Origin: Cryoendolithus antarcticus | Taxonomy: Eukaryota > Ascomycota > Dothideomycetes > Cladosporiales > Cladosporiaceae | Assembly: GCA_002077065.1 (NCBI GenBank) | Contig: NAJO01000053.1 | Coordinates: 124,001-188,000 of the forward strand | Length of the DNA: 64,000 nt | Reading direction: 5' to 3' | Shown: positions 1 to 64,000 of the stretch, piece after piece | Numbering within the stretch: position 1 is the stretch's first letter | How the letters are laid out: every line of letters starts with the position of its first letter | Made by a program: the position numbers and the translations under genes | The notes under the pieces: model-generated | Told to the model about the DNA's origin: nothing | Database searches by the model: none | The model's input: only the letters and a program-made list of their open reading frames with translations

Positions 1-49
1 ATCATGTATACAGTCATGCAATCTATCTTGGGCACATGTATACGTTGGC

Positions 50-2184
50 TCATGTTCTCTTTGCATTCTTCAAGCTACCAAGATCAAACACATCCTCGCC
101 CTCCTCGACCTTAGCCGCTGAAGAAGCAGTCTTGCGATGTGTCCGTCCTTTCGCTCCACTGCTCTTGTGCTCAACAACCGTGCTGTCGTCACCGGCATTG
201 CCAAACAGATAGCCTCGGTTCTGCCGTTGATCATCGAAGAAGCCAGGCGGTGACTTGCGGGCTGCATCTTGACCGAGCATGAAGGAGTACGAGCTTTCTG
301 CCAGAGCAGGTCTGGCAGCGGGCGGTCTGTGTGAAAGCGCACTAGCCTCTGCGTCACGATCTAGTGGGCCATTCGGACTGCGCTCACTTGTGGAGGCTGG
401 CAGGACAGATGCTGATGCTGTGGCGACCATGGATCCCGCAGCTTCAGAGCCTGAAACAGCTGTATTATCGCGCCCAAGCGACGCCGGTGGCGGTATATGT
501 TTCCTCAATGCATCGATCGCCGGAGTCGCTTTCATCTGCTCTGGCGCAGGATCAAGTGCTGCTGCTGCAGCTTCGGGCAGGCTCGGGACGGCCACATTGG
601 AGTCGCTCAGAGATACTTGTACGAATTGCACCTTCGCAATCGCAATGCTCAACTGATCTATAGCTTCTTTGTGCTGCGTGTCTGACCCATCCTCCGCCTC
701 TTTCGCTGCTTGTCGCTGATACTCCCACAGCTCTGCGACGGCGCCTTCGAGGAGTTTGCTAAGTTGTACGTTTCTCTGCTCAAGCTCTTTGACTCGTCTG
801 GCGGGTATGTCTGGTGCAGGCCATCGCTTTTTCGGAGGCGGTGATGGCGTTGGAGCATCTCTCAGCTCCTGTGCTTTACGATGCACTTCATCTACTGCGC
901 TGCGCACGGCTTTGCTGATGCCTTGAGTACGATTGAGCGCAGCTCGTGCAGCATTGACGCCAGAGAAGGCGGTAATATTCCGTTGTAGCGCTGGAGGAGT
1001 CACTGGTCGCCGACCTGTTGGTTGCAGTGGTCGTCCAGAGTACTTCAAAACCAGGACACTGCCACCCGTAGCGTGCATGTGATCGCGCAGATACAGAGCG
1101 TCTGTAACGAAGGTCTGCGGAGGAAAGTCTTTATCCGGCGCTGGGTATCGAAGTAGTGATGTCAGTACACTGTTGTAGTCGCCCTCCATCAGCTCCCACC
1201 GAATGCGCAATAGCATTGTGAGGCAGATATGGTCTACGAGCTCGAGCGATGTGTCCTCGGCGAACAGGACATCCCACATGGTGAGCATATCGTCGAATGG
1301 CACTTCTCGGCCGAACAGCAGTCGGATCCATCGCATCAAAAACACTTGCGGTACAATATCGAGTTTCTCCAAGTGCTGTGCAAGCTCCTTGTCGAGCAAC
1401 GGAAGCAGTTCGAAGACGATGCGTCTGCTTCGAGCGACCATCGGGTTCTCTGATCCCGAGTGTGTCGTCTGCTCGTAGAAGTTCTTCGCACTCTGCATAA
1501 CTTGTGCAAACAGAGCAAAGGCGTCGTGCTCAATGTGCTCGGCATCGAAGACGGCCTTGATCAAGGCATCTTCGCCCATCGCCTTGCTGCTCCTGCCCAG
1601 ATTGATTGCATCTCTCTCTACCACCCATAGGATTGGAGCAAGCAGCTCATGCATTCCTTGCCGATAGCTGATATCGGCATTCAGCTTGCTGTAGACGTAC
1701 AAAATGTCAAGCAGCATCCGCTTCGTATCTGGCTGACGGAAGTACATGTTCTCCGGCATGCATCGATCGACATCTTGTTGGATCTCGGCTCGCAGCGCCT
1801 GATTGGCCTGTCGTGTCTTCCATGTTGACTTTGCCGAGACTTAGCTTGCGTTCACGCCACCGCTACCAGTGGAGTTATCACGCTTACGTCTGTCTCCTCG
1901 CTGAGCGGATCTGCTTGCTCGTCGCCATCCTCAACCTGGCGGAGGAAGTGCATGCGCAGGGAGTTGTAGGCGGAGCGGGAGGAGAGGAGGGTGCGGGGCC
2001 ATTGTGAGGTGTTGACGTCTTCGAAGAGCAGAAATGCCTTCCAGCTTGCTGATCTGATGCCTAGGGTGGTGTATGGAGCGGAGTGGGTAGCTGGTGGGAT
2101 AGGGGCAGCGGACTTGAGGGAGTGGATGTCACGGTGCTTCTTCAGTTCCTGCCAGCTATCGCGAGCATCGTCAAGGCTTCTCAT
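50..2184 (-). CDS. TBC-domain Rab GTPase-activating protein (TBC1D5-like)
   Basis: Two exons, 2184-1888 and 1828-50, with a 59-bp intron (1829-1887, GTAAGC...AAAG, branch CTAAG) joined in phase 0; 691 aa. The start is fixed by an in-frame TGA three codons upstream. The join restores the pre-TBC motif ending in QDVDRCMPEN, which carries the arginine finger (R of DVDR); the glutamine finger is in YRQGMHE shortly after. TBC proteins of this kind accelerate GTP hydrolysis on Rab proteins in endosomal traffic. The TBC domain covers roughly residues 30-330. A predicted coiled stretch (RVKELEQRNVQLSKLLE) and a Ser/Pro-rich low-complexity tail follow, ending in a basic patch. The TBC assignment is firm from the two catalytic fingers; the TBC1D5 subfamily is inferred from the long insertions and tail. 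Confidence 0.9.
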
Positions 2185-2468
2185 GGTCGCTCATGCCGCT
2201 TCTTCTTGAGATGATGTTCGATACAAGGTAGAGAGGCTCGACGGCAGCATCGCCGGCCCGGTCTTGGCGCAATCGCGTGGTGACCCAAGATAGCAACATC
2301 GATCGACTTCACTGATTACAAAGCCCGATTGCTTTCGCGTCTTCTCCAACGGCGAAGGCCACGTGGTGTAGATTGAACGGAAATGCTCCGAGATACTTGC
2401 TGTCTGACTACAAGTACCAGCAGGTGAGCACCATGCAATTGCCTTGAATCAAGCCGACACCCTACAAC
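2185..2468. promoter_or_regulatory. Divergent intergenic region
   Basis: A 284-bp gap between the starts of the leftward TBC gene and the rightward ferric-reductase-like gene, so it must hold both promoters. No specific element was recognised. Confidence 0.4.
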
Positions 2469-4281
2469 ATGGGCTGGCCGTATCGAATGATCTTCGACCT
2501 CTCCGATGACGAGAAGCGTCATATGCGAGAGACACTGGACTGGTATGGATTCGTCGCACAGACTTCAATTCTCGTGCCTCTTCTGGCTATCCAGTTGTTC
2601 CACATATTTCATGGGCTGAGCGACCGAAGGCGACGAGATGCCTTCTCAACGGTGCCCAGCTCACCGCGAATCAAGCATGGCCAAACAGGACTCGGAGGTA
2701 GCCCACGGACGCTGCAACATAGATTGCGTATGTTCATGTGGTGGGCAAGTGAGGATTCCGACCTCATCGGCGTTCACCTCGGATCCAAAGGTGGCGTTTC
2801 CGCTGTCATTGCCTGGGGCGCTTGGCTACTTCTCCTATGTTTTCTCGAGACTGGCGACAGTGAGTGCAAGCTTGAACTAGAGCGGTCCAAGATAGCCTAA
2901 TCAGTGTACAGACTATTTGCACCTGACTAAACGCTTTGGCATCGTTGCGGCGTCGCAGCTCCCGTTCCACTACTTACTCTCGCTCAAGTCGCCATACTCG
3001 CCCATTCAGATGATCGCTCAGTCCTCACACGAGACACTAAACGCTAGCCACCAGCTTCTTGGTCGCTTGATCACTTGCCTCCTTTACTCACATGCAGTCT
3101 TCTACCTCAATCTCTACGTCGTGAACGGCCTCCTCATCGCAAAGCTGAAGCAGGCATACGTTCTCAGCGGTGTAGCAGGCATCATCGCTTTCACAGTGGT
3201 GGGTACCACGGCACTGGCGCCAGTGCGTCGATGGAGCTATCGCGTCTTCTATATTGTGCACGTAGTCTTAGCGACTGCTCTGCTACCGGTACTGTTCTTC
3301 CATGTCTCGCACATTCGCGTCTACATCTACGAGACTGCAGTCATATACTGTGCAAACGTGGGTTTACGATACTTCTTCACGACTACTCGGCCTGCCCTAC
3401 TGCGACTCATACCAGATACTGGACTGCTAGAGATCTCTGTGCCATTTTCCCCGACCACTACCGCTTCTGGCGTGTCACAGGCTACTTCAGTGTGGCAACC
3501 AAGTCAGCACGCCTACGTCTCGCTGCCGGGTCACGCGATCTCGCGCACTTTCCGTAGCAACCCGTTCACGGTGGCGTCAGTGCCAAGTGTCGACAAGCAA
3601 TTCCGCTTTGTGGCACGCATCCTAGACGGGAACACTGCGAAACTCGCGGCGAGCCTCGGCGGTGACGAAAAGCCACGTGATGTGACCATTGAAGGACCCT
3701 ATGGCGTCACGACACACGCAAACCGTCTGCTTGGCTACGACCGGGTGCTGTTCGTTGCGGGAGGCGTCGGAGGTACTTTCATCGCACCATTATATCGTCA
3801 ACTACTCTCCGACTTGAGTCCAGGCAAGAGTCGTCGAAGAGACAAAGTCAGCTTTGTGTGGGCTGTGCGAAGCAAGAGCGAGATGCAGTGGGCATTGCCT
3901 GAGAGTCCAGCCGAGCGGAAGAGCTTCGCCGACCGGTTGAAGGTCTTCTTGACGCGAGATGAAGCTCTGGCTGGTTCAAGGAACGAAGAGGGACAAGACG
4001 AGGACGGAGGCGCCATCGAGCTGCAGGAGCAGAAGCAGCTCCTCCCGGAGGCGGAGTCTTCCACGACAAATCATGCCGGACATGATGAAGTCGCATACGA
4101 GCATGGACGACCCAACGTTGAGCGCATCGTGGAGCAGTGTATGATGCAAGGCAGTAACGAGCGTGTTGCGGTGGTCATTTGTGGGCCAAAGTCGTTGAGT
4201 CGAACTCTGCGCGCTGCTATCAAGCCATATATCTGGCGCGGGAGAGACGTGTGGTTTTGGGACGAGAGCTTCGGATATTGA
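2469..4281 (+). CDS. Ferric-reductase-like transmembrane oxidoreductase
   Basis: Exons 2469-2859 and 2912-4281; the 52-bp intron (GTGAGT...ACAG) is phase 1, giving 586 aa. The join gives ...NYLHLTKRFG, the conserved lead into the ferric reductase transmembrane domain. Several hydrophobic helices follow (about residues 130-270), with the spaced histidines of haem ligation (QLPFHYLL, ASHQLLGR, LYSHAVF, FFHVSH). Then come an FAD-binding region (RSNPFTVASV) and an NAD(P)-binding half with LFVAGGVGG and CGPKSL, ending in WDESFGY, an aromatic end like that of NADPH oxidases. Enzymes of this family pass electrons from NADPH through FAD and two haems across a membrane. Whether the acceptor is Fe(III), Cu(II) or oxygen cannot be read from sequence; the short N terminus resembles the AIM14/FRE-like branch more than the large FRE reductases. 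Confidence 0.88.
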
Positions 4282-4368
4282 TGGCAACCATCGATGCATA
4301 GTACGACTCTGTAGGAGCTAGCACTGTACATCCAGACCTCGGTCTACTGGCGGCTGGTCATAATGGAC

Positions 4369-5855
4369 TCACAGGCTGCCACGCAGCCTCCCAGCAGTAC
4401 TCTTCATCATCATCGGCAGACCTGTATCTTCGTACGGTTTCCCATTTACGATCATCTCAGCGACTCCTTCTGCGCAAAGGAAGATCATGGCCATGCCACC
4501 TCCGTTGTACCCAGCAAGCACGTACTGCTTCCCTTGCTGTCCAACTACCTCGCCCACGAAGGGCAGTCCATCTCGTGTTATACCCTGAATCCCAGTCCAC
4601 ATATTGTCAATTTCGGCACCGCTACTGTCCCAGCCTAGGAAGTGCCGCTGCATGAGTCCATCGAAGTGCGACATCACCTCCGGTAACAGCTTTGAGTCGT
4701 CCCAGTCGTTATACCAGCGCTTGCGATCGTCACGATACGTCCACTGGCCGCCTCCAACGACAATGCCACCATCGGGACGAGGATTCAGATAGTCAACTCG
4801 GTCAGCCTGATAGCCGATATTGTACGTCTGTGAGAGGTGTGGATGTACTGGACCGTTCTCTGGGGTGATGTGCACAGCTGTGCTGTTTGTCGGGACGATA
4901 CGATCAGTGAACGTCGGGCAGATGCCAGAGGTGTATGCATTCGTGGCGAAGATTACCTTCGAAGCTCGAAGTTGTCCGCGATTCGTCTCAACGACGTTGC
5001 TGCCATCTATGACTTGCCCGACGCCGATGACAGGAGTACTGGTCTGGAGATTGACCGCGCCGGACTCGACAAGCTTAGCGAGGAGCTGCGTGACGAGCTT
5101 GTACGGCCAGAATGAACAGATGGAGCAGCTGATTGCTAGTTGCGCGCCACTCATCGATGCCATCTACCACAGTTAGCACCCCGAAGCTTCGTGCTGCAGC
5201 ACTGTCACTTTCACTGACCTGCTCGAGATGTTTGCATTCTATTAGACTTCGAGTGCGCGTCCACTCCTGCCCCTCTCTCACAGCGGCCTGGAATTCCTTT
5301 CGTACTGTGGCGGCCTCAACCGGGTCCAGGAACACGTCGTAGCTCCTCCGCAGCTCAAATTCGCAGTCCAGGTCCTCTTCTTCGACCAAATGCTTCAGTG
5401 CTTGGATCTGCTGGTCGACGAAGGCAGCGAGCTCGTTGGCGACTCCTACGCCTTTGTCGCGTGCTACACCCAATAGTGTCGTAGTCTTGGCCTTGCAGTG
5501 GCCCTGAGGTCCATCAGCGGAATATCTCGAACCCTACAATCTATGAACCACGTACCCCGTTACGTCCTGTGGCACCACTGCATACTTGTCGGGCTTCGAG
5601 AAGCACGACAGACGGCGGATTGCTTCCAGCCTTCTTGATCAGATGATATGCTGTTGCAACGCCGGAGAGCCCAGCGCCGATTATGGCAATGTCGCATTGC
5701 TTTGGCAGCTGCTCTGTTGATCTGTGCTCGTCGATGGGATGCAGCTCTATTCGCCAGTATGGTGTGGTTGGATTAGGCACAGGCATCACCTGGCCATGCG
5801 ATAAGCTTGGTGACGCGCCGTCACCTACGGCTGTTGGCGTTCGTCGTAACACCAT
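4369..5855 (-). CDS. FAD-dependent oxidoreductase (DAO family)
   Basis: Three exons, 5855-5556, 5503-5219 and 5163-4369, with introns of 52 and 55 bp; 459 aa. The first splice creates GATGRNGGH, a hallmark of fungal DAO-family oxidoreductases that spans the junction; the second gives LEQMASMSGAQL before SFWPYKLVT. The dinucleotide-binding motif GAGLSG sits near residues 60-65 after a beta strand (CDIAIIGAG), and the C-terminal FAD contact region reads DGLPFVGEV and GYNGGGMA. Relatives oxidise amines or amino acids (D-amino acid, sarcosine or glycine-oxidase type); the substrate is not predictable here. No signal peptide or peroxisomal SKL tail is visible (C terminus RGSL). It is convergent with the upstream ferric-reductase-like gene, with 87 bp between the two stop codons. 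Confidence 0.9.
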
Positions 5856-5907
5856 GGCGATGCGGTTGAAACAGTCTGATTGCTGTGGTGCAACGTTGGC
5901 AGATGCG

Positions 5908-7187
5908 TCATGTCATATATGGGCGTTCGCTACGCTGATCCCTCGGAGTTGTAAGTCCGACACCGACTCCGGCGTGACATCTGCCGTCTGGGTCAAGTAC
6001 GCCTGCCTGCTCCGTGGTAACTGTCCAGGAGTCTTTGCGAAGAACACCGCCAAGATATGGGCCGCTGTCCATACCTTTCGTATGGAGCAGCTCTACATCG
6101 CTATCTCTCGCAGCCGACTGCCAGTCCCCTTGTCTGTGATTACGCACCGGCTGCATGCCTCCTTGTGTAAAGGGGCCTCTACGGGGAGGGACTTCTAGCG
6201 TCTGATGGACTGGCGGCCCATCACTGTACCATGTATCCGAGCTTTGTCCAGCACTCATCGGTCCGAAGAGGCGTGATAGCAGTGAACCTATCGGCCTCTT
6301 CAAAATCGGCAGCGAAGCGCAGATGATGCCCACATCCGCCTCAATCAGCGTCCAAATGCCACGTGGGATGAAGCCCCATGTACTGTCGGATTGATTCCGG
6401 AGCGAGTTGTGCACGGCAGTCGCGCGCAGGATGCTAGCGACTGTCACAAAGCCGGCCATGAGGAAGACGCCGCACAGCAAAATCCTTTCACGGAGATCGA
6501 GATGTAGCTTGAGGACTTGTGGTATGGGTAGCGCAAGCACCATGACGTCGGTGAGGATGTTGCTGATGGAGTAGCCCATCCAGAAAGCATTGGAGTCAAT
6601 GCATTTCGCGTGCACTGATTTGTCCCAGGATCCGGCAATTGGTATGCACTGTAATATGGTAGCAGCGATGCTGCCTAGACTCCAGCTCACTACTATGCCT
6701 AGGCATATCCAAGCGGCGATCTGGAAGCGCCTGCTGATGAATATGCGCTGATAGAGCAAAATTGCGGAGATCTTATTGAGGCAAGTGACCACCTTGTATG
6801 GCGTCTGGGCTATGAAGAACCAGCGCAAGGCGGCAGGCAGCTCTGGTTTCGTTAAGTCTACCTTGTGCATGCCATAGCCGTGCTCGACTGCCAGTTGGAT
6901 TGTAACAGACAGAAGTATAGAGAAGAGCTGTGCGGCTATGGTCAACGAGGCGCGATCGAACTTGGACGGGAGTCTCAAAGACTGACCAGCGAGACGACAA
7001 TCACGATATCATCGCGACCAAATTGTCGAGTGTGTAAGCGAAGCACACAGCGACCGAGTGTGAATAATCCCGCTGTGACAATCATCACCACTGAGGTGAT
7101 GTACAGCTTCCATCCCTGATCTGGGAGGCCACCATGGGGAAACCCAGGGCGACTAGACATGTTGATGAATGGTATGTCGACCGTCAA
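5908..7187 (-). CDS. Fungal rhodopsin-domain (SAT4-like) integral membrane protein
   Basis: Two exons, 7187-6987 and 6927-5908, with a 59-bp intron (GTCAGT...CACAG) in phase 0; 406 aa. The splice yields FGRDDIVIVVSLLFSILL, restoring transmembrane helix 2 of the fungal rhodopsin domain; the unspliced frame stops at once. Seven hydrophobic segments can be followed to about residue 285, including the HGYGMH loop, the C-rich loop around ILQCIPIAGSWD and the PIPQVLKLHL turn typical of this family. A polar, probably cytoplasmic tail of about 120 residues follows. These proteins are widespread in filamentous fungi and their function is mostly unknown; a few are GPCR-like. Only the family level is claimed. 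Confidence 0.88.
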
Positions 7188-8038
7188 GGGCGTGTGATGA
7201 TGCTACAAATACGAGCATCGGGCTACTTCAGATGTTCACATGGTGACGACCTTCAGGCTCGTTCGAGCGGCGTAGCATTGCTACTGTAAGTCTCAGCATC
7301 ACCCACCATGGGTCGATCTCCGAGCAATCTAATCGTGCATATTAGCTAGCACGTAGCGATCCTGGTTCAAAATGGAATCCATGGGCAGGCAATGCGTTGC
7401 TTATACCTGCCCGAAGGACATCTTTGCGCCTTCTATGGTCGTATGTTACAGTGCGGTAGTGCCGCACATACGCACTCATCGCGGCTCCTAATCCTCCATT
7501 TCCCATATACACTCAGTTCGCGCGCTTCATCTGTGATGGGTTCCATTGGGACCTGCCCGATCCGTGACGTGCCAGGGCCATGCATTTCCGACAGCCTGGC
7601 TCAATCTGTTTGAGTTCTCGCGGCACAGCACTTCGCCAGGGACTGTGTTACATTACTGAGAGGATATTCCATGCCGTGGCAGTAGGACCATTGCGCACTA
7701 CTTCTCGCGGTCGCAGACCCTCACACTGAACAATCCGTGACCGCCGCCACCTCACCCAATTCCACACAGATGTGCAGTTATTACGATCTGTACTCGACAA
7801 TGCCTGTATAATGAGGATTCCGCTGCGGCAGCGGCAGGGGAGATGACTTCCATATTGGTCTGACGTCAAATAATCCTGGGCTCTGCCCGAGCGCCAAGTG
7901 CATTCATCAATGGACCTGCAGCAGTGTCTCAATCTCCGATGCATTGCACTCGGTTGCGTAGCGATGGTCTGCATCAAATAATGCATCGCCAGAAGGTAGG
8001 GGATTCCATCGATCATCTTTCAACTTTCCTCTGTGTGC
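7188..8038. other. Intergenic, about 850 bp
   Basis: Between two divergent genes, so it should contain both promoters. No recognisable coding exon, tRNA or repeat was found; short open frames here lack family motifs or splice-linked partners. Confidence 0.4.
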
Positions 8039-9890
8039 ATGTCCCAAATTTCAATGGATTTCGGGTTAGCTGATCTTCGCATTTGGCTCTGCGTCTTGCT
8101 CCTCGCTGCGTGCGGGCAAGGCAGCAACCTCAATACGAGATTCAGCGTTGGCACTACCAACGGAGTAATTGTCGGCCATCTCGCGCCTCACGTAGATGGC
8201 GTAGTCGAATACTTGGGCGTCCCTTACGCTCAACCGCCTGTTGGAACGCTAAGATTTGCGGCGCCACTTGCACCAAATCAATACAGAGCTTATACGGCTG
8301 CCGAATGGGTATGTACATGGGCATGCTAAGTTGTCATCTGAAGCAACGGGTCCTGACGCAGATATAGGGATTGTAGGTCATTGCCTCACGGCAAGCCCAC
8401 CGGGCTTGCTGATCCGTTATTGACCCTCTATAGCGACTGTCCGCAGACTATTTCTAAGCCAGTCAACTTCCCAAACTTCACCGCACAAGCCCAAGGTATC
8501 ATCACTGCGTTCGCTGGAGGTCAAGGCACGCAGCAGAGCGAGGATTGCTTGACCCTGAACATTTGGTCGCCATCAACGAGACCTTATGGCAAGAAGCAGC
8601 CCGTGTTAGTGTTCTTCCATGGAGGTCGTACGTTATTCCCACCGGCTATGCAGATTTCGAGATCTATGCTAATACGTCACAGGCTTTTCCATTGGTAACG
8701 CTCATTCTTCATTCTACAACGGGAGTCGGTTTGCAGAGGCAACCGGCGCCGTCATCGTCACCCTGACCTACCGGCTCAACGTCTTCGGCTTCCCTGGTGC
8801 TCCTGGCAATACGCAGAATCTTGGTCTACGCGATCAACGACGAGCAGTAGAATGGGTGCATGAGAACATCGCCGGATTTGGGGGAGGTCAGCAGCCACCA
8901 CACTCTCTTAGCCCACGCGCCATAGCTAACTTTGGCAGATTCAAGCAAGATTACGATCTTTGGGCAGTCTTCTGGAGGAGTGGCGGTTGACTGGTGGACG
9001 TTCGCCTACAAGGATCGGCCACTAGTCAATGGGATCATCTCTGAGTCTGGCAATGCTTTCAGCTTCCCTCTGAACCCCATGACCACTCAGACGAAGAACT
9101 GGTACAACGTCTCTGCCACACTGGGATGTGGTTCAACCGGCGACACAGTCGACTGCGTACGAACCAAGAACTGGACGGATGTGCTTGCTGCGTCTGCCAA
9201 ACTGCCAGCGACTCCCGGGGGGAACCCAGTGCGGTCTACACCCGCTTTCTACCCGACAGTGGACAATGAGACGGTCTTTACTGGCTATAAGGCTTTATTT
9301 GCTCAAGGGACATTTGCGAAGATCGTAAGCCGGCGCCCGCTCTGGTCGACATTGAACCATTACTGACTATCATCTAGCCTCAATTGCTAGGCAACAACAA
9401 TCGCGAGCAAGGCTACTATGTCATACCTGCCTATGGCCGCGGCATCAACACTACCGAAGCTCAGGGGCAGCAGTTCCTACTCGAGTCATTCACCTGTGCT
9501 AACGACTACGAGGCTCGAGCCCGCACCGCACAAGATGTACCAGTGTGGCAGTATAGGTTCTTCGCCGATTGGAACAATACTCGTCTCTACCCCACCAGCG
9601 GTGCATACCACGGCACCGAGCTGGAGATGCTGTTCGGAAACTCGGTAGACGTCAGCGGCATCCCGCCAGAGCCTGCGCAAGTACAGCTCACGAGAGTGAT
9701 GCAGAAGGCTTGGGTAGCGTTTGCTAATGATCCAAAGGAAGGATTAAAGAAGTATGGATGGCCGAGGTTTGACCCTGCGGCAAAGACGCTCATCCGCTTA
9801 GGCTATGAGAACAGCGCTGTGCCGAGTCTTGTACTGCCGAGTACCTACAACGCAGGGTGTGGCAACGTGACGTTGCCTGGTGGTCAATAA
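8039..9890 (+). CDS. Secreted type-B carboxylesterase/lipase
   Basis: Five exons: 8039-8308, 8396-8624, 8683-8886, 8939-9324 and 9378-9890 (533 aa). Introns 2-4 are clear: the splices rebuild HGGGFSIG (oxyanion hole), GFGGDSSK and FAKIPQLLGNN. The nucleophile elbow is GQSSGG, and the catalytic histidine is probably in GAYHGTELE. The N terminus has a hydrophobic signal-like segment ([12 protein letters not shown]), so the enzyme is probably exported, and several NxS/T sites fit that. Members hydrolyse carboxylic esters; the substrate is unknown. The odd part is intron 1. The obvious donor (GTATGT at 8309) is phase 0, but the nearest acceptors at 8361, 8367 and 8376 all give the wrong frame; only AG at 8395 keeps the frame. 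An indel cannot be excluded. An alternative start is ATG 8054. Confidence 0.82.
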
Positions 9891-10480
9891 GACTTAGTGA
9901 CAAAAGTTGTCTTCAATGACGATCCCTTGTGATCCCCAGCATTGACACGACTCGTTGACTTGGACTTGTACCCGTTGAATTCAGCATGAGACTAAACCAA
10001 CCAGCAGGCTTGTTTTGGCTGTCGTCAATCGTGATTGACGTATTGTTGTCCGTTGTAGATGGTGTAGCGAAAGCTGTTGGAACAGGTATTGTCAAGACCT
10101 AGCCAGACACTACTGTAGCATTCTTGATACCCTCCCTTCAAAATAGCGTCGGTACCGGCTGTTGTAGGTGCGCTTATAGCAGCACAGGTGCGTTGAGAAA
10201 TTCAGAGAAGCAATGCAGGACGTGGCGAGTGTGATAGATACGAATCTGAGTCTCTGAGATGGTCAAATATCGAAAGTATGCTTGATTGACTACGAAAAAC
10301 CAGCTCAGTATGCAAGCGCCTTCACGTCGACCCTGTATACAGTCCACCAAACCTCGCAGATGGCTTCATAGCCATCTGTCACTGTTCCCGCCCGGCGATC
10401 ACGTCGGCTGAGTGCCTGGCTACAATGGCCTTCCAATTTGCCGCTCCATGAAACACCTAGTACTCCTGTACACCGCAGCG
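9891..10480. other. Intergenic, about 590 bp
   Basis: Lies between two convergent genes, so it is expected to hold 3' UTRs and polyadenylation signals. Nothing else was recognised. Confidence 0.4.
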
Positions 10481-13400
10481 TTACGTGCTCCTTTGCACAC
10501 CGTTGATCATCTTCTGGAGATCCCAGTCCCAATGCGTGCGCATCTCCCTCCAGACCCGTCCCGGCTGGCCCCACGCGTATTCTACTGTACCAAGACCCGC
10601 ATTGGTGATGATACCATGGAACTCAGCTGGGCTCAATCGAACACCGTTCGCCTGATCGATCCACATGAACTGGTTATACAACTCAGCAAAGGCGATGCCC
10701 TGTACCGGAGGAACGCTAGCGAGGATGTGTTGCGCTGTCAGTGTAACGCCGGCTGGTACAGGTGTAGCGGACATGGCCGGGGACGTAATGTCGAAGCGGC
10801 GGTAGTCTGGGAATGACGATGGGCATTCGCGCTTCCCTTCCTGCAGGACCCTTGGCTCAGGCTCAGGTCTCGATAACGCGGACGCTAGGAATGTAGGGAA
10901 GTCGGTCCTGAGAGGTATGACAGGCATAGCCACGCTGTCACCCGAAGCCGCTGCCGAGGTCACGCCTTGATCTACCTTCTTCCTGGCTTTAGTCGGCATG
11001 AAAGGGTCGACAACCTTCTTCTGCGGTGGTTTGGAGAAACGCTTGATCTGTGCCACAGTAGGCACGTAGGAGCCGGGGAGGTTAGCTGGCTGTGTCGATT
11101 GTCCTGTGTAGTCGCTCAACAGGGCCGCTGTCTGCTGAGCCTTGTTCGAAGCTGGAGATGTCGAGCTTTGCTGCTCGTTGCGGTCCTCTGGCCGGAAGAA
11201 GCCTGTGCCAGGAAGACAGAATCGCCCTGGTCTCGAAGTATGGATCTCCGAATAGGTTGGAGCCGATGTAGCGCTCGCACTTGATGCGGCTGTGGCGCTC
11301 GGTGCGGAGGGATTTGCGTCCCTCATGGTCACATCGCCGGTTGTAACCTTACCACCGGCGACATTGGTGTTAACTGCTGCAGATGCACTTCCGAAACCAT
11401 TCTGAGTCACGAGCGTGCGAACTTTTGCGGCTTTCCCTTGCAGCTGCTTTGGAGACCCAGCCTTGGACTTCGTAACACCACCTTTCTCTTGCGTCGGCGA
11501 AACGACTTTGAGAGTCGTTCCGTCCAGCTGCAGCGTCGTCTTGAACAAGGTGGTCAAGTTCAACAGACGTTTTCCATTGGCTTCAATAGACGGTAGGGAC
11601 GAAGATGCCAGTGGGAATGTGACGGCCGGGACATCGAGATGGAGCGCTGGGTTTCCAGCTACGACTGATGTCTTGATGGGACCTCGAGAGTGCTGCTGCG
11701 ACGTTGCGTTCGCCGTCTTCGTCAGCGCTGACGATGGAAATCGACTCTGTGGTCGGGTTTGATACTCAGCAAACAGCGACATAGCTGGTGTCTGTAAGCT
11801 GCTGCAAGAGTGCTGTTGGCCTCCGGAGCCCATCGTAGGTCTAGTAGTATTTGCGGTCGAAGTCGCGCTGACATCTGACATCTCGACCTCCTTGCAGTCA
11901 GGCATCGGATCTGCCATGTGTATGTCCAGAGTCTCGGCCACTGGCACCTTTTGATCTGCCATATGCGTGTCCTGAGTCTCAGCGACTGGTATCTTCTGAT
12001 CAACATCCATCGACTGCTGGCTTTGTACAGCCACGACTGGGCCAGGGTAGATGACAGGAGCTATCTCAATGATGACTTCGTTCACAGTCGTAGCCGGAGA
12101 GGATCGCACCTGCATCTCCGTAGCCACTGTCTGCTCCACAGTCGAGTCTCGAGAATCCGCAACCACAGTAGCGACGGTGGGGCTTGGCTGCACATGGTCG
12201 TCAGAGAGATCCATAGAATCGACCTTCTCGATCACCGAGTCGTCATCAATCTCCATGGGCTCTACCTGCTCCTTGACAGGTCTTTCGATGGCTTTGGCAT
12301 CATCCGCACTGAGTGTGGGCTGCACAGGCAAGCTCGTGATGGTTTGCATAGTCTCGATCGCATCATCCCGGATTGGCTCATGACTGAACGGCAGGATCTT
12401 TGGTGCGGAGTCATGCTGAGGATGCTCGACGATCACTGAATCGGAGCTTATGCTTTGAAGTTCGACACTAGATGGGCGGCTCTCGCTCTCCTGTGCTAGT
12501 ACAGGTGACGCTGCGACAGTGTACTCAGGCTCAGAAGTCTCAATGAGCGGTGTGGGCCTGTTTAGAGCGGCGATGTCGATTGTATTCTCCCTGATCGAAT
12601 CGATCTTGACAGGCATGCTTTCGAGGAGGATCTGTTGCGAGTTCTCTACGACCGTCAGGTCGGAGCTTTTTTGACGCTCGATGCTCGATGCACTGCTCTC
12701 GATCTCCTGGGCTACTATAGGCGATGCCGAGACAGTGTGCTCTGGCGACGAAGGCTCAGTGAGAGTCGTAGGCTCTATATGCGGGACGGTGGCTTCGATC
12801 GCGTCATGCCCGGTTGATTCATCTGTGACAGGTAGGATCTCCGAATCGAGGGAATGCTGAGGGTGCTCTACGACCGTGAGGTCGGGGCTTTCCCTGAGTG
12901 GAGTGCTCGATGGGCGGTTCTCATGCTCTTGTGATGCGATAGGCGTAGCTGCGACAGTGTCCTCGGGCGAGGAAGTATCAGAGAGAGGCTCAGGCTCAAC
13001 AGTCTCTTTACGTGACTGTGAAGGCTGTCTGAAATCGCCCGTCAGAAATGCACGTCGTAGCTTGCTATGACGGTTCATCTCCAGATAGTGCTTGTGCTCT
13101 TGCACGTCGCAATGGTCCTGCAGTTTCCGCATTTTCTCTGCCATGCTCGCAATCGTCCGCTTGTCCGCTGCCGATTGCTTCTCGAGAGCTTCGATCTTAC
13201 TGCTCTGCGAGTCTCTTACAGCCCGGGATTGCTCAAGCTCCAGCTGTCGATCATAGGCTTCAGCGCTCAGGCTGAAAGCCTTGATTATGCATGCAGCGAC
13301 GATGGCCAGAAGACAGGCGGGTATACAAGCCAGGTAACGGGCCATGTGAACTGCACAATAGCCGAACAAAGCCAGGGAAACTGCCCAGAAGATCACACGC

Positions 13401-13831
13401 CCGAATTCTCTGACTTCTGCGAGCCAGTCTGTGGATGTCTGTGGCTTCCAAACGACCACGTCGCGTACACCGCTGACACGTGAAGTCGGAGTTGCCATCA
13501 TGGCATCCACAGTGTTCACCGGCATCCACTCACTTGGTGATGGCAACATGCCATCACCTTCGGGTCCTGCGCTCTGCGCAGAAACTCCGACAAGTGAAGC
13601 CGAGGAGGAGAAGTTGCCGGAAGCCAGGTCGCCAAAGCCAGAGAGAATGTCCAGTGACGACGCCGCCGGAGTGGCGACGTACGTCGGAGCCGAGATAGTA
13701 GCTGATGCGCAGCCGAACACAGCGCACCACGAGCGAGCGACGGCGCCGGCAAGGTCGCCGGAGAGAGGGAGGTACAGCCCAGAGAGGAGCTGCGTGATGG
13801 CCACCAAGGCCACAGACCACAGAGGGAGCAT
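10481..13831 (-). CDS. Unrecognised 1116-aa protein: N-terminal membrane segments, coiled coil, internal repeats
   Basis: A single uninterrupted frame. The start ATG has an excellent context (GCCGCCACC before it). No family was recognised. Visible parts are: a hydrophobic N terminus (about 3-35, signal peptide or anchor); a strong hydrophobic stretch at about 146-188, probably one or two membrane helices; a charged heptad-like region at about 193-250 (predicted coiled coil); three diverged tandem repeats of about 72-74 residues at about 279-497; two back-to-back 15-residue repeats (PVAET..HMAD) further on; a long Ser/Thr/Pro/Ala-rich disordered middle; and a more ordered, Trp-rich C terminus (about 1030-1116). 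The order of parts suggests a membrane-anchored scaffold with a long flexible cytoplasmic region, but that is inference. Confidence 0.75.
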   Translation of the reverse strand: MLPLWSVALVAITQLLSGLYLPLSGDLAGAVARSWCAVFGCASATISAPTYVATPAASSLDILSGFGDLASGNFSSSASLVGVSAQSAGPEGDGMLPSPSEWMPVNTVDAMMATPTSRVSGVRDVVVWKPQTSTDWLAEVREFGRVIFWAVSLALFGYCAVHMARYLACIPACLLAIVAACIIKAFSLSAEAYDRQLELEQSRAVRDSQSSKIEALEKQSAADKRTIASMAEKMRKLQDHCDVQEHKHYLEMNRHSKLRRAFLTGDFRQPSQSRKETVEPEPLSDTSSPEDTVAATPIASQEHENRPSSTPLRESPDLTVVEHPQHSLDSEILPVTDESTGHDAIEATVPHIEPTTLTEPSSPEHTVSASPIVAQEIESSASSIERQKSSDLTVVENSQQILLESMPVKIDSIRENTIDIAALNRPTPLIETSEPEYTVAASPVLAQESESRPSSVELQSISSDSVIVEHPQHDSAPKILPFSHEPIRDDAIETMQTITSLPVQPTLSADDAKAIERPVKEQVEPMEIDDDSVIEKVDSMDLSDDHVQPSPTVATVVADSRDSTVEQTVATEMQVRSSPATTVNEVIIEIAPVIYPGPVVAVQSQQSMDVDQKIPVAETQDTHMADQKVPVAETLDIHMADPMPDCKEVEMSDVSATSTANTTRPTMGSGGQQHSCSSLQTPAMSLFAEYQTRPQSRFPSSALTKTANATSQQHSRGPIKTSVVAGNPALHLDVPAVTFPLASSSLPSIEANGKRLLNLTTLFKTTLQLDGTTLKVVSPTQEKGGVTKSKAGSPKQLQGKAAKVRTLVTQNGFGSASAAVNTNVAGGKVTTGDVTMRDANPSAPSATAASSASATSAPTYSEIHTSRPGRFCLPGTGFFRPEDRNEQQSSTSPASNKAQQTAALLSDYTGQSTQPANLPGSYVPTVAQIKRFSKPPQKKVVDPFMPTKARKKVDQGVTSAAASGDSVAMPVIPLRTDFPTFLASALSRPEPEPRVLQEGKRECPSSFPDYRRFDITSPAMSATPVPAGVTLTAQHILASVPPVQGIAFAELYNQFMWIDQANGVRLSPAEFHGIITNAGLGTVEYAWGQPGRVWREMRTHWDWDLQKMINGVQRST
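12343..12997 (-). repeat. Three tandem coding repeats, about 72-74 codons each
   Basis: Within the 1116-aa protein. Each copy starts with a [S/E]PE[D/H/Y]TV core (near residues 288, 362 and 434), followed by A[S/T]P, then QE with Glu/Ser, a [D/S]xTVVE or VIVEHPQH segment, and a closing [H/R][D/E][D/N][A/T]I block. The copies have diverged at both DNA and protein level. Confidence 0.75.
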
Positions 13832-13910
13832 GGTGGCGGCGAGGCGGCAGGGGAGAGGAGGGGGCGGTGGTGAAGCCGCCGAGGAGACGACTTCACCGGC
13901 GAGTGAGGAG

Positions 13911-13950
13911 GTGGTGGTGGCGGTGTGGTGATGATGATGGTGGTGATGGT
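13911..13950. repeat. GGT/GAT trinucleotide-rich low-complexity tract
   Basis: An impure (GGT)n/(GAT)n run just upstream of the start codon of the 1116-aa protein gene, in its 5' untranslated or promoter region. It reads as CCACCA/ATCATC on the coding strand. It is likely length-variable. Confidence 0.6.
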
Positions 13951-14499
13951 ATGCGCTTTTCTTGCTGAGCTCGTGTTATCATGCGCGGTGTCGTGGGAAG
14001 TGGTGTGAAGCAAACTTCGCGTGACTGTTGTTGTGCGGGCGGAGGCTCAGCGGGCTTGGCGTTCACGCCGGCGGGTTCACCTACGCCACCATTATCGTTC
14101 ACATGCAGTTTCTTCGAGCAAGCGCGCTGTCAGAGGGAGTGTACCATGCCGTTCATACACATGTGGTGCGCACTGTGAGTATGCAGACGCAACGCGACGA
14201 GTCTTGAGCAAGGAGATGTAAGAGATTTGTCACGTGACATACTCATTGGTCAAGAGGAAGGAGCGATCCGGCCTCGCTGTCGAGCCACTTCGCTCCACTG
14301 CCGTCTCTCAGGATCGCAGCACACCCTCCGAGAGCATAAACGACGACTTCTACGTTAGCGATTCAGCTGTCAGTAACATCGAGAAAGGGTGAAATAAGCG
14401 AAGCAGCTTTTCGGGTATCTCCATGATCCATATGCCAACCTGAGACTCTCCAGAGACCAAAGAACACGCCGGCTCACTTGCAGCGGCACTTACATTGTC
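13951..14499. other. Intergenic, about 550 bp
   Basis: Lies between the promoter side of the 1116-aa gene and the 3' end of EFR3, both on the minus strand. No gene, RNA or repeat was recognised. Confidence 0.35.
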
Positions 14500-17400
14500 T
14501 CAATACGGTGGTCTACCCAAGCCGGCCTTCTCCTCTCCGCCGTCAATTCCGATGCCCTCCAGCAGCGCCTCCAAGTCCGGCTTTCCAGCTCTTGCAGGAC
14601 TCACAGTCTTTGCTCTTGCTTCGCCGCCATACTCGCTTTCGCTGCCCAGATGTCGATCAGCTTCACCGACTTCAACCATGGATTCGCTGCCGGTGTCATC
14701 TGCCGCATCCGCAGCAGTATAGGGCCGAGCGGCGGTACCACCAGCCAGCACGCGCTTCAACTCGTCGACTCGCAGTGTGCGGTTCGCGCCAGTGTCGCTG
14801 CCGGAGTATGGATCAGCGCTCTGACTGCCGCTTGTGTGGCCAGAAATGCGGCGGTTCGGCGACTGCGAGTGAACTCGGCTGGTGCCGAGGAGTCCAAATG
14901 CTTGTTGGCGATAGTTGCCTTGCGCGGGGTTGAGATTGGCGCCATTTGTGGGTGAGGCAGAGTTGCCGGGTATGGAGGACAGCTGAGTACCGGAGCTACT
15001 GCGAACGGGCGGAGAGCCGTTATTAGCGGCGCCGAGAAGGCTACGGTGATTAGCTGCAACTCCGTTGTTACCGTTAGGTGATGATCTTGAGCCAGACAAA
15101 GACGCCGATTTCGGCGCTGCGGCGGCTATGGCGGCGAGGCAGCTTTCTCTTGTCCATATCGACATCATCGCTTCTTTCACCTTATCTGGAAGCGTCGTAC
15201 TGGTCACTGGGCGCGCAGAAAGATAGCCAGACGTGCTGCGGTCAAGAGCTGGGATGCTGAAGGTGCGATTCGGGCTTGTAGGTGGCGAAGGAAGGGGGCT
15301 GACGACCACTGTGGCATATGCCTCAGAGATGCGGTCGATCAGTGCTTGACGATGATCGAATGGCTTCAGCTGTTCGCCGGCAATCGTATCCTGGGACAGA
15401 GCAGGTATTGTGGAAGTGGGTTCTATCATCGCATGACCAGTCTGTGGGATGCGCTCGAGCGGTACTGGCGGCATGGCGATGCCGCTCATCCACAGCTTGT
15501 GTTGCTGTCGGCGGAGAATCTCAGTTTGGATCTCTCTTCCAGTAGCTTCTGTGTCGAACTGGAACTGCTCACTAAGGTGCCAGAGGTAGCCGTGGAACAA
15601 GCTGCCCAGTCTGATCTTGGCAAGCGGCGAATCCATAGTGACAATACTTTCTTGCAAAGCGAAGAGCATCGGCAAACTGGTCTGTAGTGCGTTGATACCG
15701 AGCTTCTGCACAAGGGACACGCTCAGCAGGTGAAGCATCTGCAGATCTGCTTCCGAGGAGGGCGAGGGTATCGAAGCATGCTGGACTGCAGTCTCGTAGA
15801 TCGCAAGATGCAGGAGCTGGAGGAAAGTGTTCCTCGCCCGCTTGCTCTGCCGCTCTCGATTGGATGCATTCGATAGTGCTCGCCTGGCCAACGTGCCATT
15901 CGTGCCCTCTTGCTTGGGCTTCCTCGTCTCCCTCGGCTCCCGAATACGTGCATCGCCTTTCCTAGTCTCAAGTGTGAGCCATGTGCACAGCGCATCTACG
16001 TAGGCACGGCGTACGGCTGGCGAGGGATCTCGCAATAGCCATTGCGTGCCTTCCCAGGTCGAGATCGAGACGGGACTTCGACTCTCCGCCACTCCACCAG
16101 CAGCACGCGAGCGTGAGCTGTTCGCGACGATGAGGACGTCACGTACTGATTCCAGCGCGATTTGGCGAGCTGTGTCGAAGGTAAAGAATCCTCCAGATTG
16201 TGAGTGCGACCTTTCTCTCGCGGGCTGGCTAATATTGGATGCGACTTGTGTGACAGCGGATAGTGGTTCCTCGATCGCGTTGGCGGTAGCAAGAGGGTTT
16301 TGCTCGGCTGTGAGAGAAGTGTTCGGCTTGAGTCGCAACAGAATCGCAGATACCATGTCACCGATTTGGTCGGTGTAGTACACATGAGTGGCCAGATCGG
16401 CGACACAGCTTCTTAGTCTTGCAAGCAGCTGAAGTCTGCCATCTGAGGGTACTGAATTTGGTGACTGCTTGTCGTCTGCCTTGAGGTCATCCGCGCTGGA
16501 ATGTCCGGAGACAGAGCCATCAGCCGCGCTGGGAGGGCTACCAAGCTGCAACACTCGGAGAATCTGCTGTATGAGACCGAGTAGGATATCCATCACGGAT
16601 AAGCCGATGAGGTTGAGGTCGGACCGCAGTATGTCATCTATCAGATGCGTCAACAGCAGATGATGTGCCAAGTCTGCATCTCGGAGTGGCAAGTGAGCCA
16701 GCGTCTCGGACGCAGTGACAAGTAACGTGAAGCGATCCTGTACAGCAGTCCACCCAGTGATCATCTCAAACAGCTTCACGGCCCAACTAACCCAGTCGCT
16801 CACCGCGGGCGACTGCTGTGAGAGTGCAGTCTTCGGTCTGTCCTCGGCTTGATATCGTGCAAGGTACTTCAGAACTTCACTTGTCGCTGATCGGACTTGT
16901 GCGCGATTCTCGGTTTCGAACACGGCTCGTAAGCAGTCCAACGCCTGCGTCGCAACGCCTTCTTCCGCAAGAGCGTCCGCATCCTGTACTGTGCCCTCCG
17001 CCGCTCTTATGCCTGAGTCCATAGATCCAGTCCTTGCTGTTGCTGTCCTTGCATTCGACATACTCGGTCTTCGCAGTGCACTCTTCTCCTTCTCTTCCGT
17101 GTCCTTCCGTGTGCTAAGTGATTGTAGATGTGTGAGATACAACGCATTCTCACCTCTCAAATTCGTGAGAATCGCTGGCAAGGTGATATTGAGCTGACGT
17201 CCGATCTCTGAACCTAGTGTGTCGGACTTCAACATTGCTTTGATTGCATCGAGTCCAGATTCCCTCAATCGCACCGCGTCAGGTACTGACACTGCTGTTG
17301 TGCTCCTGCCCAGCTTCTTGACGGCACTATTGCGTGCGCACGACACCCAATCTCGCACCACTTGCTCGTACAACTCTCGATAGTCGCCATCAGCTGCCAG

Positions 17401-17927
17401 AGTTGCCTGGTCCTGATCGTGGCAGAAGACCTCCCAAGTTGCCACGCTAGCTTCGATCAAGCTGATGTCGTTGGTGACCTGGACAATGTTGTGGATCGTC
17501 CGAAGCACATAAGGGGCGATCATGTTGAAGCCATTGCCGCTGCCCACGACCTTGTTTTCAAGCAGCGCTGTGAAGATCTGGAGGGTGACCAGTACTCGAG
17601 TGCTCTGTAACTTGCCAACGTCGGAGGCGGCCTTCTTCTCCAAGAAGCTGCCGACCTTCTGCAGCTTGCTTCGCCGTGTACTGGCATAGTATACGAGGTA
17701 GCTGAGCTCGGATCCATTCGGCTTGACATCTGCGCTGCTGTTCTTCGGCAGGCGAGGGTAACCTGAGGCGCGTCAGTCATGTGACATACTAATAGTCTAA
17801 CGAGTATTTCCTACACTTCAATACAAGCAATTGATGTCTGCAGTCGCCTATGTCAGCCCTATCATATCTCGTCGCGCGCGCAAGAGGTCACCCACTTTGG
17901 TCGCATAAGCTGTCGCGCCGTGTCCAT
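14500..17927 (-). CDS. efr3: EFR3, plasma-membrane adaptor for PI 4-kinase
   Basis: Three exons: 17927-17896 (32 bp), 17837-17815 (23 bp) and 17762-14500; introns are 58 bp (branch GCTGAC) and 52 bp (branch ACTGAC). The product is 1105 aa. The spliced N terminus reads MDTARQLMRPKHQLLVLKCY, the conserved EFR3 start with its basic patch and cysteine, followed by STRRSKLQKVGSFLEKKAASDV. Without the micro-exon the HQLLVLK core is lost. EFR3 is palmitoylated, binds acidic lipids and recruits the Stt4/PI4KIII-alpha complex to the plasma membrane to make PI4P. The N-terminal two thirds are alpha-helical repeats; the C-terminal third is low-complexity Ser/Gly/Asn-rich and ends in a short acidic region. 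It is divergent from rps3, with 729 bp between the starts. Confidence 0.93.
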
Positions 17928-18656
17928 GTGACCCGGCAAGTGCGACTTCACCATGGCTCAATCTGTACACGAAGCAAATGCTCCGGCTAAGCTACAGCAA
18001 ACAAAGTACGCGAAAATGTGCAAAGTTTCATAGGAGGTGTAACAGAAACATTTACAGCTGTCCCGTCCTGCCACCACGCGCAATGCGAGCTGACGTCTCA
18101 ACTTGCTTTCTCGGCAACGGGTCAACTCCAACGCGGAAGCCGAGTTTCGCCGATGCATCCCACCGCCAAGACTTCGACTTGAATTCGAAGCGACCACAGC
18201 GACTTTGACTCCAGCTGTGCGCGAGGACTGACACACCACGACTTTGACGAATCAACGATTGCACTAGAAAGCAGCAGAGAACAAGGTAAGCGCACTCACT
18301 TTGTGACAGAATTACGGGACTGAGGAGGGTTGCTTGCGGCAACGACTTGGGCAATACGTTGTTGGATCCGATGAGGAACTGTGCATTCGGTGGTAGAGAG
18401 GAGGCATCGCAAAAACAATGAAGAGATCGCGCGAAAGTGGTGATCTGAGGATTCACGTCGTCGATGCTCGCGAGCTGTGAAAGGCGATAGGGGCCAGGCA
18501 GCGGTGATGTGCCAATATTGGCGGAGCAGGAGGGGAGGTCGAGATCACACAGTAGTGCAGTGGAGGAACACGCGAGGATATGGAGACAGCATACTATCAC
18601 GAGTTGGAAGCTGACAAAGTTTCTCTTCGCAGTCAATTACTTGCACTCCCGCCAAC
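17928..18656. promoter_or_regulatory. Divergent promoter region efr3/rps3, with probable rps3 5'-UTR intron
   Basis: Holds both promoters. In front of rps3, AAG|GTAAGC at 18286 and a pyrimidine-rich TTCTCTTCGCAG ending at 18632, preceded by GCTGAC (18610-18615), frame a likely 347-bp intron in the 5' untranslated region, leaving about 24 nt before the ATG at 18657. This is splice-motif inference only. Confidence 0.5.
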
Positions 18657-19614
18657 ATGCAGTCGCAAACCGCCCCCGCCCCGGCCCTGGGTGGCATCAA
18701 CATCTCCAAGCGCAGAAAGTTCATCGCCGACGGTGTCTTCTACGCCGAGCTCAACGAGTTCTTCCAGCGCGAGCTCGCTGAGGAAGGCTACTCTGGCGTC
18801 GAAGTCCGCGTCACTCCCACAGTCACGGACATCATCATTCGCGCAACCCACACTCAAGAGGTGCTCGGCGAGCAAGGAAGGAGGATTCGTGAGGTAAAAC
18901 TGTTGAAACTCACAACAGCTGAGGTCCACGTGCTGACTTCAATGCAGCTCACCAGCCTGATCACCCACCGCTACAAATTCCCCGCAGACAGTGTCTCCCT
19001 CTACGCCGCCAAGGTCCAATCCCGCGGTCTCTCCGCCGTCGCCCAGTGCGAGTCCCTCCGCTACAAGCTCCTCAACGGTCTCGCCGTCCGTCGCGCATGC
19101 TACGGTGTCCTTCGGTAGGCTGTCTCGCTTCTCAATCGCATAAGTCAGCACTAACAACATTCCCAGCTTTATCATGGAGTCGGGCGCTAAGGGCTGCGAG
19201 GTGGTCGTGTCAGGCAAGCTCCGTGCCGCTCGTGCCAAGTCCATGAAGTTCACCGACGGCTTCATGATTCACTCTGGTCAACCCGCAAAAGACTTCATCG
19301 ACCACGCCACCCGTCACGTACTCCTCCGTCAAGGTGTGCTCGGCATCAAGGTGAAGATCATGCGCGCTTCCTCGACACCCGGCGACCCAGCTGGCGAGAA
19401 GTCTGGCGGTAAGGGTCTGCCAGACTCCGTCACCATCATCGAGCCGAAGGACGAGCAGCCGGTGGGTGCACCTAACAGCCAGGACTACGGTGCTAAGGCT
19501 GCGCAGGCTCAGGCGCTGCAGCAACAGCAGCAGCAGGACTCGCAAGAGGCGGAGGGTGGTGAGGGTGGACAGGAGGAGAGCCAGCCAGCTGGTGGCGAGG
19601 AGCCGTCGTACTAG
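18657..19614 (+). CDS. rps3: 40S ribosomal protein S3 (uS3)
   Basis: Exons 18657-18893, 18948-19114 and 19167-19614; introns are 54 bp (phase 0) and 52 bp (phase 2, branch CACTAAC). The product is 283 aa. The KH-type RNA-binding domain (GVEVRVTPT...TDIIIRAT, then GEQGRRIRE) and the C-terminal uS3 domain ([17 protein letters not shown], then [14 protein letters not shown]) are intact and closely match the eukaryotic family. uS3 lines the mRNA entry channel of the small subunit. The length is above the usual 240-260 because of a tail of about 35 residues with a run of six glutamines and Glu/Gly-rich sequence. ATG 18657 is the only start that keeps the conserved N terminus. Confidence 0.97.
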
Positions 19615-19962
19615 GAGACCCTGTCACTAGTCTGAGGTGGGCGTGTGCGTACTTGAAGCATGCCGGGGCGGCGTTGGGTTTAAGAGCGTGCAGTGACTGG
19701 GGTCAGGGCATGAGATAGCCATGACAACCGATGTCCGGTGCGACGCCTGCCACGATGCGGGAGATGTGAACTCGCTGAGACAGTCAGCTATCCAGAGAAG
19801 TCGTCTTAAAAACGTACTGGGAGCCATGTAAACATGAATCGCCGCGCAGTTTGTACGACTCCCGAAAATTGTGTTAAGTATATATACAATAAGATTCGGC
19901 CTAACGTCCAGAATGTGTGGGTCGCACCTGCCGTTCGATGTTGGCTCAAACCCAGCGTCAGC
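19615..19962. other. Intergenic, about 350 bp
   Basis: rps3 3' region and tRNA upstream region. No further feature was recognised. Confidence 0.35.
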
Positions 19963-20047
19963 CTCTCCATAGCTCAGTTGGAAGAGCGCAAGACTGTAAT
20001 GGAAACTGTTCATCTTGAGGTCCCTAGTTCGAACCTTGGTGGGGAGA
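19963..20047 (+). tRNA. tRNA-Tyr(GUA): tRNA-Tyr (anticodon GUA) with 12-nt intron
   Basis: A full cloverleaf can be drawn: acceptor CTCTCCA (19963-19969) with TGGGGAG (20040-20046), discriminator A; D arm GCTC...GAGC; anticodon stem CAAGA/TCTTG; T arm CCTAG-TTCGAAC-CTTGG with one U-U mismatch. The anticodon loop is CTGTAA, then a 12-nt insert (TGGAAACTGTTC), then A, which puts the intron between positions 37 and 38 as in all eukaryotic tRNA introns. Tyr-GUA genes normally carry such an intron. The mature length is 73 nt. Confidence 0.93.
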
Positions 20048-20051
20048 GTGC

Positions 20052-20056
20052 TTTTT
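20052..20056 (+). terminator. RNA polymerase III terminator
   Basis: A run of five T residues, five nucleotides past the tRNA-Tyr discriminator base; it is the standard Pol III stop signal. Confidence 0.8.
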
Positions 20057-20234
20057 CGTCATGTTGACGGCCTTCCCTTTTGCTCATACCGATCGTTAAG
20101 CACACCGGGAGAGCGATGAGAAGGTCGCGGAAGGACGAATAGACTGCACGGGATAGTACGTCGAACATGCTTGCGCTAGCGCCAATGATGCTATCTCGCT
20201 CTCGATCTCGACGAGAAGATCATTGAGAAACCAT

Positions 20235-20729
20235 CTACTTCAGCCTCCCAAATAGCCCCAACAACGTGGCAAGTCGATTGACATGCAAGAACGCACTTCC
20301 GCCAATGCTCCCCCAAGCCATGTCGTTCCACTGCGCAAACTCCACGAACTTCTCCCAACCAAACACACGACATGTAGCGTAGATGTGACCGAGATCAGCA
20401 AACGCCACAACAAGTAGATAGTATTGCATGATACTACGATGCCTCGTCCAGCAGCAGATGACTGCCAGGGCAGCGAGCAGGAGATAGACGTTGCCGAGAA
20501 GGTAGAGCATCACTTCTGCTTGCGGTGTAAAGGGCGATGCAGCTGCTGCGATGCCGGGCACATGGTCTAGGTAGAAGGTGATGGGGTTGCGGAGGTGGGA
20601 GATGTAGGCCCATATGCTATTGCCGGCGTTAGATGGTGTGCATTGGAGTCGAATGAATTAGACTTGCAGGAGAGCTGGCTCGATGAGCCCGAACAGGACG
20701 AATGGCCAGATTGGGAGTGATCGCGCCAT
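20235..20729 (-). CDS. DUF7704-type four-helix membrane protein
   Basis: Exons 20729-20668 and 20616-20235, 147 aa. The only junction that keeps frame and family sequence uses a GC donor (CT|GCAAGT, 20667) with acceptor AATAG and branch ATCTAAC, giving EPALLIWAYISHL; the nearby GT donor is in the wrong phase and hits a stop. The start at MARSLPIWPFVLFG matches the beginning of this family (LPxWPFxxFGxIEP). About four hydrophobic segments are visible, including AEVMLYLLGNVYLLLAAL. The function of the family is unknown. The assignment comes from recalled motif similarity and was not checked against a database. Confidence 0.8.
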
Positions 20730-21149
20730 GATGATGAGGTTATCAACTATACGAGCCCGAGAAGCACGCGATATGGTGACAGACTGGCCTGGTCCAAAAG
20801 TCAGCTCATCGACACCAAGACGACGCGACTTGGCGTACACGCTCACCTCGTGCTTGGCTGGTCAAGGGTCGGAATTTGCCTGACCTCGAGCTTCTTCGTC
20901 ACAACTGACAGGGAGATCTGAGCTGCCAGCGAGAGTGTCAAGACCAGGTCAAGATATCAAGTAGAGTGTCAGCAGCGCCTTCATTGACCTCAGCCGCTCT
21001 TGCCCCGAGCTGATAGCTTTGAATCCTTCCCGAGACTTCCGTTGGGTCGATCATTGCAACAGTCGACGACAGCGGAGACTCAGCGCTACACTTTGCATTT
21101 GACGATTTCTTGATTGGATCACTATTGATCAAATAGACCTCTTGACAAA
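20730..21149. promoter_or_regulatory. Divergent intergenic region, about 420 bp
   Basis: Between the starts of the DUF7704 gene and the phospholipase C gene. No specific element was identified. Confidence 0.35.
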
Positions 21150-22874
21150 ATGGCAGACCACGTTCCCTCCATCCTGACCTCTCGTCTTGCGAAGTTGAAC
21201 CCATTCGGCAAAGATGGCGCAGACGACGAGAATCTAGGCGAAGTAACGGGTCCTTCGACCATAGCAGGTGGCGGACACGCAGCATTTCGGACTGCCCTCA
21301 CGAAGACGCAGCTTCGCGTCAGTCAAGCCTTGCAGGAATTCCTCATCCATCACCAAGCGCTGGCGGCTGGACTCGGAGATGCTGAGCTCGCGGCTGCTAC
21401 GCAGGCACTCATGGATAAGGCACATATCAACGTACCGGCTTCTGTCATCGATCGATCACATCCTTTGCCAGAGTACTTCGTAAGCTCAAGTCATAACACA
21501 TATCTCCTGGCTCATCAGCTCTACGGTAGCTCTTCCACCACTGCATACGGTCTTGCAATCGGGACTGGCGCCAGATGTGTCGAGATCGATGCCTGGGACA
21601 ACGAAGAGTATCCAGATGAGCCTAAAGTCACGCATGGCTACACACTAGCGTCCAATATCCCCTTCAGAGCAGTCTGCGAGGCGATCCGGGATGCTGTCGA
21701 TCACGAGGGCACTACTACCGAACATGGTCAGCCGTCTCCGGTACTGATCTCGCTCGAGAATCATTGCGGTGCCCGAGGACAATTGCGTCTTGCCCAGATC
21801 ATGAAGGAAGTGTGGCAGCATCGTCTTCTCAGTGAGCGTGTTCGACAGCAGGGACAGCAGGAGCAACAGGGTAGTGGCGAGCATGTCACGCTAGATCAGC
21901 TCGGGGCTAAGATTGCAGTCATAGTCGAGTTCCATGTCGGAGAAGTGCTTTCTGACAGCTCCTCATCAGAGGAAGAGGATGCTGCAAAGGCTGATAGCAA
22001 GGCTTACAAGCAACGAAAGAAGGACGCCGTCGACGCAAGTGTGATCATCCCGGAGCTGGCAGAGCTGGGTGTGTATGCACAGTCGATCAAACCCGTAGAT
22101 AAGTCATGGCTCGAGGGTGAACTCAGTCATCCTCACCATCATCTCATCAACATATCGGAGTCTGGTCTGTCTTCCCTAATGCCAGCATCAAACCCCAAGA
22201 TCGCTAAACACAACTCCGAGCACCTCATGCGAGTCTTCCCGAAAGGTACACGGATCAGCTCGGCCAACCTCAACCCGGCCATCTACTGGGGAGTTGGAGC
22301 GCAAGTCTGTGCACTCAACTGGCAGACTTTCGATGCAAGTATGCAGCTCAACGAGGCTCTGTTCGCAGGCACCGATGGCTTCGTGCTTAAACCCGCAGCA
22401 CTACGGAGAGGCGGTAGTGGCAAACTCAACACTGGCCGGCAAAGACAGCTGCGGCTGCACGTCGTCGGCGCGACTGATGTACCGGTACCTGAAGGCCACA
22501 ACGCAGACGACATACGACCTTACCTGACGTGTTCTCTCATTCACCCGAGTGATGTTGAAGGCAAGCCAGTGAAGCGCAAGACGAGTGCCTGTAAGCAGCA
22601 CAAGCTTGGCTTGGTCCACAAGGGCGCTGCATCTCCTGGTACAGACCCCGTCTGGGACGAGACACTAGAGTGGCAGTATGAGGACAACGAGCTGACGTTC
22701 CTGCGACTGATCATCAAGAGCGATGACAAGTTTGCGAAGAATCCAATGTTTGCTGTGGCGTCCGTCCGGCTGCTTTATGTCGTGAAGGGATGGACGTTCA
22801 TTAGAATGCTGGATCTGAAGGGACGAGAAACGCATTGCACTTTGCTTGTCAAGTTCGACTTCGACGACGCTTGA
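21150..22874 (+). CDS. Phosphoinositide-specific phospholipase C
   Basis: Intronless, 574 aa. The X domain begins at LPEYFVSSSHNTYLL (first catalytic His; about residues 105-250), with VEIDAWD and VTHGYTL (second His) and SLENHCG. An acidic Ser/Glu linker follows (DSSSSEEED, about residue 270), then the Y domain (LSSLMPASNP, VFPKGTRISSANLNP, GTDGFVLKP; about 300-415) and a C-terminal C2 domain (about 425-570: LRLHVVGATDVP, DPVWDETLEW). The enzyme cleaves PI(4,5)P2 to IP3 and diacylglycerol at the plasma membrane. There is no N-terminal PH domain and only a short region before X, so it is shorter than yeast Plc1. Both catalytic histidines are present, so it looks active. Confidence 0.95.
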   Translation: MADHVPSILTSRLAKLNPFGKDGADDENLGEVTGPSTIAGGGHAAFRTALTKTQLRVSQALQEFLIHHQALAAGLGDAELAAATQALMDKAHINVPASVIDRSHPLPEYFVSSSHNTYLLAHQLYGSSSTTAYGLAIGTGARCVEIDAWDNEEYPDEPKVTHGYTLASNIPFRAVCEAIRDAVDHEGTTTEHGQPSPVLISLENHCGARGQLRLAQIMKEVWQHRLLSERVRQQGQQEQQGSGEHVTLDQLGAKIAVIVEFHVGEVLSDSSSSEEEDAAKADSKAYKQRKKDAVDASVIIPELAELGVYAQSIKPVDKSWLEGELSHPHHHLINISESGLSSLMPASNPKIAKHNSEHLMRVFPKGTRISSANLNPAIYWGVGAQVCALNWQTFDASMQLNEALFAGTDGFVLKPAALRRGGSGKLNTGRQRQLRLHVVGATDVPVPEGHNADDIRPYLTCSLIHPSDVEGKPVKRKTSACKQHKLGLVHKGAASPGTDPVWDETLEWQYEDNELTFLRLIIKSDDKFAKNPMFAVASVRLLYVVKGWTFIRMLDLKGRETHCTLLVKFDFDDA

Positions 22875-23211
22875 GAATGCCCGCGCACGCAGGTAACGAA
22901 AGAAGAGGACCGCTCAGCAACTCACCATGGATGAGAATGCTACTATATGCCGCACTGCAAATGTATACACGTAGCTAGGCTATCAGAGAGAGTGTAGTCT
23001 TCTCCGACGGCTCTCCTAGCCAGCATTCAGACGATTTGCTATAGCGGTGCAGTCTATACCAGCAATGTCGAAGAAGCGGACCTCTGGAGTGGTCCGCTTC
23101 TTCTGTCATTCGCGTTCCGTGACACCATCTCATATGCACACTTGTGATGCAAGCAAGGACGTCGCAACATGGAAGGATTGTACACAGTATCATACTACGC
23201 TATAGTACCAC
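22875..23211. other. Convergent intergenic region, about 340 bp
   Basis: Between the stop codons of the PLC and GST-like genes. It contains a strong hairpin (listed separately) and otherwise no recognised feature. Confidence 0.45.
23070..23103. other. Perfect 13-bp inverted repeat (hairpin)
   Basis: GAAGAAGCGGACC, an 8-nt spacer (TCTGGAGT), then its exact complement GGTCCGCTTCTTC. It lies midway between two convergent genes. It can form a stem-loop in either transcript. Confidence 0.8.
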
Positions 23212-24279
23212 CTAGTAATTGCCATCCGCCCGCGTAGTTGGCGGACCGATGCTGAAGTTGAACCTCGGATAGTGAATGCGCACCTCAGCGTCTCCCTTCT
23301 GCGTCTTAGTCGAAATAGCCATCTCCGACTTCTTCAGGATCACCAGCTTCCCAGCATCTCGCTGCTTGCTTCCAGTGTCAATAGGGAACATCTCCACCTT
23401 TTGCTCGAAAGTGAGACCCGTAGGGTCTTCCTCGACTTGCAGATCGCCTTGCGACACGAAGTCAGCGGATGTGACTTTCTTCAAGGCTTCGGGGCCTTTG
23501 ATTTTGGTTGGCTGTGGGGCGGCTTTCTGGGCTGCTGCGAGAGTGTCGTCGTAGCGTTTGATCCAGGCGCGGGTCTTGGGGTAGTCTCTTGTGCTGAAGA
23601 AGTCTTCGGGCAGGCCGTTGGGGAGGCTGAGCATCCAGCTGAAGATCCATGCGCCTGATGTGGGAAGGTATTGTCAGTAATGGTGCAGCGCACGTCGGCT
23701 ACGAAACTTACTATGTATATCCGCCAAGCCAGGGCTGTCGCCACCGTTGACCCACTTCCTACCATCGCCGAACAGCCTTTCGAGGAAATCAAAATTCCCT
23801 CTCAGACTTGCCAACCCGGCTGGTCGCAGTCGATCCTGCTCTTCCTTCGTCCACGGCCGTCCCCATAGCTCTTCCCGGTCCTTCTGGAAGCCTGGGTCCT
23901 GCACAAGTTCCAAGCTGCTCGGAATGGCGCCTGCTGCCGGACCGAAGACTGCAACATCCGTCCACTTCTCCAGCAGATGCTCCAGTGCTTTGCCAGTGGA
24001 GTCCCTGGCGCCGATTGCCTTGTAGTCCATCCCTGAGATCCATTGCTCGAGCTTTGCGATGATGAGAGAGGTGTCGCAGTAGATGTCCTTGCCCCAGGCT
24101 AGCACGGGAATGCGGCGGTATTTCAGTCCTAGAGACGCGAGGTCTGGACGTGGCAGGGTGATGGGTTGCTCGCAGAGATTGTAGGGAATGCCCCGGAAAG
24201 CGAGATAGGCGACTACTTTGCTCGCCCAGGGTGAGCCGGTCCAGGCATAGAAGATGAGTTGGCCAGGGGAGGAAGGCAT
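23212..24279 (-). CDS. Glutathione S-transferase-like protein
   Basis: Exons 24279-23712 and 23654-23212; the 57-bp intron (GTAAGT...CATCAG, branch ACTGACA) is phase 1, giving 336 aa. The N-terminal thioredoxin-like fold reads LIFYAWTGSPWASKVVAYLAFRG, with the cis-proline in RRIPVLAW and the glutathione-contact segment CDTSLIIAKLE. A helical C-terminal half follows, with a WVNGGDSPGLADIHSAWIF segment restored by the splice. The first 90 residues are GST-like; the rest is longer than a classical GST (about 220 aa) and matches a fungal subgroup with an extended C domain. SPW replaces the usual Ser/Cys active-site pattern, so classical conjugation activity is uncertain. Redox or detoxification roles are inference. 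Confidence 0.85.
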
Positions 24280-25257
24280 GGTTGCGTTACCACCGCAATC
24301 GAGTGCAGCAGTGTGCGTGGAAGCGGAAGAAGATGAGGTGGATAGGAGGGAGGGAACAGGTTCAACCTATACTTAGCTTGCTCATTGTTGCATATCACGC
24401 CATAGCCATTCGCTCAATGCCATCAACCTCAGTACCCCCATTTGCGGGAATAGCATGAGCGTCGTAGACTATAATGGTGGTGCAAAGGTTCGAGAACGCG
24501 CATACCCCTCAATTGCGTGAGGTCGGAGCTACAGTCGGCGCAAAGTCTAGACCCTGGAGCTGCGGAAGCTGTCGTAAAGGGCAATGAGAGACTGTGCTGA
24601 ACCTGTGCGTCGGGTACTCTCGTTAGCAAAGTCTGAGAGGACGAATATGTCGTCGCTCAAGGACACTCCAGCTGGGTAAAGTTGAGAAGTGATTGACAAA
24701 TATCGTACTCCGCAAGCCCGGCCAAATCTCGTGGCACGAACCCAATATATGTCACGTTTGAGACGTCCCTTAGTAGACCACACATCTCTTAATACCGGTA
24801 CCTCACGCATCGTGATCATTTTCTGCCATTGAGTCCAATCTCCATCACGCCACCAGTCGCTCTCTCTAATGTTGCGTGTTCGGACATGAGGCGCTCCGTT
24901 CTGGCACAGGAAAGCACACGCACAGATTGCTACAGTACAACTGCATGGTACGCAATGCTGAACACACATCGCTTGAGCTGCTTGTGTGCTATGGCGAATG
25001 TAGGTCATCTTCTGTTGTACAAGGTGCAATGTCGCAACAATGCTCTAGATATTGGCGTCTCTGGGTCATCTCCTACCACAATCCTGTACATGTTCCGGGT
25101 GGCTGATGGGCATGACGCGCCCGGACCTGCTCCACTGTTTTGGACTGTCAGGCAGCGACATTAGAACGATCGATACTGGCTCGTCACGAGAATCTCCCCT
25201 CATGTGTGTTGGAGAAACAGGTCATGGAGGCAGCAGCTTAGTGGGTGCTTCAAGATC
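24280..25257. other. Intergenic, about 980 bp
   Basis: Upstream of both a leftward and a rightward gene. A 160-codon frame at 24547-25029 (minus) has no recognisable motif and no signal peptide and was not called. No RNA or repeat was seen. Confidence 0.4.
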
Positions 25258-28052
25258 ATGCATTGGCCTGCGTCGACCTCGAGCAAGATCTCATATGCAG
25301 GGAGCCTAGACGACGAGTCTATCTGCAGCGATATGTCTGCTCCACCATATAGTGAGAGCGACACGGACACATTGACGTCGATAGATCATGCTGAGCAGTA
25401 CCATGGCACACTTGAGCTCAACACATCCGGCGCGTACGCCGATGCGGTCCTACAAGGTCTGTTCAATCTGCGAAAGTCCTCGAACGAGTGTGATGCTTAC
25501 AGTCTCCAGATGATGGTCTATTGGACATCACTGTGCGTTCCACGGCACAGGTGCCAGGAAGTGTTCCATTGAACCAGCTATCGGCACCTGAAGCCTCGCC
25601 TAATATCTGTGCCCAGCATACTGCAAGCCTCCGTCGGAAGTCTGTCGCCTCGCCTCCTCGACTGAACATCGTAATGCAAGTGGTCGGCTCTCGTGGCGAT
25701 GTTCAGCCTTTCATCCACCTCGGGCAGGAACTACACAAGCATGGACATCGAGTGCGTCTGGCTACCCATGCCTGCTTTGAGACCCTCGTACGCGACCATG
25801 GACTTGACTTCTTCAGCATTGGCGGCGACCCAAACGACTTGATGTCGTATATGGTCCGCAATCCCGGACTTCTGCCATCGATAGAGGCGGTTAAGCAAGG
25901 CGATATCTCGAGGCAGCGAACGCAGTTGCACACCATGCTGTCTGGTTGCTGGCAAGCTTGTTTCGAGCCTCAAGAACATGAGCGTCCTTTCGTTGCAGAT
26001 GCAGTCATTGCCAACCCTCCAGCCTTCGCGCACGTACATTGTGCAGAGAAGCTCGGCATACCGCTACATGTGGTATTTACGTGAGTGGAGATTCAGCTGG
26101 TGAGCGAATCGTCCGACTGACGCCAGCCAGGATGCCATGGACGCCCACCAAGAGCTTTGCCCACCCTCTTACCCGCACACGTGCGTCCGGAATTGGAGCA
26201 GGAGCCGCAAATCTTACGTCTTACCACATGATGGACTTAGTGTTGGCACAAGGGACTCGAAGTCCCGTGAACAAACTTCGCAGAAGAACGCTCGACCTTG
26301 AGCCCATCGACGTTACATACGCTGCGGGATTACTTGATCGCCTCGAAATCCCGACAACATACCTGTGGTAAGTTGATCGTTATGTCGAGCAGACATTACC
26401 CACATTCTTCAAGTACCCGCTGAGTGACTCATAGGCCGCCGTGTTTGGTGCCCAAACCCCCGGATTGGGGCGATCACATCACAGTCGCCGGTGCTTGCAC
26501 ACCTGCACCTGCGATCCGCTTCGATCCTCCGTCGACACTCGTAAAATTCTTGAAGGCAGGACCGCCAGCGGTATACATTGGGTTTGGCTCGATCGTAGAC
26601 AGCGACTCCACCGCTTTGACAGATCTCATACTAAAGGCCACCGAGCTTGCAGGCACAAGGGCGGTCGTGAGTCGCGGCTGGTCGCAGCTAGGCACCTCTA
26701 CAGAGATGCCGGGACACATCTGTCTAGTAGACGACGTACCCCATGAGTGGCTGTTCCAGAATCATATCGCAGGTGTAGTGCATCACGGCGGGGCGGAAAC
26801 AACCTTCGCGGGCTTGAGAGCTGGCTTACCGACTGTGATCATTCCTTTCTTTGGCGATCAATACTTCTGGGGTGACGTGGTACACAAGGCTGGAGCTGGG
26901 CCTGCTCCGATATCACGCAAGGACCTCAACGCCAGGAATCTTGCCGAGGCGATCATCGCCGCCCTGTCTGGATCATGCAGGGCTGCAGCTACCAGTCTAG
27001 CTGCAAAGCTGAAGACTGAAGACGGTGCCGCCAACTTCGCTACATCATTTCATGCGAGCCTGCCGCTGAGTGCTATGCGTTGTTCCTTAGATCCATCGCG
27101 GGCTGCGGTATGGCAGCTGTCATCCCGGTCAAAGGGAGGACTGAGGCTAAGCACGTTCGCTGCTTCGGTGTTGCTCAAGGAGAGATACATTGGCATCACG
27201 AAGTTGGTAAGGTCAGTACCAGGCATTGCCCTATAACTTCCTTCATTCCAATGGCTCCCGATACTGACTGCTTTAGATATCGCGCGACCGAGTATAACGC
27301 TGTCAACGGGCCACGAGAGCCATTCGCTGGCAGCACGCTCGCGGTGACGAAAGACATATATGGCGTTTTCAAGGGCTTCGGGGAGATTGGTGCTGGTATT
27401 GACCGTAACATCCGTAAGTTGGACCAGATTGGTAGAAAGCCTCCGTTGGTCGACGATTCGTCATCAATGGAGCGGACGCAAGCTGTCAAGCCAACGAAGT
27501 CTGCTCGAACTGGAGGTGTTAGGGTCGTGTCAACAATTCTCAGAATGCCTATGACTTTCTCGCTTGCTCTGGCCCGCGGTGCTCACAACGCGCCCAGATT
27601 GCTGAATGATCCGCTAGTCAGAGAGCCGGACGCTATCACGGGCATCACGAGCGGGCTGATCGCTGGCTGCAAGGGCATAGTACTGGGTACATACGATGGC
27701 GTCACGGGGCTGGTCACACAGCCATACGTCGGCGCTCGCGATGGTGGCGTAGTAGGCGGCGTGCTAGGTATCGGCAAGGGCCTTGTTGGGGCGCCAATGA
27801 AACTTTTCGAGGGTGCGTACTCACTAGTAGCCTAGGGTACGTTGGTGAGCTGACTTGACTGCATTAGCAATGGCGGCACCCGTAGGCTACCCACTCAAGG
27901 GCATAGAGGTGGAGATCTCGCAGGCCATAGCGAGGAGACACCGCGATCCCGTCGACACAGCTAGGATTGCTCAAGGCGAGTGGGAGTATCATGGAGCAAC
28001 TGAGGATGACCGCCAGAAAGTTCTGACAGCGTGGAGGGCTCAGTCAATGTAG
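25258..28052 (+). CDS. Sterol 3-beta-glucosyltransferase-like protein (UGT80 type, GT family 28/1)
   Basis: Six exons: 25258-25456, 25510-26080, 26131-26367, 26435-27211, 27277-27812 and 27868-28052 (834 aa); introns are 50-67 bp and all joins keep frame. The start is uncertain: ATG 25258 gives the longer form, ATG 25333 (MSAPPYSES) is equally plausible. The N-terminal Rossmann half shows GSRGDVQPFIHLGQ, then FTMPWTPTKSF (across splice 2), typical of sterol glucosyltransferases. The nucleotide-sugar half shows YIGFGSIV, VHHGGAETTFAGLRAG and PFFGDQYFWG. After it comes a C-terminal extension of about 300 residues with a Gly-rich amphipathic block (GLIAGCKGIVLGTYDG, GGVVGGVLGIGKG). The GRAM/PH modules of Atg26 are absent. 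It probably transfers glucose from UDP-glucose to a membrane sterol; the acceptor is inferred from family only. Confidence 0.9.
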
Positions 28053-28795
28053 TGAGCTGGATCGACGGATGGGTCACTCTATCCCGACCGACCCGATACC
28101 GTTTACTGCATCGCGCAACGGCGGAGCAAAAGACATCGCTACCGCCAACAAAGCAGAACGCGTCGAAACACAAAGATGCAGTCAAACGCACGTAGAATTC
28201 CGGCGGGAGCCAGAATTTGCCATGGTTGGGCATTTGTGCGCAGCAACCCGGCCGACTTAAAGTCCGAAGACAAGAAGATTGTAATCCGGAAGCTATATAT
28301 CATGACCGTGCATGATCGGTGGCTAAACGGAAGCAGCGGTGAGTGTCCTCGAAGCTCCCGGCTCGCTTATACCTGGGCTAAATGCACATGTGCAACACAA
28401 TGTGCAGCCAACCCAACAGTCGAAAGGGAAGCGTTTACACGGCAATATAGGTAAGGTACCGCACGTTGTTCCTCACGCTAATGCAAGGCTCATGCAGGTA
28501 CTGCATACTTGGCTGTTGGTTTCGTACTGCGACGGCCACTGAGCTTGCGGTCTGTGAACGAAATGATCATGTGTGTATTTTCGTAAGCGAGAGATACTGC
28601 TTCCCCAAATTGCGCTGGGCATGTCGCAGAGTCGTTGGACAGCGTAAATACATGTATAGATGCTGCTCACCACGCTCACGCGTTGGATTCTCAGGTAGCT
28701 GTGTATGGACTGCCCAACGCTTCTGAACCATTCTCCCACTGGAAACATACGACCTGAGCAACCCCTGCGTTCGAATATCGTATCTCGTAGCCAAG
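28053..28795. other. Intergenic, about 740 bp
   Basis: Downstream of the glucosyltransferase and upstream of the first 12-Cys gene; presumably holds the promoter of the latter. No coding motif, RNA or repeat was recognised. Confidence 0.4.
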
Positions 28796-29199
28796 ATGAA
28801 GCTGTCTATTGCGGCGGTGTTAATCTTCGCCAGTGTCGGTTAGTACAACTCGACACTTTGGACAGTCGCAAGGCATCCACCGTTGCATCACATACTGACC
28901 CTTCACAGGTCTGTCGACCGATATCTGTGGTAGATGTAACCTAGGAGCTTCGTGCGCGGGTTATCGCGACCTAAGCTGCTGCGCACAGAAGGAGCACCCA
29001 AACCGCGTTGTTTGTGTGCCCTCGACATGCATGCCCTGCTTCGCAAACACTGACTTCTCGACAGCTGAAATGCTTGGGCAATGGACCGACGTGGCAGATT
29101 ACGATCGGCTGTGGTGATGAGGGTCCTTGCGGGTGCACCTATGACGGCGATATCTGCTGCAAGAAGAGATTTGGACTTGGGTGCAACAGTATTTCGTGA
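28796..29199 (+). CDS. Small secreted 12-cysteine protein, copy A
   Basis: Exons 28796-28838 (43 bp), 28909-29009 (101 bp) and 29065-29199; introns are 70 bp (GTTAGT...CACAG) and 55 bp (GTTTGT...GACAG). The product is 92 aa. A signal peptide (MKLSIAAVLIFASVG) is encoded almost exactly by exon 1. The mature part has 12 cysteines spaced C-x2-C-x5-C-x7-CC-x11-C-x12-C-x5-C-x-C-x6-CC-x7-C. The gene model rests on its paralogue at 31691: the same exon lengths (43 and 101 bp), the same intron phases and a nearly identical cysteine spacing. No known domain was recognised. Such proteins are apoplastic effectors or antimicrobial-like in many plant-associated fungi, but that role is inference. Confidence 0.85.
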
Positions 29200-29529
29200 A
29201 AGGGGAATGGCAGAGAGTGGCCATTGCAAGAGATCGTAAGCAGGCTTGTAATTGGCAGAAGATCCACGCTGCGCAAAGGTTCGCTCAAAGGCAGTGATGA
29301 GCAGCTCGCTGCAACATGTAGTCGTCTTCCGGATGAGCACTGTAGCGACATCAATGGCTTCATCCAGATCAGAGCTCCGGTAGTAGAGTTGGCACTTCAC
29401 ATGCTCTGACCAGGCCAAGCTGGCCTGCGCGTGATGGCAATGATCGCATTACCTCTTCCTTGAAAAGATAATGTCTGCAATGCTACTGCTGGCGCAGATT
29501 GAGATAGCGCAGGATCTGATTATCCCCGT
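29200..29529. other. Intergenic, about 330 bp
   Basis: Between 12-Cys copy A and the 3' remnant of the kinase pseudogene. Nothing was recognised. Confidence 0.35.
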
Positions 29530-30843
29530 CGTCAGCTGCTCGGCGATGGATTCTCGAGTAGCTACTTCGCATCATCCCGCCCTCGGGACACTCTCGGGAT
29601 GTCTCCAATCTTGTTGTCACCTTTGAGTCGATTCTTGAATATTTGAGTCCAGCGCGCGAGTCGCAATTACGCACTTCCACATGCCGTCTACGCTGCGTAG
29701 CCACGAAGCTCTCACGCGCTGCGAGAGGGCAGATGATAGCGGTCCCAAAAGCGCGCACATCTCAGCAAGATGCTGGGCATTCTTGAGCCCGTGAAGAGGA
29801 GGCGGCCCTCGAAGAGATCCCAGATCTGGGAGGATGTCAGTGCAAATAAGACGTGGAACACACTATGCTGAGACTTACCAAGACCCCGACATTCCATATA
29901 TCGATCTCATATGACCAAAGCGTATCCAGAATGACCTCGGGTGCGCGGTACTGGTAAGGCTGCACGTCGTCGGTGTAGGTCGCTTGCCCATAGCGCACTT
30001 CACCGAAGTCACAAAGCACAGGGAGGCCCACTGTCTTGGGCCGATCGAGCTTCCTGGTCTGCTAGATGATCCGGTCGCGATTGATCTTTCGAGGGCTTGG
30101 ATCTTTCAGCTTTGCTTCTTCGAAAGCTTTGAAGGTCTCGTCGTCCTGCGAGCAGATCAGGATGTTGCTGGCTTGTAGATCTGAGCATGAATGTCAGTAG
30201 AGTGGAAGTCTCAGGAGAGCAGGTCAAGCTCACCTGAGTGAACTGTTCTGCCTACAGTATGCAAGCAGTCGAGGGCCAATAAGAGGCATTTGACGAATGG
30301 TCTCCATGTCTCTTCGGGAATGCAGTCATTAGGGAAGAGCTTAACGAGAGACTTAAGACTCATCCCTGATGGTTCATGAACGAGACATAGATGTTCACCA
30401 CCAACGGCTTTGATCGAAAAGCTGTCATACAACTCTCGAGTGAGAACCGCTCCCACATGGGACGTCTCGATAGACTCGGAATACTTGTACCATGCGAGCT
30501 CTCGCTGCGCAGACTTGCTATTGCGTTCGCAGAACTTCAGCGCGACATGCCGATCTGTGCTATGCGTCGACGTCAACACCTGTCCGCTCCGACATTACTG
30601 GGCCGTGCGGGAGGCTTACTGTAGGTCGCGGCCAAGCCAGACTGTTGAGTGCGCCCCGTATCCTAGCTTGCCAAACACCTGATAGCGAGACTCGAAGACT
30701 TCGCCTATGCGGACCGGGAAGTAGACGCCAGGCTCATACCAGCTCCATCGCTCCTCTTCGATGCCCCCAGCGGCGTCTATGCTCCGGAAGCTACTAGCAT
30801 GAAACTGTCTAGGTGCCAAGTGCAGCGGACTAGCAGTGTTGCT
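29530..30843 (-). pseudogene. Decayed SRPK-like protein kinase
   Basis: Four exons can still be traced: about 30843-30620, 30559-30234, 30180-29879 and 29825 onward, with introns of 60, 53 and 53 bp. The order of motifs is that of fungal SRPK-like kinases: YFPVRIGEVF, KLGYGAHSTVWLGRDL (Gly loop), HVALKF (Lys), VHSDLQASNIL (catalytic loop), PVLCDFGE, YQYRAPEVIL and DIWNVGVLIWDLFEG. Lesions: an in-frame TAG at 30062-30064, where relatives have Tyr in the IIYQ motif; a one-base shift near 29784, after which HLAEMCALLGP continues in another frame; a further shift near 29630; and a TAG at 29562-29564 inside the AK-LLENP end. No in-frame ATG precedes the first exon. Splice sites are intact, so the decay looks fairly recent. 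It is flanked by the two 12-Cys genes. Confidence 0.85.
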
Positions 30844-31690
30844 CTGCCATCTCGCAGCTCCCAGACTCCGGCCATGTAGCTGGGCGCGTAGTGGTCTGAT
30901 GATGAGACGTTATACAGCTCTTCGAGAAACTCGCGACCGAGACATGCAGCTGAAGATAGCTCTCCATCGAATCGTAGCGCTAGAGTGTCACACCGCGATG
31001 ATTCGGTTCGGAGGTGTGGCACTGTGGCATAGCACGGGCATGCGAGTGAAGTCCGCAATGCGTAGTCTGTGCGCCTAACTCTTCGTTCGACATATCAGCT
31101 TTCTGCGCATCAGACACCAGCACCACGGCCGGATTTCATTCAGACGGACAGTCGATGTCGGTGCAAAGAGCCAAAGCCCCACCGCGGTCCAGCGTCGAAG
31201 GGTAAATGTGAGCAAAGGTGAGCCATCTCGAAGATCCGCCCTTGTTTGGGCTCCAGGGTAATTGCGCGAATGCAGTCTGCGCACCATAAGGACCAGAGAA
31301 ATTATTCATGTGCAGCTTTCGAGAGCTCTAGGTATAGGCGCGTACACGGCGGCGATATACGTATCGAATGTCGATCTTGACGCTAATACGAGGCACATGC
31401 AGGAACGTTCCACTTCGCCAATGTTTCTCGCACAGCGCAGCCATAGGATCATGTGCTCTTGTAGGCCAGCGACGCTAAACTTCCAATGATGCCGGCAGAA
31501 CGTAATGAGGCAGGAAAGTCTCCGGGAAGCTGCGCATCCGTTTGTGAGGGGTTACAGCTCAGCATGCTGACTCGTTCCGCTGTAGAGATTGCTTGATATA
31601 GACCGCTATGCCATCTTGTAGAGATCTTGGTTTCTAAACGACACGACTTCTGTAAACCTACACGACTCGGCGCCACGGCCATAGCCGACG
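30844..31690. other. Intergenic, about 850 bp
   Basis: Between the kinase pseudogene and 12-Cys copy B. No coding exon, RNA or clear repeat was recognised. Confidence 0.4.
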
Positions 31691-32099
31691 ATGAAGTTAT
31701 CCGTTGCAGCTCTCGTCCTCTTCGCCAATCTTGGTTAGTGACCCTCGACTCGTTTCTAGCGAGCCCTGGGTATCTCTCCATTCCAAGCTGATCCCTCCTA
31801 GGCATGGCCGACATCTGCAGTCGCAAATGCACTCAGGGAAACTCCTGCGCTGGCGACGGCGGGAAAAGCTGCTGCGCGGCAAACGACCACCCAAACCGCG
31901 TGGTAATTTTTCATCCCGATGCCTCCTGCTCTTCATGTAGAGGATCTGACGCGTGTGACAGCTGAAATGCCAGGGCACTCCCCCGACTTGGCAGATAACC
32001 ACTGGCTGCGGTGATCAAGGACCGTGTGCCTGCACCACTTCGAACGACGTCTGTTGCAAGAAGAGATTCGGAATTGGCTGTACGGATCAGACCGGTTGA
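31691..32099 (+). CDS. Small secreted 12-cysteine protein, copy B
   Basis: Exons 31691-31733 (43 bp), 31802-31902 (101 bp) and 31962-32099; introns are 68 bp (GTTAGT...CCTAG) and 59 bp (GTAATT...GACAG, branch ATCTGAC). The product is 93 aa. The signal peptide is MKLSVAALVLFANLG. The cysteine spacing is C-x3-C-x5-C-x7-CC-x11-C-x12-C-x5-C-x-C-x6-CC-x7-C, differing from copy A in one position only. Blocks shared with copy A include DHPNRV/EHPNRV, PTWQIT, GCGD.GPC and CCKKRFG.GC. Between the paralogues the introns are much less alike than the exons, as expected for expressed genes under selection. Function unknown; the six predicted disulfides and export suggest an extracellular, protease-stable protein. 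Confidence 0.86.
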
Positions 32100-32471
32100 T
32101 AGGGGAGCAGATCAAAGCAGTTGATGATCAATGTGTCGAAAGCAATGCAAGGCATCGCAGTTACAAGTGTCACAGAGAGCAGGCTGCTCGGTGATCACTG
32201 GCAGTCGCAGCTGAGGTACTAGGCGTATGAAGGTCTCCCTGTGCTACTGCTATCGCGCCCGCAACAGTGAAAGTCTCGTTCCCTATCGGTGAGAGGGTAG
32301 ACTCACCAGGGACTCAGCTCTGGGTTTGTGGCTCTCACAGACCCGGTGATGTAGCGTGAATGTCGATTGGAGCAGTACCCGCGGTTCAGGCCCTAGAAAA
32401 GTGAAACCAGTACTCGTCTGCCTTCGTGCGGCTGTCCGTCAAGTTCTCGTTCCAGACGTGGTTGATTCATC
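32100..32471. other. Intergenic, about 370 bp
   Basis: Between 12-Cys copy B and the 3' end of the NT-C2 gene. Nothing was recognised. Confidence 0.35.
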
Positions 32472-33509
32472 TCACCCCATAGCCTTACTCCCCACCCTCC
32501 AACTCCTCAGATCCTCCCGAACATCAAATTCATCCAGCTCCCCCACAACCTTCTGACTACTCTTATCCAGCTTCTTCCTCCCAAACCCCCCTCCCGTAAC
32601 CTTGCCCCCCTTGCTCCCCCAACTCTTCCCACCCCCCTCCTTAGTTTTGTGTCCCTTACCCTTCTCATCCTCAGTCCTCGGCGTCACAGTTCCAGTTCCA
32701 GAAGGCGAGTGGCCATTCGAAACGTCTTCCGGTCTGCCGTGCGTGCCCCAGCCGTCGCCGCCGGAGAAGATGTCCTCGATGCATTCATCTGCTTTCAGTT
32801 CGCCGGGTTGGGAGGCCCAGAATGCGGCTAGGGCGCGCCGGTACATGTCCTGCGCTTCGCCGATCTCTTTGCTGCGGACCGAGAGGCTGGGCATCGGTCC
32901 CGCGGCAGGATCCGAGGGGTCAACGTGGTTGTCTGCCGTGCTTCCAGCTTGCTGCGCTTCCGCTGAGATTATCCCTGCGATGCCGCCAAACACCGGGGCA
33001 GAGCGGAGGGGTGGCGCGGTGTATTCGCGCGTCCCTTCGACGTGCTGCATGGCGATGCCGAGGCGGAGGGTGCTGTTGATCTTGCTATCTTGCATGAGGT
33101 AACGGCGTACGACGCCTTTGCCCTCTTCGCCGTCAGCCTCCCCGGCCCCAGAACCAGTAGCGCCCACATACTCCGCTAGGTTCAACCGTACCCTTCCAAG
33201 TGTAATCTCATCCCGCTTTCCCCCGCCTCCATACTCCTGCAGCACTTCAAACTCCGCCCAGCAGGCTGTCAAAACCCCGTCCTTACCCACTGATAATCTC
33301 ACTACCAACTCCTTTATGTAGTCGTAAGTGACGCGGTGGTCTTTTATTGGACTTTTCGTGGTGCGGCCGCGGTGCTCCGCAGAGGAGGAGTGCTCGATGT
33401 GCCATTTTATGTAGGACTGGCCGGAGACTAGGGGGACGTTGTGCAGGTCGAGGATGTTGAGGGTGAGGGCGAATTTGGTGCGGCGGGGGCGGGGGAGGAG
33501 GGAGGACAT
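32472..33509 (-). CDS. NT-C2 domain protein (EEIG1/EHBP1 N-terminal type)
   Basis: Intronless, 345 aa. Residues 10-165 form an N-terminal C2-like (NT-C2) domain: KFALTLNILDLHNVPLVSG, then YIKWHI, KSPIKDHRVTYDY and ITLGRVRLNLAEYV, ending near INSTLRLGIAMQ. This domain is found in eukaryotic proteins that link membranes to the cytoskeleton or endosomes (EHBP1, EEIG1). The rest is low-complexity, with a short Arg/Ala-rich helix (MYRRALAAFW) and a Gly/Lys-rich C terminus (KSWGSKGGK). The precise role in fungi is not known. Short homopolymeric C-rich tracts in the DNA of the 3' part encode the Gly-rich tail. Confidence 0.88.
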   Translation of the reverse strand: MSSLLPRPRRTKFALTLNILDLHNVPLVSGQSYIKWHIEHSSSAEHRGRTTKSPIKDHRVTYDYIKELVVRLSVGKDGVLTACWAEFEVLQEYGGGGKRDEITLGRVRLNLAEYVGATGSGAGEADGEEGKGVVRRYLMQDSKINSTLRLGIAMQHVEGTREYTAPPLRSAPVFGGIAGIISAEAQQAGSTADNHVDPSDPAAGPMPSLSVRSKEIGEAQDMYRRALAAFWASQPGELKADECIEDIFSGGDGWGTHGRPEDVSNGHSPSGTGTVTPRTEDEKGKGHKTKEGGGKSWGSKGGKVTGGGFGRKKLDKSSQKVVGELDEFDVREDLRSWRVGSKAMG

Positions 33510-33815
33510 GCTTGCATTGCGTGCATGAGGTTGTGTGGAGTTTTCACATCATAGCTGTTGGAAGGGGAATAATAGCTTCACTGCAGACGTCACACGTATA
33601 CACTCCAGTGGTCGGAACTCGGGATTGTGCCTTCCGAAGGAGCTGAGAGTGAAGTGAATGAGCGGAGGACATCAAGTACATATCATACAATCCAGACGCT
33701 CTCGTACCTCGCTTCGAGATCACCAGCAAGTTCGAGCAGTCGTCACGACTAAATCTGCCGCAGTGCATATTCCTGGGCTCGTCAAGCTGGTCTTGTAACA
33801 GCAGATACAACACTC

Positions 33816-34265
33816 TCAGGTGACCTTCCCCTTCGCTTCACCGACTCTCCTCCCCTCAAGCCAATAACCCGCCCACATCAACACCACGACGAGCGCGAAT
33901 ATTGGTCCCTGTACAAGCCCATCCCGCGAGTGCTCCGGATCAAACCAATTCGCCCCGGGATACAAAATCGCGGAACACCCCGCAGCACAGTAGAAACTTC
34001 CCACCACTGCACTGACCCACACACTCTCCTTGACTTCCTTCGCTGACAGTTTCATGAACGCTGGTCGCCAAACGTAAGTCAGAGAGAAGGCTGCGAGTAG
34101 CACACCCAGGGACATTGTCTGGCCGTTGTGGAAGCGTGCGTGCGGTGGCCAGCGGGGGTTGTAGATGTGCGTTTCGTTCCAATCGGCGGCGAAGGCGCCG
34201 AGGGTGTAGAAGAGGTTCGCAATAGTCATGATGGTGCGACCGAGGGTGATGTATGGTGCGGGCAT
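33816..34265 (-). CDS. DUF6640-type four-helix membrane protein
   Basis: 149 aa, intronless; ATG 34265 gives MPAPYITLGR. Four hydrophobic segments are visible (IMTIANLFYTLGAF; LGVLLAAFSLTYVW; VWVSAVVGSFYCAAGCSAIL; PIFALVVVLMWAGYW). The loop after helix 1 holds DWNETHIYNPRWPPHARFHNG, the signature of a fungal membrane family with conserved His residues that I associate with DUF6640. Function is unknown. The family name is from memory of the motif; the membrane topology is direct from the sequence. Confidence 0.8.
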   Translation of the reverse strand: MPAPYITLGRTIMTIANLFYTLGAFAADWNETHIYNPRWPPHARFHNGQTMSLGVLLAAFSLTYVWRPAFMKLSAKEVKESVWVSAVVGSFYCAAGCSAILYPGANWFDPEHSRDGLVQGPIFALVVVLMWAGYWLEGRRVGEAKGKVT

Positions 34266-35214
34266 GTTGGGTAGAGTCAAGGGCCGTGGTGCAGGTCTGT
34301 GTCGGCTCTTAGAACACTGGCGACAGCTGCGTGCACGGAAAAGTCCTCCAAGGATGGAAGGGTTTGATGTTGACCTTGGCCACGGAGTTCCGTATCAACA
34401 CAGCGTCGCTGTCGACCCGCCGCCTTCCGTTCGAGCTCACTGTAATGTGAACGTGGAGAGGAGTCTAATCGATGAACTGGACGATCCTACCTCGATAAGG
34501 GAACCTTGTGCGCTGTAGGCGCCTATTGTTGATTGAGTCAATACTTCCGACCAGGGAATCGTGATGTTTCGTACATGGAATATTCCATCATCGAGCATAT
34601 CGTCGCCTGAATGTGAGGTGGAGTCCTCGTCCCGCATGCGCCCCCACCAAACGCGGGCACATGAGACGCGATCTCGAGCTTCATGGCCATCATCAGTCAG
34701 CTCCTCGTGATACCATAACGGCCAACACGGTCAAGCAAACCAACTGCATGCGTGCTCAATTCCAATCACAATCTCAATCGTCGTTCAGCAACCGCCATAA
34801 GGCAGATATCTACGGGTGCCATCAGTTCTCCTTCCGCTTCTCTCACTTCCCCTCATCTCTGTCCTACCAACCTCCCAGCAATCAGCGGGAACAAATTCAC
34901 CCTTCAAGATCACAACAAACGAGTGACCATCTTGGCTACGTTCGAACTCGCTCATCAAAACCTGCCGAGAGCTGTCGAGTATAAGGGCAAGCAATAGCTT
35001 CTCGAGCCAAATACCTGTCTTCAGCCCTGAGGCATCAGCCTGGGTATAAGACACGAGGCTGCCCGGTTTGCTGGCCCTACCCTTCACCGGCCCTTTCAAA
35101 CTCAAAGGTGAATTCCATCGATCACCACTGAGCACTGCGAGACAAGGCTCCGTCAAATTCATCGCTCAAGCGGCTTGTCCTGCCCGCCACGAGCGAGGCC
35201 AACAGCAAAACACG
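34266..35214. other. Intergenic, about 950 bp
   Basis: Divergent region between the DUF6640 and Yippee genes. Frames at 34613-34984 (+) and 34785-35162 (-) overlap each other and show no motif, so neither was called. Nothing else was recognised. Confidence 0.4.
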
Positions 35215-35661
35215 ATGGGCCTAGTCTACAACGTCTATCTAAACGCCAAACGCATCTACGGCTGCAAAGTCTGCAAAACCCACCTAGCGGACCACGACGA
35301 CATCATTTCCCGAGTCAGTTGCCCCCAACCTTACTGAGTCCCCAGTCCCCCCATCCGTGGCCGCCCTCACCTATCCCTCCGCACTCTTCCCCAGTCATCG
35401 AGTCGATACTGACGACTACACTTGCAGAATTTCCGCGGCCAACACGGCAAAGCCTACCTCTTCTCCTCCACCGTCAACGTCCTCCTCGGCGAAGCCGCAG
35501 AGCGAAACATGACAACAGGCCGCCACATCGTGCGGGATATCAGCTGTAGGCAGTGCAAGGAGGTTGTGGGGTGGAAGTATGATCGCGCGTATGAGGGGAG
35601 CGAGAAGTATAAGGAGGGGAAGTTCATTCTCGAGGTGGAGTTAATGTGTAGCGTGACGTAG
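35215..35661 (+). CDS. Yippee-like zinc-binding protein
   Basis: Exons 35215-35313 and 35428-35661; the intron is 114 bp (GTCAGT...TTGCAG), the longest coding intron in the window. The product is 110 aa, the usual size. The Yippee/Mis18 beta-tent fold is clear: GCKVCKTHLADHDDI (first CxxC), NFRGQHGKAYLF at the exon junction, the TTGRHIVRDISCRQC block (second CxxC), WKYDRAYE and KYKEGKFILE. The four cysteines bind one zinc. Yippee proteins are small, highly conserved eukaryotic proteins; in fungi the role is poorly known, in animals they act as part of GID/CTLH ligases and at centrosomes. Confidence 0.96.
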
Positions 35662-36082
35662 AATTGAGATGAAGGGAGGCAGAGCAATGGAGGAATATTG
35701 GTCAAGAATGTGGGGAGTTTGGGCTGAGATTGGGCAATTGGAATGGGGCATAATGTGGGATTTGAGATATGAGCATATGACTTTACACTTTCGGCTTACT
35801 TCCACGGGCAGGCACCACAGCTGGCAGCCGCATACGACGGCTTGCCGAAGGCTGATCGCGGGGACGTGAAGCTTTTGGTGAACGCCTTAGTCGTACCTTC
35901 GCTGTATACCACTATGTTACCTTATCAGGGGAGACGTCGACTTTGTTGCCCCAACAAGTCACTGGAGTAGTGATGCCCCCCCTCCGCGTGTCACGAAAAC
36001 GCCATTTCCAGTCCCATGTTCCAGTGTCGTAAGTCATTACTGCTGCATTATGTCTGTGCTTGCAAAGTCAACACCAGACCCT
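35662..36082. other. Convergent intergenic region, about 420 bp
   Basis: Between the Yippee and cysteine dioxygenase stop codons. No feature was recognised. Confidence 0.35.
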
Positions 36083-37030
36083 CTAGGTACCTTCCGCCAC
36101 TTTCACGCCATATACAGAGTGAAACCCACACTTCGCAACATGCTTACTCTTCCCCGTGTCAGCATCGAAAACATGAAACCCATGCTTAGCAGCATTGGGT
36201 GGCTATCATACTACTGTCAATACTCTCGCTGTCTCTATCGGAGAGAACATCAAACTTACAGTATACAAATGCAAACTCACTGCCACTTCAGTCGCGCTCG
36301 GATTCGCGATGCGGTGCAGGCCTAAGCGATCGGACATGTAGGTCACCTGGTCCCGGCCGTACACTCTATTCCTTTGCTCTTGGAGGGGCTGGCTTTGTTG
36401 GCTAGCAAAAGCCGGGGTGCATGCATGTGATGCCCGGCCGCCGATATCGGGACAGGGCTGAGCACTCGTGCTTTCGCAGGCCCATGCGTACAATGTCTCC
36501 CGCAGGGAACCTTTCAGCATTTTCATCAGGCAGTGTGCGCCGGAGTGGTCGTGTATCGGCGAGGCGCATCCAGGGTTCCAGACGAGGACTAGCAGGTTGG
36601 CATGTTGGTTGATCGTCGAGACGAGATTGCGTGTGTAGGGAACAGAAGCGTCAGCGAGCGCGTAGTGATGCCAGTCCGATTCGTGGGATGTATATGCCGT
36701 GAGTGCCTTTTGTAAAGCTCGTACGTTGGTGTCTGGGCTGGCTCTGGCGTTCAGGATGCCGTTGTTTGCGCCCAGGATGCGAGTCAGATCTGTGACGAGA
36801 GTCTGCAGAGACAATCGACCAGAGGCAGGCATCTGGTCCTGTGCAGGGCTGATTGTCTGCCGCTGCCCTGAAAAGGCGAGAGGGTGTACATCGCTTCCTG
36901 CAATGGTTTGAGAGACTGCAGTGTGCAGCGACCTTCCAGCGACCCAGCGCACGACCGTGACAGGCGCGGAATGAGCTGCGATGTGGTGAACCGCTCGCAT
37001 GGAGCCACGGGAGCAGCTGAGAGGCGACAT
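36083..37030 (-). CDS. cdo1: Cysteine dioxygenase
   Basis: Exons 37030-36260 and 36202-36083, with a 57-bp intron (GTAAGT...GATAG, branch ATTGACA) in phase 0; 296 aa. The splice rebuilds SLHLYTPPNAAKHGFHVFD, the conserved cupin strand. Iron ligands are His160, His162 (HDHSGAHC) and His239 (LGLHRIAN). Cys167 and Tyr256 are the pair that can form the Cys-Tyr thioether cofactor. The enzyme oxidises cysteine to cysteine sulfinate with O2 and Fe(II). The first 75 residues are Arg/Ser/Ala-rich, longer than in bacterial or animal enzymes, and could be a mitochondrial presequence; a start at Met11 is also possible. There is a 25-residue insertion between the HDH loop and the last His. Confidence 0.93.
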
Positions 37031-37706
37031 TCCTGTTGGTTTTTTCCCTTACAATTCAATGGAAGTGAACAAGTAGATGGATGGGAATAGCAGATGAGAT
37101 CGCACGCTTATCACGGAGAAAGAGATAACGAGATGTGTACAGACCCGCTGCTCACCACAGGTCGCCGACCACGCTGACCATTCATCGTCGGCCATCGGAG
37201 TCTCGTGGTTTTGTGTGGAACTTGCTCATCTGAGCCGGCGCTTCCCGAGAATCGTTCATTGACCTCGTAGATGCTACATGGCGTGCCAAATTGACGCGAG
37301 CGAAAACCAGGAGTAGAGATGATGATAGTGGAGTTCACAGCGCAATTTTCAAGGGAAAAAACGCGGCCAGAAGTGAAGTGAAGTCAACTCGCCCGTTGAG
37401 TAGGGTAACGTGCAAGCACACCATCGCCCCTGCTCTCTCGGGAGGACGGTGCGGCGCGATCACTGAGGCATCAAGCTCACACCCTAACCCTACGTCCTTA
37501 GACCACTCTAGCCCCAAGCAGTGAAGCCATATCGACTGGACTTCGGCCTTGGTATGAGGTGACACGGGTCCATATCACAGGCAAATACAATCCGATAATC
37601 CTCTCCGTGCCCAACAAACCTCTGCTCTGCTCCTTCCAGCGTGCCCCCAGTACCCTAGCGGTCATCACAATGCCCTGAGCAACTTCGCCCACGACCCCGC
37701 CAAGCC
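37031..37706. promoter_or_regulatory. Divergent intergenic region, about 680 bp
   Basis: Promoters of the cysteine dioxygenase and Ark1/Prk1-type kinase genes. It holds a telomere-like motif (ACCCTAACCCTAC at 37481-37493) about 215 bp before the kinase start. Confidence 0.45.
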
Positions 37707-40700
37707 ATGGCTTCCACCCTTCCCCACCGCCCTCCCACCTACCGTGCCCCGGCTGCAGCTCCCGCCGCTCCGACAGGTACCTTCCTCCCCGGCACCAAAG
37801 TCCAGGTCGGCTCCCACCGCGTCATAATCGAAAAATACCTCTCCGAAGGCGGCTTCGCCCACGTCTACGTCGTGCGAGTCCCCCGGGAAGACGGCAAACA
37901 TGAACTCGCGGTCCTCAAGCGCGTGGCAGTGCCGGACAAAGACCACCTGGCGAGCATGCGGACGGAGGTCGAGACTATGAAGAAACTGAAGGGGCATGGC
38001 AAGATCGTGACGTACTATGATAGTCATGCTAGTCAATTGAAGGGAGGGGGGTATGAGGTTTTCCTGTTGATGGAGTATTGTAGTGGAGGCGGGTTGATTG
38101 ATTTTATGAATACACGATTGCAGCATCGGTTGACCGAGCCGGAGATCTTGAAGATCTTCGCTGATGTGGCCGAGGGGGTGGCGTGTATGCATTACTTGAA
38201 GCCTCCTCTCCTGCACAGGGATCTGAAGGTGGAGAACGTGCTTATCTCGAAGTCTGCGAGTGGAGGCGTGACGTACAAGTTGTGTGATTTTGGGAGCACG
38301 GCTGCGCCGAGACCTGCTGCGACGACTGCGGAAGAGGGCAGGCTGATTGAAGAGGATGTGCAGAAGCATACTACGATGCAGTATCGCAGTCCGGAGATGG
38401 TGGATGTGTGGCGGAAGCAGCCGATCGATGAGAAGGCGGATGTGTGGGCGTTGGGGGTGTTGCTGTACAAGCTCTGCTATTACACTACGCCGTTTGAAGA
38501 GGTTGGGCAGATGGCGATCCTGAATGCGAGCTTTAAGTTCCCCTCGTATCCGCAGTTCTCGCCACGATTGAGGAAGTTCATCAGCTGGATGCTGAAGGAA
38601 GACCCGAAGACTAGGCCGAATATCTACGAAACCATCAAAGAAGCTGCATCCATGCGAGGAGCGGAGGTGCCCATCAAGGACATCTATGCGGATCGTACGA
38701 GGTCTGAGGCACGCAGGACGCAAGAATTGCCTCCTTCACGATCTGCAGTGTCGTCTCCCACTGCGGGAATTGGACTGCAGAAGGCGCAGACGAGGACCGA
38801 GGGGATGAGCTTACCAGACGTAACGCCAATGAGACGAGGTCGGCCGACTGCAGCTCAATTGGCACCCACTGTTGTGAAGCCGGGTGCATCGCCTGCACGA
38901 GGAGATCCGTTCGCGGCGCTCGACTCCAAGAACTTCGATAAGCGAAGCGAAGCTGTGGACGAGCTGTCACAGCGCTTCCCCGCAATTGACGAGTTCTCCA
39001 TCGTCACCGAGAAAGCTGCGCCCTTCAAGTTCACTGCTAGCCCGCCAAGCACTGAAGCACCAGTGAGTAGTAAGCTGAACGAGCGTGTTGTGCAAGCACT
39101 TGCAGACGATGCGTTCAAGGGCATTGACAAGCCCAGCACTGTTCCCAAGTCAAAGAGCGCGGTGCAATTGCAGCAGAAGTCATCGGTATCGCCCACGAAG
39201 CTAAGGAGTGCCGACAGACCACAAGAGGTGTACACACCACAGCCACTACCCTCGACGGCCAGTGGGCGCTATAAGTCGACTGCTGTTGGCAGCTCTCCCC
39301 CGCGAACGAGCTCTTTGCAATCAACGAATACTGCTGCTGCTGCCGTAAAGTCGCCTGACTTCATGAAGCGGCCGGTATGGAAAGTGCCAGACCACGGCCG
39401 ATCAGCAAGCCAGCCACGAGCGCGTGAGATCTCACAGGTAGCGTCGAGCTCACTTCAGGCCCCTTCGCAGCGCCCCAGCTTACTGAACGTGAATCGCTCG
39501 AAGTCACAGACGTCGACTGTGACGACGGTAGCATCATCTCGACCATCTCTTGAAGCCGGCAGACCATCGCAGCTTGATGTTGAAGACGACTCGCTTCATC
39601 GCGCGAGGTCTGCTCAACCGCGGACAAGACCAAATAGCTCGTATGTCACCTCGAATCTGGACTTCCTACGTGATCACGAACTGTCGCGCAAATCCTCATC
39701 CGAGGCGCGGAAGTCGCTTGATCGGCGGAGAAGTCAGCAGTCTAGCCCACGACTAGGACCGGCAGCTGGCGATGAGATAACAGTAGAGGACAAAAACATT
39801 GACAATGATCTTGACTTCCTACGCAGGACCGAGGAGCCTGATGCAGTCAAACGGCGACACAGCCGGAAGGAGTCTTCATCACAGCATAAGAAGCGGCTCA
39901 GCATACCGTCGATCTCCGGAGCGAAGAACATGTTTGCTGGTCGCTTCGGAGATGCTTTCAAGCGCTTCGAGCAGAGCTCAGGTGATGAGTCGAAAGACCC
40001 ACCACGTACACCAGACCGAGAAGACATACCCGATCGACGCATGCTCAGCCCTGTGCCAGCCTCAGAAGCCACCTCCGATTCTCCATCTAGAGCTCTCGAT
40101 GAAAGTCAAGAGCTACCTCCTGATATGCGCCGTGAGCTCGAGCGGCGACGACTGGCTGAGGAAGAAGAGCGGGTTACTGCTGCCGCTGCGGAGTATCGTG
40201 CTCGTGTGGCTGCCAATGGGACCGGTGGTGCGCCGCCGAGCAGGGCTGATGCAATCAAGAAGCGGGTGCAGGATATCCTTGATGAAGGGAGGAAGTCGCC
40301 TGCGCCTGTACGGAAGACGGCTGAGGGGTATGGGAGATTCACTGATGCGCCGCAGCGGGTGCCGACAGAGATGCTGGAGACAAGCGCAGCTGCTACGAGT
40401 CTGCCGCCGCGGACTACTTCTCTGCCGAAGCCACAGCCTGTGCCAACGCCCGACACGTACACCTCACTGCAACAGCCTCGCACGCGGCCGCAGCAAGTAC
40501 CAGAATCCGCGTCCATACAGTCACCGCCCTCATCCACCTCCATGCCAGCTACCCGCACGTTCCCACGACCCTCCGCACCACCGAAACCGAAAGTCCTCCA
40601 AACCTCCCAATGGCCACCTTCATCCAACCCCGACACCGTATCCTCCCGAGCGCCTTCGAAACCCTCCGGCCTTGCAGCCCTGCTAGCGAAAGATCAGGAA

Positions 40701-40925
40701 GGCGTGCCAGAGTACCCTCCCCCGGCGCCCGGCGGTCAACGGTCGAGTACCACGCCGCAGACTCGTCAAGCGCCCGTCAGCACTACCGACGGGACGAATG
40801 GGAGTACGGATCGAAATGATTGGGATGAAGCCGAGTTCAGTAGACGGTATCCGAGTCTGAGTGGAATTGAGATGGTGGAGCGCGAGATCGGGGTTGGGGG
40901 CGAAGGGAGTGTGAGGGAAGTGTAG
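37707..40925 (+). CDS. Ark1/Prk1 (NAK/AAK1-family) serine/threonine kinase
   Basis: Intronless, 1072 aa. The kinase domain (about residues 35-320) has all key residues: YLSEGGFAHVYVV (Gly loop), AVLKRV (Lys), HRDLKVENVL (catalytic loop), LCDFGS (DFG) and QYRSPEMVDVW, followed by DEKADVWALGVLLYKL, the NAK-family form of the APE and F-helix region. The remaining 750 residues are Ser/Pro-rich and disordered with many SP/TP sites, one charged helix-prone stretch (ELERRRLAEEEERV, about 810) and a Pro-rich end. Family members phosphorylate endocytic coat adaptors (Pan1, Sla1, epsins, AP2 mu) and control actin patches at the plasma membrane. The N-terminal tail of about 25 residues is Pro/Ala-rich. 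Confidence 0.93.
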   Translation: MASTLPHRPPTYRAPAAAPAAPTGTFLPGTKVQVGSHRVIIEKYLSEGGFAHVYVVRVPREDGKHELAVLKRVAVPDKDHLASMRTEVETMKKLKGHGKIVTYYDSHASQLKGGGYEVFLLMEYCSGGGLIDFMNTRLQHRLTEPEILKIFADVAEGVACMHYLKPPLLHRDLKVENVLISKSASGGVTYKLCDFGSTAAPRPAATTAEEGRLIEEDVQKHTTMQYRSPEMVDVWRKQPIDEKADVWALGVLLYKLCYYTTPFEEVGQMAILNASFKFPSYPQFSPRLRKFISWMLKEDPKTRPNIYETIKEAASMRGAEVPIKDIYADRTRSEARRTQELPPSRSAVSSPTAGIGLQKAQTRTEGMSLPDVTPMRRGRPTAAQLAPTVVKPGASPARGDPFAALDSKNFDKRSEAVDELSQRFPAIDEFSIVTEKAAPFKFTASPPSTEAPVSSKLNERVVQALADDAFKGIDKPSTVPKSKSAVQLQQKSSVSPTKLRSADRPQEVYTPQPLPSTASGRYKSTAVGSSPPRTSSLQSTNTAAAAVKSPDFMKRPVWKVPDHGRSASQPRAREISQVASSSLQAPSQRPSLLNVNRSKSQTSTVTTVASSRPSLEAGRPSQLDVEDDSLHRARSAQPRTRPNSSYVTSNLDFLRDHELSRKSSSEARKSLDRRRSQQSSPRLGPAAGDEITVEDKNIDNDLDFLRRTEEPDAVKRRHSRKESSSQHKKRLSIPSISGAKNMFAGRFGDAFKRFEQSSGDESKDPPRTPDREDIPDRRMLSPVPASEATSDSPSRALDESQELPPDMRRELERRRLAEEEERVTAAAAEYRARVAANGTGGAPPSRADAIKKRVQDILDEGRKSPAPVRKTAEGYGRFTDAPQRVPTEMLETSAAATSLPPRTTSLPKPQPVPTPDTYTSLQQPRTRPQQVPESASIQSPPSSTSMPATRTFPRPSAPPKPKVLQTSQWPPSSNPDTVSSRAPSKPSGLAALLAKDQEGVPEYPPPAPGGQRSSTTPQTRQAPVSTTDGTNGSTDRNDWDEAEFSRRYPSLSGIEMVEREIGVGGEGSVREV

Positions 40926-41166
40926 CATTCGTCATCGACATGTAGAACCGGATCTAGATGTATCGACTAGCTCATATCGCCATTGTCTGCACGACAGCTC
41001 CAGTAATCGTTCAAGCACCTCGTGCCCGTGAACTTCGTACCCCGTACAGCCGAGATCCGAGCGACTCCACTTTCCTTGACCTCACTCCATGTCGTGCACA
41101 GTATATCATTACACACAACTACAATGTGAAGATCTCGTCTAGCAACTCGTAGCATAGCCCGTCACA

Positions 41167-41742
41167 ATGAGTCAGTACGCCGCCTCCCTGCCCTCAGACG
41201 GCACAGTCCCCAAGGATATCGCATCCTTCTTCTCAGACTTCTACAAAATCTCCGATACCGAGGCCGCGCATGAAGATTACGCAGACGCACTTACATCCGA
41301 CGGTGTCCTCACGATGGGCTCTAAGCGAGTCACCGGACGGGCAGGTCAGTCGCTCTCCTCGCCTTGTTCGCGCGCATCTGGTAAAGCGAGAAAGCTCAGT
41401 GTTGATGTGACTATTAGATATTCTTGCGCTGCGGAAAGCAATGTGGGAGAAAGTCTCCTCGCGCTCGCACTACCCGCTCAAAATCTTCTCCTTCGCCCCG
41501 CTGAGCGAGGAAGGGGGAGAGGTGATGTTGTATGGTACTGTAGACTACGGACTGCGAGATGGGAAGAAGGCTGAGGGGATCGAGTGGGCTGCGAGAGCAA
41601 AGTTGGTGAGGGTAGAGGTGAGGTTGAGAATGAGTGAGTACCAGGTTTATTTGGTGAGTGGTGTGTGTGATTTGAAAGGGGGAGGTGGAGTGCTGACGCG
41701 GTGGGATAGGATCCTGGGGCTATGGCTGCAAAGGCGAAGTAG
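41167..41742 (+). CDS. SnoaL-like (NTF2-fold) domain protein
   Basis: Exons 41167-41344, 41418-41653 and 41710-41742 (the last only 33 bp); introns are 73 and 56 bp. The product is 148 aa. The splices give GRADILALRKAMW and YQVYLDPGAMAAK, matching the SnoaL-like family whose C terminus is (F/Y)YQVYLDP. The fold is a single cone-shaped domain: FFSDFYKISDT, the HEDYADALTSDG helix-strand, then MLYGTVDYGL and WAARAKLV strands. Fungal members are small cytosolic proteins of unknown or isomerase-like function; no catalytic residue set is assigned here. Confidence 0.88.
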
Positions 41743-42374
41743 ACTATCCGTTCGTGCCTCTCTGAACACTTCCAGATTGTTCCTTTCTCTGCTAGCAGGT
41801 GCTTGTTTCGTGCGCAGGGCCTTGTGTGCCCCAGCTGATGTCTACGCGTGGGAAACCATGCGGCTTGCTTCGCGTCTCAGTCGCGCGTCAATCCGATCGG
41901 TCTCATAGCAACTAGACCACTCGAGCGAGACACTTTGGTTCCTTACGGTAAGACGCCAGCGAGACCGTCTGCCCGCTCGTCGCACATCAGTGTGACTGCA
42001 ATTCTCCGCTTGACCACCACAATGATGGCTGAGCGAATAAACGTTTGCTGCCAAGGCAGACTCGCGACCGAACATGAAGCTCGTGCAAGAACATATGATC
42101 GTCTGAGTGCCGATCGATGTGATCTGGAGCTCGAGCTGCCTATCTCGATGATGTCCAGTAATTGCCGCCGATGCGCGCCAGCGATCGGGGGTATTCCGCA
42201 ACCCTCGACGAGGCGAGCAGCTTCGAGACCATGCTTTACAGGCCAGTCTTTCTGGAATGAACCTCCACGAAGCCAGCACATAATACCAATATAGTGCCAG
42301 TGAGATCTGGTCGATAACTTGACTCGAGACATTGTTATTGTCAGACAAGCGAGTCGTCTTCATCGTTAGCTGCA
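41743..42374. other. Convergent intergenic region, about 630 bp
   Basis: Between the SnoaL-like and Ku80 stop codons. Overlapping frames of 148-178 codons on the two strands (41842-42378) carry no motif and were not called. Confidence 0.4.
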
Positions 42375-44573
42375 TCACTTCGGCTTCGGCATCGACCAGA
42401 ACGCCTTCGCCTCCTCCTCATTGACAAGAGCCTTCGCCTCTTCCTCCGGCAAGCCCTCGATCTCCACCTCCTTCCTCTGCACAAGCCCAAGCCTCGCATT
42501 CTTGATCGCAACCCACAGCAACCTCCTGTCACCACCAAGCTCCTCGCCGACCATCTTGCCCTTCAGCTCCCGCAAGAACTCGTTATACATATACGGCACC
42601 TCCAGATCCAGTAGCTCCTCGCGCATGGTACTAACACCCTCGACGACTTGCTGGTCCTTGCTGCCCCCAAATGATGCCTCAGTCCAGTCGTAGATGATTG
42701 TCTTCATCTGCTTGACTGCATTCTCAATGTCGGCGTTGTCTGTGGTGCTGAGCATCGCTTGCTTGAACTCGGGTATGGCGTTCTTCGGATCGATGCGCTT
42801 CGACTTGCGACCTGGATCCTGTGCAAGCAGTGCGCCGATGTCGAGGTCAGATAGCGGCTTGTCGGTCTCTCGCTTTCTATTGTATTGCTTGCCGCGAGCC
42901 TTGGGTGGGACTTTCTTGACTTCAGCAGCTTTGATGACGCTTGCGAGGGCGGATTTCGAGCTGCTTGCTAATTCGTCCGGCGGGCGTGAGAAGCGAGTAA
43001 GCACCTCGGGCATATCCGGCGGCTCTCTGTCTGGGTGAGTTGCGCGATGCTTGATGACCTGATTGATTCGATGCAGCTTCATGCTGTAAGCCTCGTCCAC
43101 AGGTGCATACTCCGTCGGCTGTCCGTTATCATCTTTGCCGAACTCTGACAGATCCATGCTGTCGACTAGGTCACTCATCGCGTCTTTCAGGTCATTGGAC
43201 GGCAGATTGCGATGTAGTGTCAACACCTTGCCACCGACTGTGATCACCTTGTCAAGCGATGGAAAGCGATAGGACCGGACGTCCTCGGCGAACGGCAGCT
43301 CTACATCGTACAGACACTCGAAGTCAGGCTCGATGCTAGGCATGAGCAGGAGGACACGAGGCTCCTTGTTCTCTTTCGCTACAAAGCGTGCCACAGCGTA
43401 TGACTCGAGCTCATATAATGCGTGTATCAGCGACGACAATGCCATGTATGCTTTCTCATTGGTCCGTTCAGCCATGATCATGTTAGTGCGAGACATGTCC
43501 ATGTATCGCTCGTACTGCTTCGCCTCCACAAATCCAAGGATGTCCAGATCAGGCTCGGTCTCGTATGTCGTAATGTTGCGATCGCTCTCGGAGATGTGCA
43601 CAGCAGTGCGACCGTACTCGAAGCCTTTAGCTAGTTCATCGAGCGCAACGTCGCGCTTTCCGCCTGGTGCATGTTCGTCCTCGACTTGGTACGTGCGTGT
43701 GCTCTTGACAGATGCGAGACCACCACCGGGAATCTCAGATTCGCCGTTGACAGTTTGCGTCGATTGAGTTGCCTCAATGTCGCTGCGCACGACAAACGAG
43801 CTTGCTGTCGGCGCCGCGGCTACCATGGTCTTCGAGTATCGTTCAACATTGATGGTGATAGCGGTCTCGTACTGCTCTGCATTGCCGAGGTGGAGCTTGC
43901 CTTTGTACAGTGGCGTCGGCCGGACTTGTTTCACTCTCGGGACAGAGATCTCGTCGACGGCTTGGGCGAGGGTGCCGAAGACACCAGCTCCATCATCGCA
44001 GAATTGACGCAGGATCCCTTCGTTCTGAGCCTTAGTCGAGTCTTTGCTCTCCTCCTTGAAGCCATAGTCAGAGTCATCGAAGTCGACGCCAAGCACAGTC
44101 AATTGGATATCATCCTCCTGGAGTTTCGCCCTAATCTGAGGCAGGTCATCTACATCCATCGGACCTCGTGCATCAGTAACCAGAACAATCTTGCGATCAT
44201 ACTTGAGCTTCTTGCAAGTCTCGGTAATCATCTGGATTGCAACAATCATGGCAGACACAATGTCGCCACCATGGGTGTTGCTCACAACGAGCTCTCGCTG
44301 CAGCTTGCGGATCTGCGGCATCTGAACTTGGGCAATGTTGTGTAGGATGCTGATGTGTTCGTAGCCTTCGCCGAGCGAGTTCAAGGTCTCATCAGTACGC
44401 ACTGCGACCACGCCAGCCATGGCCGTCTTCCTGCCGCTGGCGACAGTTGACATGATCTTGTCCCAGACATATTCGAGGGCAAAGTCCAGATTAGTCTCCT
44501 TGCGGCCATGGCTGCGCTCGCCCATCGTCGAGCCAATGTCGACGATGTAAACGGTGGCCTCCTTCTGCGCCAT
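42375..44573 (-). CDS. ku80: Ku80, ATP-dependent DNA helicase II subunit 2
   Basis: Intronless, 732 aa; the start is ATG 44573 (MAQKEATVYIVDIGSTMG). The von Willebrand A-like domain (about 8-220) is followed by the Ku beta-barrel core (LYKGKLHLG..., FVEAKQYERYMDM; about 230-480), the helical arm (SLIHALYELESYAVARFV) and a C-terminal four-helix region (about 585-690, IPEFKQAM... DWTEASFGG... VPYMYNEFLRELK) of the Ku80 C-terminal PK-binding type. With Ku70 it forms the ring that binds double-strand break ends and starts non-homologous end joining, and it acts at telomeres. Length is as expected for filamentous fungi (700-730). All domains look intact. Confidence 0.95.
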   Translation of the reverse strand: MAQKEATVYIVDIGSTMGERSHGRKETNLDFALEYVWDKIMSTVASGRKTAMAGVVAVRTDETLNSLGEGYEHISILHNIAQVQMPQIRKLQRELVVSNTHGGDIVSAMIVAIQMITETCKKLKYDRKIVLVTDARGPMDVDDLPQIRAKLQEDDIQLTVLGVDFDDSDYGFKEESKDSTKAQNEGILRQFCDDGAGVFGTLAQAVDEISVPRVKQVRPTPLYKGKLHLGNAEQYETAITINVERYSKTMVAAAPTASSFVVRSDIEATQSTQTVNGESEIPGGGLASVKSTRTYQVEDEHAPGGKRDVALDELAKGFEYGRTAVHISESDRNITTYETEPDLDILGFVEAKQYERYMDMSRTNMIMAERTNEKAYMALSSLIHALYELESYAVARFVAKENKEPRVLLLMPSIEPDFECLYDVELPFAEDVRSYRFPSLDKVITVGGKVLTLHRNLPSNDLKDAMSDLVDSMDLSEFGKDDNGQPTEYAPVDEAYSMKLHRINQVIKHRATHPDREPPDMPEVLTRFSRPPDELASSSKSALASVIKAAEVKKVPPKARGKQYNRKRETDKPLSDLDIGALLAQDPGRKSKRIDPKNAIPEFKQAMLSTTDNADIENAVKQMKTIIYDWTEASFGGSKDQQVVEGVSTMREELLDLEVPYMYNEFLRELKGKMVGEELGGDRRLLWVAIKNARLGLVQRKEVEIEGLPEEEAKALVNEEEAKAFWSMPKPK

Positions 44574-44882
44574 GACTGCTGTAGTCCTGGACAAGAGTGG
44601 GTGTATCTACATGGTCTATATATGACCTCTCCAAGGCGGCAGAGGTGAAGTCAACATTTGGTTTAGGCAAACGCGTCGACAGTCGCGTCGCATGACTCGC
44701 GCCCAAAGTAATGACGTCGATCAAACGCCGAGGTCCACATATTGGCATTGGAACACTTTCGAGGTCGTCAATAGCCTTACAGTCCATTGCTTACTCTGCA
44801 GTCTTATTACCAGTCTTTTCAGCTTCTCAGGCGTCTTTAGCTCCAGACTTGCGAGACGCTACCTCCCATTCGACAATCGACA
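44574..44882. promoter_or_regulatory. Divergent intergenic region ku80 / TMEM205-like
   Basis: A 309-bp gap holding both promoters. No specific element was identified. Confidence 0.35.
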
Positions 44883-45501
44883 ATGCCTGCCCTCGCCTCC
44901 CTCTCCGACCCAAAAGTCTACCACATCCTCACGTACGGCACACTGCTCGGCTCGAACCTGTATCAGACCTTCCTCAACGGCCCAGTATCATACAAGGCCC
45001 TCCCTCGAGCATCATTCTCTACCCTCCAGCAAGCCATCTTCCCACCGTACTTCAGTCTCCAGTCAGCACTGCCAATTCTACTGGCATTGACATGGCCTGG
45101 TGACAAGATCGCAGGCGTCGCAGGACGAGAGCTGCGCAAAGATAGCGGATGGGCGGGAATACTGTCAGGAGACAACTTTTGGGTCGCTGGCGTGCCGGTG
45201 GCGTTGATGTTCCTGACGAGTGCAGTGAATCTTGTGTGGTTTGGACCGGCGACTACGAAGATCCTGAGAGAGAGGAAGCATCAAGGTTAGTGAAGGTGAT
45301 TTCGACTATATGATGGTACAATACTGACTCTGAACAGAAACAAGAGACGGCAAGAGATACTGGGACAAGGGTGACCACTCGGTCGAGATGACCAAACTGA
45401 ATAAGAACTTCAACATACTGCATGGCATTGCATCGGCGACGAACTTGGTGGGCACATTTGCAGCGCTTTACTACGGAGCTGTGCTCGCGGAGCGGATATA
45501 A
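44883..45501 (+). CDS. TMEM205-like (DUF4149) membrane protein
   Basis: Exons 44883-45285 and 45338-45501; the 52-bp intron (GTTAGT...AACAG, branch ACTGACT) is phase 1, giving 188 aa. The N-terminal signature YHILTYGTLLGSNLYQTFLNG, then LPRASFSTLQQAIFPPYFSLQ, is that of the TMEM205-like family. Four transmembrane helices are visible (about 15-35, 60-80, 105-130 and 160-182). The conserved polar loop KRYWDKGDHSVEMTKLNKNF precedes helix 4. The function in fungi is unknown; human TMEM205 is linked to metal-drug resistance, which should not be transferred without evidence. Confidence 0.92.
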
Positions 45502-45530
45502 ACGCAAGATATACACTGTATAGTCTCCGC

Positions 45531-46493
45531 CTACAGCTCCCTCTCGAGCTTCAGCCCTTCCGCAATCCCCTGCATGATCTTCGCCTTCGCTTCCTCATTC
45601 AGACTCTGCAGCGGTCTTCTCGGCACTCCACCATATCCGTACGCTCCCTCGATCGCCGCCTTCGTGCCAGCAATCGCACTCTTGGTCAGTACCCAATCGG
45701 CCTTGCTCAACACCTTCTGCAGCTTGATCGCCTCCTCATACTTCCCCTCACTCCATAGATTCCAGACCTTGACACACAGCTTTGGCAAGACGTTGGCGCC
45801 GCCCGCGATGATACCACTGCCTCCGGAAGCTGCAGTCTGCACCGTAAAGTCCGCAATGCCGCCATATGCCATCCAGCCTGAGCCCTTCGATGTCGCAGTC
45901 ACGGCATTCGTAGCTGTCGCGACCCGCGTGAGTTTGCCAGTTTGACCACATGTGAGCTTCGCGCCACAGATCTTCCCTTTCGTCGCTTCTACGAGTCGAA
46001 TCATGAAGTCTGAGTCCATGTCCACACCAGCCACAGCTCCAGGGTAATTATACAGTATCACAGGCAGTGGACTCTTCTCAGCCACCTCAGTGAAGTATTC
46101 GAAGATCAACGCCTCGCTGCTCTGCGCTTTGTAGTAGCTAGGCGGTAAGATCAGAGCATACTCTGCTCCAGCTTCGGCTTGCTCTTGACATGTCTCGACC
46201 GTCCGGCGGACGCTATTCTCGCTGCAGCCTGCTATCACGGGTACGGAGGAAAAGCCCGCTTCATCCAGTGCTTTGCGTGTGGTTTGTGTCACTGTGGTTT
46301 TCTCGGCAGAGGAGAGGTGGACTGCTTCGCCATTCGAGCCGAGGGTGACGAGCCCTGCCAGACCTGCTTCGGCGAGGCGTACTGCATGGCGGCTGATGGT
46401 GGGTAGGTCGAGGTCTTCAGTTTGAAGATCGAAGAAGGTCATTGTGGGGGCGTAGATGCCATGGCGGAGAGGTGTGCGCGCCTTGGTAGACAT
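45531..46493 (-). CDS. Dihydrodipicolinate synthase-family aldolase (HOGA1/LGA1-like)
   Basis: Intronless, 320 aa; starts at ATG 46493 (MSTKARTPLRHGIY). A TIM barrel of the DapA family: GLVTLGSNGEAVHLS (substrate-carboxylate GSNGE motif), PVIAGCSENSVRRT, VILYNYPGAVAG (catalytic Tyr) and GKICGAKLTCG (Schiff-base Lys). Fungal members cleave 2-keto-3-deoxy sugar acids or 4-hydroxy-2-oxoglutarate to pyruvate plus an aldehyde, for instance the L-galactonate branch of D-galacturonate breakdown. The exact substrate cannot be told here. It is divergently paired with a Gfo/Idh/MocA oxidoreductase, which would fit a carbohydrate route (inference). Stop codons of this gene and the TMEM205-like gene are only 29 bp apart (convergent). 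Confidence 0.92.
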   Translation of the reverse strand: MSTKARTPLRHGIYAPTMTFFDLQTEDLDLPTISRHAVRLAEAGLAGLVTLGSNGEAVHLSSAEKTTVTQTTRKALDEAGFSSVPVIAGCSENSVRRTVETCQEQAEAGAEYALILPPSYYKAQSSEALIFEYFTEVAEKSPLPVILYNYPGAVAGVDMDSDFMIRLVEATKGKICGAKLTCGQTGKLTRVATATNAVTATSKGSGWMAYGGIADFTVQTAASGGSGIIAGGANVLPKLCVKVWNLWSEGKYEEAIKLQKVLSKADWVLTKSAIAGTKAAIEGAYGYGGVPRRPLQSLNEEAKAKIMQGIAEGLKLEREL

Positions 46494-47136
46494 GATGCGG
46501 ATGCACTGGCAGTCAATCAAATGCAGTGCGTTTGCAACAGATCAAGTACGTTGTAAGATCTCGGGCAGAGAGAGGTCGCAGACGGGAGCTCAAGGAAGTA
46601 GGATAGTAGAAAAGCGACCTACTGTAGTCGTCGACACAGTCAAAGGCTGTCATCGGATAATGTTGAGATCGTAGGCATGACACAATATGGAAGATCAGTA
46701 AGATGAATGAGCTCTCGGTAAGCCGCCCAGAAGCCGATAGGTTCTTAACTTGCTGCAGGTACCAGGACAAACCGATTGCCGACTGGTGGAAGAAGGTGGG
46801 AGATGAGCGAGAGATAGATCATCCTCGAGTGGGAGACCGTCAGGTCAATAATCCGTCCCCACCACCCCACCACCCCACCACCTCGCGCCAAAGTTGTTCC
46901 GAGTGACAAAGATGCTCCTTCTTCGAAATCGGCATATGATCCGTGACTGCATCCGTACATCAACATCGGAGTATTCAGCAAACATTCGCAAATACTTGGT
47001 AAGTATACCACACCCCTTCCTCTACTTCTCCTTCTCCTACACTCTTTTACGCGCGTTTCCTGTTTTGAGGCACACCAGTCCTCAGTAGTCCAGGTCGTGT
47101 GATCACAAGCAGTCTTCATCACGAACACAGCAAGCC
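46494..47136. promoter_or_regulatory. Divergent promoter region, aldolase / oxidoreductase
   Basis: A 643-bp gap that must hold both promoters. It contains a tandem CCCCACCA repeat (separate entry). No CCNCCAA galacturonate-regulator site was seen by eye. Confidence 0.45.
46857..46880. repeat. CCCCACCA x3 tandem repeat
   Basis: Three perfect 8-bp units in the middle of the shared promoter region, read as TGGTGGGG on the other strand. Confidence 0.8.
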
Positions 47137-48387
47137 ATGGCGAGACCTCTCAATGTCCTCATGGTGGGCACTGGCGAGTACACCACTGGCTTTGTTGGTG
47201 GCGGGCAATCAGGAAGCGACAAGAAGGTCGGCGTTGTAGGCCTCTCCCTGTTCGACCTCCGACGGCGTGGCAAAGTGGGTAAGCTGTCAATGGTCGGCAC
47301 GACTGGCAATAAGTTTCCTGCGATCCGCGAGCACCTCACGAAGAACATCACGGAATACTACAATGGCCTGGACACTTCGTTCGACTCTTTCCCAGGTAAT
47401 GAGGAGCGAGACCCTAAAGCTTACAAGAAAGCCATCGATGCACTATCACCCGGCGATGCCATCACGATCTTCACCCCAGACCCGACGCACTACCCAATAG
47501 CTCTGTACGCAATCCAGCGGAAGATCCACGTCATGATCACCAAGCCCGCCGTCAAGACTCTCGAGGAACACCAACACCTCATCACCGAAGCCACGAAGCA
47601 CGGCGTCTTCGTCTATGTAGAACACCACAAGCGTTACGACCCAGCCTACGCAGATGCTCGGAATCGTGCTGTCCGTGGCGAGCTCGGCGAATTCAACTAC
47701 TTCTACAGCTACATGTCGCAGCCGAAGTCGCAGCTTGAGACGTTCAAGGCTTGGGCTGGGAAGGACAGCGATATCTCGTACTACCTCAACTCGCATCATG
47801 TTGATGTGTGCGAGAGTATGGTGCCGGAGTATCGTCCGACAAAGGTCACGGCTAGTGCTTCTACAGGTACAGCGACGAATCTGGGATGCGTGGCGGAGAC
47901 AGAAGATACCATTACGCTGCTCGTGGACTGGGTCAAGAAAGATGGCTCAAATCGAAGAGCGACGGGCGTCTACACTGCTTCTTGGACGGCACCACAGAAA
48001 GCTGGCGTGCACTCGAATCAGTACTTTCACTTCATGGGGTCTGAAGGCGAAGTCCGCATCAATCAAGCGAAGCGAGGTTACGATGTCACAACCGATGATG
48101 CAGGGCTGATGTGGTATAACCCCTTCTACATGAAGTATGCGCCTGATGAGGAAGGGAACTTTGCCGGGCAGGGTGGATATGGTTATGTGAGTTTCGAGAA
48201 GTTCGTGGATGGATGCAGTGCGGTCAATGAAGGGAGGAAGAAGGTGGAGGATCTTGATCGGGTGGGACTACCGACACTGAGCAATACGATCGCTACTGGA
48301 GCGATTCTTGAGGCGGGGAGGAGGAGTCTGGATGAGAAGAGGAGTGTGGAGATTGTGGAGGAGGGAGGAAAGTGGAGTCTGAAGTGA
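47137..48387 (+). CDS. Gfo/Idh/MocA-family NAD(P)-dependent oxidoreductase
   Basis: Intronless, 416 aa. The N-terminal Rossmann fold begins LNVLMVGTGEYTTGFVGGG with a longer glycine loop than usual; FTPDPTHYPIALYAI and HVMITKPAVKTLEEH carry the EKP-like motif (here TKP) of the family. The C-terminal alpha/beta domain has EHHKRYDPAYAD and the SYYLNSHHVDVCESM block, with the histidine pair expected near the active site. Members oxidise or reduce sugars, sugar acids and inositols. The acid/sugar substrate is unknown; the divergent aldolase suggests a sugar-acid route (inference). No signal peptide, so probably cytosolic. Confidence 0.9.
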   Translation: MARPLNVLMVGTGEYTTGFVGGGQSGSDKKVGVVGLSLFDLRRRGKVGKLSMVGTTGNKFPAIREHLTKNITEYYNGLDTSFDSFPGNEERDPKAYKKAIDALSPGDAITIFTPDPTHYPIALYAIQRKIHVMITKPAVKTLEEHQHLITEATKHGVFVYVEHHKRYDPAYADARNRAVRGELGEFNYFYSYMSQPKSQLETFKAWAGKDSDISYYLNSHHVDVCESMVPEYRPTKVTASASTGTATNLGCVAETEDTITLLVDWVKKDGSNRRATGVYTASWTAPQKAGVHSNQYFHFMGSEGEVRINQAKRGYDVTTDDAGLMWYNPFYMKYAPDEEGNFAGQGGYGYVSFEKFVDGCSAVNEGRKKVEDLDRVGLPTLSNTIATGAILEAGRRSLDEKRSVEIVEEGGKWSLK

Positions 48388-48463
48388 AAAGGTCTCATAT
48401 CTGTATCACCAGCACTCATGATCTGGACGTACTGGCGCTGTCATTATGTCATTGTGTAGCTTC

Positions 48464-51400
48464 TCAAGTACCCTCCTGAGGCAGCTCCGTCGATGCTTTC
48501 GATGCGGCTTTGGTAAGCGCCGAAGTTGCCGCCGTGCCACTCTTCGCCTCGGGTAGAACTTGCTTCGATCCTGTATCCTTAGCCACCGCAGAATTCGTCG
48601 AAAGTGGTTTGGAGAGCGGTTTCGCAGTCGGTCTTGGCACAGATGTTGGCGTCGAGCCCGGTGATGCAGCGGTTGGCGCTACTTCATCAATCTTATGACT
48701 TAACAATGTGACTGCTGGTTGGGAGTCTACAACATCCTCCTGCCAGCCCTTTCCAGAGTCAGAGTTCGGGTTTGGACAGATCGTTATTCCGCAGGTCGAG
48801 ACTGCCGGGACGGTGACATCGTAGCCAACGTTACCAACGCACGCGCACTGATCCTTACCATCTTTCTGGCCTACAAGCGTGCAGGTTGCCGTTCCTGTCA
48901 GTGACAAGAAATCCAAGTCAGAGGGCTTACAAGCTGCCGCACCATAGGTCATGGGTCGCGCATAAGTGTACTTCGAATTTGGACAGATATACAGGTCGTC
49001 GCAGACTGTTGCAGCATTGAAAACTGCAGCGGTCGGAGTTGCCAGTGACTCGAGCTGGTTATTGCACATGCATAGTCTCGAGGTGCTCATTGTCCACGGA
49101 ATGATGCCACCATTGGCGGATCGTAAATGCTTTGTAGTGGTGTAGACGCAGGATCCGAGAAAAGGCACCGATGGTAAAGCAGCTGCGCATGACTCCGTCA
49201 TTGTCATTATGGGTCCACTTCGAATCAGATTGGGATCGTTCGGGCATACCCATTGCCCACAGACCGACTGAGCAGATACCAGATGAGTCGTTGCCTGATG
49301 TTCACACCGACAGAAGGCGCTGTCCGCGGCAGTCCCTGATTTCGTGACCTGATAATCCACTCGAGAACACGGCCCCACAGCAGTGTCTTGCGGCCAAGCA
49401 CAGTCAAGGGCCTGCGACGGGCATGCAGTAGGCTGCGGAATCGAGGTCCTCTGGTTAGGGCATACTGCCGTGTCGCAGATTGTAGTGATCTCCACAGTTC
49501 GGTCGCCTTGATTCTCGCATACACAGGACAAAGTGACCGACAGTGGCAGCCCCTTACCCACTGCCCCGAATGAAGTGTGCACTGTACATTCGCCCATATT
49601 CTGAATCGTAGGCACGTCGCAATTACACGGCATCTTAGGCATACCAGTAATGATGACGGCAGCGGTGGTGCTCGTAGGCTTCTCTGTAGCAGCAACAGAC
49701 TTCGAAGACTGGCATTCCGAGTACGCTTTCCAGTCTGTGACAAGGCCGAGAGCATTGATACCCTTACATCCTTGTTGATTGGCGGGTAGAGGTGGCGGAT
49801 CGTCGCAGATATCGTCCTTGTTCTTTGTGGGAGGCCAAGTGCAGCACTTGCCGGTCTTGTCGACCACCCAGTTCGAACAGCAGGAGCCATCTGGTAATAT
49901 CTTCCCGACCGGATGGTCGCGGTCGCCTGGACAGTAGATCACCGAGAGACACTCACCGTCGGCGCCTACTATGGGAGCCGCGCAGCAGCTGCCATTCTTT
50001 CCGTACGCGGCGCATGTAGATGTCGGCTTCGGAGGCACAAGGACTGACGTGGACTTGGACCTCATGCTCGTCGTCTTCTTGGCCGTCATACTCGTCGTCG
50101 TTTGAGGTGCGCTCGTGGCCTTGCTGATTGGCTTCGGGGTCATGCTCGCGAATGTCGACGTGGGTAAATCGTCCAATGGTAGGATTGTGACTTGAGGTCC
50201 GATGCCGCACGCATTCTCCATGACACCATCTTGGCCTTGATCATCATCGGGGCTGACTATAGTAGCATTACCAAATGCACAGAAATTGATCTGCGCACCA
50301 TCTTGGCCCTGATCATCGTCTGGGCTGACTGTGGTGCCGTTAGCGTATGGACAGGTATTGGGTCGGTCGTAGTCTCCTTGATCCGCAAGTGGAGTGATGG
50401 TATAGTTGCTCAACGGCGCAGGACATATGGCACCACCTTCCAAAGCGCCATCTGTCTGTAGGATCAAAGTAGCGTTCGAGCATCTTGGAGCATCATCGCT
50501 GCCTTGATCATCTAGGGGGCTCGGCTTGGAGAACGTACCATTCCACAGTGGACAGGTATCTTCATCGAGGTACTCGACCTTCACGAGATCATTAATTGGG
50601 CATGAGGCGGTCTCGTTTAGATATTCGATCTTCACGAGATCCATGATAGGACATGTGGCGGTTTCGTTCAGATATTCGATGATAGGCTCGATGAAGATCG
50701 GACAGGAAGGTGCTTCGCCGTCCTCTCCTTGGATATCGTCGGGGCTTACATCGACCAAAGTTGGGCATGAAGCGGCAATGCTGGTCGTAGTCGTCGCAGT
50801 CACATCACAGCCTTTCATCATCGAGCTGATGGTACTGGTGCATGTATTCGTAGTCGTGGTCTGGCCGTGGGTCACGGCAACAATCTCGGCGCAGAGATAT
50901 GTCACGTCTGGTACTGTGCTCTCACTGGAGCATGTCTCCCATTTCGTTGTTGTGGTGCCCTTGATGTTAGCACAGGCCGATGTAATCTGCGTTCTTGAAC
51001 TTCCGCAGGTCGTACTCGCAGCAGGCATCCCCATTGGTACCGTCATGGTCCCATTGGCACTGGCGAACTTGGTGACTGACGAACAGTATGCTGTCACCCG
51101 GGTTGCCGTGTGAGTCTCTGTGCACGACTCAGTCTCGCTTGAATCCTTGTCTTTCGTCTTCGTGGAGGTGGGAGTTGAGGTCGGGGATTCGCCGTCAGGG
51201 AACTTTTCTACATCGAAAGGCTTGTCCTCATCCTGGCCGTCATCATCGTCGTCCTTGTCCTTGTCCTTCTTCTCGTCTATATCAGGGCAAGTGTTTATGA
51301 AGAGAACTGCTGGATGTTAGCGCCTCGGAGAAGTCTGACTGGATGCGTGCCGCAACTTACTTTTGATGCAGAGTTTTTTCGGCGGAAAAATGAATGGCCA

Positions 51401-54371
51401 GATCGGGAATTCTGGTTTGAAGGGTATGGGGAAGATGATCCCGCCGCCGCCTTTACCACCTGGAGCTATACCGATTGGACAGCATCCCCCGTATCCGATG
51501 ATAGGTGGGGGTAGAATTCCGTGTATGATGTCAACGCCTTTGGTCTTTACGATCAGGGGTGGTGGTATCGGCGGACTGATCCCAGCGATCTGTACTCGAT
51601 CAGCACACCGTTCAAGGAAGTCTCAAGTGTACTCACGATAGCTGCTGGGCATGCGCTGGTCTCCATACTACCGGCCCACACAACGCTACTGGGCAAGAAG
51701 CTGCTTTGCCCCGAGGGCCAGCACTGACCATAGCCACGCTGGCAGCCTGAACCACATGCTGAGGCTTCGCTTCCGCTGCATGTGAGGTCAGCCGAACGAT
51801 CTCGTCATTGCAGGCGTGATGAAACACTTCTTACCATGTCATATCTTTACCGCAGCATTGGAGACCCGGACAGGTATTGCCGCCGAGCACCCCGCCACTC
51901 CCAAGCCCGCACTTCCCGTCGTTCGGCATCTGAGGCGGGTGTGATTCGCAAGGGGTAGCCCCGGAATACCAGGATACCTTACAGACTGGCGCTCCCCAAG
52001 GGGCGTAGGCTGCCGTTGGGGTATACTTATACTTGGTATCGGTCGGACTCGCAGGCAGAGTCTGGTCTACGAACGCAATACCATCACGTGTCTCCGCAGG
52101 GATCGTGACCTCCGTAGTGCGCGTGTACGTTACGCCCGATATCGTCTTGCACCATGTTGTAGGTATCGGAGGGTAAGAGAAAATGCCAGGCTTATCGTAG
52201 TAGAGCATAGGCACTGGCCAGGTACAGGGCAGACGCTTGCATTTGCCTTCCGCCTTCGCTATGTCCTCGTGCCATTTCTTCTCGTTGAATTTGCGTCCCG
52301 CGCCCTCGGCAAGCATGGCCGATGAGGTTCTGGTCGCAAGTTTGCCATCATCGCCCATGTAGATGAAGATGCCCTGCGCCATAGATGTCGACTGCGGCCG
52401 CATCCCTGGCGCTCCACCGAAGACGAGAAGCGATGTTGATGACGGATGAACCATAGTCCGGCTACCAGGCGCAGCAGTACCGAAGCTATGCCGCGTAGTA
52501 CTGACGGCAGTGCCATGGCTCGACCGGGGCTGTGTCGAATTCGCAGATATGACATGGCTAGACCGGGTCGATGACGAATGAGTCAACGTCTTCTCTGGAA
52601 CACTCTTGTGTGATGTAGAGTTGAGAGAGGAGTGCATGATGGTGTGGCTCTGCGTCAGTGTCTTCTCGGGAGCACTCTTATGTGATGTAGAATTACGTGA
52701 AGAGTGATGGATGCTTGTGCCCGTGCCATGTGCACCCGTCGAAGGAATCAGATGATCAGTGCTACCATTGACGTTATGTGGTAGAGGTAAGATCGGCGTC
52801 GGCTTTCCGTCCACATAGAGGTATGATCCAGCAGTCCCAAGCGAGTAAGTGGTCCTTTTGACAGTGACCTGCTGATCCGGCCGGAGAGATGTAATGCTGC
52901 CCGCGATCGTAACCCTGACGGGCTGGGGGATCCGCGCGACCGAGGTCGAAGAGTGTAAGATCGGTCTTGCAGTGCCATCCATGAATAGATTCTGGCCACC
53001 GGTACCGAGCGAGAAGGTCGTGCCGCTCACAATGACTTGCTGACCCGGTCTCATGGATGTGGTCTTGCCGGCGATTGTTACTAACTCGACTGGGGCGATG
53101 GTAGAATTCGCTGCTACGACAGATGTGATGGGCTTCGGAGAACCATTGATCCAAAGTGTTTGTCCGGCAAGGCCCAGCGAAAAGGTTGAGCTAGCCATGG
53201 TAACTTGCTGACCTGGTCGGAGCGAAGTAGTCTGGCCGGCGAGTGTTACTAAGACAGGACGTGGAGTCGACGTTGCTACGCCGGTACCATGCAATACAGG
53301 TGTCGGCACACCGTTCACGAATAACGAGTTACCTGCTTGCGCGAGAGACACAGTCTTGCCACTCGTGGTGATTCCCTGGCCAGGTCGCAGTGCAGTGACT
53401 TGCCCGCCAATTGTGACACGCACTAGCGACGTGTCGTTGGACGTCGCGCCTAAGAGGCTATGTGTCGTCAAGTGTCGAACGCTGGAGGGAAGGCCATTCG
53501 AGTGCAGCGTGTTACCAGCGCGGCCCAGTGAAAACGTCTTGCCACTGACAACGACTTGCTGGCCGGGTCGCACCGAAGTTACTACGTCGCCCGCGGTGAT
53601 GACGACTGCAGTTGGACTGTGGGTGGAGGTATTGTTCTGCTCCAGCGTGCCTTCAGATAAAGCTGTGCTTGTGACTTGTGCTGAGGACTTGGTCTCCATT
53701 GCCTCCCGAAGTTTGTACGGAGTCCCGTCGAGAAAGTACGACTTCAGCGCTTTGCCGACCGAGATTGTCGTTCTGCTCACCGTCACCGGCTTGCCAGGAG
53801 ATAGACTAATGACCGTGCGCCCGACTGTAATCGTAACGGCTGGTGTCGGAACCCTTGCAGTGCTGCTACTTGAGCCATGCAATTCCACCTTCTCAGGTTG
53901 CACTGTATCTTCCAAAGCCGTTTCCGTTGGATGGGCCTCGTCCGCTGAATTGTTCTCGATATCGTCCCGGTCAAGAACTCTTCTGAATGGAGACGCAGCA
54001 GCTGCAAATGGCCATTCACCGTAGGATCCATCTTGTCCCGCAATATCTGATCGGGATGCAGTGCGCGTAATTACAGTCGTGTGCGTAACAATTACCTGGC
54101 CTGAACAGGCAGAAACGTGCTCCGAGGTCCTGTGTCCGGATGTCTCGGCCTGCGTAAGCGCGCCCATTCGCAAGCATTGCCCATCACGACACGCATAGCC
54201 GAAGAGTGAATCAAGCGCTGGAGCATCATCAAGCCAAGTCACTTGCCCGTTTGCGTCGACATGCTTCGTCAGAGTGTGTGTCGTGGTCAGAGTCGATCTG
54301 CAGTCCTTCCAAGCATTCGTTGGAAGTAAGGTGAAAGCTACCGCCATGAGCGCCCAGGCTAGCTTCGCCAT
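48464..54371 (-). CDS. Giant secreted wall protein: PGQ repeats, hevein-type chitin-binding domain, Cys-rich modules
   Basis: Four exons: 54371-51835, 51775-51637, 51589-51361 and 51309-48464; introns are 59, 47 and 51 bp, all in frame; 1916 aa. ATG 54371 starts a signal peptide (MAKLAWALMAVAFTLLPTNAW). Layout: Cys-containing N region; six tandem modules of about 55-60 aa (core SLxPGQxVTVxxxTxSLGxAG, about 52780-53850); Ser/Thr/His-rich linker; a hevein-type domain (DGKCG...CPGLQCCGKDMTC...ACGSGCQRGYGQC) split by intron 1; a Pro/Gly-rich hydrophobic stretch; an Asp/Lys run (KKDKDKDDDDG); short repeats with YLNET and DDQGQDG; then at least four C...CxC...C...CPN modules. There is no hydrophobic GPI-type end. 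Chitin binding is known for hevein domains; a wall or matrix role is inferred. Confidence 0.85.
50221..50350 (-). repeat. DDQGQDG duplicated acidic module in the wall protein
   Basis: Two near-identical blocks encoding TIVSPDDDQGQDG or TTVSPDDDQGQDG; related shorter forms (LDDQGSDD, LADQGDYD) lie upstream in the same protein (downstream on the + strand, to about 50520). Confidence 0.75.
50550..50700 (-). repeat. YLNET..CPI triplicated module in the wall protein
   Basis: Three blocks of about 15 codons: EYLNETATCPI, EYLNETASCPI and EYLDEDTCPL, each followed or preceded by a DLVK segment. Each holds one Cys, and the first two an N-glycosylation site (NET). Confidence 0.8.
52780..53850 (-). repeat. 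Six tandem PGQ modules in the wall protein
   Basis: Copies share V.I.G...SLRPGQQVTV followed by T.SLG.AG..L...G.P.P. PGQ-type cores lie near 53790, 53568, 53390, 53215, 53045 and 52880, so the period is about 165-180 bp for the five inner copies; the first (SLSPGKP) is more diverged. Confidence 0.8.
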
Positions 54372-56547
54372 ACTGGAACCGCGATTGGTGGCAAGGGCGC
54401 GTAAAGATGCCACCAACACTCAGCGGTAGTAGTGCACAAGCGTCCGATTGTCTGGAGCTGTGTGCGATCTGGGGAGAGGTAAGGAGGAAGGCTTTCGAAG
54501 TATCGAGTCCTGGGGAGACGTACGGCGTAGTTCTCGGAAGATAGCAATCGCTATCACGCTGACAGATAATCACGCAACCGTGCAATACCGGTGGGATACT
54601 AGAGTCAGCTCAATTGCAAGGCTGCCAAGCTGGTATTTAACAGGTTGCAGATCGGATGTGACCTGCGTAGACAATGCTTCCTTGGGGAGAAGTGGGCTAT
54701 AGATGCATGAACATGTTGGTGACAGAGGAGGGGGGGAAACAATGAGACTGTACATTACACCTAATGTACAGGCTAGCACAACGCTCCAGCTCATGATGCT
54801 GGCACAAACATTCAGTAGCGGTGCTTTCACGCGCTGATGCGCACTCCCGTGTGCACGTTCTGCTGGAGTAGAGGCGGGACATGGCCCCTTCAAAGCAAGC
54901 TAGGATTCTCTAAAAGTTGCCGCAAGCTGTGAGCGCTGTCCCCTAGGACAAGTCAAGAGTGTGCAACGATAGCCGGTATGCCATTCTCAGGTGTGTCGTT
55001 GAGTACTCCATGCGGCTAAGTCCAACAGTGCCGTCTGGAGCGTCTTTCAAGTCCAACCGCCGTGAATCATGCTGCGCCGCTGCGCCGAAATTCTGCTCTC
55101 GGTAGGCGCTCATGTCGTAGAAAGACAGGGATCTATGGCATGGCATCTGAAGCGTCATGTGAGATCCAGTGGCACAACAGTCGTCCTCGGGAGTGTCTTC
55201 CCTTTGGGGGTACCGCGTCGCAACGCGTCGTCAATAAGCGCGGCTTGGTGTCCTGGTGGTCTCTACAACGCTCCCTCGGGAGCCTTCGTGCGCTCATGTG
55301 GCAGGTCGCCAGCTCGCCGCTATCAACTAAACTTTTACAGGTCCAAGATGAGACACGTGGTTGTAGATACTGCGAGCTCGATGTGAGCTCGGGGACATGC
55401 TCACCTGCACCATTGCGGAAGCGTTCCCGCGTCGGCGTTTGAACTTCGCTCCCAGTGGAGAGGGAATAAAGTTCCACTTCCTCTTTCCTCTTCGTCGAAA
55501 CATGCGACCTGGCCCGTAACGTCGACATCCTCACTCGTCCACTTGTCCGGGGATCACGGAGGCCCTCGTGGCGCTCGCGGCAGATGTGCATGCGTCAGTG
55601 ATGCTTGATATTCGAAGACACACTGGTTCAGCGTTCGGCCCACGCCTTGCCGCCCTGCCATTCAATGATCCACATCATCAAGACCGTGCAGCCAAGGAGT
55701 ACGCCAACGTGGCGCTGTGCGCCATGAACATGGACGTGGACTACTTAGACTTTCTCTGCCAGTCTTTGAAGCATTCCGCAGAGGTCCCCGGTCTTTCTCT
55801 CCCAGATGTACGAAGATCTCTGCTTTAGCATATTTCGCACCTAGGCCTAAATTCGCTATCGCGCAGCCGTGCGGCGACGCATTCTGCACTACTAATTTCT
55901 TCCAATTGTGCGACCCGAAACGCTGGCGTAGTCTTCAACAGACTCGCTCTTGAATCCCACATCCAGTACTCCCGGCATTGGGCGTTGATGTCTCAGGTTG
56001 AACGAAGTCGCACCTTTACCAACACTTCCACCGAAGATACATGCTGAGGAGCCGAGACACTGCGACACCTTCTTCAGACCCTCCCCATTGGCAATGCTGC
56101 TCTATGCAGGTCTTATCATGTGTTGATCTTGGAGGCTTCGCAGACGACTCTCAACCCATGAGAAGCTTGTTCCGTTGCGGAACGTCACTGGTTCGAAGAG
56201 GGTCAGGATTGGCGGGCGCCGGAAGAGCAGTGTTTACAAGCCGGACAGCAACGCTATGATACCCGCGTTAAAGTAACATAATTGACACATGTTGAGCTCA
56301 TCAGATGGTGCTTGCAAATGACGGAACCTGATACAGGTAGCAAAGCTGATCAGCTGTGATCGGGAAATATCTAGGAGCTGCTTTAACGATGCCTTCGCGT
56401 GCGGTTGCCACGAGTCGACTAAACGAGAATCATTTGATAGTATCGTTCATGTTTGTGTAGTCACTGCCAAGACCACTCAACCTATACACTGAACATCCCT
56501 GCGACCTGGCTCGATCATACCTCCATGTTCCGTCGCTTCCCAGTGTG
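54372..56547. other. Gene-poor region, about 2.2 kb
   Basis: Promoter side of two divergent genes, much longer than other gaps here. Frames at 55133-55591 (-), 55062-55442 (+) and 55568-55828 (+) have no motifs, signal peptides or splice-linked partners. No transposon, tRNA or repeat was recognised; it may hold an uncalled lineage-specific gene. Confidence 0.4.
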
Positions 56548-57639
56548 ATGACCAAACCCGTGCCCGTGTGGCTAGACGTCGACACTGGCCATGATGATGC
56601 ATTCGCGATTCTCCTCGCCTGCCACAGCCCGAGTGTCGAGCTCCTCGGCATCAGCACTGTCTTCGGCAATGCTCCGCTATCCCACACCACCGAGAACACC
56701 CTATCGATACTCTCAGCCATAGGGTGCGCTGATATCTCTGTGTATGCTGGAGCTAGCACGCCGTTCTGTAGAGTCGCCGCGGCTGCCCCAGATATTCACG
56801 GCGAGACAGGACTAGATGGCACGACATGTCTGCCTACTCCGAGCAGCAGCGTCAGGACCGACGTCACAGCCATTGAAGCGGCCTATCGAGTTCTTATCGC
56901 CCAGCCAGCGGATACAGCATGGCTGATCTGCACTGGTGCCTTGAGTAATGCAGCGTTGCTCTTCTCCGTCTACCCAGATCTTGCTACCCATCTCCAAGGA
57001 TTAAGCGTCATGGGCGGCGCGATCGGTGGAGGCTTCACAGATGCTCCGCTAGGCACAGTCAAAGGTCAAGGCGAGCGCTTTGGCAATTGGACGCCATGGG
57101 CTGAGTTCAACATCTACATTGATCCGGAGTCTGCCCAAGCTTTGTTCAGTAACCCTGTATTAGCGCCGAAGACAACGCTGATACCGCTCGACTTGACACA
57201 TCAGTTTCTCGCTACGCAGGAGGTGCAAAGCAACCTTCTCTATGGATTCGGGAAGTTCCAGAACGGGCAGACCCCTTCACTGGTCCGGAAGCTCTTCGTC
57301 GAGATCTTGACCTTCTTCGCCAAGACATACGCCAATGTGTTCGGTCTTGTAGAAGGACCTCCTCTGCACGATCCACTGGCAGTTGTAGCTGCATTTGCGC
57401 CGGCTCTATTAGACGATCGGAGTGGTGAGCGATTTGCGATACATGTCGTTACAGATGGCGAACACGGCGAAGAGGATCATGTGCGAAGTGGTCAAAGCCA
57501 GTGTGGCAGGACCGTTGCTACAAAGCTTACTAACGGTAGAGGTGGCATCCGGATCCCAAGAGGGCTCCAAGAGGGCAAAATCTGGGGCATAGTTGATGAG
57601 GCGCTTGCGAAGGCGGAGCATGCATGCAGCAGTACCTGA
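56548..57639 (+). CDS. Inosine/uridine-preferring nucleoside hydrolase
   Basis: Intronless, 363 aa; the start is ATG 56548 (MTKPVPVWLDVDTGHDDAF). The DVDTGHDD calcium-binding signature sits at residues 10-17. Further family blocks are ISTVFGNAPL, VYAGAS, HGETGLDG, ICTGALSNAALL, VMGGAIGGG, AEFNIYIDPESA and HDPLAVVAAF, in the usual order. The enzyme cleaves the N-glycosidic bond of ribonucleosides to base plus ribose in purine/pyrimidine salvage. Length is slightly above the bacterial enzymes (310-320), with an extra loop near 195-215. No signal peptide is seen, so probably cytosolic. Confidence 0.95.
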   Translation: MTKPVPVWLDVDTGHDDAFAILLACHSPSVELLGISTVFGNAPLSHTTENTLSILSAIGCADISVYAGASTPFCRVAAAAPDIHGETGLDGTTCLPTPSSSVRTDVTAIEAAYRVLIAQPADTAWLICTGALSNAALLFSVYPDLATHLQGLSVMGGAIGGGFTDAPLGTVKGQGERFGNWTPWAEFNIYIDPESAQALFSNPVLAPKTTLIPLDLTHQFLATQEVQSNLLYGFGKFQNGQTPSLVRKLFVEILTFFAKTYANVFGLVEGPPLHDPLAVVAAFAPALLDDRSGERFAIHVVTDGEHGEEDHVRSGQSQCGRTVATKLTNGRGGIRIPRGLQEGKIWGIVDEALAKAEHACSST

Positions 57640-57834
57640 GTCGACGCTTGGTCTTAAGAGGTACGCCACGCATAAGCTGGAACTGAAGCGATCATCTGCC
57701 ACCATGCTTTCCAAACTATATGCGAACCAGGCCTTATCTCCAATAGGCTGAGATGTATATTCCCACGGCTTCTCAAGTGCAAGGCTTCTCAAACAAAACT
57801 TGCTCAACGGGGGCTGAACTTTTCTGATGGTCGA

Positions 57835-58306
57835 TCATGCCGCCGTGACTTCTGCTCTCTTATCCACCACTATAGCAGTTGCAAACCCGAGTTCGCAATT
57901 CGGAGTGGGGAATGAAGGTCCGACGCCATCGCATGAGTGCGCATCATAACAGCTGAATGGCCAGGTCAGCTACATTGATCCTTCCCTGCTGATCGACGAG
58001 AAAGACTCACCCTCCGTATCGCCATCCGCAAGTAATCATGTCCACGCAAATTGACTTTGGCGTGCAAGTTGCTAGTGGTGCTGCAGTGGTAGTCGTCGTC
58101 GCTGGCATTTCCTTCACGACGACAGCGGCGTTGATAGCTACAGGTACGACACCAGCGAGCCCAGTGTTCTCTAGTATCCTGCCGGCGACGACATTGACCC
58201 CTTGTCGAGCCTGGATTGGAGTCGCGGGCACGGCGAACGCCATGCTAGAGGAGACCAGGAGAGCTGTGAGGAGCCAAGCTGTACTTTGGTTGACTATTGA
58301 CCGCAT
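57835..58306 (-). CDS. Small secreted six-cysteine protein
   Basis: Exons 58306-58011 and 57952-57835, with a 58-bp intron (GTGAGT...TTCAG, branch AGCTGACC); phase 2 gives 137 aa. The start is ATG 58306 (MRSIVNQSTAWLLTALLVSSS), a clear signal peptide. The C-terminal half has the pattern TCTPKSICVDMITCGWRYGG, then CYDAHSCDG and PTPNC, a Cys arrangement I recall from small secreted proteins of ascomycetes (..ICVD...CG.RYGGCYD..C). The middle is Ala/Thr-rich. The first exon alone stops just after GWRYGG, so the intron is needed to complete the cysteine set. Function unknown; secretion is the only firm inference. Confidence 0.82.
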
Positions 58307-59037
58307 CTTGATGGTGAAGTCGGTTGGGCGGGTCCTTGACGCAAGAGAGCAGTCGATCAGGAGATTCATGAGCGACGAACTGGTTGCTGGTTCAAGGACG
58401 TTGGTTGAAGCAAGGCGCTGAGTCTTTTGCGATCTGACCGAGATTTTAGTGGTAGACTGATTGACTTCAAAGTTTTGGACTCCCAGCTGCCCTTGTATAC
58501 TTTGACTGCTCTACAACACTATCCTAATTATCGCCGATGTCTTTGGAACCTTGAGATACTGGAATACGTTGCAGGATATTATACCCGATGAAACCTGCTG
58601 GGAGCTATCCCGAGAATCGGAATGCTGAGCTCCAACTGTCCAAGTCACTGGAATGCTGGCACCATACCCCCACGCGTTTACGTTTGGTGCGTACAGGCGG
58701 GAAGGACCTCGACGAGTGCACAGCAGGTGAGACAGGGAGCTCTTCATATATCTGAGAACTCCCGTGCAAGATGATGATTGTCGGTCTGCCGCACCCTGGA
58801 ATGCATTGAGGATGTTGATCCGCATTGTCGCTTAGGACGAAATGCTGGGTCCACGCGCAAGACAGGGAGCCTGTTCACCGACTCAGGGCGGTGGAGGGTG
58901 CCGGAAGTCCTCATTACACACAAGGCGGAAGCTTATCTTGACTACCTCGAACCCGTATGTCGCCTGATAAGACCAGCTCGCAAACCATGAACACTTGTTG
59001 AATGTATCGCGATCAGTTCCTCAGCCTTATCGTGGAA

Positions 59038-59274
59038 GCGACGGTCTTCGCTGGGTCTAGAATGCGAGGCAAGTGCCCTACTGCAACTTCTTGTCGCGAA
59101 ACCTGCCCTGAATTGCCTATACAGGAACGCCGTTTGACAGGCACCGGGTGAGTCTCGAGGAATTCCTGAGCCCTACGGCGGCGGTAGCGACGGTCTTCGC
59201 AAAGTCTGGACCACGAGGCAAAGATTCTGCTGCAAGTCCTTGTCGCGGATCTAGCCCTCAATTGCCTTTCGGGG
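59038..59274 (+). repeat. Two diverged direct repeats of about 88 bp
   Basis: Copy 1 at 59038-59125 and copy 2 at 59187-59274 both run GCGACGGTCTTCG ... CGAGGCAA ... CTGCAA ... CTTGTCGCG ... CC(T/C)..AATTGCCT. They are about 149 bp apart with many substitutions between. Confidence 0.75.
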
Positions 59275-59510
59275 TATCTTCTCCTGCAGCCACTCGGTCA
59301 AGAATGATGCAAGGTCGAGCATGGAAGCGGACTCGATCCCGACGCCGTCCAGACTAAGCGCAATGCGCCGTCCGTGCGCGGTTGGGGATGCAATACAGGT
59401 CTCGGGTTCCGTCTGGGATTGTTCAGCGGTACTAAGAACGACTTCAACACAGGCACTGTCCTCCTCGGCTAACGCGATCCAGGCCTCGTAGAATCTTCAA
59501 CGACCCGCCG

Positions 59511-59725
59511 TCGCGGATCTTGACCTCTCGATGCAGTGCGCACTCGGATCAGCCTCCGGTGTGGCATGCAGGCACCCAGCCCTACTCAACAAAGGCAATG
59601 TCTTCTTCCGCGACAAAGATCTAGATCCTCTGTGGAATAGTTCACGAGCCATCATCGCGGATCTTGACCACTTAGCTGCAGTGTGCCGTCGGACCAGCCT
59701 CCGGCGGTGAATGCAGGTACCGAGC
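59511..59725 (+). repeat. Two diverged direct repeats of about 70 bp
   Basis: Copy 1 at 59511-59580 and copy 2 at 59655-59725 share TCGCGGATCTTGACC, GCAGTG, TCGGA(T/C)CAGCCTCCGG and ATGCAGG(C/T)ACC. They are about 144 bp apart, close to the spacing of the other repeat pair. Confidence 0.78.
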
Positions 59726-60150
59726 GCAATACATGCCTTCATGAACGTGTAGTGCTGCGATGAGCATCGACTCTACTGATCACGCTGCTGTCTTACAATC
59801 GACGATGCCGCATCCGGAGTCTGGTGCGATATGCTTGAACGAAGCGAACTCGGCTTGAAGTAACCAGTGTGCTATGTGACGAGTATCGACTTTGCGTCGA
59901 GACACAGCCTGCCCAGAAGAACATGCCGGAGTGCGGTCAAGATGGCGAGGGCCTCCTTGTATGGACTGTGCGCTGACGGACAGTCGGTATGTTAGGATAC
60001 TGGCATACTGCAGCCTATCGACATAGCTGATGAGGTCGTCATATCTCATGAATTACATACCCTTCTCCAACCGAGCAAGACTCGTGAGTATCGCTCCATC
60101 TGGTCCCAACGCCTCGCTATGCCCAATATAACAATCCACCCTCTCCATAC

Positions 60151-63100
60151 TCAAGCCTTCTCCTTAGCTCCCCCACTACTCATCGAGCTCTCCGTCAAAT
60201 ACCTCTGAAACACCCTCTCCTCGATCCCCAAACTCGGATCACTCGATGTAGACTTCCTGCTCTCCTGTCGTCGGAAGTAGACGCGTTTGCAGAACTTCCA
60301 GCTCTCGGCGCCGAGGAAGAAGAGGAGCGCGGCGATGAAGACGATGCCCCATTCCCTGTGGTTGACGTTAGTAAGAGATGAAAGGTATGGGTGAAGGGGA
60401 TGAGGGGAACGTACCACGAGATGCCGGTGTGTTTGAACACCACATCGTCCAGTCCAGGAATGTAGAGGAGAGGGAAGATGAGTACGAAGCCAGCCATTAC
60501 GGCGACGAAGAGAAACTTATTTGTCCAGACATCTCTCATCCAGCCGTAGTATCTGTTCCCGTTTGGTCGCATGTGGAAGAACGATCGTCGCAAATTAATC
60601 ACCTCCCAAGCCAAGAACAAGCTCAGCCAAGTCATCGTCGCGAAGCAAGTCGCCCGTGCGCGGAAGATCAAATCACACCCATCGTCAATAGACTCATTAC
60701 AGCGGTAGCCGATGATGCCGTCTTCGAAGCCATACAGGACGAGGACGAAAGATGCCAAACAGAGCGCTGCGATCCAGATCCCGTAGAAGAGCATATCGCA
60801 GCAGACCTCCCAGGTAAAGATACCCTTCTTGCTGTCCTGCGGTGGGCGCGAAAGGATATCCGGCGCTGCGCGCTCGAAGCCAAGACCCATGTCGGGGATT
60901 CCGGAGGTGACCATGATGATCCACATGATCTCCACGGGACTTAGTGGGAAGACGGAGATGTTCTCGCCGTCTTTGAAGACTAGTCCAATCAAAAGGATCA
61001 GAGCCTGCGCCACGTTCTGCGAGAGCAAGTGCAGTACGAATTTCTGGATGTTGTCGAACGTCCTTCGCCCTTCTTCTACAGCTGCGAGGATCGAGGCGAA
61101 GTTGTCGTCCGTGAGAATGATGTCGCTGGCGTCTTTGGCGACATCCGAGCCGGCTTGACCCATGGCTATGCCGACGTCTGCGCGCGAGAGGGAAGGGCTA
61201 TCGTTCACGCCGTCACCTGTCATGGCTGCGTATTTACCGCGACGGTGCAGGGCGTCAATCATGCGGACTTTGGTGTTTGGGGCGCAGCGGGCGATGACGA
61301 GAGGTAGGACGGGGAGCTTGTCGATCTCGTCGTCGGAGAGCTGGTCGAATTGAGAGGCGGTCATGACCATAGCGTCCGCAACGTCTTTGCTGATGAGGTC
61401 CATCTTAGATGGAAGAATGCCAACTTGTGCGGCGATTGCGCGAGCTGTGCCGGGGTGATCGCCGGTGAGCATGTGCACGGCGATGCCGGCTTCGTGACAT
61501 TTGCGGACTGAGGATGCGGATTCGGGGCGCGGAGGGTCGTAGAGGCCGATGAGGCCGCGGAAGACGAGGTTGTTCTCGATGACTGTGCGGTCGATCTCGG
61601 CGCCCTCTTCGAATTCTTCCTCGTAGCGACGGTTGGCTAGCGCGAGCACGCGGAGACCCAACTTGGCGAGTCCTTCCATGTTCTCGAGGACTTGCTCGCG
61701 GAACTCTTCGGTGATCTCGATGGGCTCTTCATTTGACTTGGCGACGTAGGAAGTGCACGAGGCGATGATGCGCTCGACAGCACCCTTGGTGAATGCGAAA
61801 GTCTCCTTAGTCTTGATATCTTGGTAGAGCACTGACATCTTCTTGACGTCAGAGTCGAAAGGGAATTCCGACAGCATCTTCCATGCTGGATTATCACCAG
61901 CAACAGATGCACGGCGATTCCAGTTGAAGCGAGTGGCGAAGACTTGGATCGCAATCTCAGTCGGATCACCGCGAGCGTTCCAATTGCCTTCGTCAGTCTG
62001 ATGCACATTTGCTAGGTTGGCAAGAGAGGCAACACGTAGATATTCTTTGATCGCATCGCCCTCTGATAGCAGCTCTTCGTATGATGTCTCCTTCTCGTCA
62101 GTATTCTCACCTTGGAGTCGAGGCTCGTGCGTGCCGAATGAGATGTTACCCATGGTCGGGTTAAAGGGTTCCGAAGTCTCGCCGATGGTGTAGGTGCCAG
62201 TCGCGGGAATCCAGGCCTTCTTTGCGACCATCTTGCCTTGTGTTAGAGTACCGGTCTTGTCGCTGCAGATGTCCGTCACTCCTCCAAGTGCCTCGAGGGA
62301 TCGGAGACTGCGGACGATGACATTCCGCTCTACCATGCGTTTTGTGCCAGCTGCCATCGTGATCGTCAAAACTACAACAAGCGAGGCAGGAATCATCGAG
62401 AGACCCGTGGCGACTGCGTAGATGATGACTTCTTGTCGATTGCGAAAGTTGTTGGCACCTAGCACGATGATTGCGCAGATGATGGCGATGAAGAAGAGGA
62501 GCAGTGCGAGTCGTGCAAGCTTCTTCTGCAGAGGTGTGCCGACGTTGACACCGAGGAAGTGACCGACTGCATCTGTGACTGTGAGAACAGTGGCTTCAAC
62601 GTAGCGGTGAGGCTTGACAGTGCCGTCTTTCGACTGCTTCGGTGATCGGAACTTGCTGTCTTTCTTGCGAAGTGCGGCTGCAATACTTCCAATCTCGGTG
62701 TGCATGCCAGTGGCGAAAACAATGCCGGTCGCTCTACCTTTGGTCACGGTCGAAGAGCTGTAGGCGACGTTGAGTCGGTCGCCAGGTCCAGTGAGATCTT
62801 CGAAAACGCTGTTGGCATCTTTGCGGACGGGCAGTGACTCGCCCGTAAGAAGTGCCTCGTCCGTCTCGAAGTTGACGGCCTCGATGATGCGGACATCAGC
62901 AGGTACCACATCGCCGGTCTTCATCTCCACGAGATCGCCAGGGACAATTTCCTGGGTAGAGACAGTAACAGACTTGCCATCTCGCACAGCCGATGCAGTA
63001 GGCGAACTCAGCGATCGGAGCGAGTCCATCGTCTTCTCTGCTGAGTATTCCTGCATGAACCCAATGACGATGTTGAGTATGATGACAGCGGCGACTACGC

Positions 63101-63407
63101 CTCCTTCGATGTACGAGGCGATCGCGAAAGATACCGCCATGGCAATAATGAGAATCAAAGTCATGGCGTTGGCGACTTGTCGTAATAGAATTTTGCCAGG
63201 GTTAACGCCACCGCCTTCTCCAAGCTCATTCCGGCCATGCTCTTCGAGTCGCGCGGCAGCATCTGCTGAGGTGAGACCATCGTCGCCGTCTGCCTTGAGC
63301 TCATCCAGAACATCCGTCCACTTGAGAGCGTGTGCTGGTCGGCTGATAGGCTTGTTGGATTGGCCAGAGATATGCTCCGGCTGTGCTTGGGTGTCGCCGC
63401 TTCCCAT
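60151..63407 (-). CDS. ENA-type sodium/cation-exporting P-type ATPase (P2D)
   Basis: Exons 63407-60415 and 60355-60151; the 59-bp intron (GTACGT...CACAG, branch ACTAACG) splits a Trp codon in SWEWGIVF; 1065 aa. The P-type ATPase order is complete: cation-ATPase N domain (about 25-100), TGES (near 187), the phosphorylation site DKTGTLTQ (near 380), KGAVERI (nucleotide domain), TGDHPGTARAI and GDGVND (near 735), with about ten membrane helices. The last helices, restored by the splice, read IVFIAALLFFLGAESWKF. The closest family is fungal ENA (Na+/K+ export, P2D), judged from the overall motif set rather than a search. ENA pumps protect against high salt and alkaline pH at the plasma membrane. 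Confidence 0.93.
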
Positions 63408-64000
63408 CTTGTTGGCGTAGTGTAGATCGTAGCTCCAGATTCGGGGATGTGAAGGGTATTGCTACGTATGAGAGTACTTGGAATGCAGCAATGCAGTAAG
63501 GAACAACGAGTGTTTAGTAACGAGAGTCGATTCCAAGGTGCTTATGCTTGACAAGACTTTGACACAGGAACGGGACATTGCTATGTCTTATACTGCGGAC
63601 CTACCTTCCATTGAGTTGCACCCAAGAAATGATGTCTTGGGTGTCCAAGAGGTGCGATAAACCTTGTGCTTGGCAGAGGAAGTCAAAGTGTTGGCGATAT
63701 TTCATGAGGGCGATAGCTGTTTGGCCATGTGCTGGTCACGCAGGTCAGTGCTCCGCAGCCCATGGCGTTATCTCGCCGTACTGTTCCTATCCCTGGTAGA
63801 TTGCCATTGACTGGACATGGTCAGCACAATTGCGATGCTCCTACCAGCCAGCGCATCTCGCAAAGTTGCCGCGGGGGAACCTCTATGAAGTCAAACCCCA
63901 GAGGGTGGTCTGCCAAGAGCGCGGAGCGGAACAGTCAGCAGAGACACGCTCTCAGCACGTGGCCAAGAGGCGATAATGCAGTAATTGTCGTCATGTCACT
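63408..64000. other. Upstream region of the ENA-type gene to the window edge
   Basis: Promoter side of the ATPase gene. No coding exon was recognised; frames at 63478-63660 and 63578-63799 (+) lack motifs. Confidence 0.4.

Follow-up and report, generated by a model that had tools for sequence, protein, structure and literature searches.

Two neighbouring loci on the forward strand of the window (the whole stretch of 64,000 nt analysed here) raise the question of whether they are genes at all and, if so, what kind of protein they encode. A sequence-only reading had proposed a pair of three-exon genes, and both gene A (28796-29199, +) and gene B (31691-32099, +) were recovered where it had placed them, with exon 1 of 43 bp and exon 2 of 101 bp in each, as claimed, and with the same intron phases (phase 1, then phase 0). 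From ATG to stop they span 404 bp and 409 bp, encode 92 and 93 aa respectively, and are separated by 2,491 bp (Table 1). A second pair, A2 and B2, lies in the homeologous region on contig C68, making four copies overall, all with products within 92-93 aa and all with an intact spliced frame. The host genome appears to be duplicated, with A/A2 and B/B2 being homeologs in two subgenomes. Relaxed tblastn for relics of a third copy near the B locus, run over the whole window together with about 30 kb of C68, recovered the four known genes, other matches (E of at least 0.04) being taken as chance; a match on C59 (E 0.19) contains three internal stops and was likewise dismissed.

Table 1. Positions in the window of the two genes, their upstream elements and the divergent segment around gene B.
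Feature	Position	Strand	Basis and remarks
Upstream element of gene A	28435..28521	+	87 bp identical in A2; 26-base core 28476-28501 (-320 to -295)
Gene A exon 1 (most of putative signal peptide)	28796..28838	+	Gene model; homeolog A2 on C68
Gene A intron 1, GTTAGT...CTGAC...CAG	28839..28908	+	Splice signals; branch-point motif
Gene A exon 2 (Cys 1-5)	28909..29009	+	Gene model, copy comparison
Gene A intron 2, GTTTGT...CTGAC...CAG	29010..29064	+	Splice signals; branch point; retention analysis
Gene A exon 3 (Cys 6-12, stop included)	29065..29199	+	Gene model, copy comparison
Hyperdivergent segment around gene B	31350..32400	.	Seven 150-base bins at 46-69% nucleotide identity to the homeologous C68 sequence; blastn gap
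Upstream element of gene B	31361..31406	+	26-base core 31381-31406 (-310 to -285); 35/46 bases as in gene A
Gene B exon 1	31691..31733	+	Gene model, copy comparison
Gene B intron 1, GTTAGT...CTGAT...TAG	31734..31801	+	Splice signals; branch-point motif
Gene B exon 2 (Cys 1-5)	31802..31902	+	Gene model, copy comparison
Gene B intron 2, GTAATT...CTGAC...CAG	31903..31961	+	Splice signals; branch point; retention analysis
Gene B exon 3 (Cys 6-12, stop included)	31962..32099	+	Gene model, copy comparison

Each of the eight introns in the four copies carries a branch-point motif beginning 14-16 nt ahead of the next exon; CTRAY occurs within the last 24 nt of all eight, a count that none of 20,000 base shuffles reached (shuffle mean 0.69). 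Retention of intron 1 in gene A leads to a stop immediately past exon 1. When intron 2 is retained, the frame stops in exon 3 of A (50 nt after the exon start) and of B (1 nt after it) and within the intron itself in B2; only in A2, where this intron is 54 nt long and in frame, does it stay open to the normal stop. Since the retained frame is not conserved among the copies, we reject it as the true frame of the family, while A2 might itself be read unspliced across intron 2. The A2 donor at this intron is weak (GTCCAC), and an alternative, found by eye 3 nt further upstream, preserves the phase, so that Val48 is possibly absent from the product. The acceptor of B2 intron 1 is AAG.

Conservation follows the predicted exons. 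Segment identities between A and B show the exons to be moderately conserved (29/43, 66/104 and 95/138 for exons 1 to 3) and the introns hardly so (40/72 and 34/62), in agreement with the sequence-only reading, and the motifs HPNRV, PTWQIT and CCKKRFG.GC are indeed common to both genes; across the four copies HPNRVLKC and PTWQIT are each altered at one residue in a single copy. Selection on the protein, which had been argued from this contrast, is borne out by a strong synonymous bias of substitutions in all four pair comparisons (nonsynonymous versus synonymous, Fisher p: A/A2 1.8e-9; B/B2 1.6e-14; A/B 3.2e-11; A2/B2 1.1e-14). Between A and A2, 8 of 213 nonsynonymous and 21 of 63 synonymous sites have changed (dN/dS = 0.087), and the differences number 5, 4 and 20 by codon position. 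What the substitution counts show is purifying, not positive, selection. Chance open frames or pseudogenes might explain the weak donor and open retained frame of A2 and the AAG acceptor of B2, but the synonymous bias, the intact spliced frames and the branch points in every intron contradict such an explanation, to which we attach almost no credence. Judged from the copy comparison that backs their models, A, B, A2 and B2 are genuine genes.

The predicted products have the cysteine spacing that had been claimed for them, with successive gaps of 2,5,7,0,11,12,5,1,6,0,7 in A and 3,5,7,0,11,12,5,1,6,0,7 in B, and hence the order C-C-C-CC-C-C-C-C-CC-C. There are 12 cysteines in A, B and A2, and 13 in the mature part of B2; all 12 positions of A align with cysteines in every copy, and cysteine content is 15.8-17.1% of residues 18 to end. 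A hydrophobic stretch lies within residues 3-14 of all four (best 10-residue mean hydropathy 2.6-3.1), and from this one feature the products are probably secreted. The mature proteins are near-neutral (net charge 0 to +2), with a mean hydropathy of -0.21 to -0.58 from residue 18 to the end. A structure model of exon 3 is uninformative (mean pLDDT 48.9). The hydrophobic N-terminus also counts against an intracellular, metallothionein-like metal-binding protein, an idea raised by the sole PDB sequence match up to E 10, a chance-level one to AMT1 (activator of metallothionein 1). At E 0.14 with B and 0.28 with the profile this is no significant match to an AMT1-type metal-responsive domain; it spans 30-32 residues and aligns few cysteines, and we consider metal binding very improbable.

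By general description these would be fungal small secreted cysteine-rich proteins, which are defined as being below 300 aa, with an N-terminal signal-like stretch and more than 5% cysteine (PMC8596622), and all four copies fall within the limits of size and cysteine content. A single genome encodes dozens to hundreds of such proteins, most of them still unclassified (PMC8596622); A and B differ from them in their own 12-cysteine spacing, in having no sequence relative that we could find and in a shared upstream element. That no named family would be recognised was also correct, inasmuch as Pfam, NCBIfam, PDB and a collection of 5.77 billion proteins contained no significant relative. Searching the collection with B as a single sequence gave no candidate, and a four-copy profile gave 232, none at E up to 10; this search requires shared exact 5-residue words and similar length, and so a distant relative could escape it. 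One match to a phage record was rejected as chance. The Pfam family PF10917 (Fungus-induced), which comprises nematode antimicrobial-type peptides, weakly matches residues 5-36 of B (E 0.045), at 14.5 bits against a curated cut-off of 24, in one copy of the four and with about half of the match inside the signal-peptide region. Among the titles and abstract openings listed in a literature search, chiefly of open-access papers, none describes this family.

A neighbouring PI-PLC protein is 97% identical to one from Oleoguttula sp. CCFEE 5521 (Teratosphaeriaceae), while Hortaea matches, among the best 120 of 1004, are at 62%; this protein comparison places the host genome near that Oleoguttula strain. 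The genome of Hortaea werneckii is described as duplicated (PMC7325687), but the same comparison speaks against this species as the host. Two Hortaea primer sequences also gave no match, which is weak evidence, since rDNA may be missing from the assembly, where there was one 5.8S match. Because the protein collection includes this 97% identical neighbour, yet yielded no relative of A or B, the description of the two genes as unannotated is plausible. By sequence the family would be new; the kind to which it belongs is already known and common.

Two further observations go beyond the earlier reading. The first is an element common to all four genes, about 285-340 bp ahead of the ATG, which occurs at exactly four places in 47 Mb at up to 3 mismatches, with no fifth. 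We considered this block as a coding exon and rejected it, since differences fall evenly across the phases (A/B 4, 4, 3, or 11/46; A/A2 5, 3, 5, or 13/170) and therefore show no coding pattern. A search of Rfam over 28000-32400 gave nothing at E 1 or below that would indicate an RNA gene, and the whole window contains no tRNA. An intron in the 5' untranslated region at this place is possible. The second is that the B locus has diverged between the subgenomes far more than neighbouring genes: pS for B/B2 is 0.77, against 0.16-0.55 in these neighbours, and most other 150-base bins retain about 70-91% identity to C68. It is conceivable, if improbable, that B is an idiomorph-like locus of ancient origin, serving recognition or antagonism: two protein lineages, roughly the age of the A/B duplication, would occupy the same place in the two subgenomes and be held apart by balancing selection or interspecies exchange, while A is conserved. 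Taken together with the upstream element specific to the family, this would amount to a secreted weapon or recognition system, co-regulated and diversifying, in a rock-dwelling fungus and not directed at plants.

The divergence of B would also fit an interaction effector, acting in the apoplast or thallus space to manipulate a photosynthetic partner or host (alga, lichen, moss or plant) under recognition pressure. Of the systems described so far, AvrStb6 of Zymoseptoria tritici, a species of the Mycosphaerellales, comes closest, and we liken it to A and B by description alone, kinship aside: both belong to this order and are small and (for A and B, probably) secreted, with 12 cysteines (aligned in all four of our copies), three exons and two short introns. 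AvrStb6 is described as a protein of 80-82 aa, against 92-93 aa here, in which 12 cysteines are invariant; two introns split its gene into three exons, and the distance from start to stop codon is mostly 365 bp (PMC8358995). A length of 86 aa appears in a review table and, as is plausible for A and B, the gene was missed in the first annotation (PMC7488470). Ab initio models of it have been published (PMC10094246). In 14 black fungi associated with lichens, EffectorP has predicted 80-236 effectors per genome (PMC11664114). AvrStb6 differs, however, in that it confers avirulence on a wheat pathogen through a known receptor (wheat Stb6). A and A2 evolve slowly, and Oleoguttula is named among rock inhabitants in texts that concern rock communities rather than plant disease. 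An effector role is a serious though rather unlikely explanation.

Other extracellular roles would fit this anatomy too. The CC-x11-C spacing also occurs in class II hydrophobins, which, like A and B, are small, with paired CC motifs, and are secreted, as A and B probably are; a protein active at surfaces or associated with the wall, coating the hyphae and aiding attachment, would suit a rock dweller. Three families of small secreted cysteine-rich proteins alter surface wettability and promote attachment (PMC8596622). A and B differ from hydrophobins in their four extra cysteines and polar mature part; the eight-cysteine order C-CC-C-C-CC-C is absent, and up to E 10 Pfam matches them to neither hydrophobins nor cerato-platanins, although HMMER filters discard most matches above E 0.1. 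We judge this role unlikely. Slightly more doubtful still is an inhibitor of extracellular proteases or other hydrolases, comparable to small disulfide-rich inhibitors, which the size, cysteine density and conserved HPNRVLKC and PTWQIT would suit, but for which neither Pfam nor PDB offers an inhibitor family match. Inhibitor cystine knots have knotted I-IV, II-V and III-VI disulfides, and a knottin-like order can be read in Cys 2-7 (C-x5-C-x7-CC-x11-C-x12-C); A and B have six further cysteines, and the exon 3 model is of too low confidence to inform the comparison.

Our leading, if tentative, explanation is a small family of orphan proteins, secreted and stabilised by disulfides, in a black fungus with a duplicated genome, where they would act as antimicrobials or antagonists of other microbes. 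On this proposal the three exons of each gene would be spliced, and the N-terminal stretch would direct the product into the secretory pathway before being cleaved off near residue 17, leaving about 75 residues, whose 12 cysteines (13 in B2) probably pair into six disulfides. The product would probably have an extracellular site of action, its likeliest task there being to bind or damage competing microbes, and the four members are probably induced together through the shared upstream element. Many membrane-active antimicrobials are strongly cationic, and the near-neutral mature charge counts against an antagonist, as do purifying rather than positive selection and the fact that the same anatomy suits effectors, surface proteins and inhibitors too. 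A precedent for such a role comes from ancient antimicrobial proteins shared with saprotrophic fungi, in a paper that also cites works titled to the effect that AvrStb6 regulates the wheat pathobiome and that killer-like proteins of Z. tritici inhibit fungal growth (PMC13127573).

Were this just another orphan secreted protein, it would still illustrate how short three-exon genes can escape annotation. The four copies offer a natural experiment, with one conserved and one hyperdivergent gene in each of two subgenomes, and a shared upstream element that is open to testing as a switch. If the proteins are antagonists, they offer a secreted scaffold built on 12 cysteines, present in a relative of the black fungi that live on rock and in the same order as AvrStb6, and would let one ask whether plant-pathogen effectors of such shape arose from antimicrobial weapons.

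Gene modelling bore out what the sequence-only reading had claimed for A and B, the two window genes for predicted small secreted 12-cysteine proteins, namely the same exon lengths, phases, cysteine spacing and shared motifs. With gene A as query, the assembly (46.97 Mb, 149 contigs, with the window at C99:124001-188000) yielded the same genes again, reversed, on contig C68; these are called A2 and B2. An exon 1 of 43 bp, an exon 2 of 101 bp and an open spliced frame recur in all four copies, and A/B alignment identity is 29/43, 66/104 and 95/138 in exons and 40/72 and 34/62 in introns. CTGAC or CTGAT is present in all eight introns, starting 14-16 nt 5' of the next exon; shuffling produced this branch-point motif in a mean of 0.69 of eight introns and reached eight in none of 20,000 shuffles. 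Splice-site quality is uneven (A2 intron 2 has the donor GTCCAC, B2 intron 1 ends in AAG), and splicing is least sure for A2 intron 2, because its donor is weak and the frame stays open to the stop if it is retained. At 54 nt this intron preserves the reading frame and contains no stop, A2 reaches its own stop with it kept, and A2, alone of the four copies, could also be read unspliced there.

Positions of the four genes and of neighbouring features
Feature	Location	Strand	Remarks
A	window exons 28796-28838, 28909-29009, 29065-29199	+	92 aa; region reading and gene modelling
B	window exons 31691-31733, 31802-31902, 31962-32099	+	93 aa; region reading and gene modelling
A2	C68 651797-651395	reversed	homeolog of A
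B2	C68 648116-647708	reversed	homeolog of B
Protein kinase gene pieces	window 29712-30819	-	between A and B; SRPK-like by eye, DFG and APE motifs; possibly degenerate
Kinase-like fragment	C68 650027-650816		further fragment, with stops, in an extra ~790 bp
Fungal rhodopsin domain ORF	window 5908-6978	-	PF20684, E 3.1e-74
P-type cation ATPase	window 60195-63407	-	

The proposal that selection has acted on the protein held when dN/dS was calculated between copies. A and A2 share 85 of 92 residues (dN 0.038, dS 0.444, ratio 0.087), with 20 of their 29 differences at third codon positions, and B and B2 share 62 of 93 (dN 0.272, dS saturated). Of the six possible comparisons between copies, four were tested on their nonsynonymous against synonymous counts, with Fisher p values from 1.8e-9 down to 1.6e-14. 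All four are, on these sequence comparisons, evidently real genes, and that they are an artefact is the most improbable of the explanations we ranked.

The most hydrophobic stretch of the protein, residues 3-14, is followed by 12 cysteines (B2 has 13 in the putative mature part and one more in the putative signal region), and all 12 cysteine positions of A are kept in all four copies. Their order is C-C-C-CC-C, twice over, or, in an alternative reading, a knottin-like C-C-CC-C-C core made up of cysteines 2-7, the other six lying outside it. As had been supposed, no named family was recognised: Pfam gave none for A at E 10 and for B a single sub-threshold match (PF10917, 14.5 bits against a cut-off of 24), NCBIfam matched none of the four, and a PDB sequence search returned nothing beyond a chance-level AMT1. 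No relatives were found among 5.77 billion proteins, including those of Oleoguttula, Cladosporium, Zymoseptoria, Hortaea and other fungi, which argues against close relatives only, since the search depends on shared 5-residue words. An AlphaFold prediction for the exon 3 peptide with two sequences was uninformative (pLDDT 48.9). Queries with B2 and B returned the same four genes and, one weak match (E 0.19) aside, no fifth in the 46.97-Mb assembly. As far as searched, the four genes are, by sequence, an orphan family.

The second pair belongs to a wider pattern. Long blastn matches at 73-87% identity between 29.7 kb of C68 and the window span ~18-46 kb of the latter, and the Rpb1 family, for which three genes are expected in an ordinary fungus, has six on six contigs (C106, C72, C109, C59, C82 and C117), forming three pairs by score; the six derive from seven matches, two being adjoining pieces of one gene. 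Because of these C68 matches and paired Rpb1-type genes, the whole genome appears to be duplicated or hybrid. Synonymous differences between the subgenomes (pS) are 0.16-0.55 in ten neighbouring gene pieces; a GST and a glycosyltransferase gene (window 23674-27233) lie at 0.16-0.24, below the 0.40-0.55 of the other measured pieces and the 0.33 of gene A, a pattern such as a more recent exchange or conversion between subgenomes would leave.

The B locus is set apart, with pS of 48.8/63.7 (0.77) for B/B2 against 21.0/62.7 (0.33) for A/A2. Subgenome identity is 46-69% across 31350-32399 (seven bins of 150 bases), and in the other bins of 28200-34349 it is mostly about 70-91%, with a minimum of 65%; the alignment's two cut ends account for three more low bins (47, 52 and 49%), those at 47 and 52% lying where C68 has more than 1 kb absent from the window. 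Upstream of A, ~95 bp (window 28079-28174) stands against more than 1 kb in C68 (652414-653801) between two matching blocks. Around B, ~1 kb (window 31350-32400, C68 647559-648429) is nearly unalignable, with both flanks aligning. B and B2, in the same place in both subgenomes, seem to have parted almost as long ago as A and B were duplicated, since their identity is hardly above that of A and B (56/91). Any of three histories would account for this divergence: differential loss of members of a larger array, introgression, or alleles kept over a long time. It does not count as evidence for the protein being positively selected, as silent and noncoding sites have diverged as well.

When the four 600-bp upstream regions were aligned, one conserved block became evident, A and B agreeing at 35 of 46 bases (A -340 to -295, B -330 to -285). 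The best ungapped segments scored 21.8 (A/B), 18.4 (A/B2) and 18.4 (A2/B2), with maxima of 14.4, 13.0 and 11.8 in 30 base-pair shuffles each; for B/B2, the fourth pair compared, a longer match farther upstream came first (score 94.8, B -585 to -412). A and A2 are identical over 87 bp (28435-28521), a length exceeded by just two of the 56 exact runs of at least 40 in 28 kb of homeologous sequence, against 65% identity immediately 5' of gene A (28650-28799). A 26-base pattern with up to three mismatches occurs at exactly four places in 47 Mb, all at the four genes (reversed control, 0); the pattern was derived from these copies, which match by construction, and the result is the absence of a fifth. 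A 226-bp DNA search matched A and A2 only, and the element is therefore less alike in B and B2. It contains no coding pattern and has no Rfam match, and may be read as a family-specific promoter element with a putative switch role.

Proteins of this size, if secreted and hardened by disulfides, would have an extracellular action. The window PI-PLC protein (21150-22871; 92.7% identical to its C68 copy) matches a protein of Oleoguttula sp. CCFEE 5521 (Teratosphaeriaceae, Mycosphaerellales) at 559 of 574 residues; judged by this one protein, the fungus is probably closely related to that strain. Oleoguttula is listed as a rock-inhabiting genus in PMC8856086, and PMC8001563 reports it at low frequency in Antarctic cryptoendolithic rock communities. 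Since this nearest named relative is a rock-dwelling black fungus, we tentatively place antagonism towards competing microbes first. A role directed at a photosynthetic partner or host is a less likely second. The closest described parallel to the family is AvrStb6, a Zymoseptoria tritici avirulence protein of 80-82 aa with 12 invariant cysteines, three exons and two introns, mostly 365 bp (PMC8358995), and absent from the first annotation according to PMC7488470, a likeness of description that need not mean kinship. Surface modification is unlikely, enzyme inhibition slightly more so, and metal binding very improbable. For the favoured antagonism, PMC13127573 argues that ancient antimicrobials are secreted by fungi for purposes other than pathogenesis. 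The family is new, though of a well-known kind, and its upstream element and B locus lift it slightly above the ordinary.
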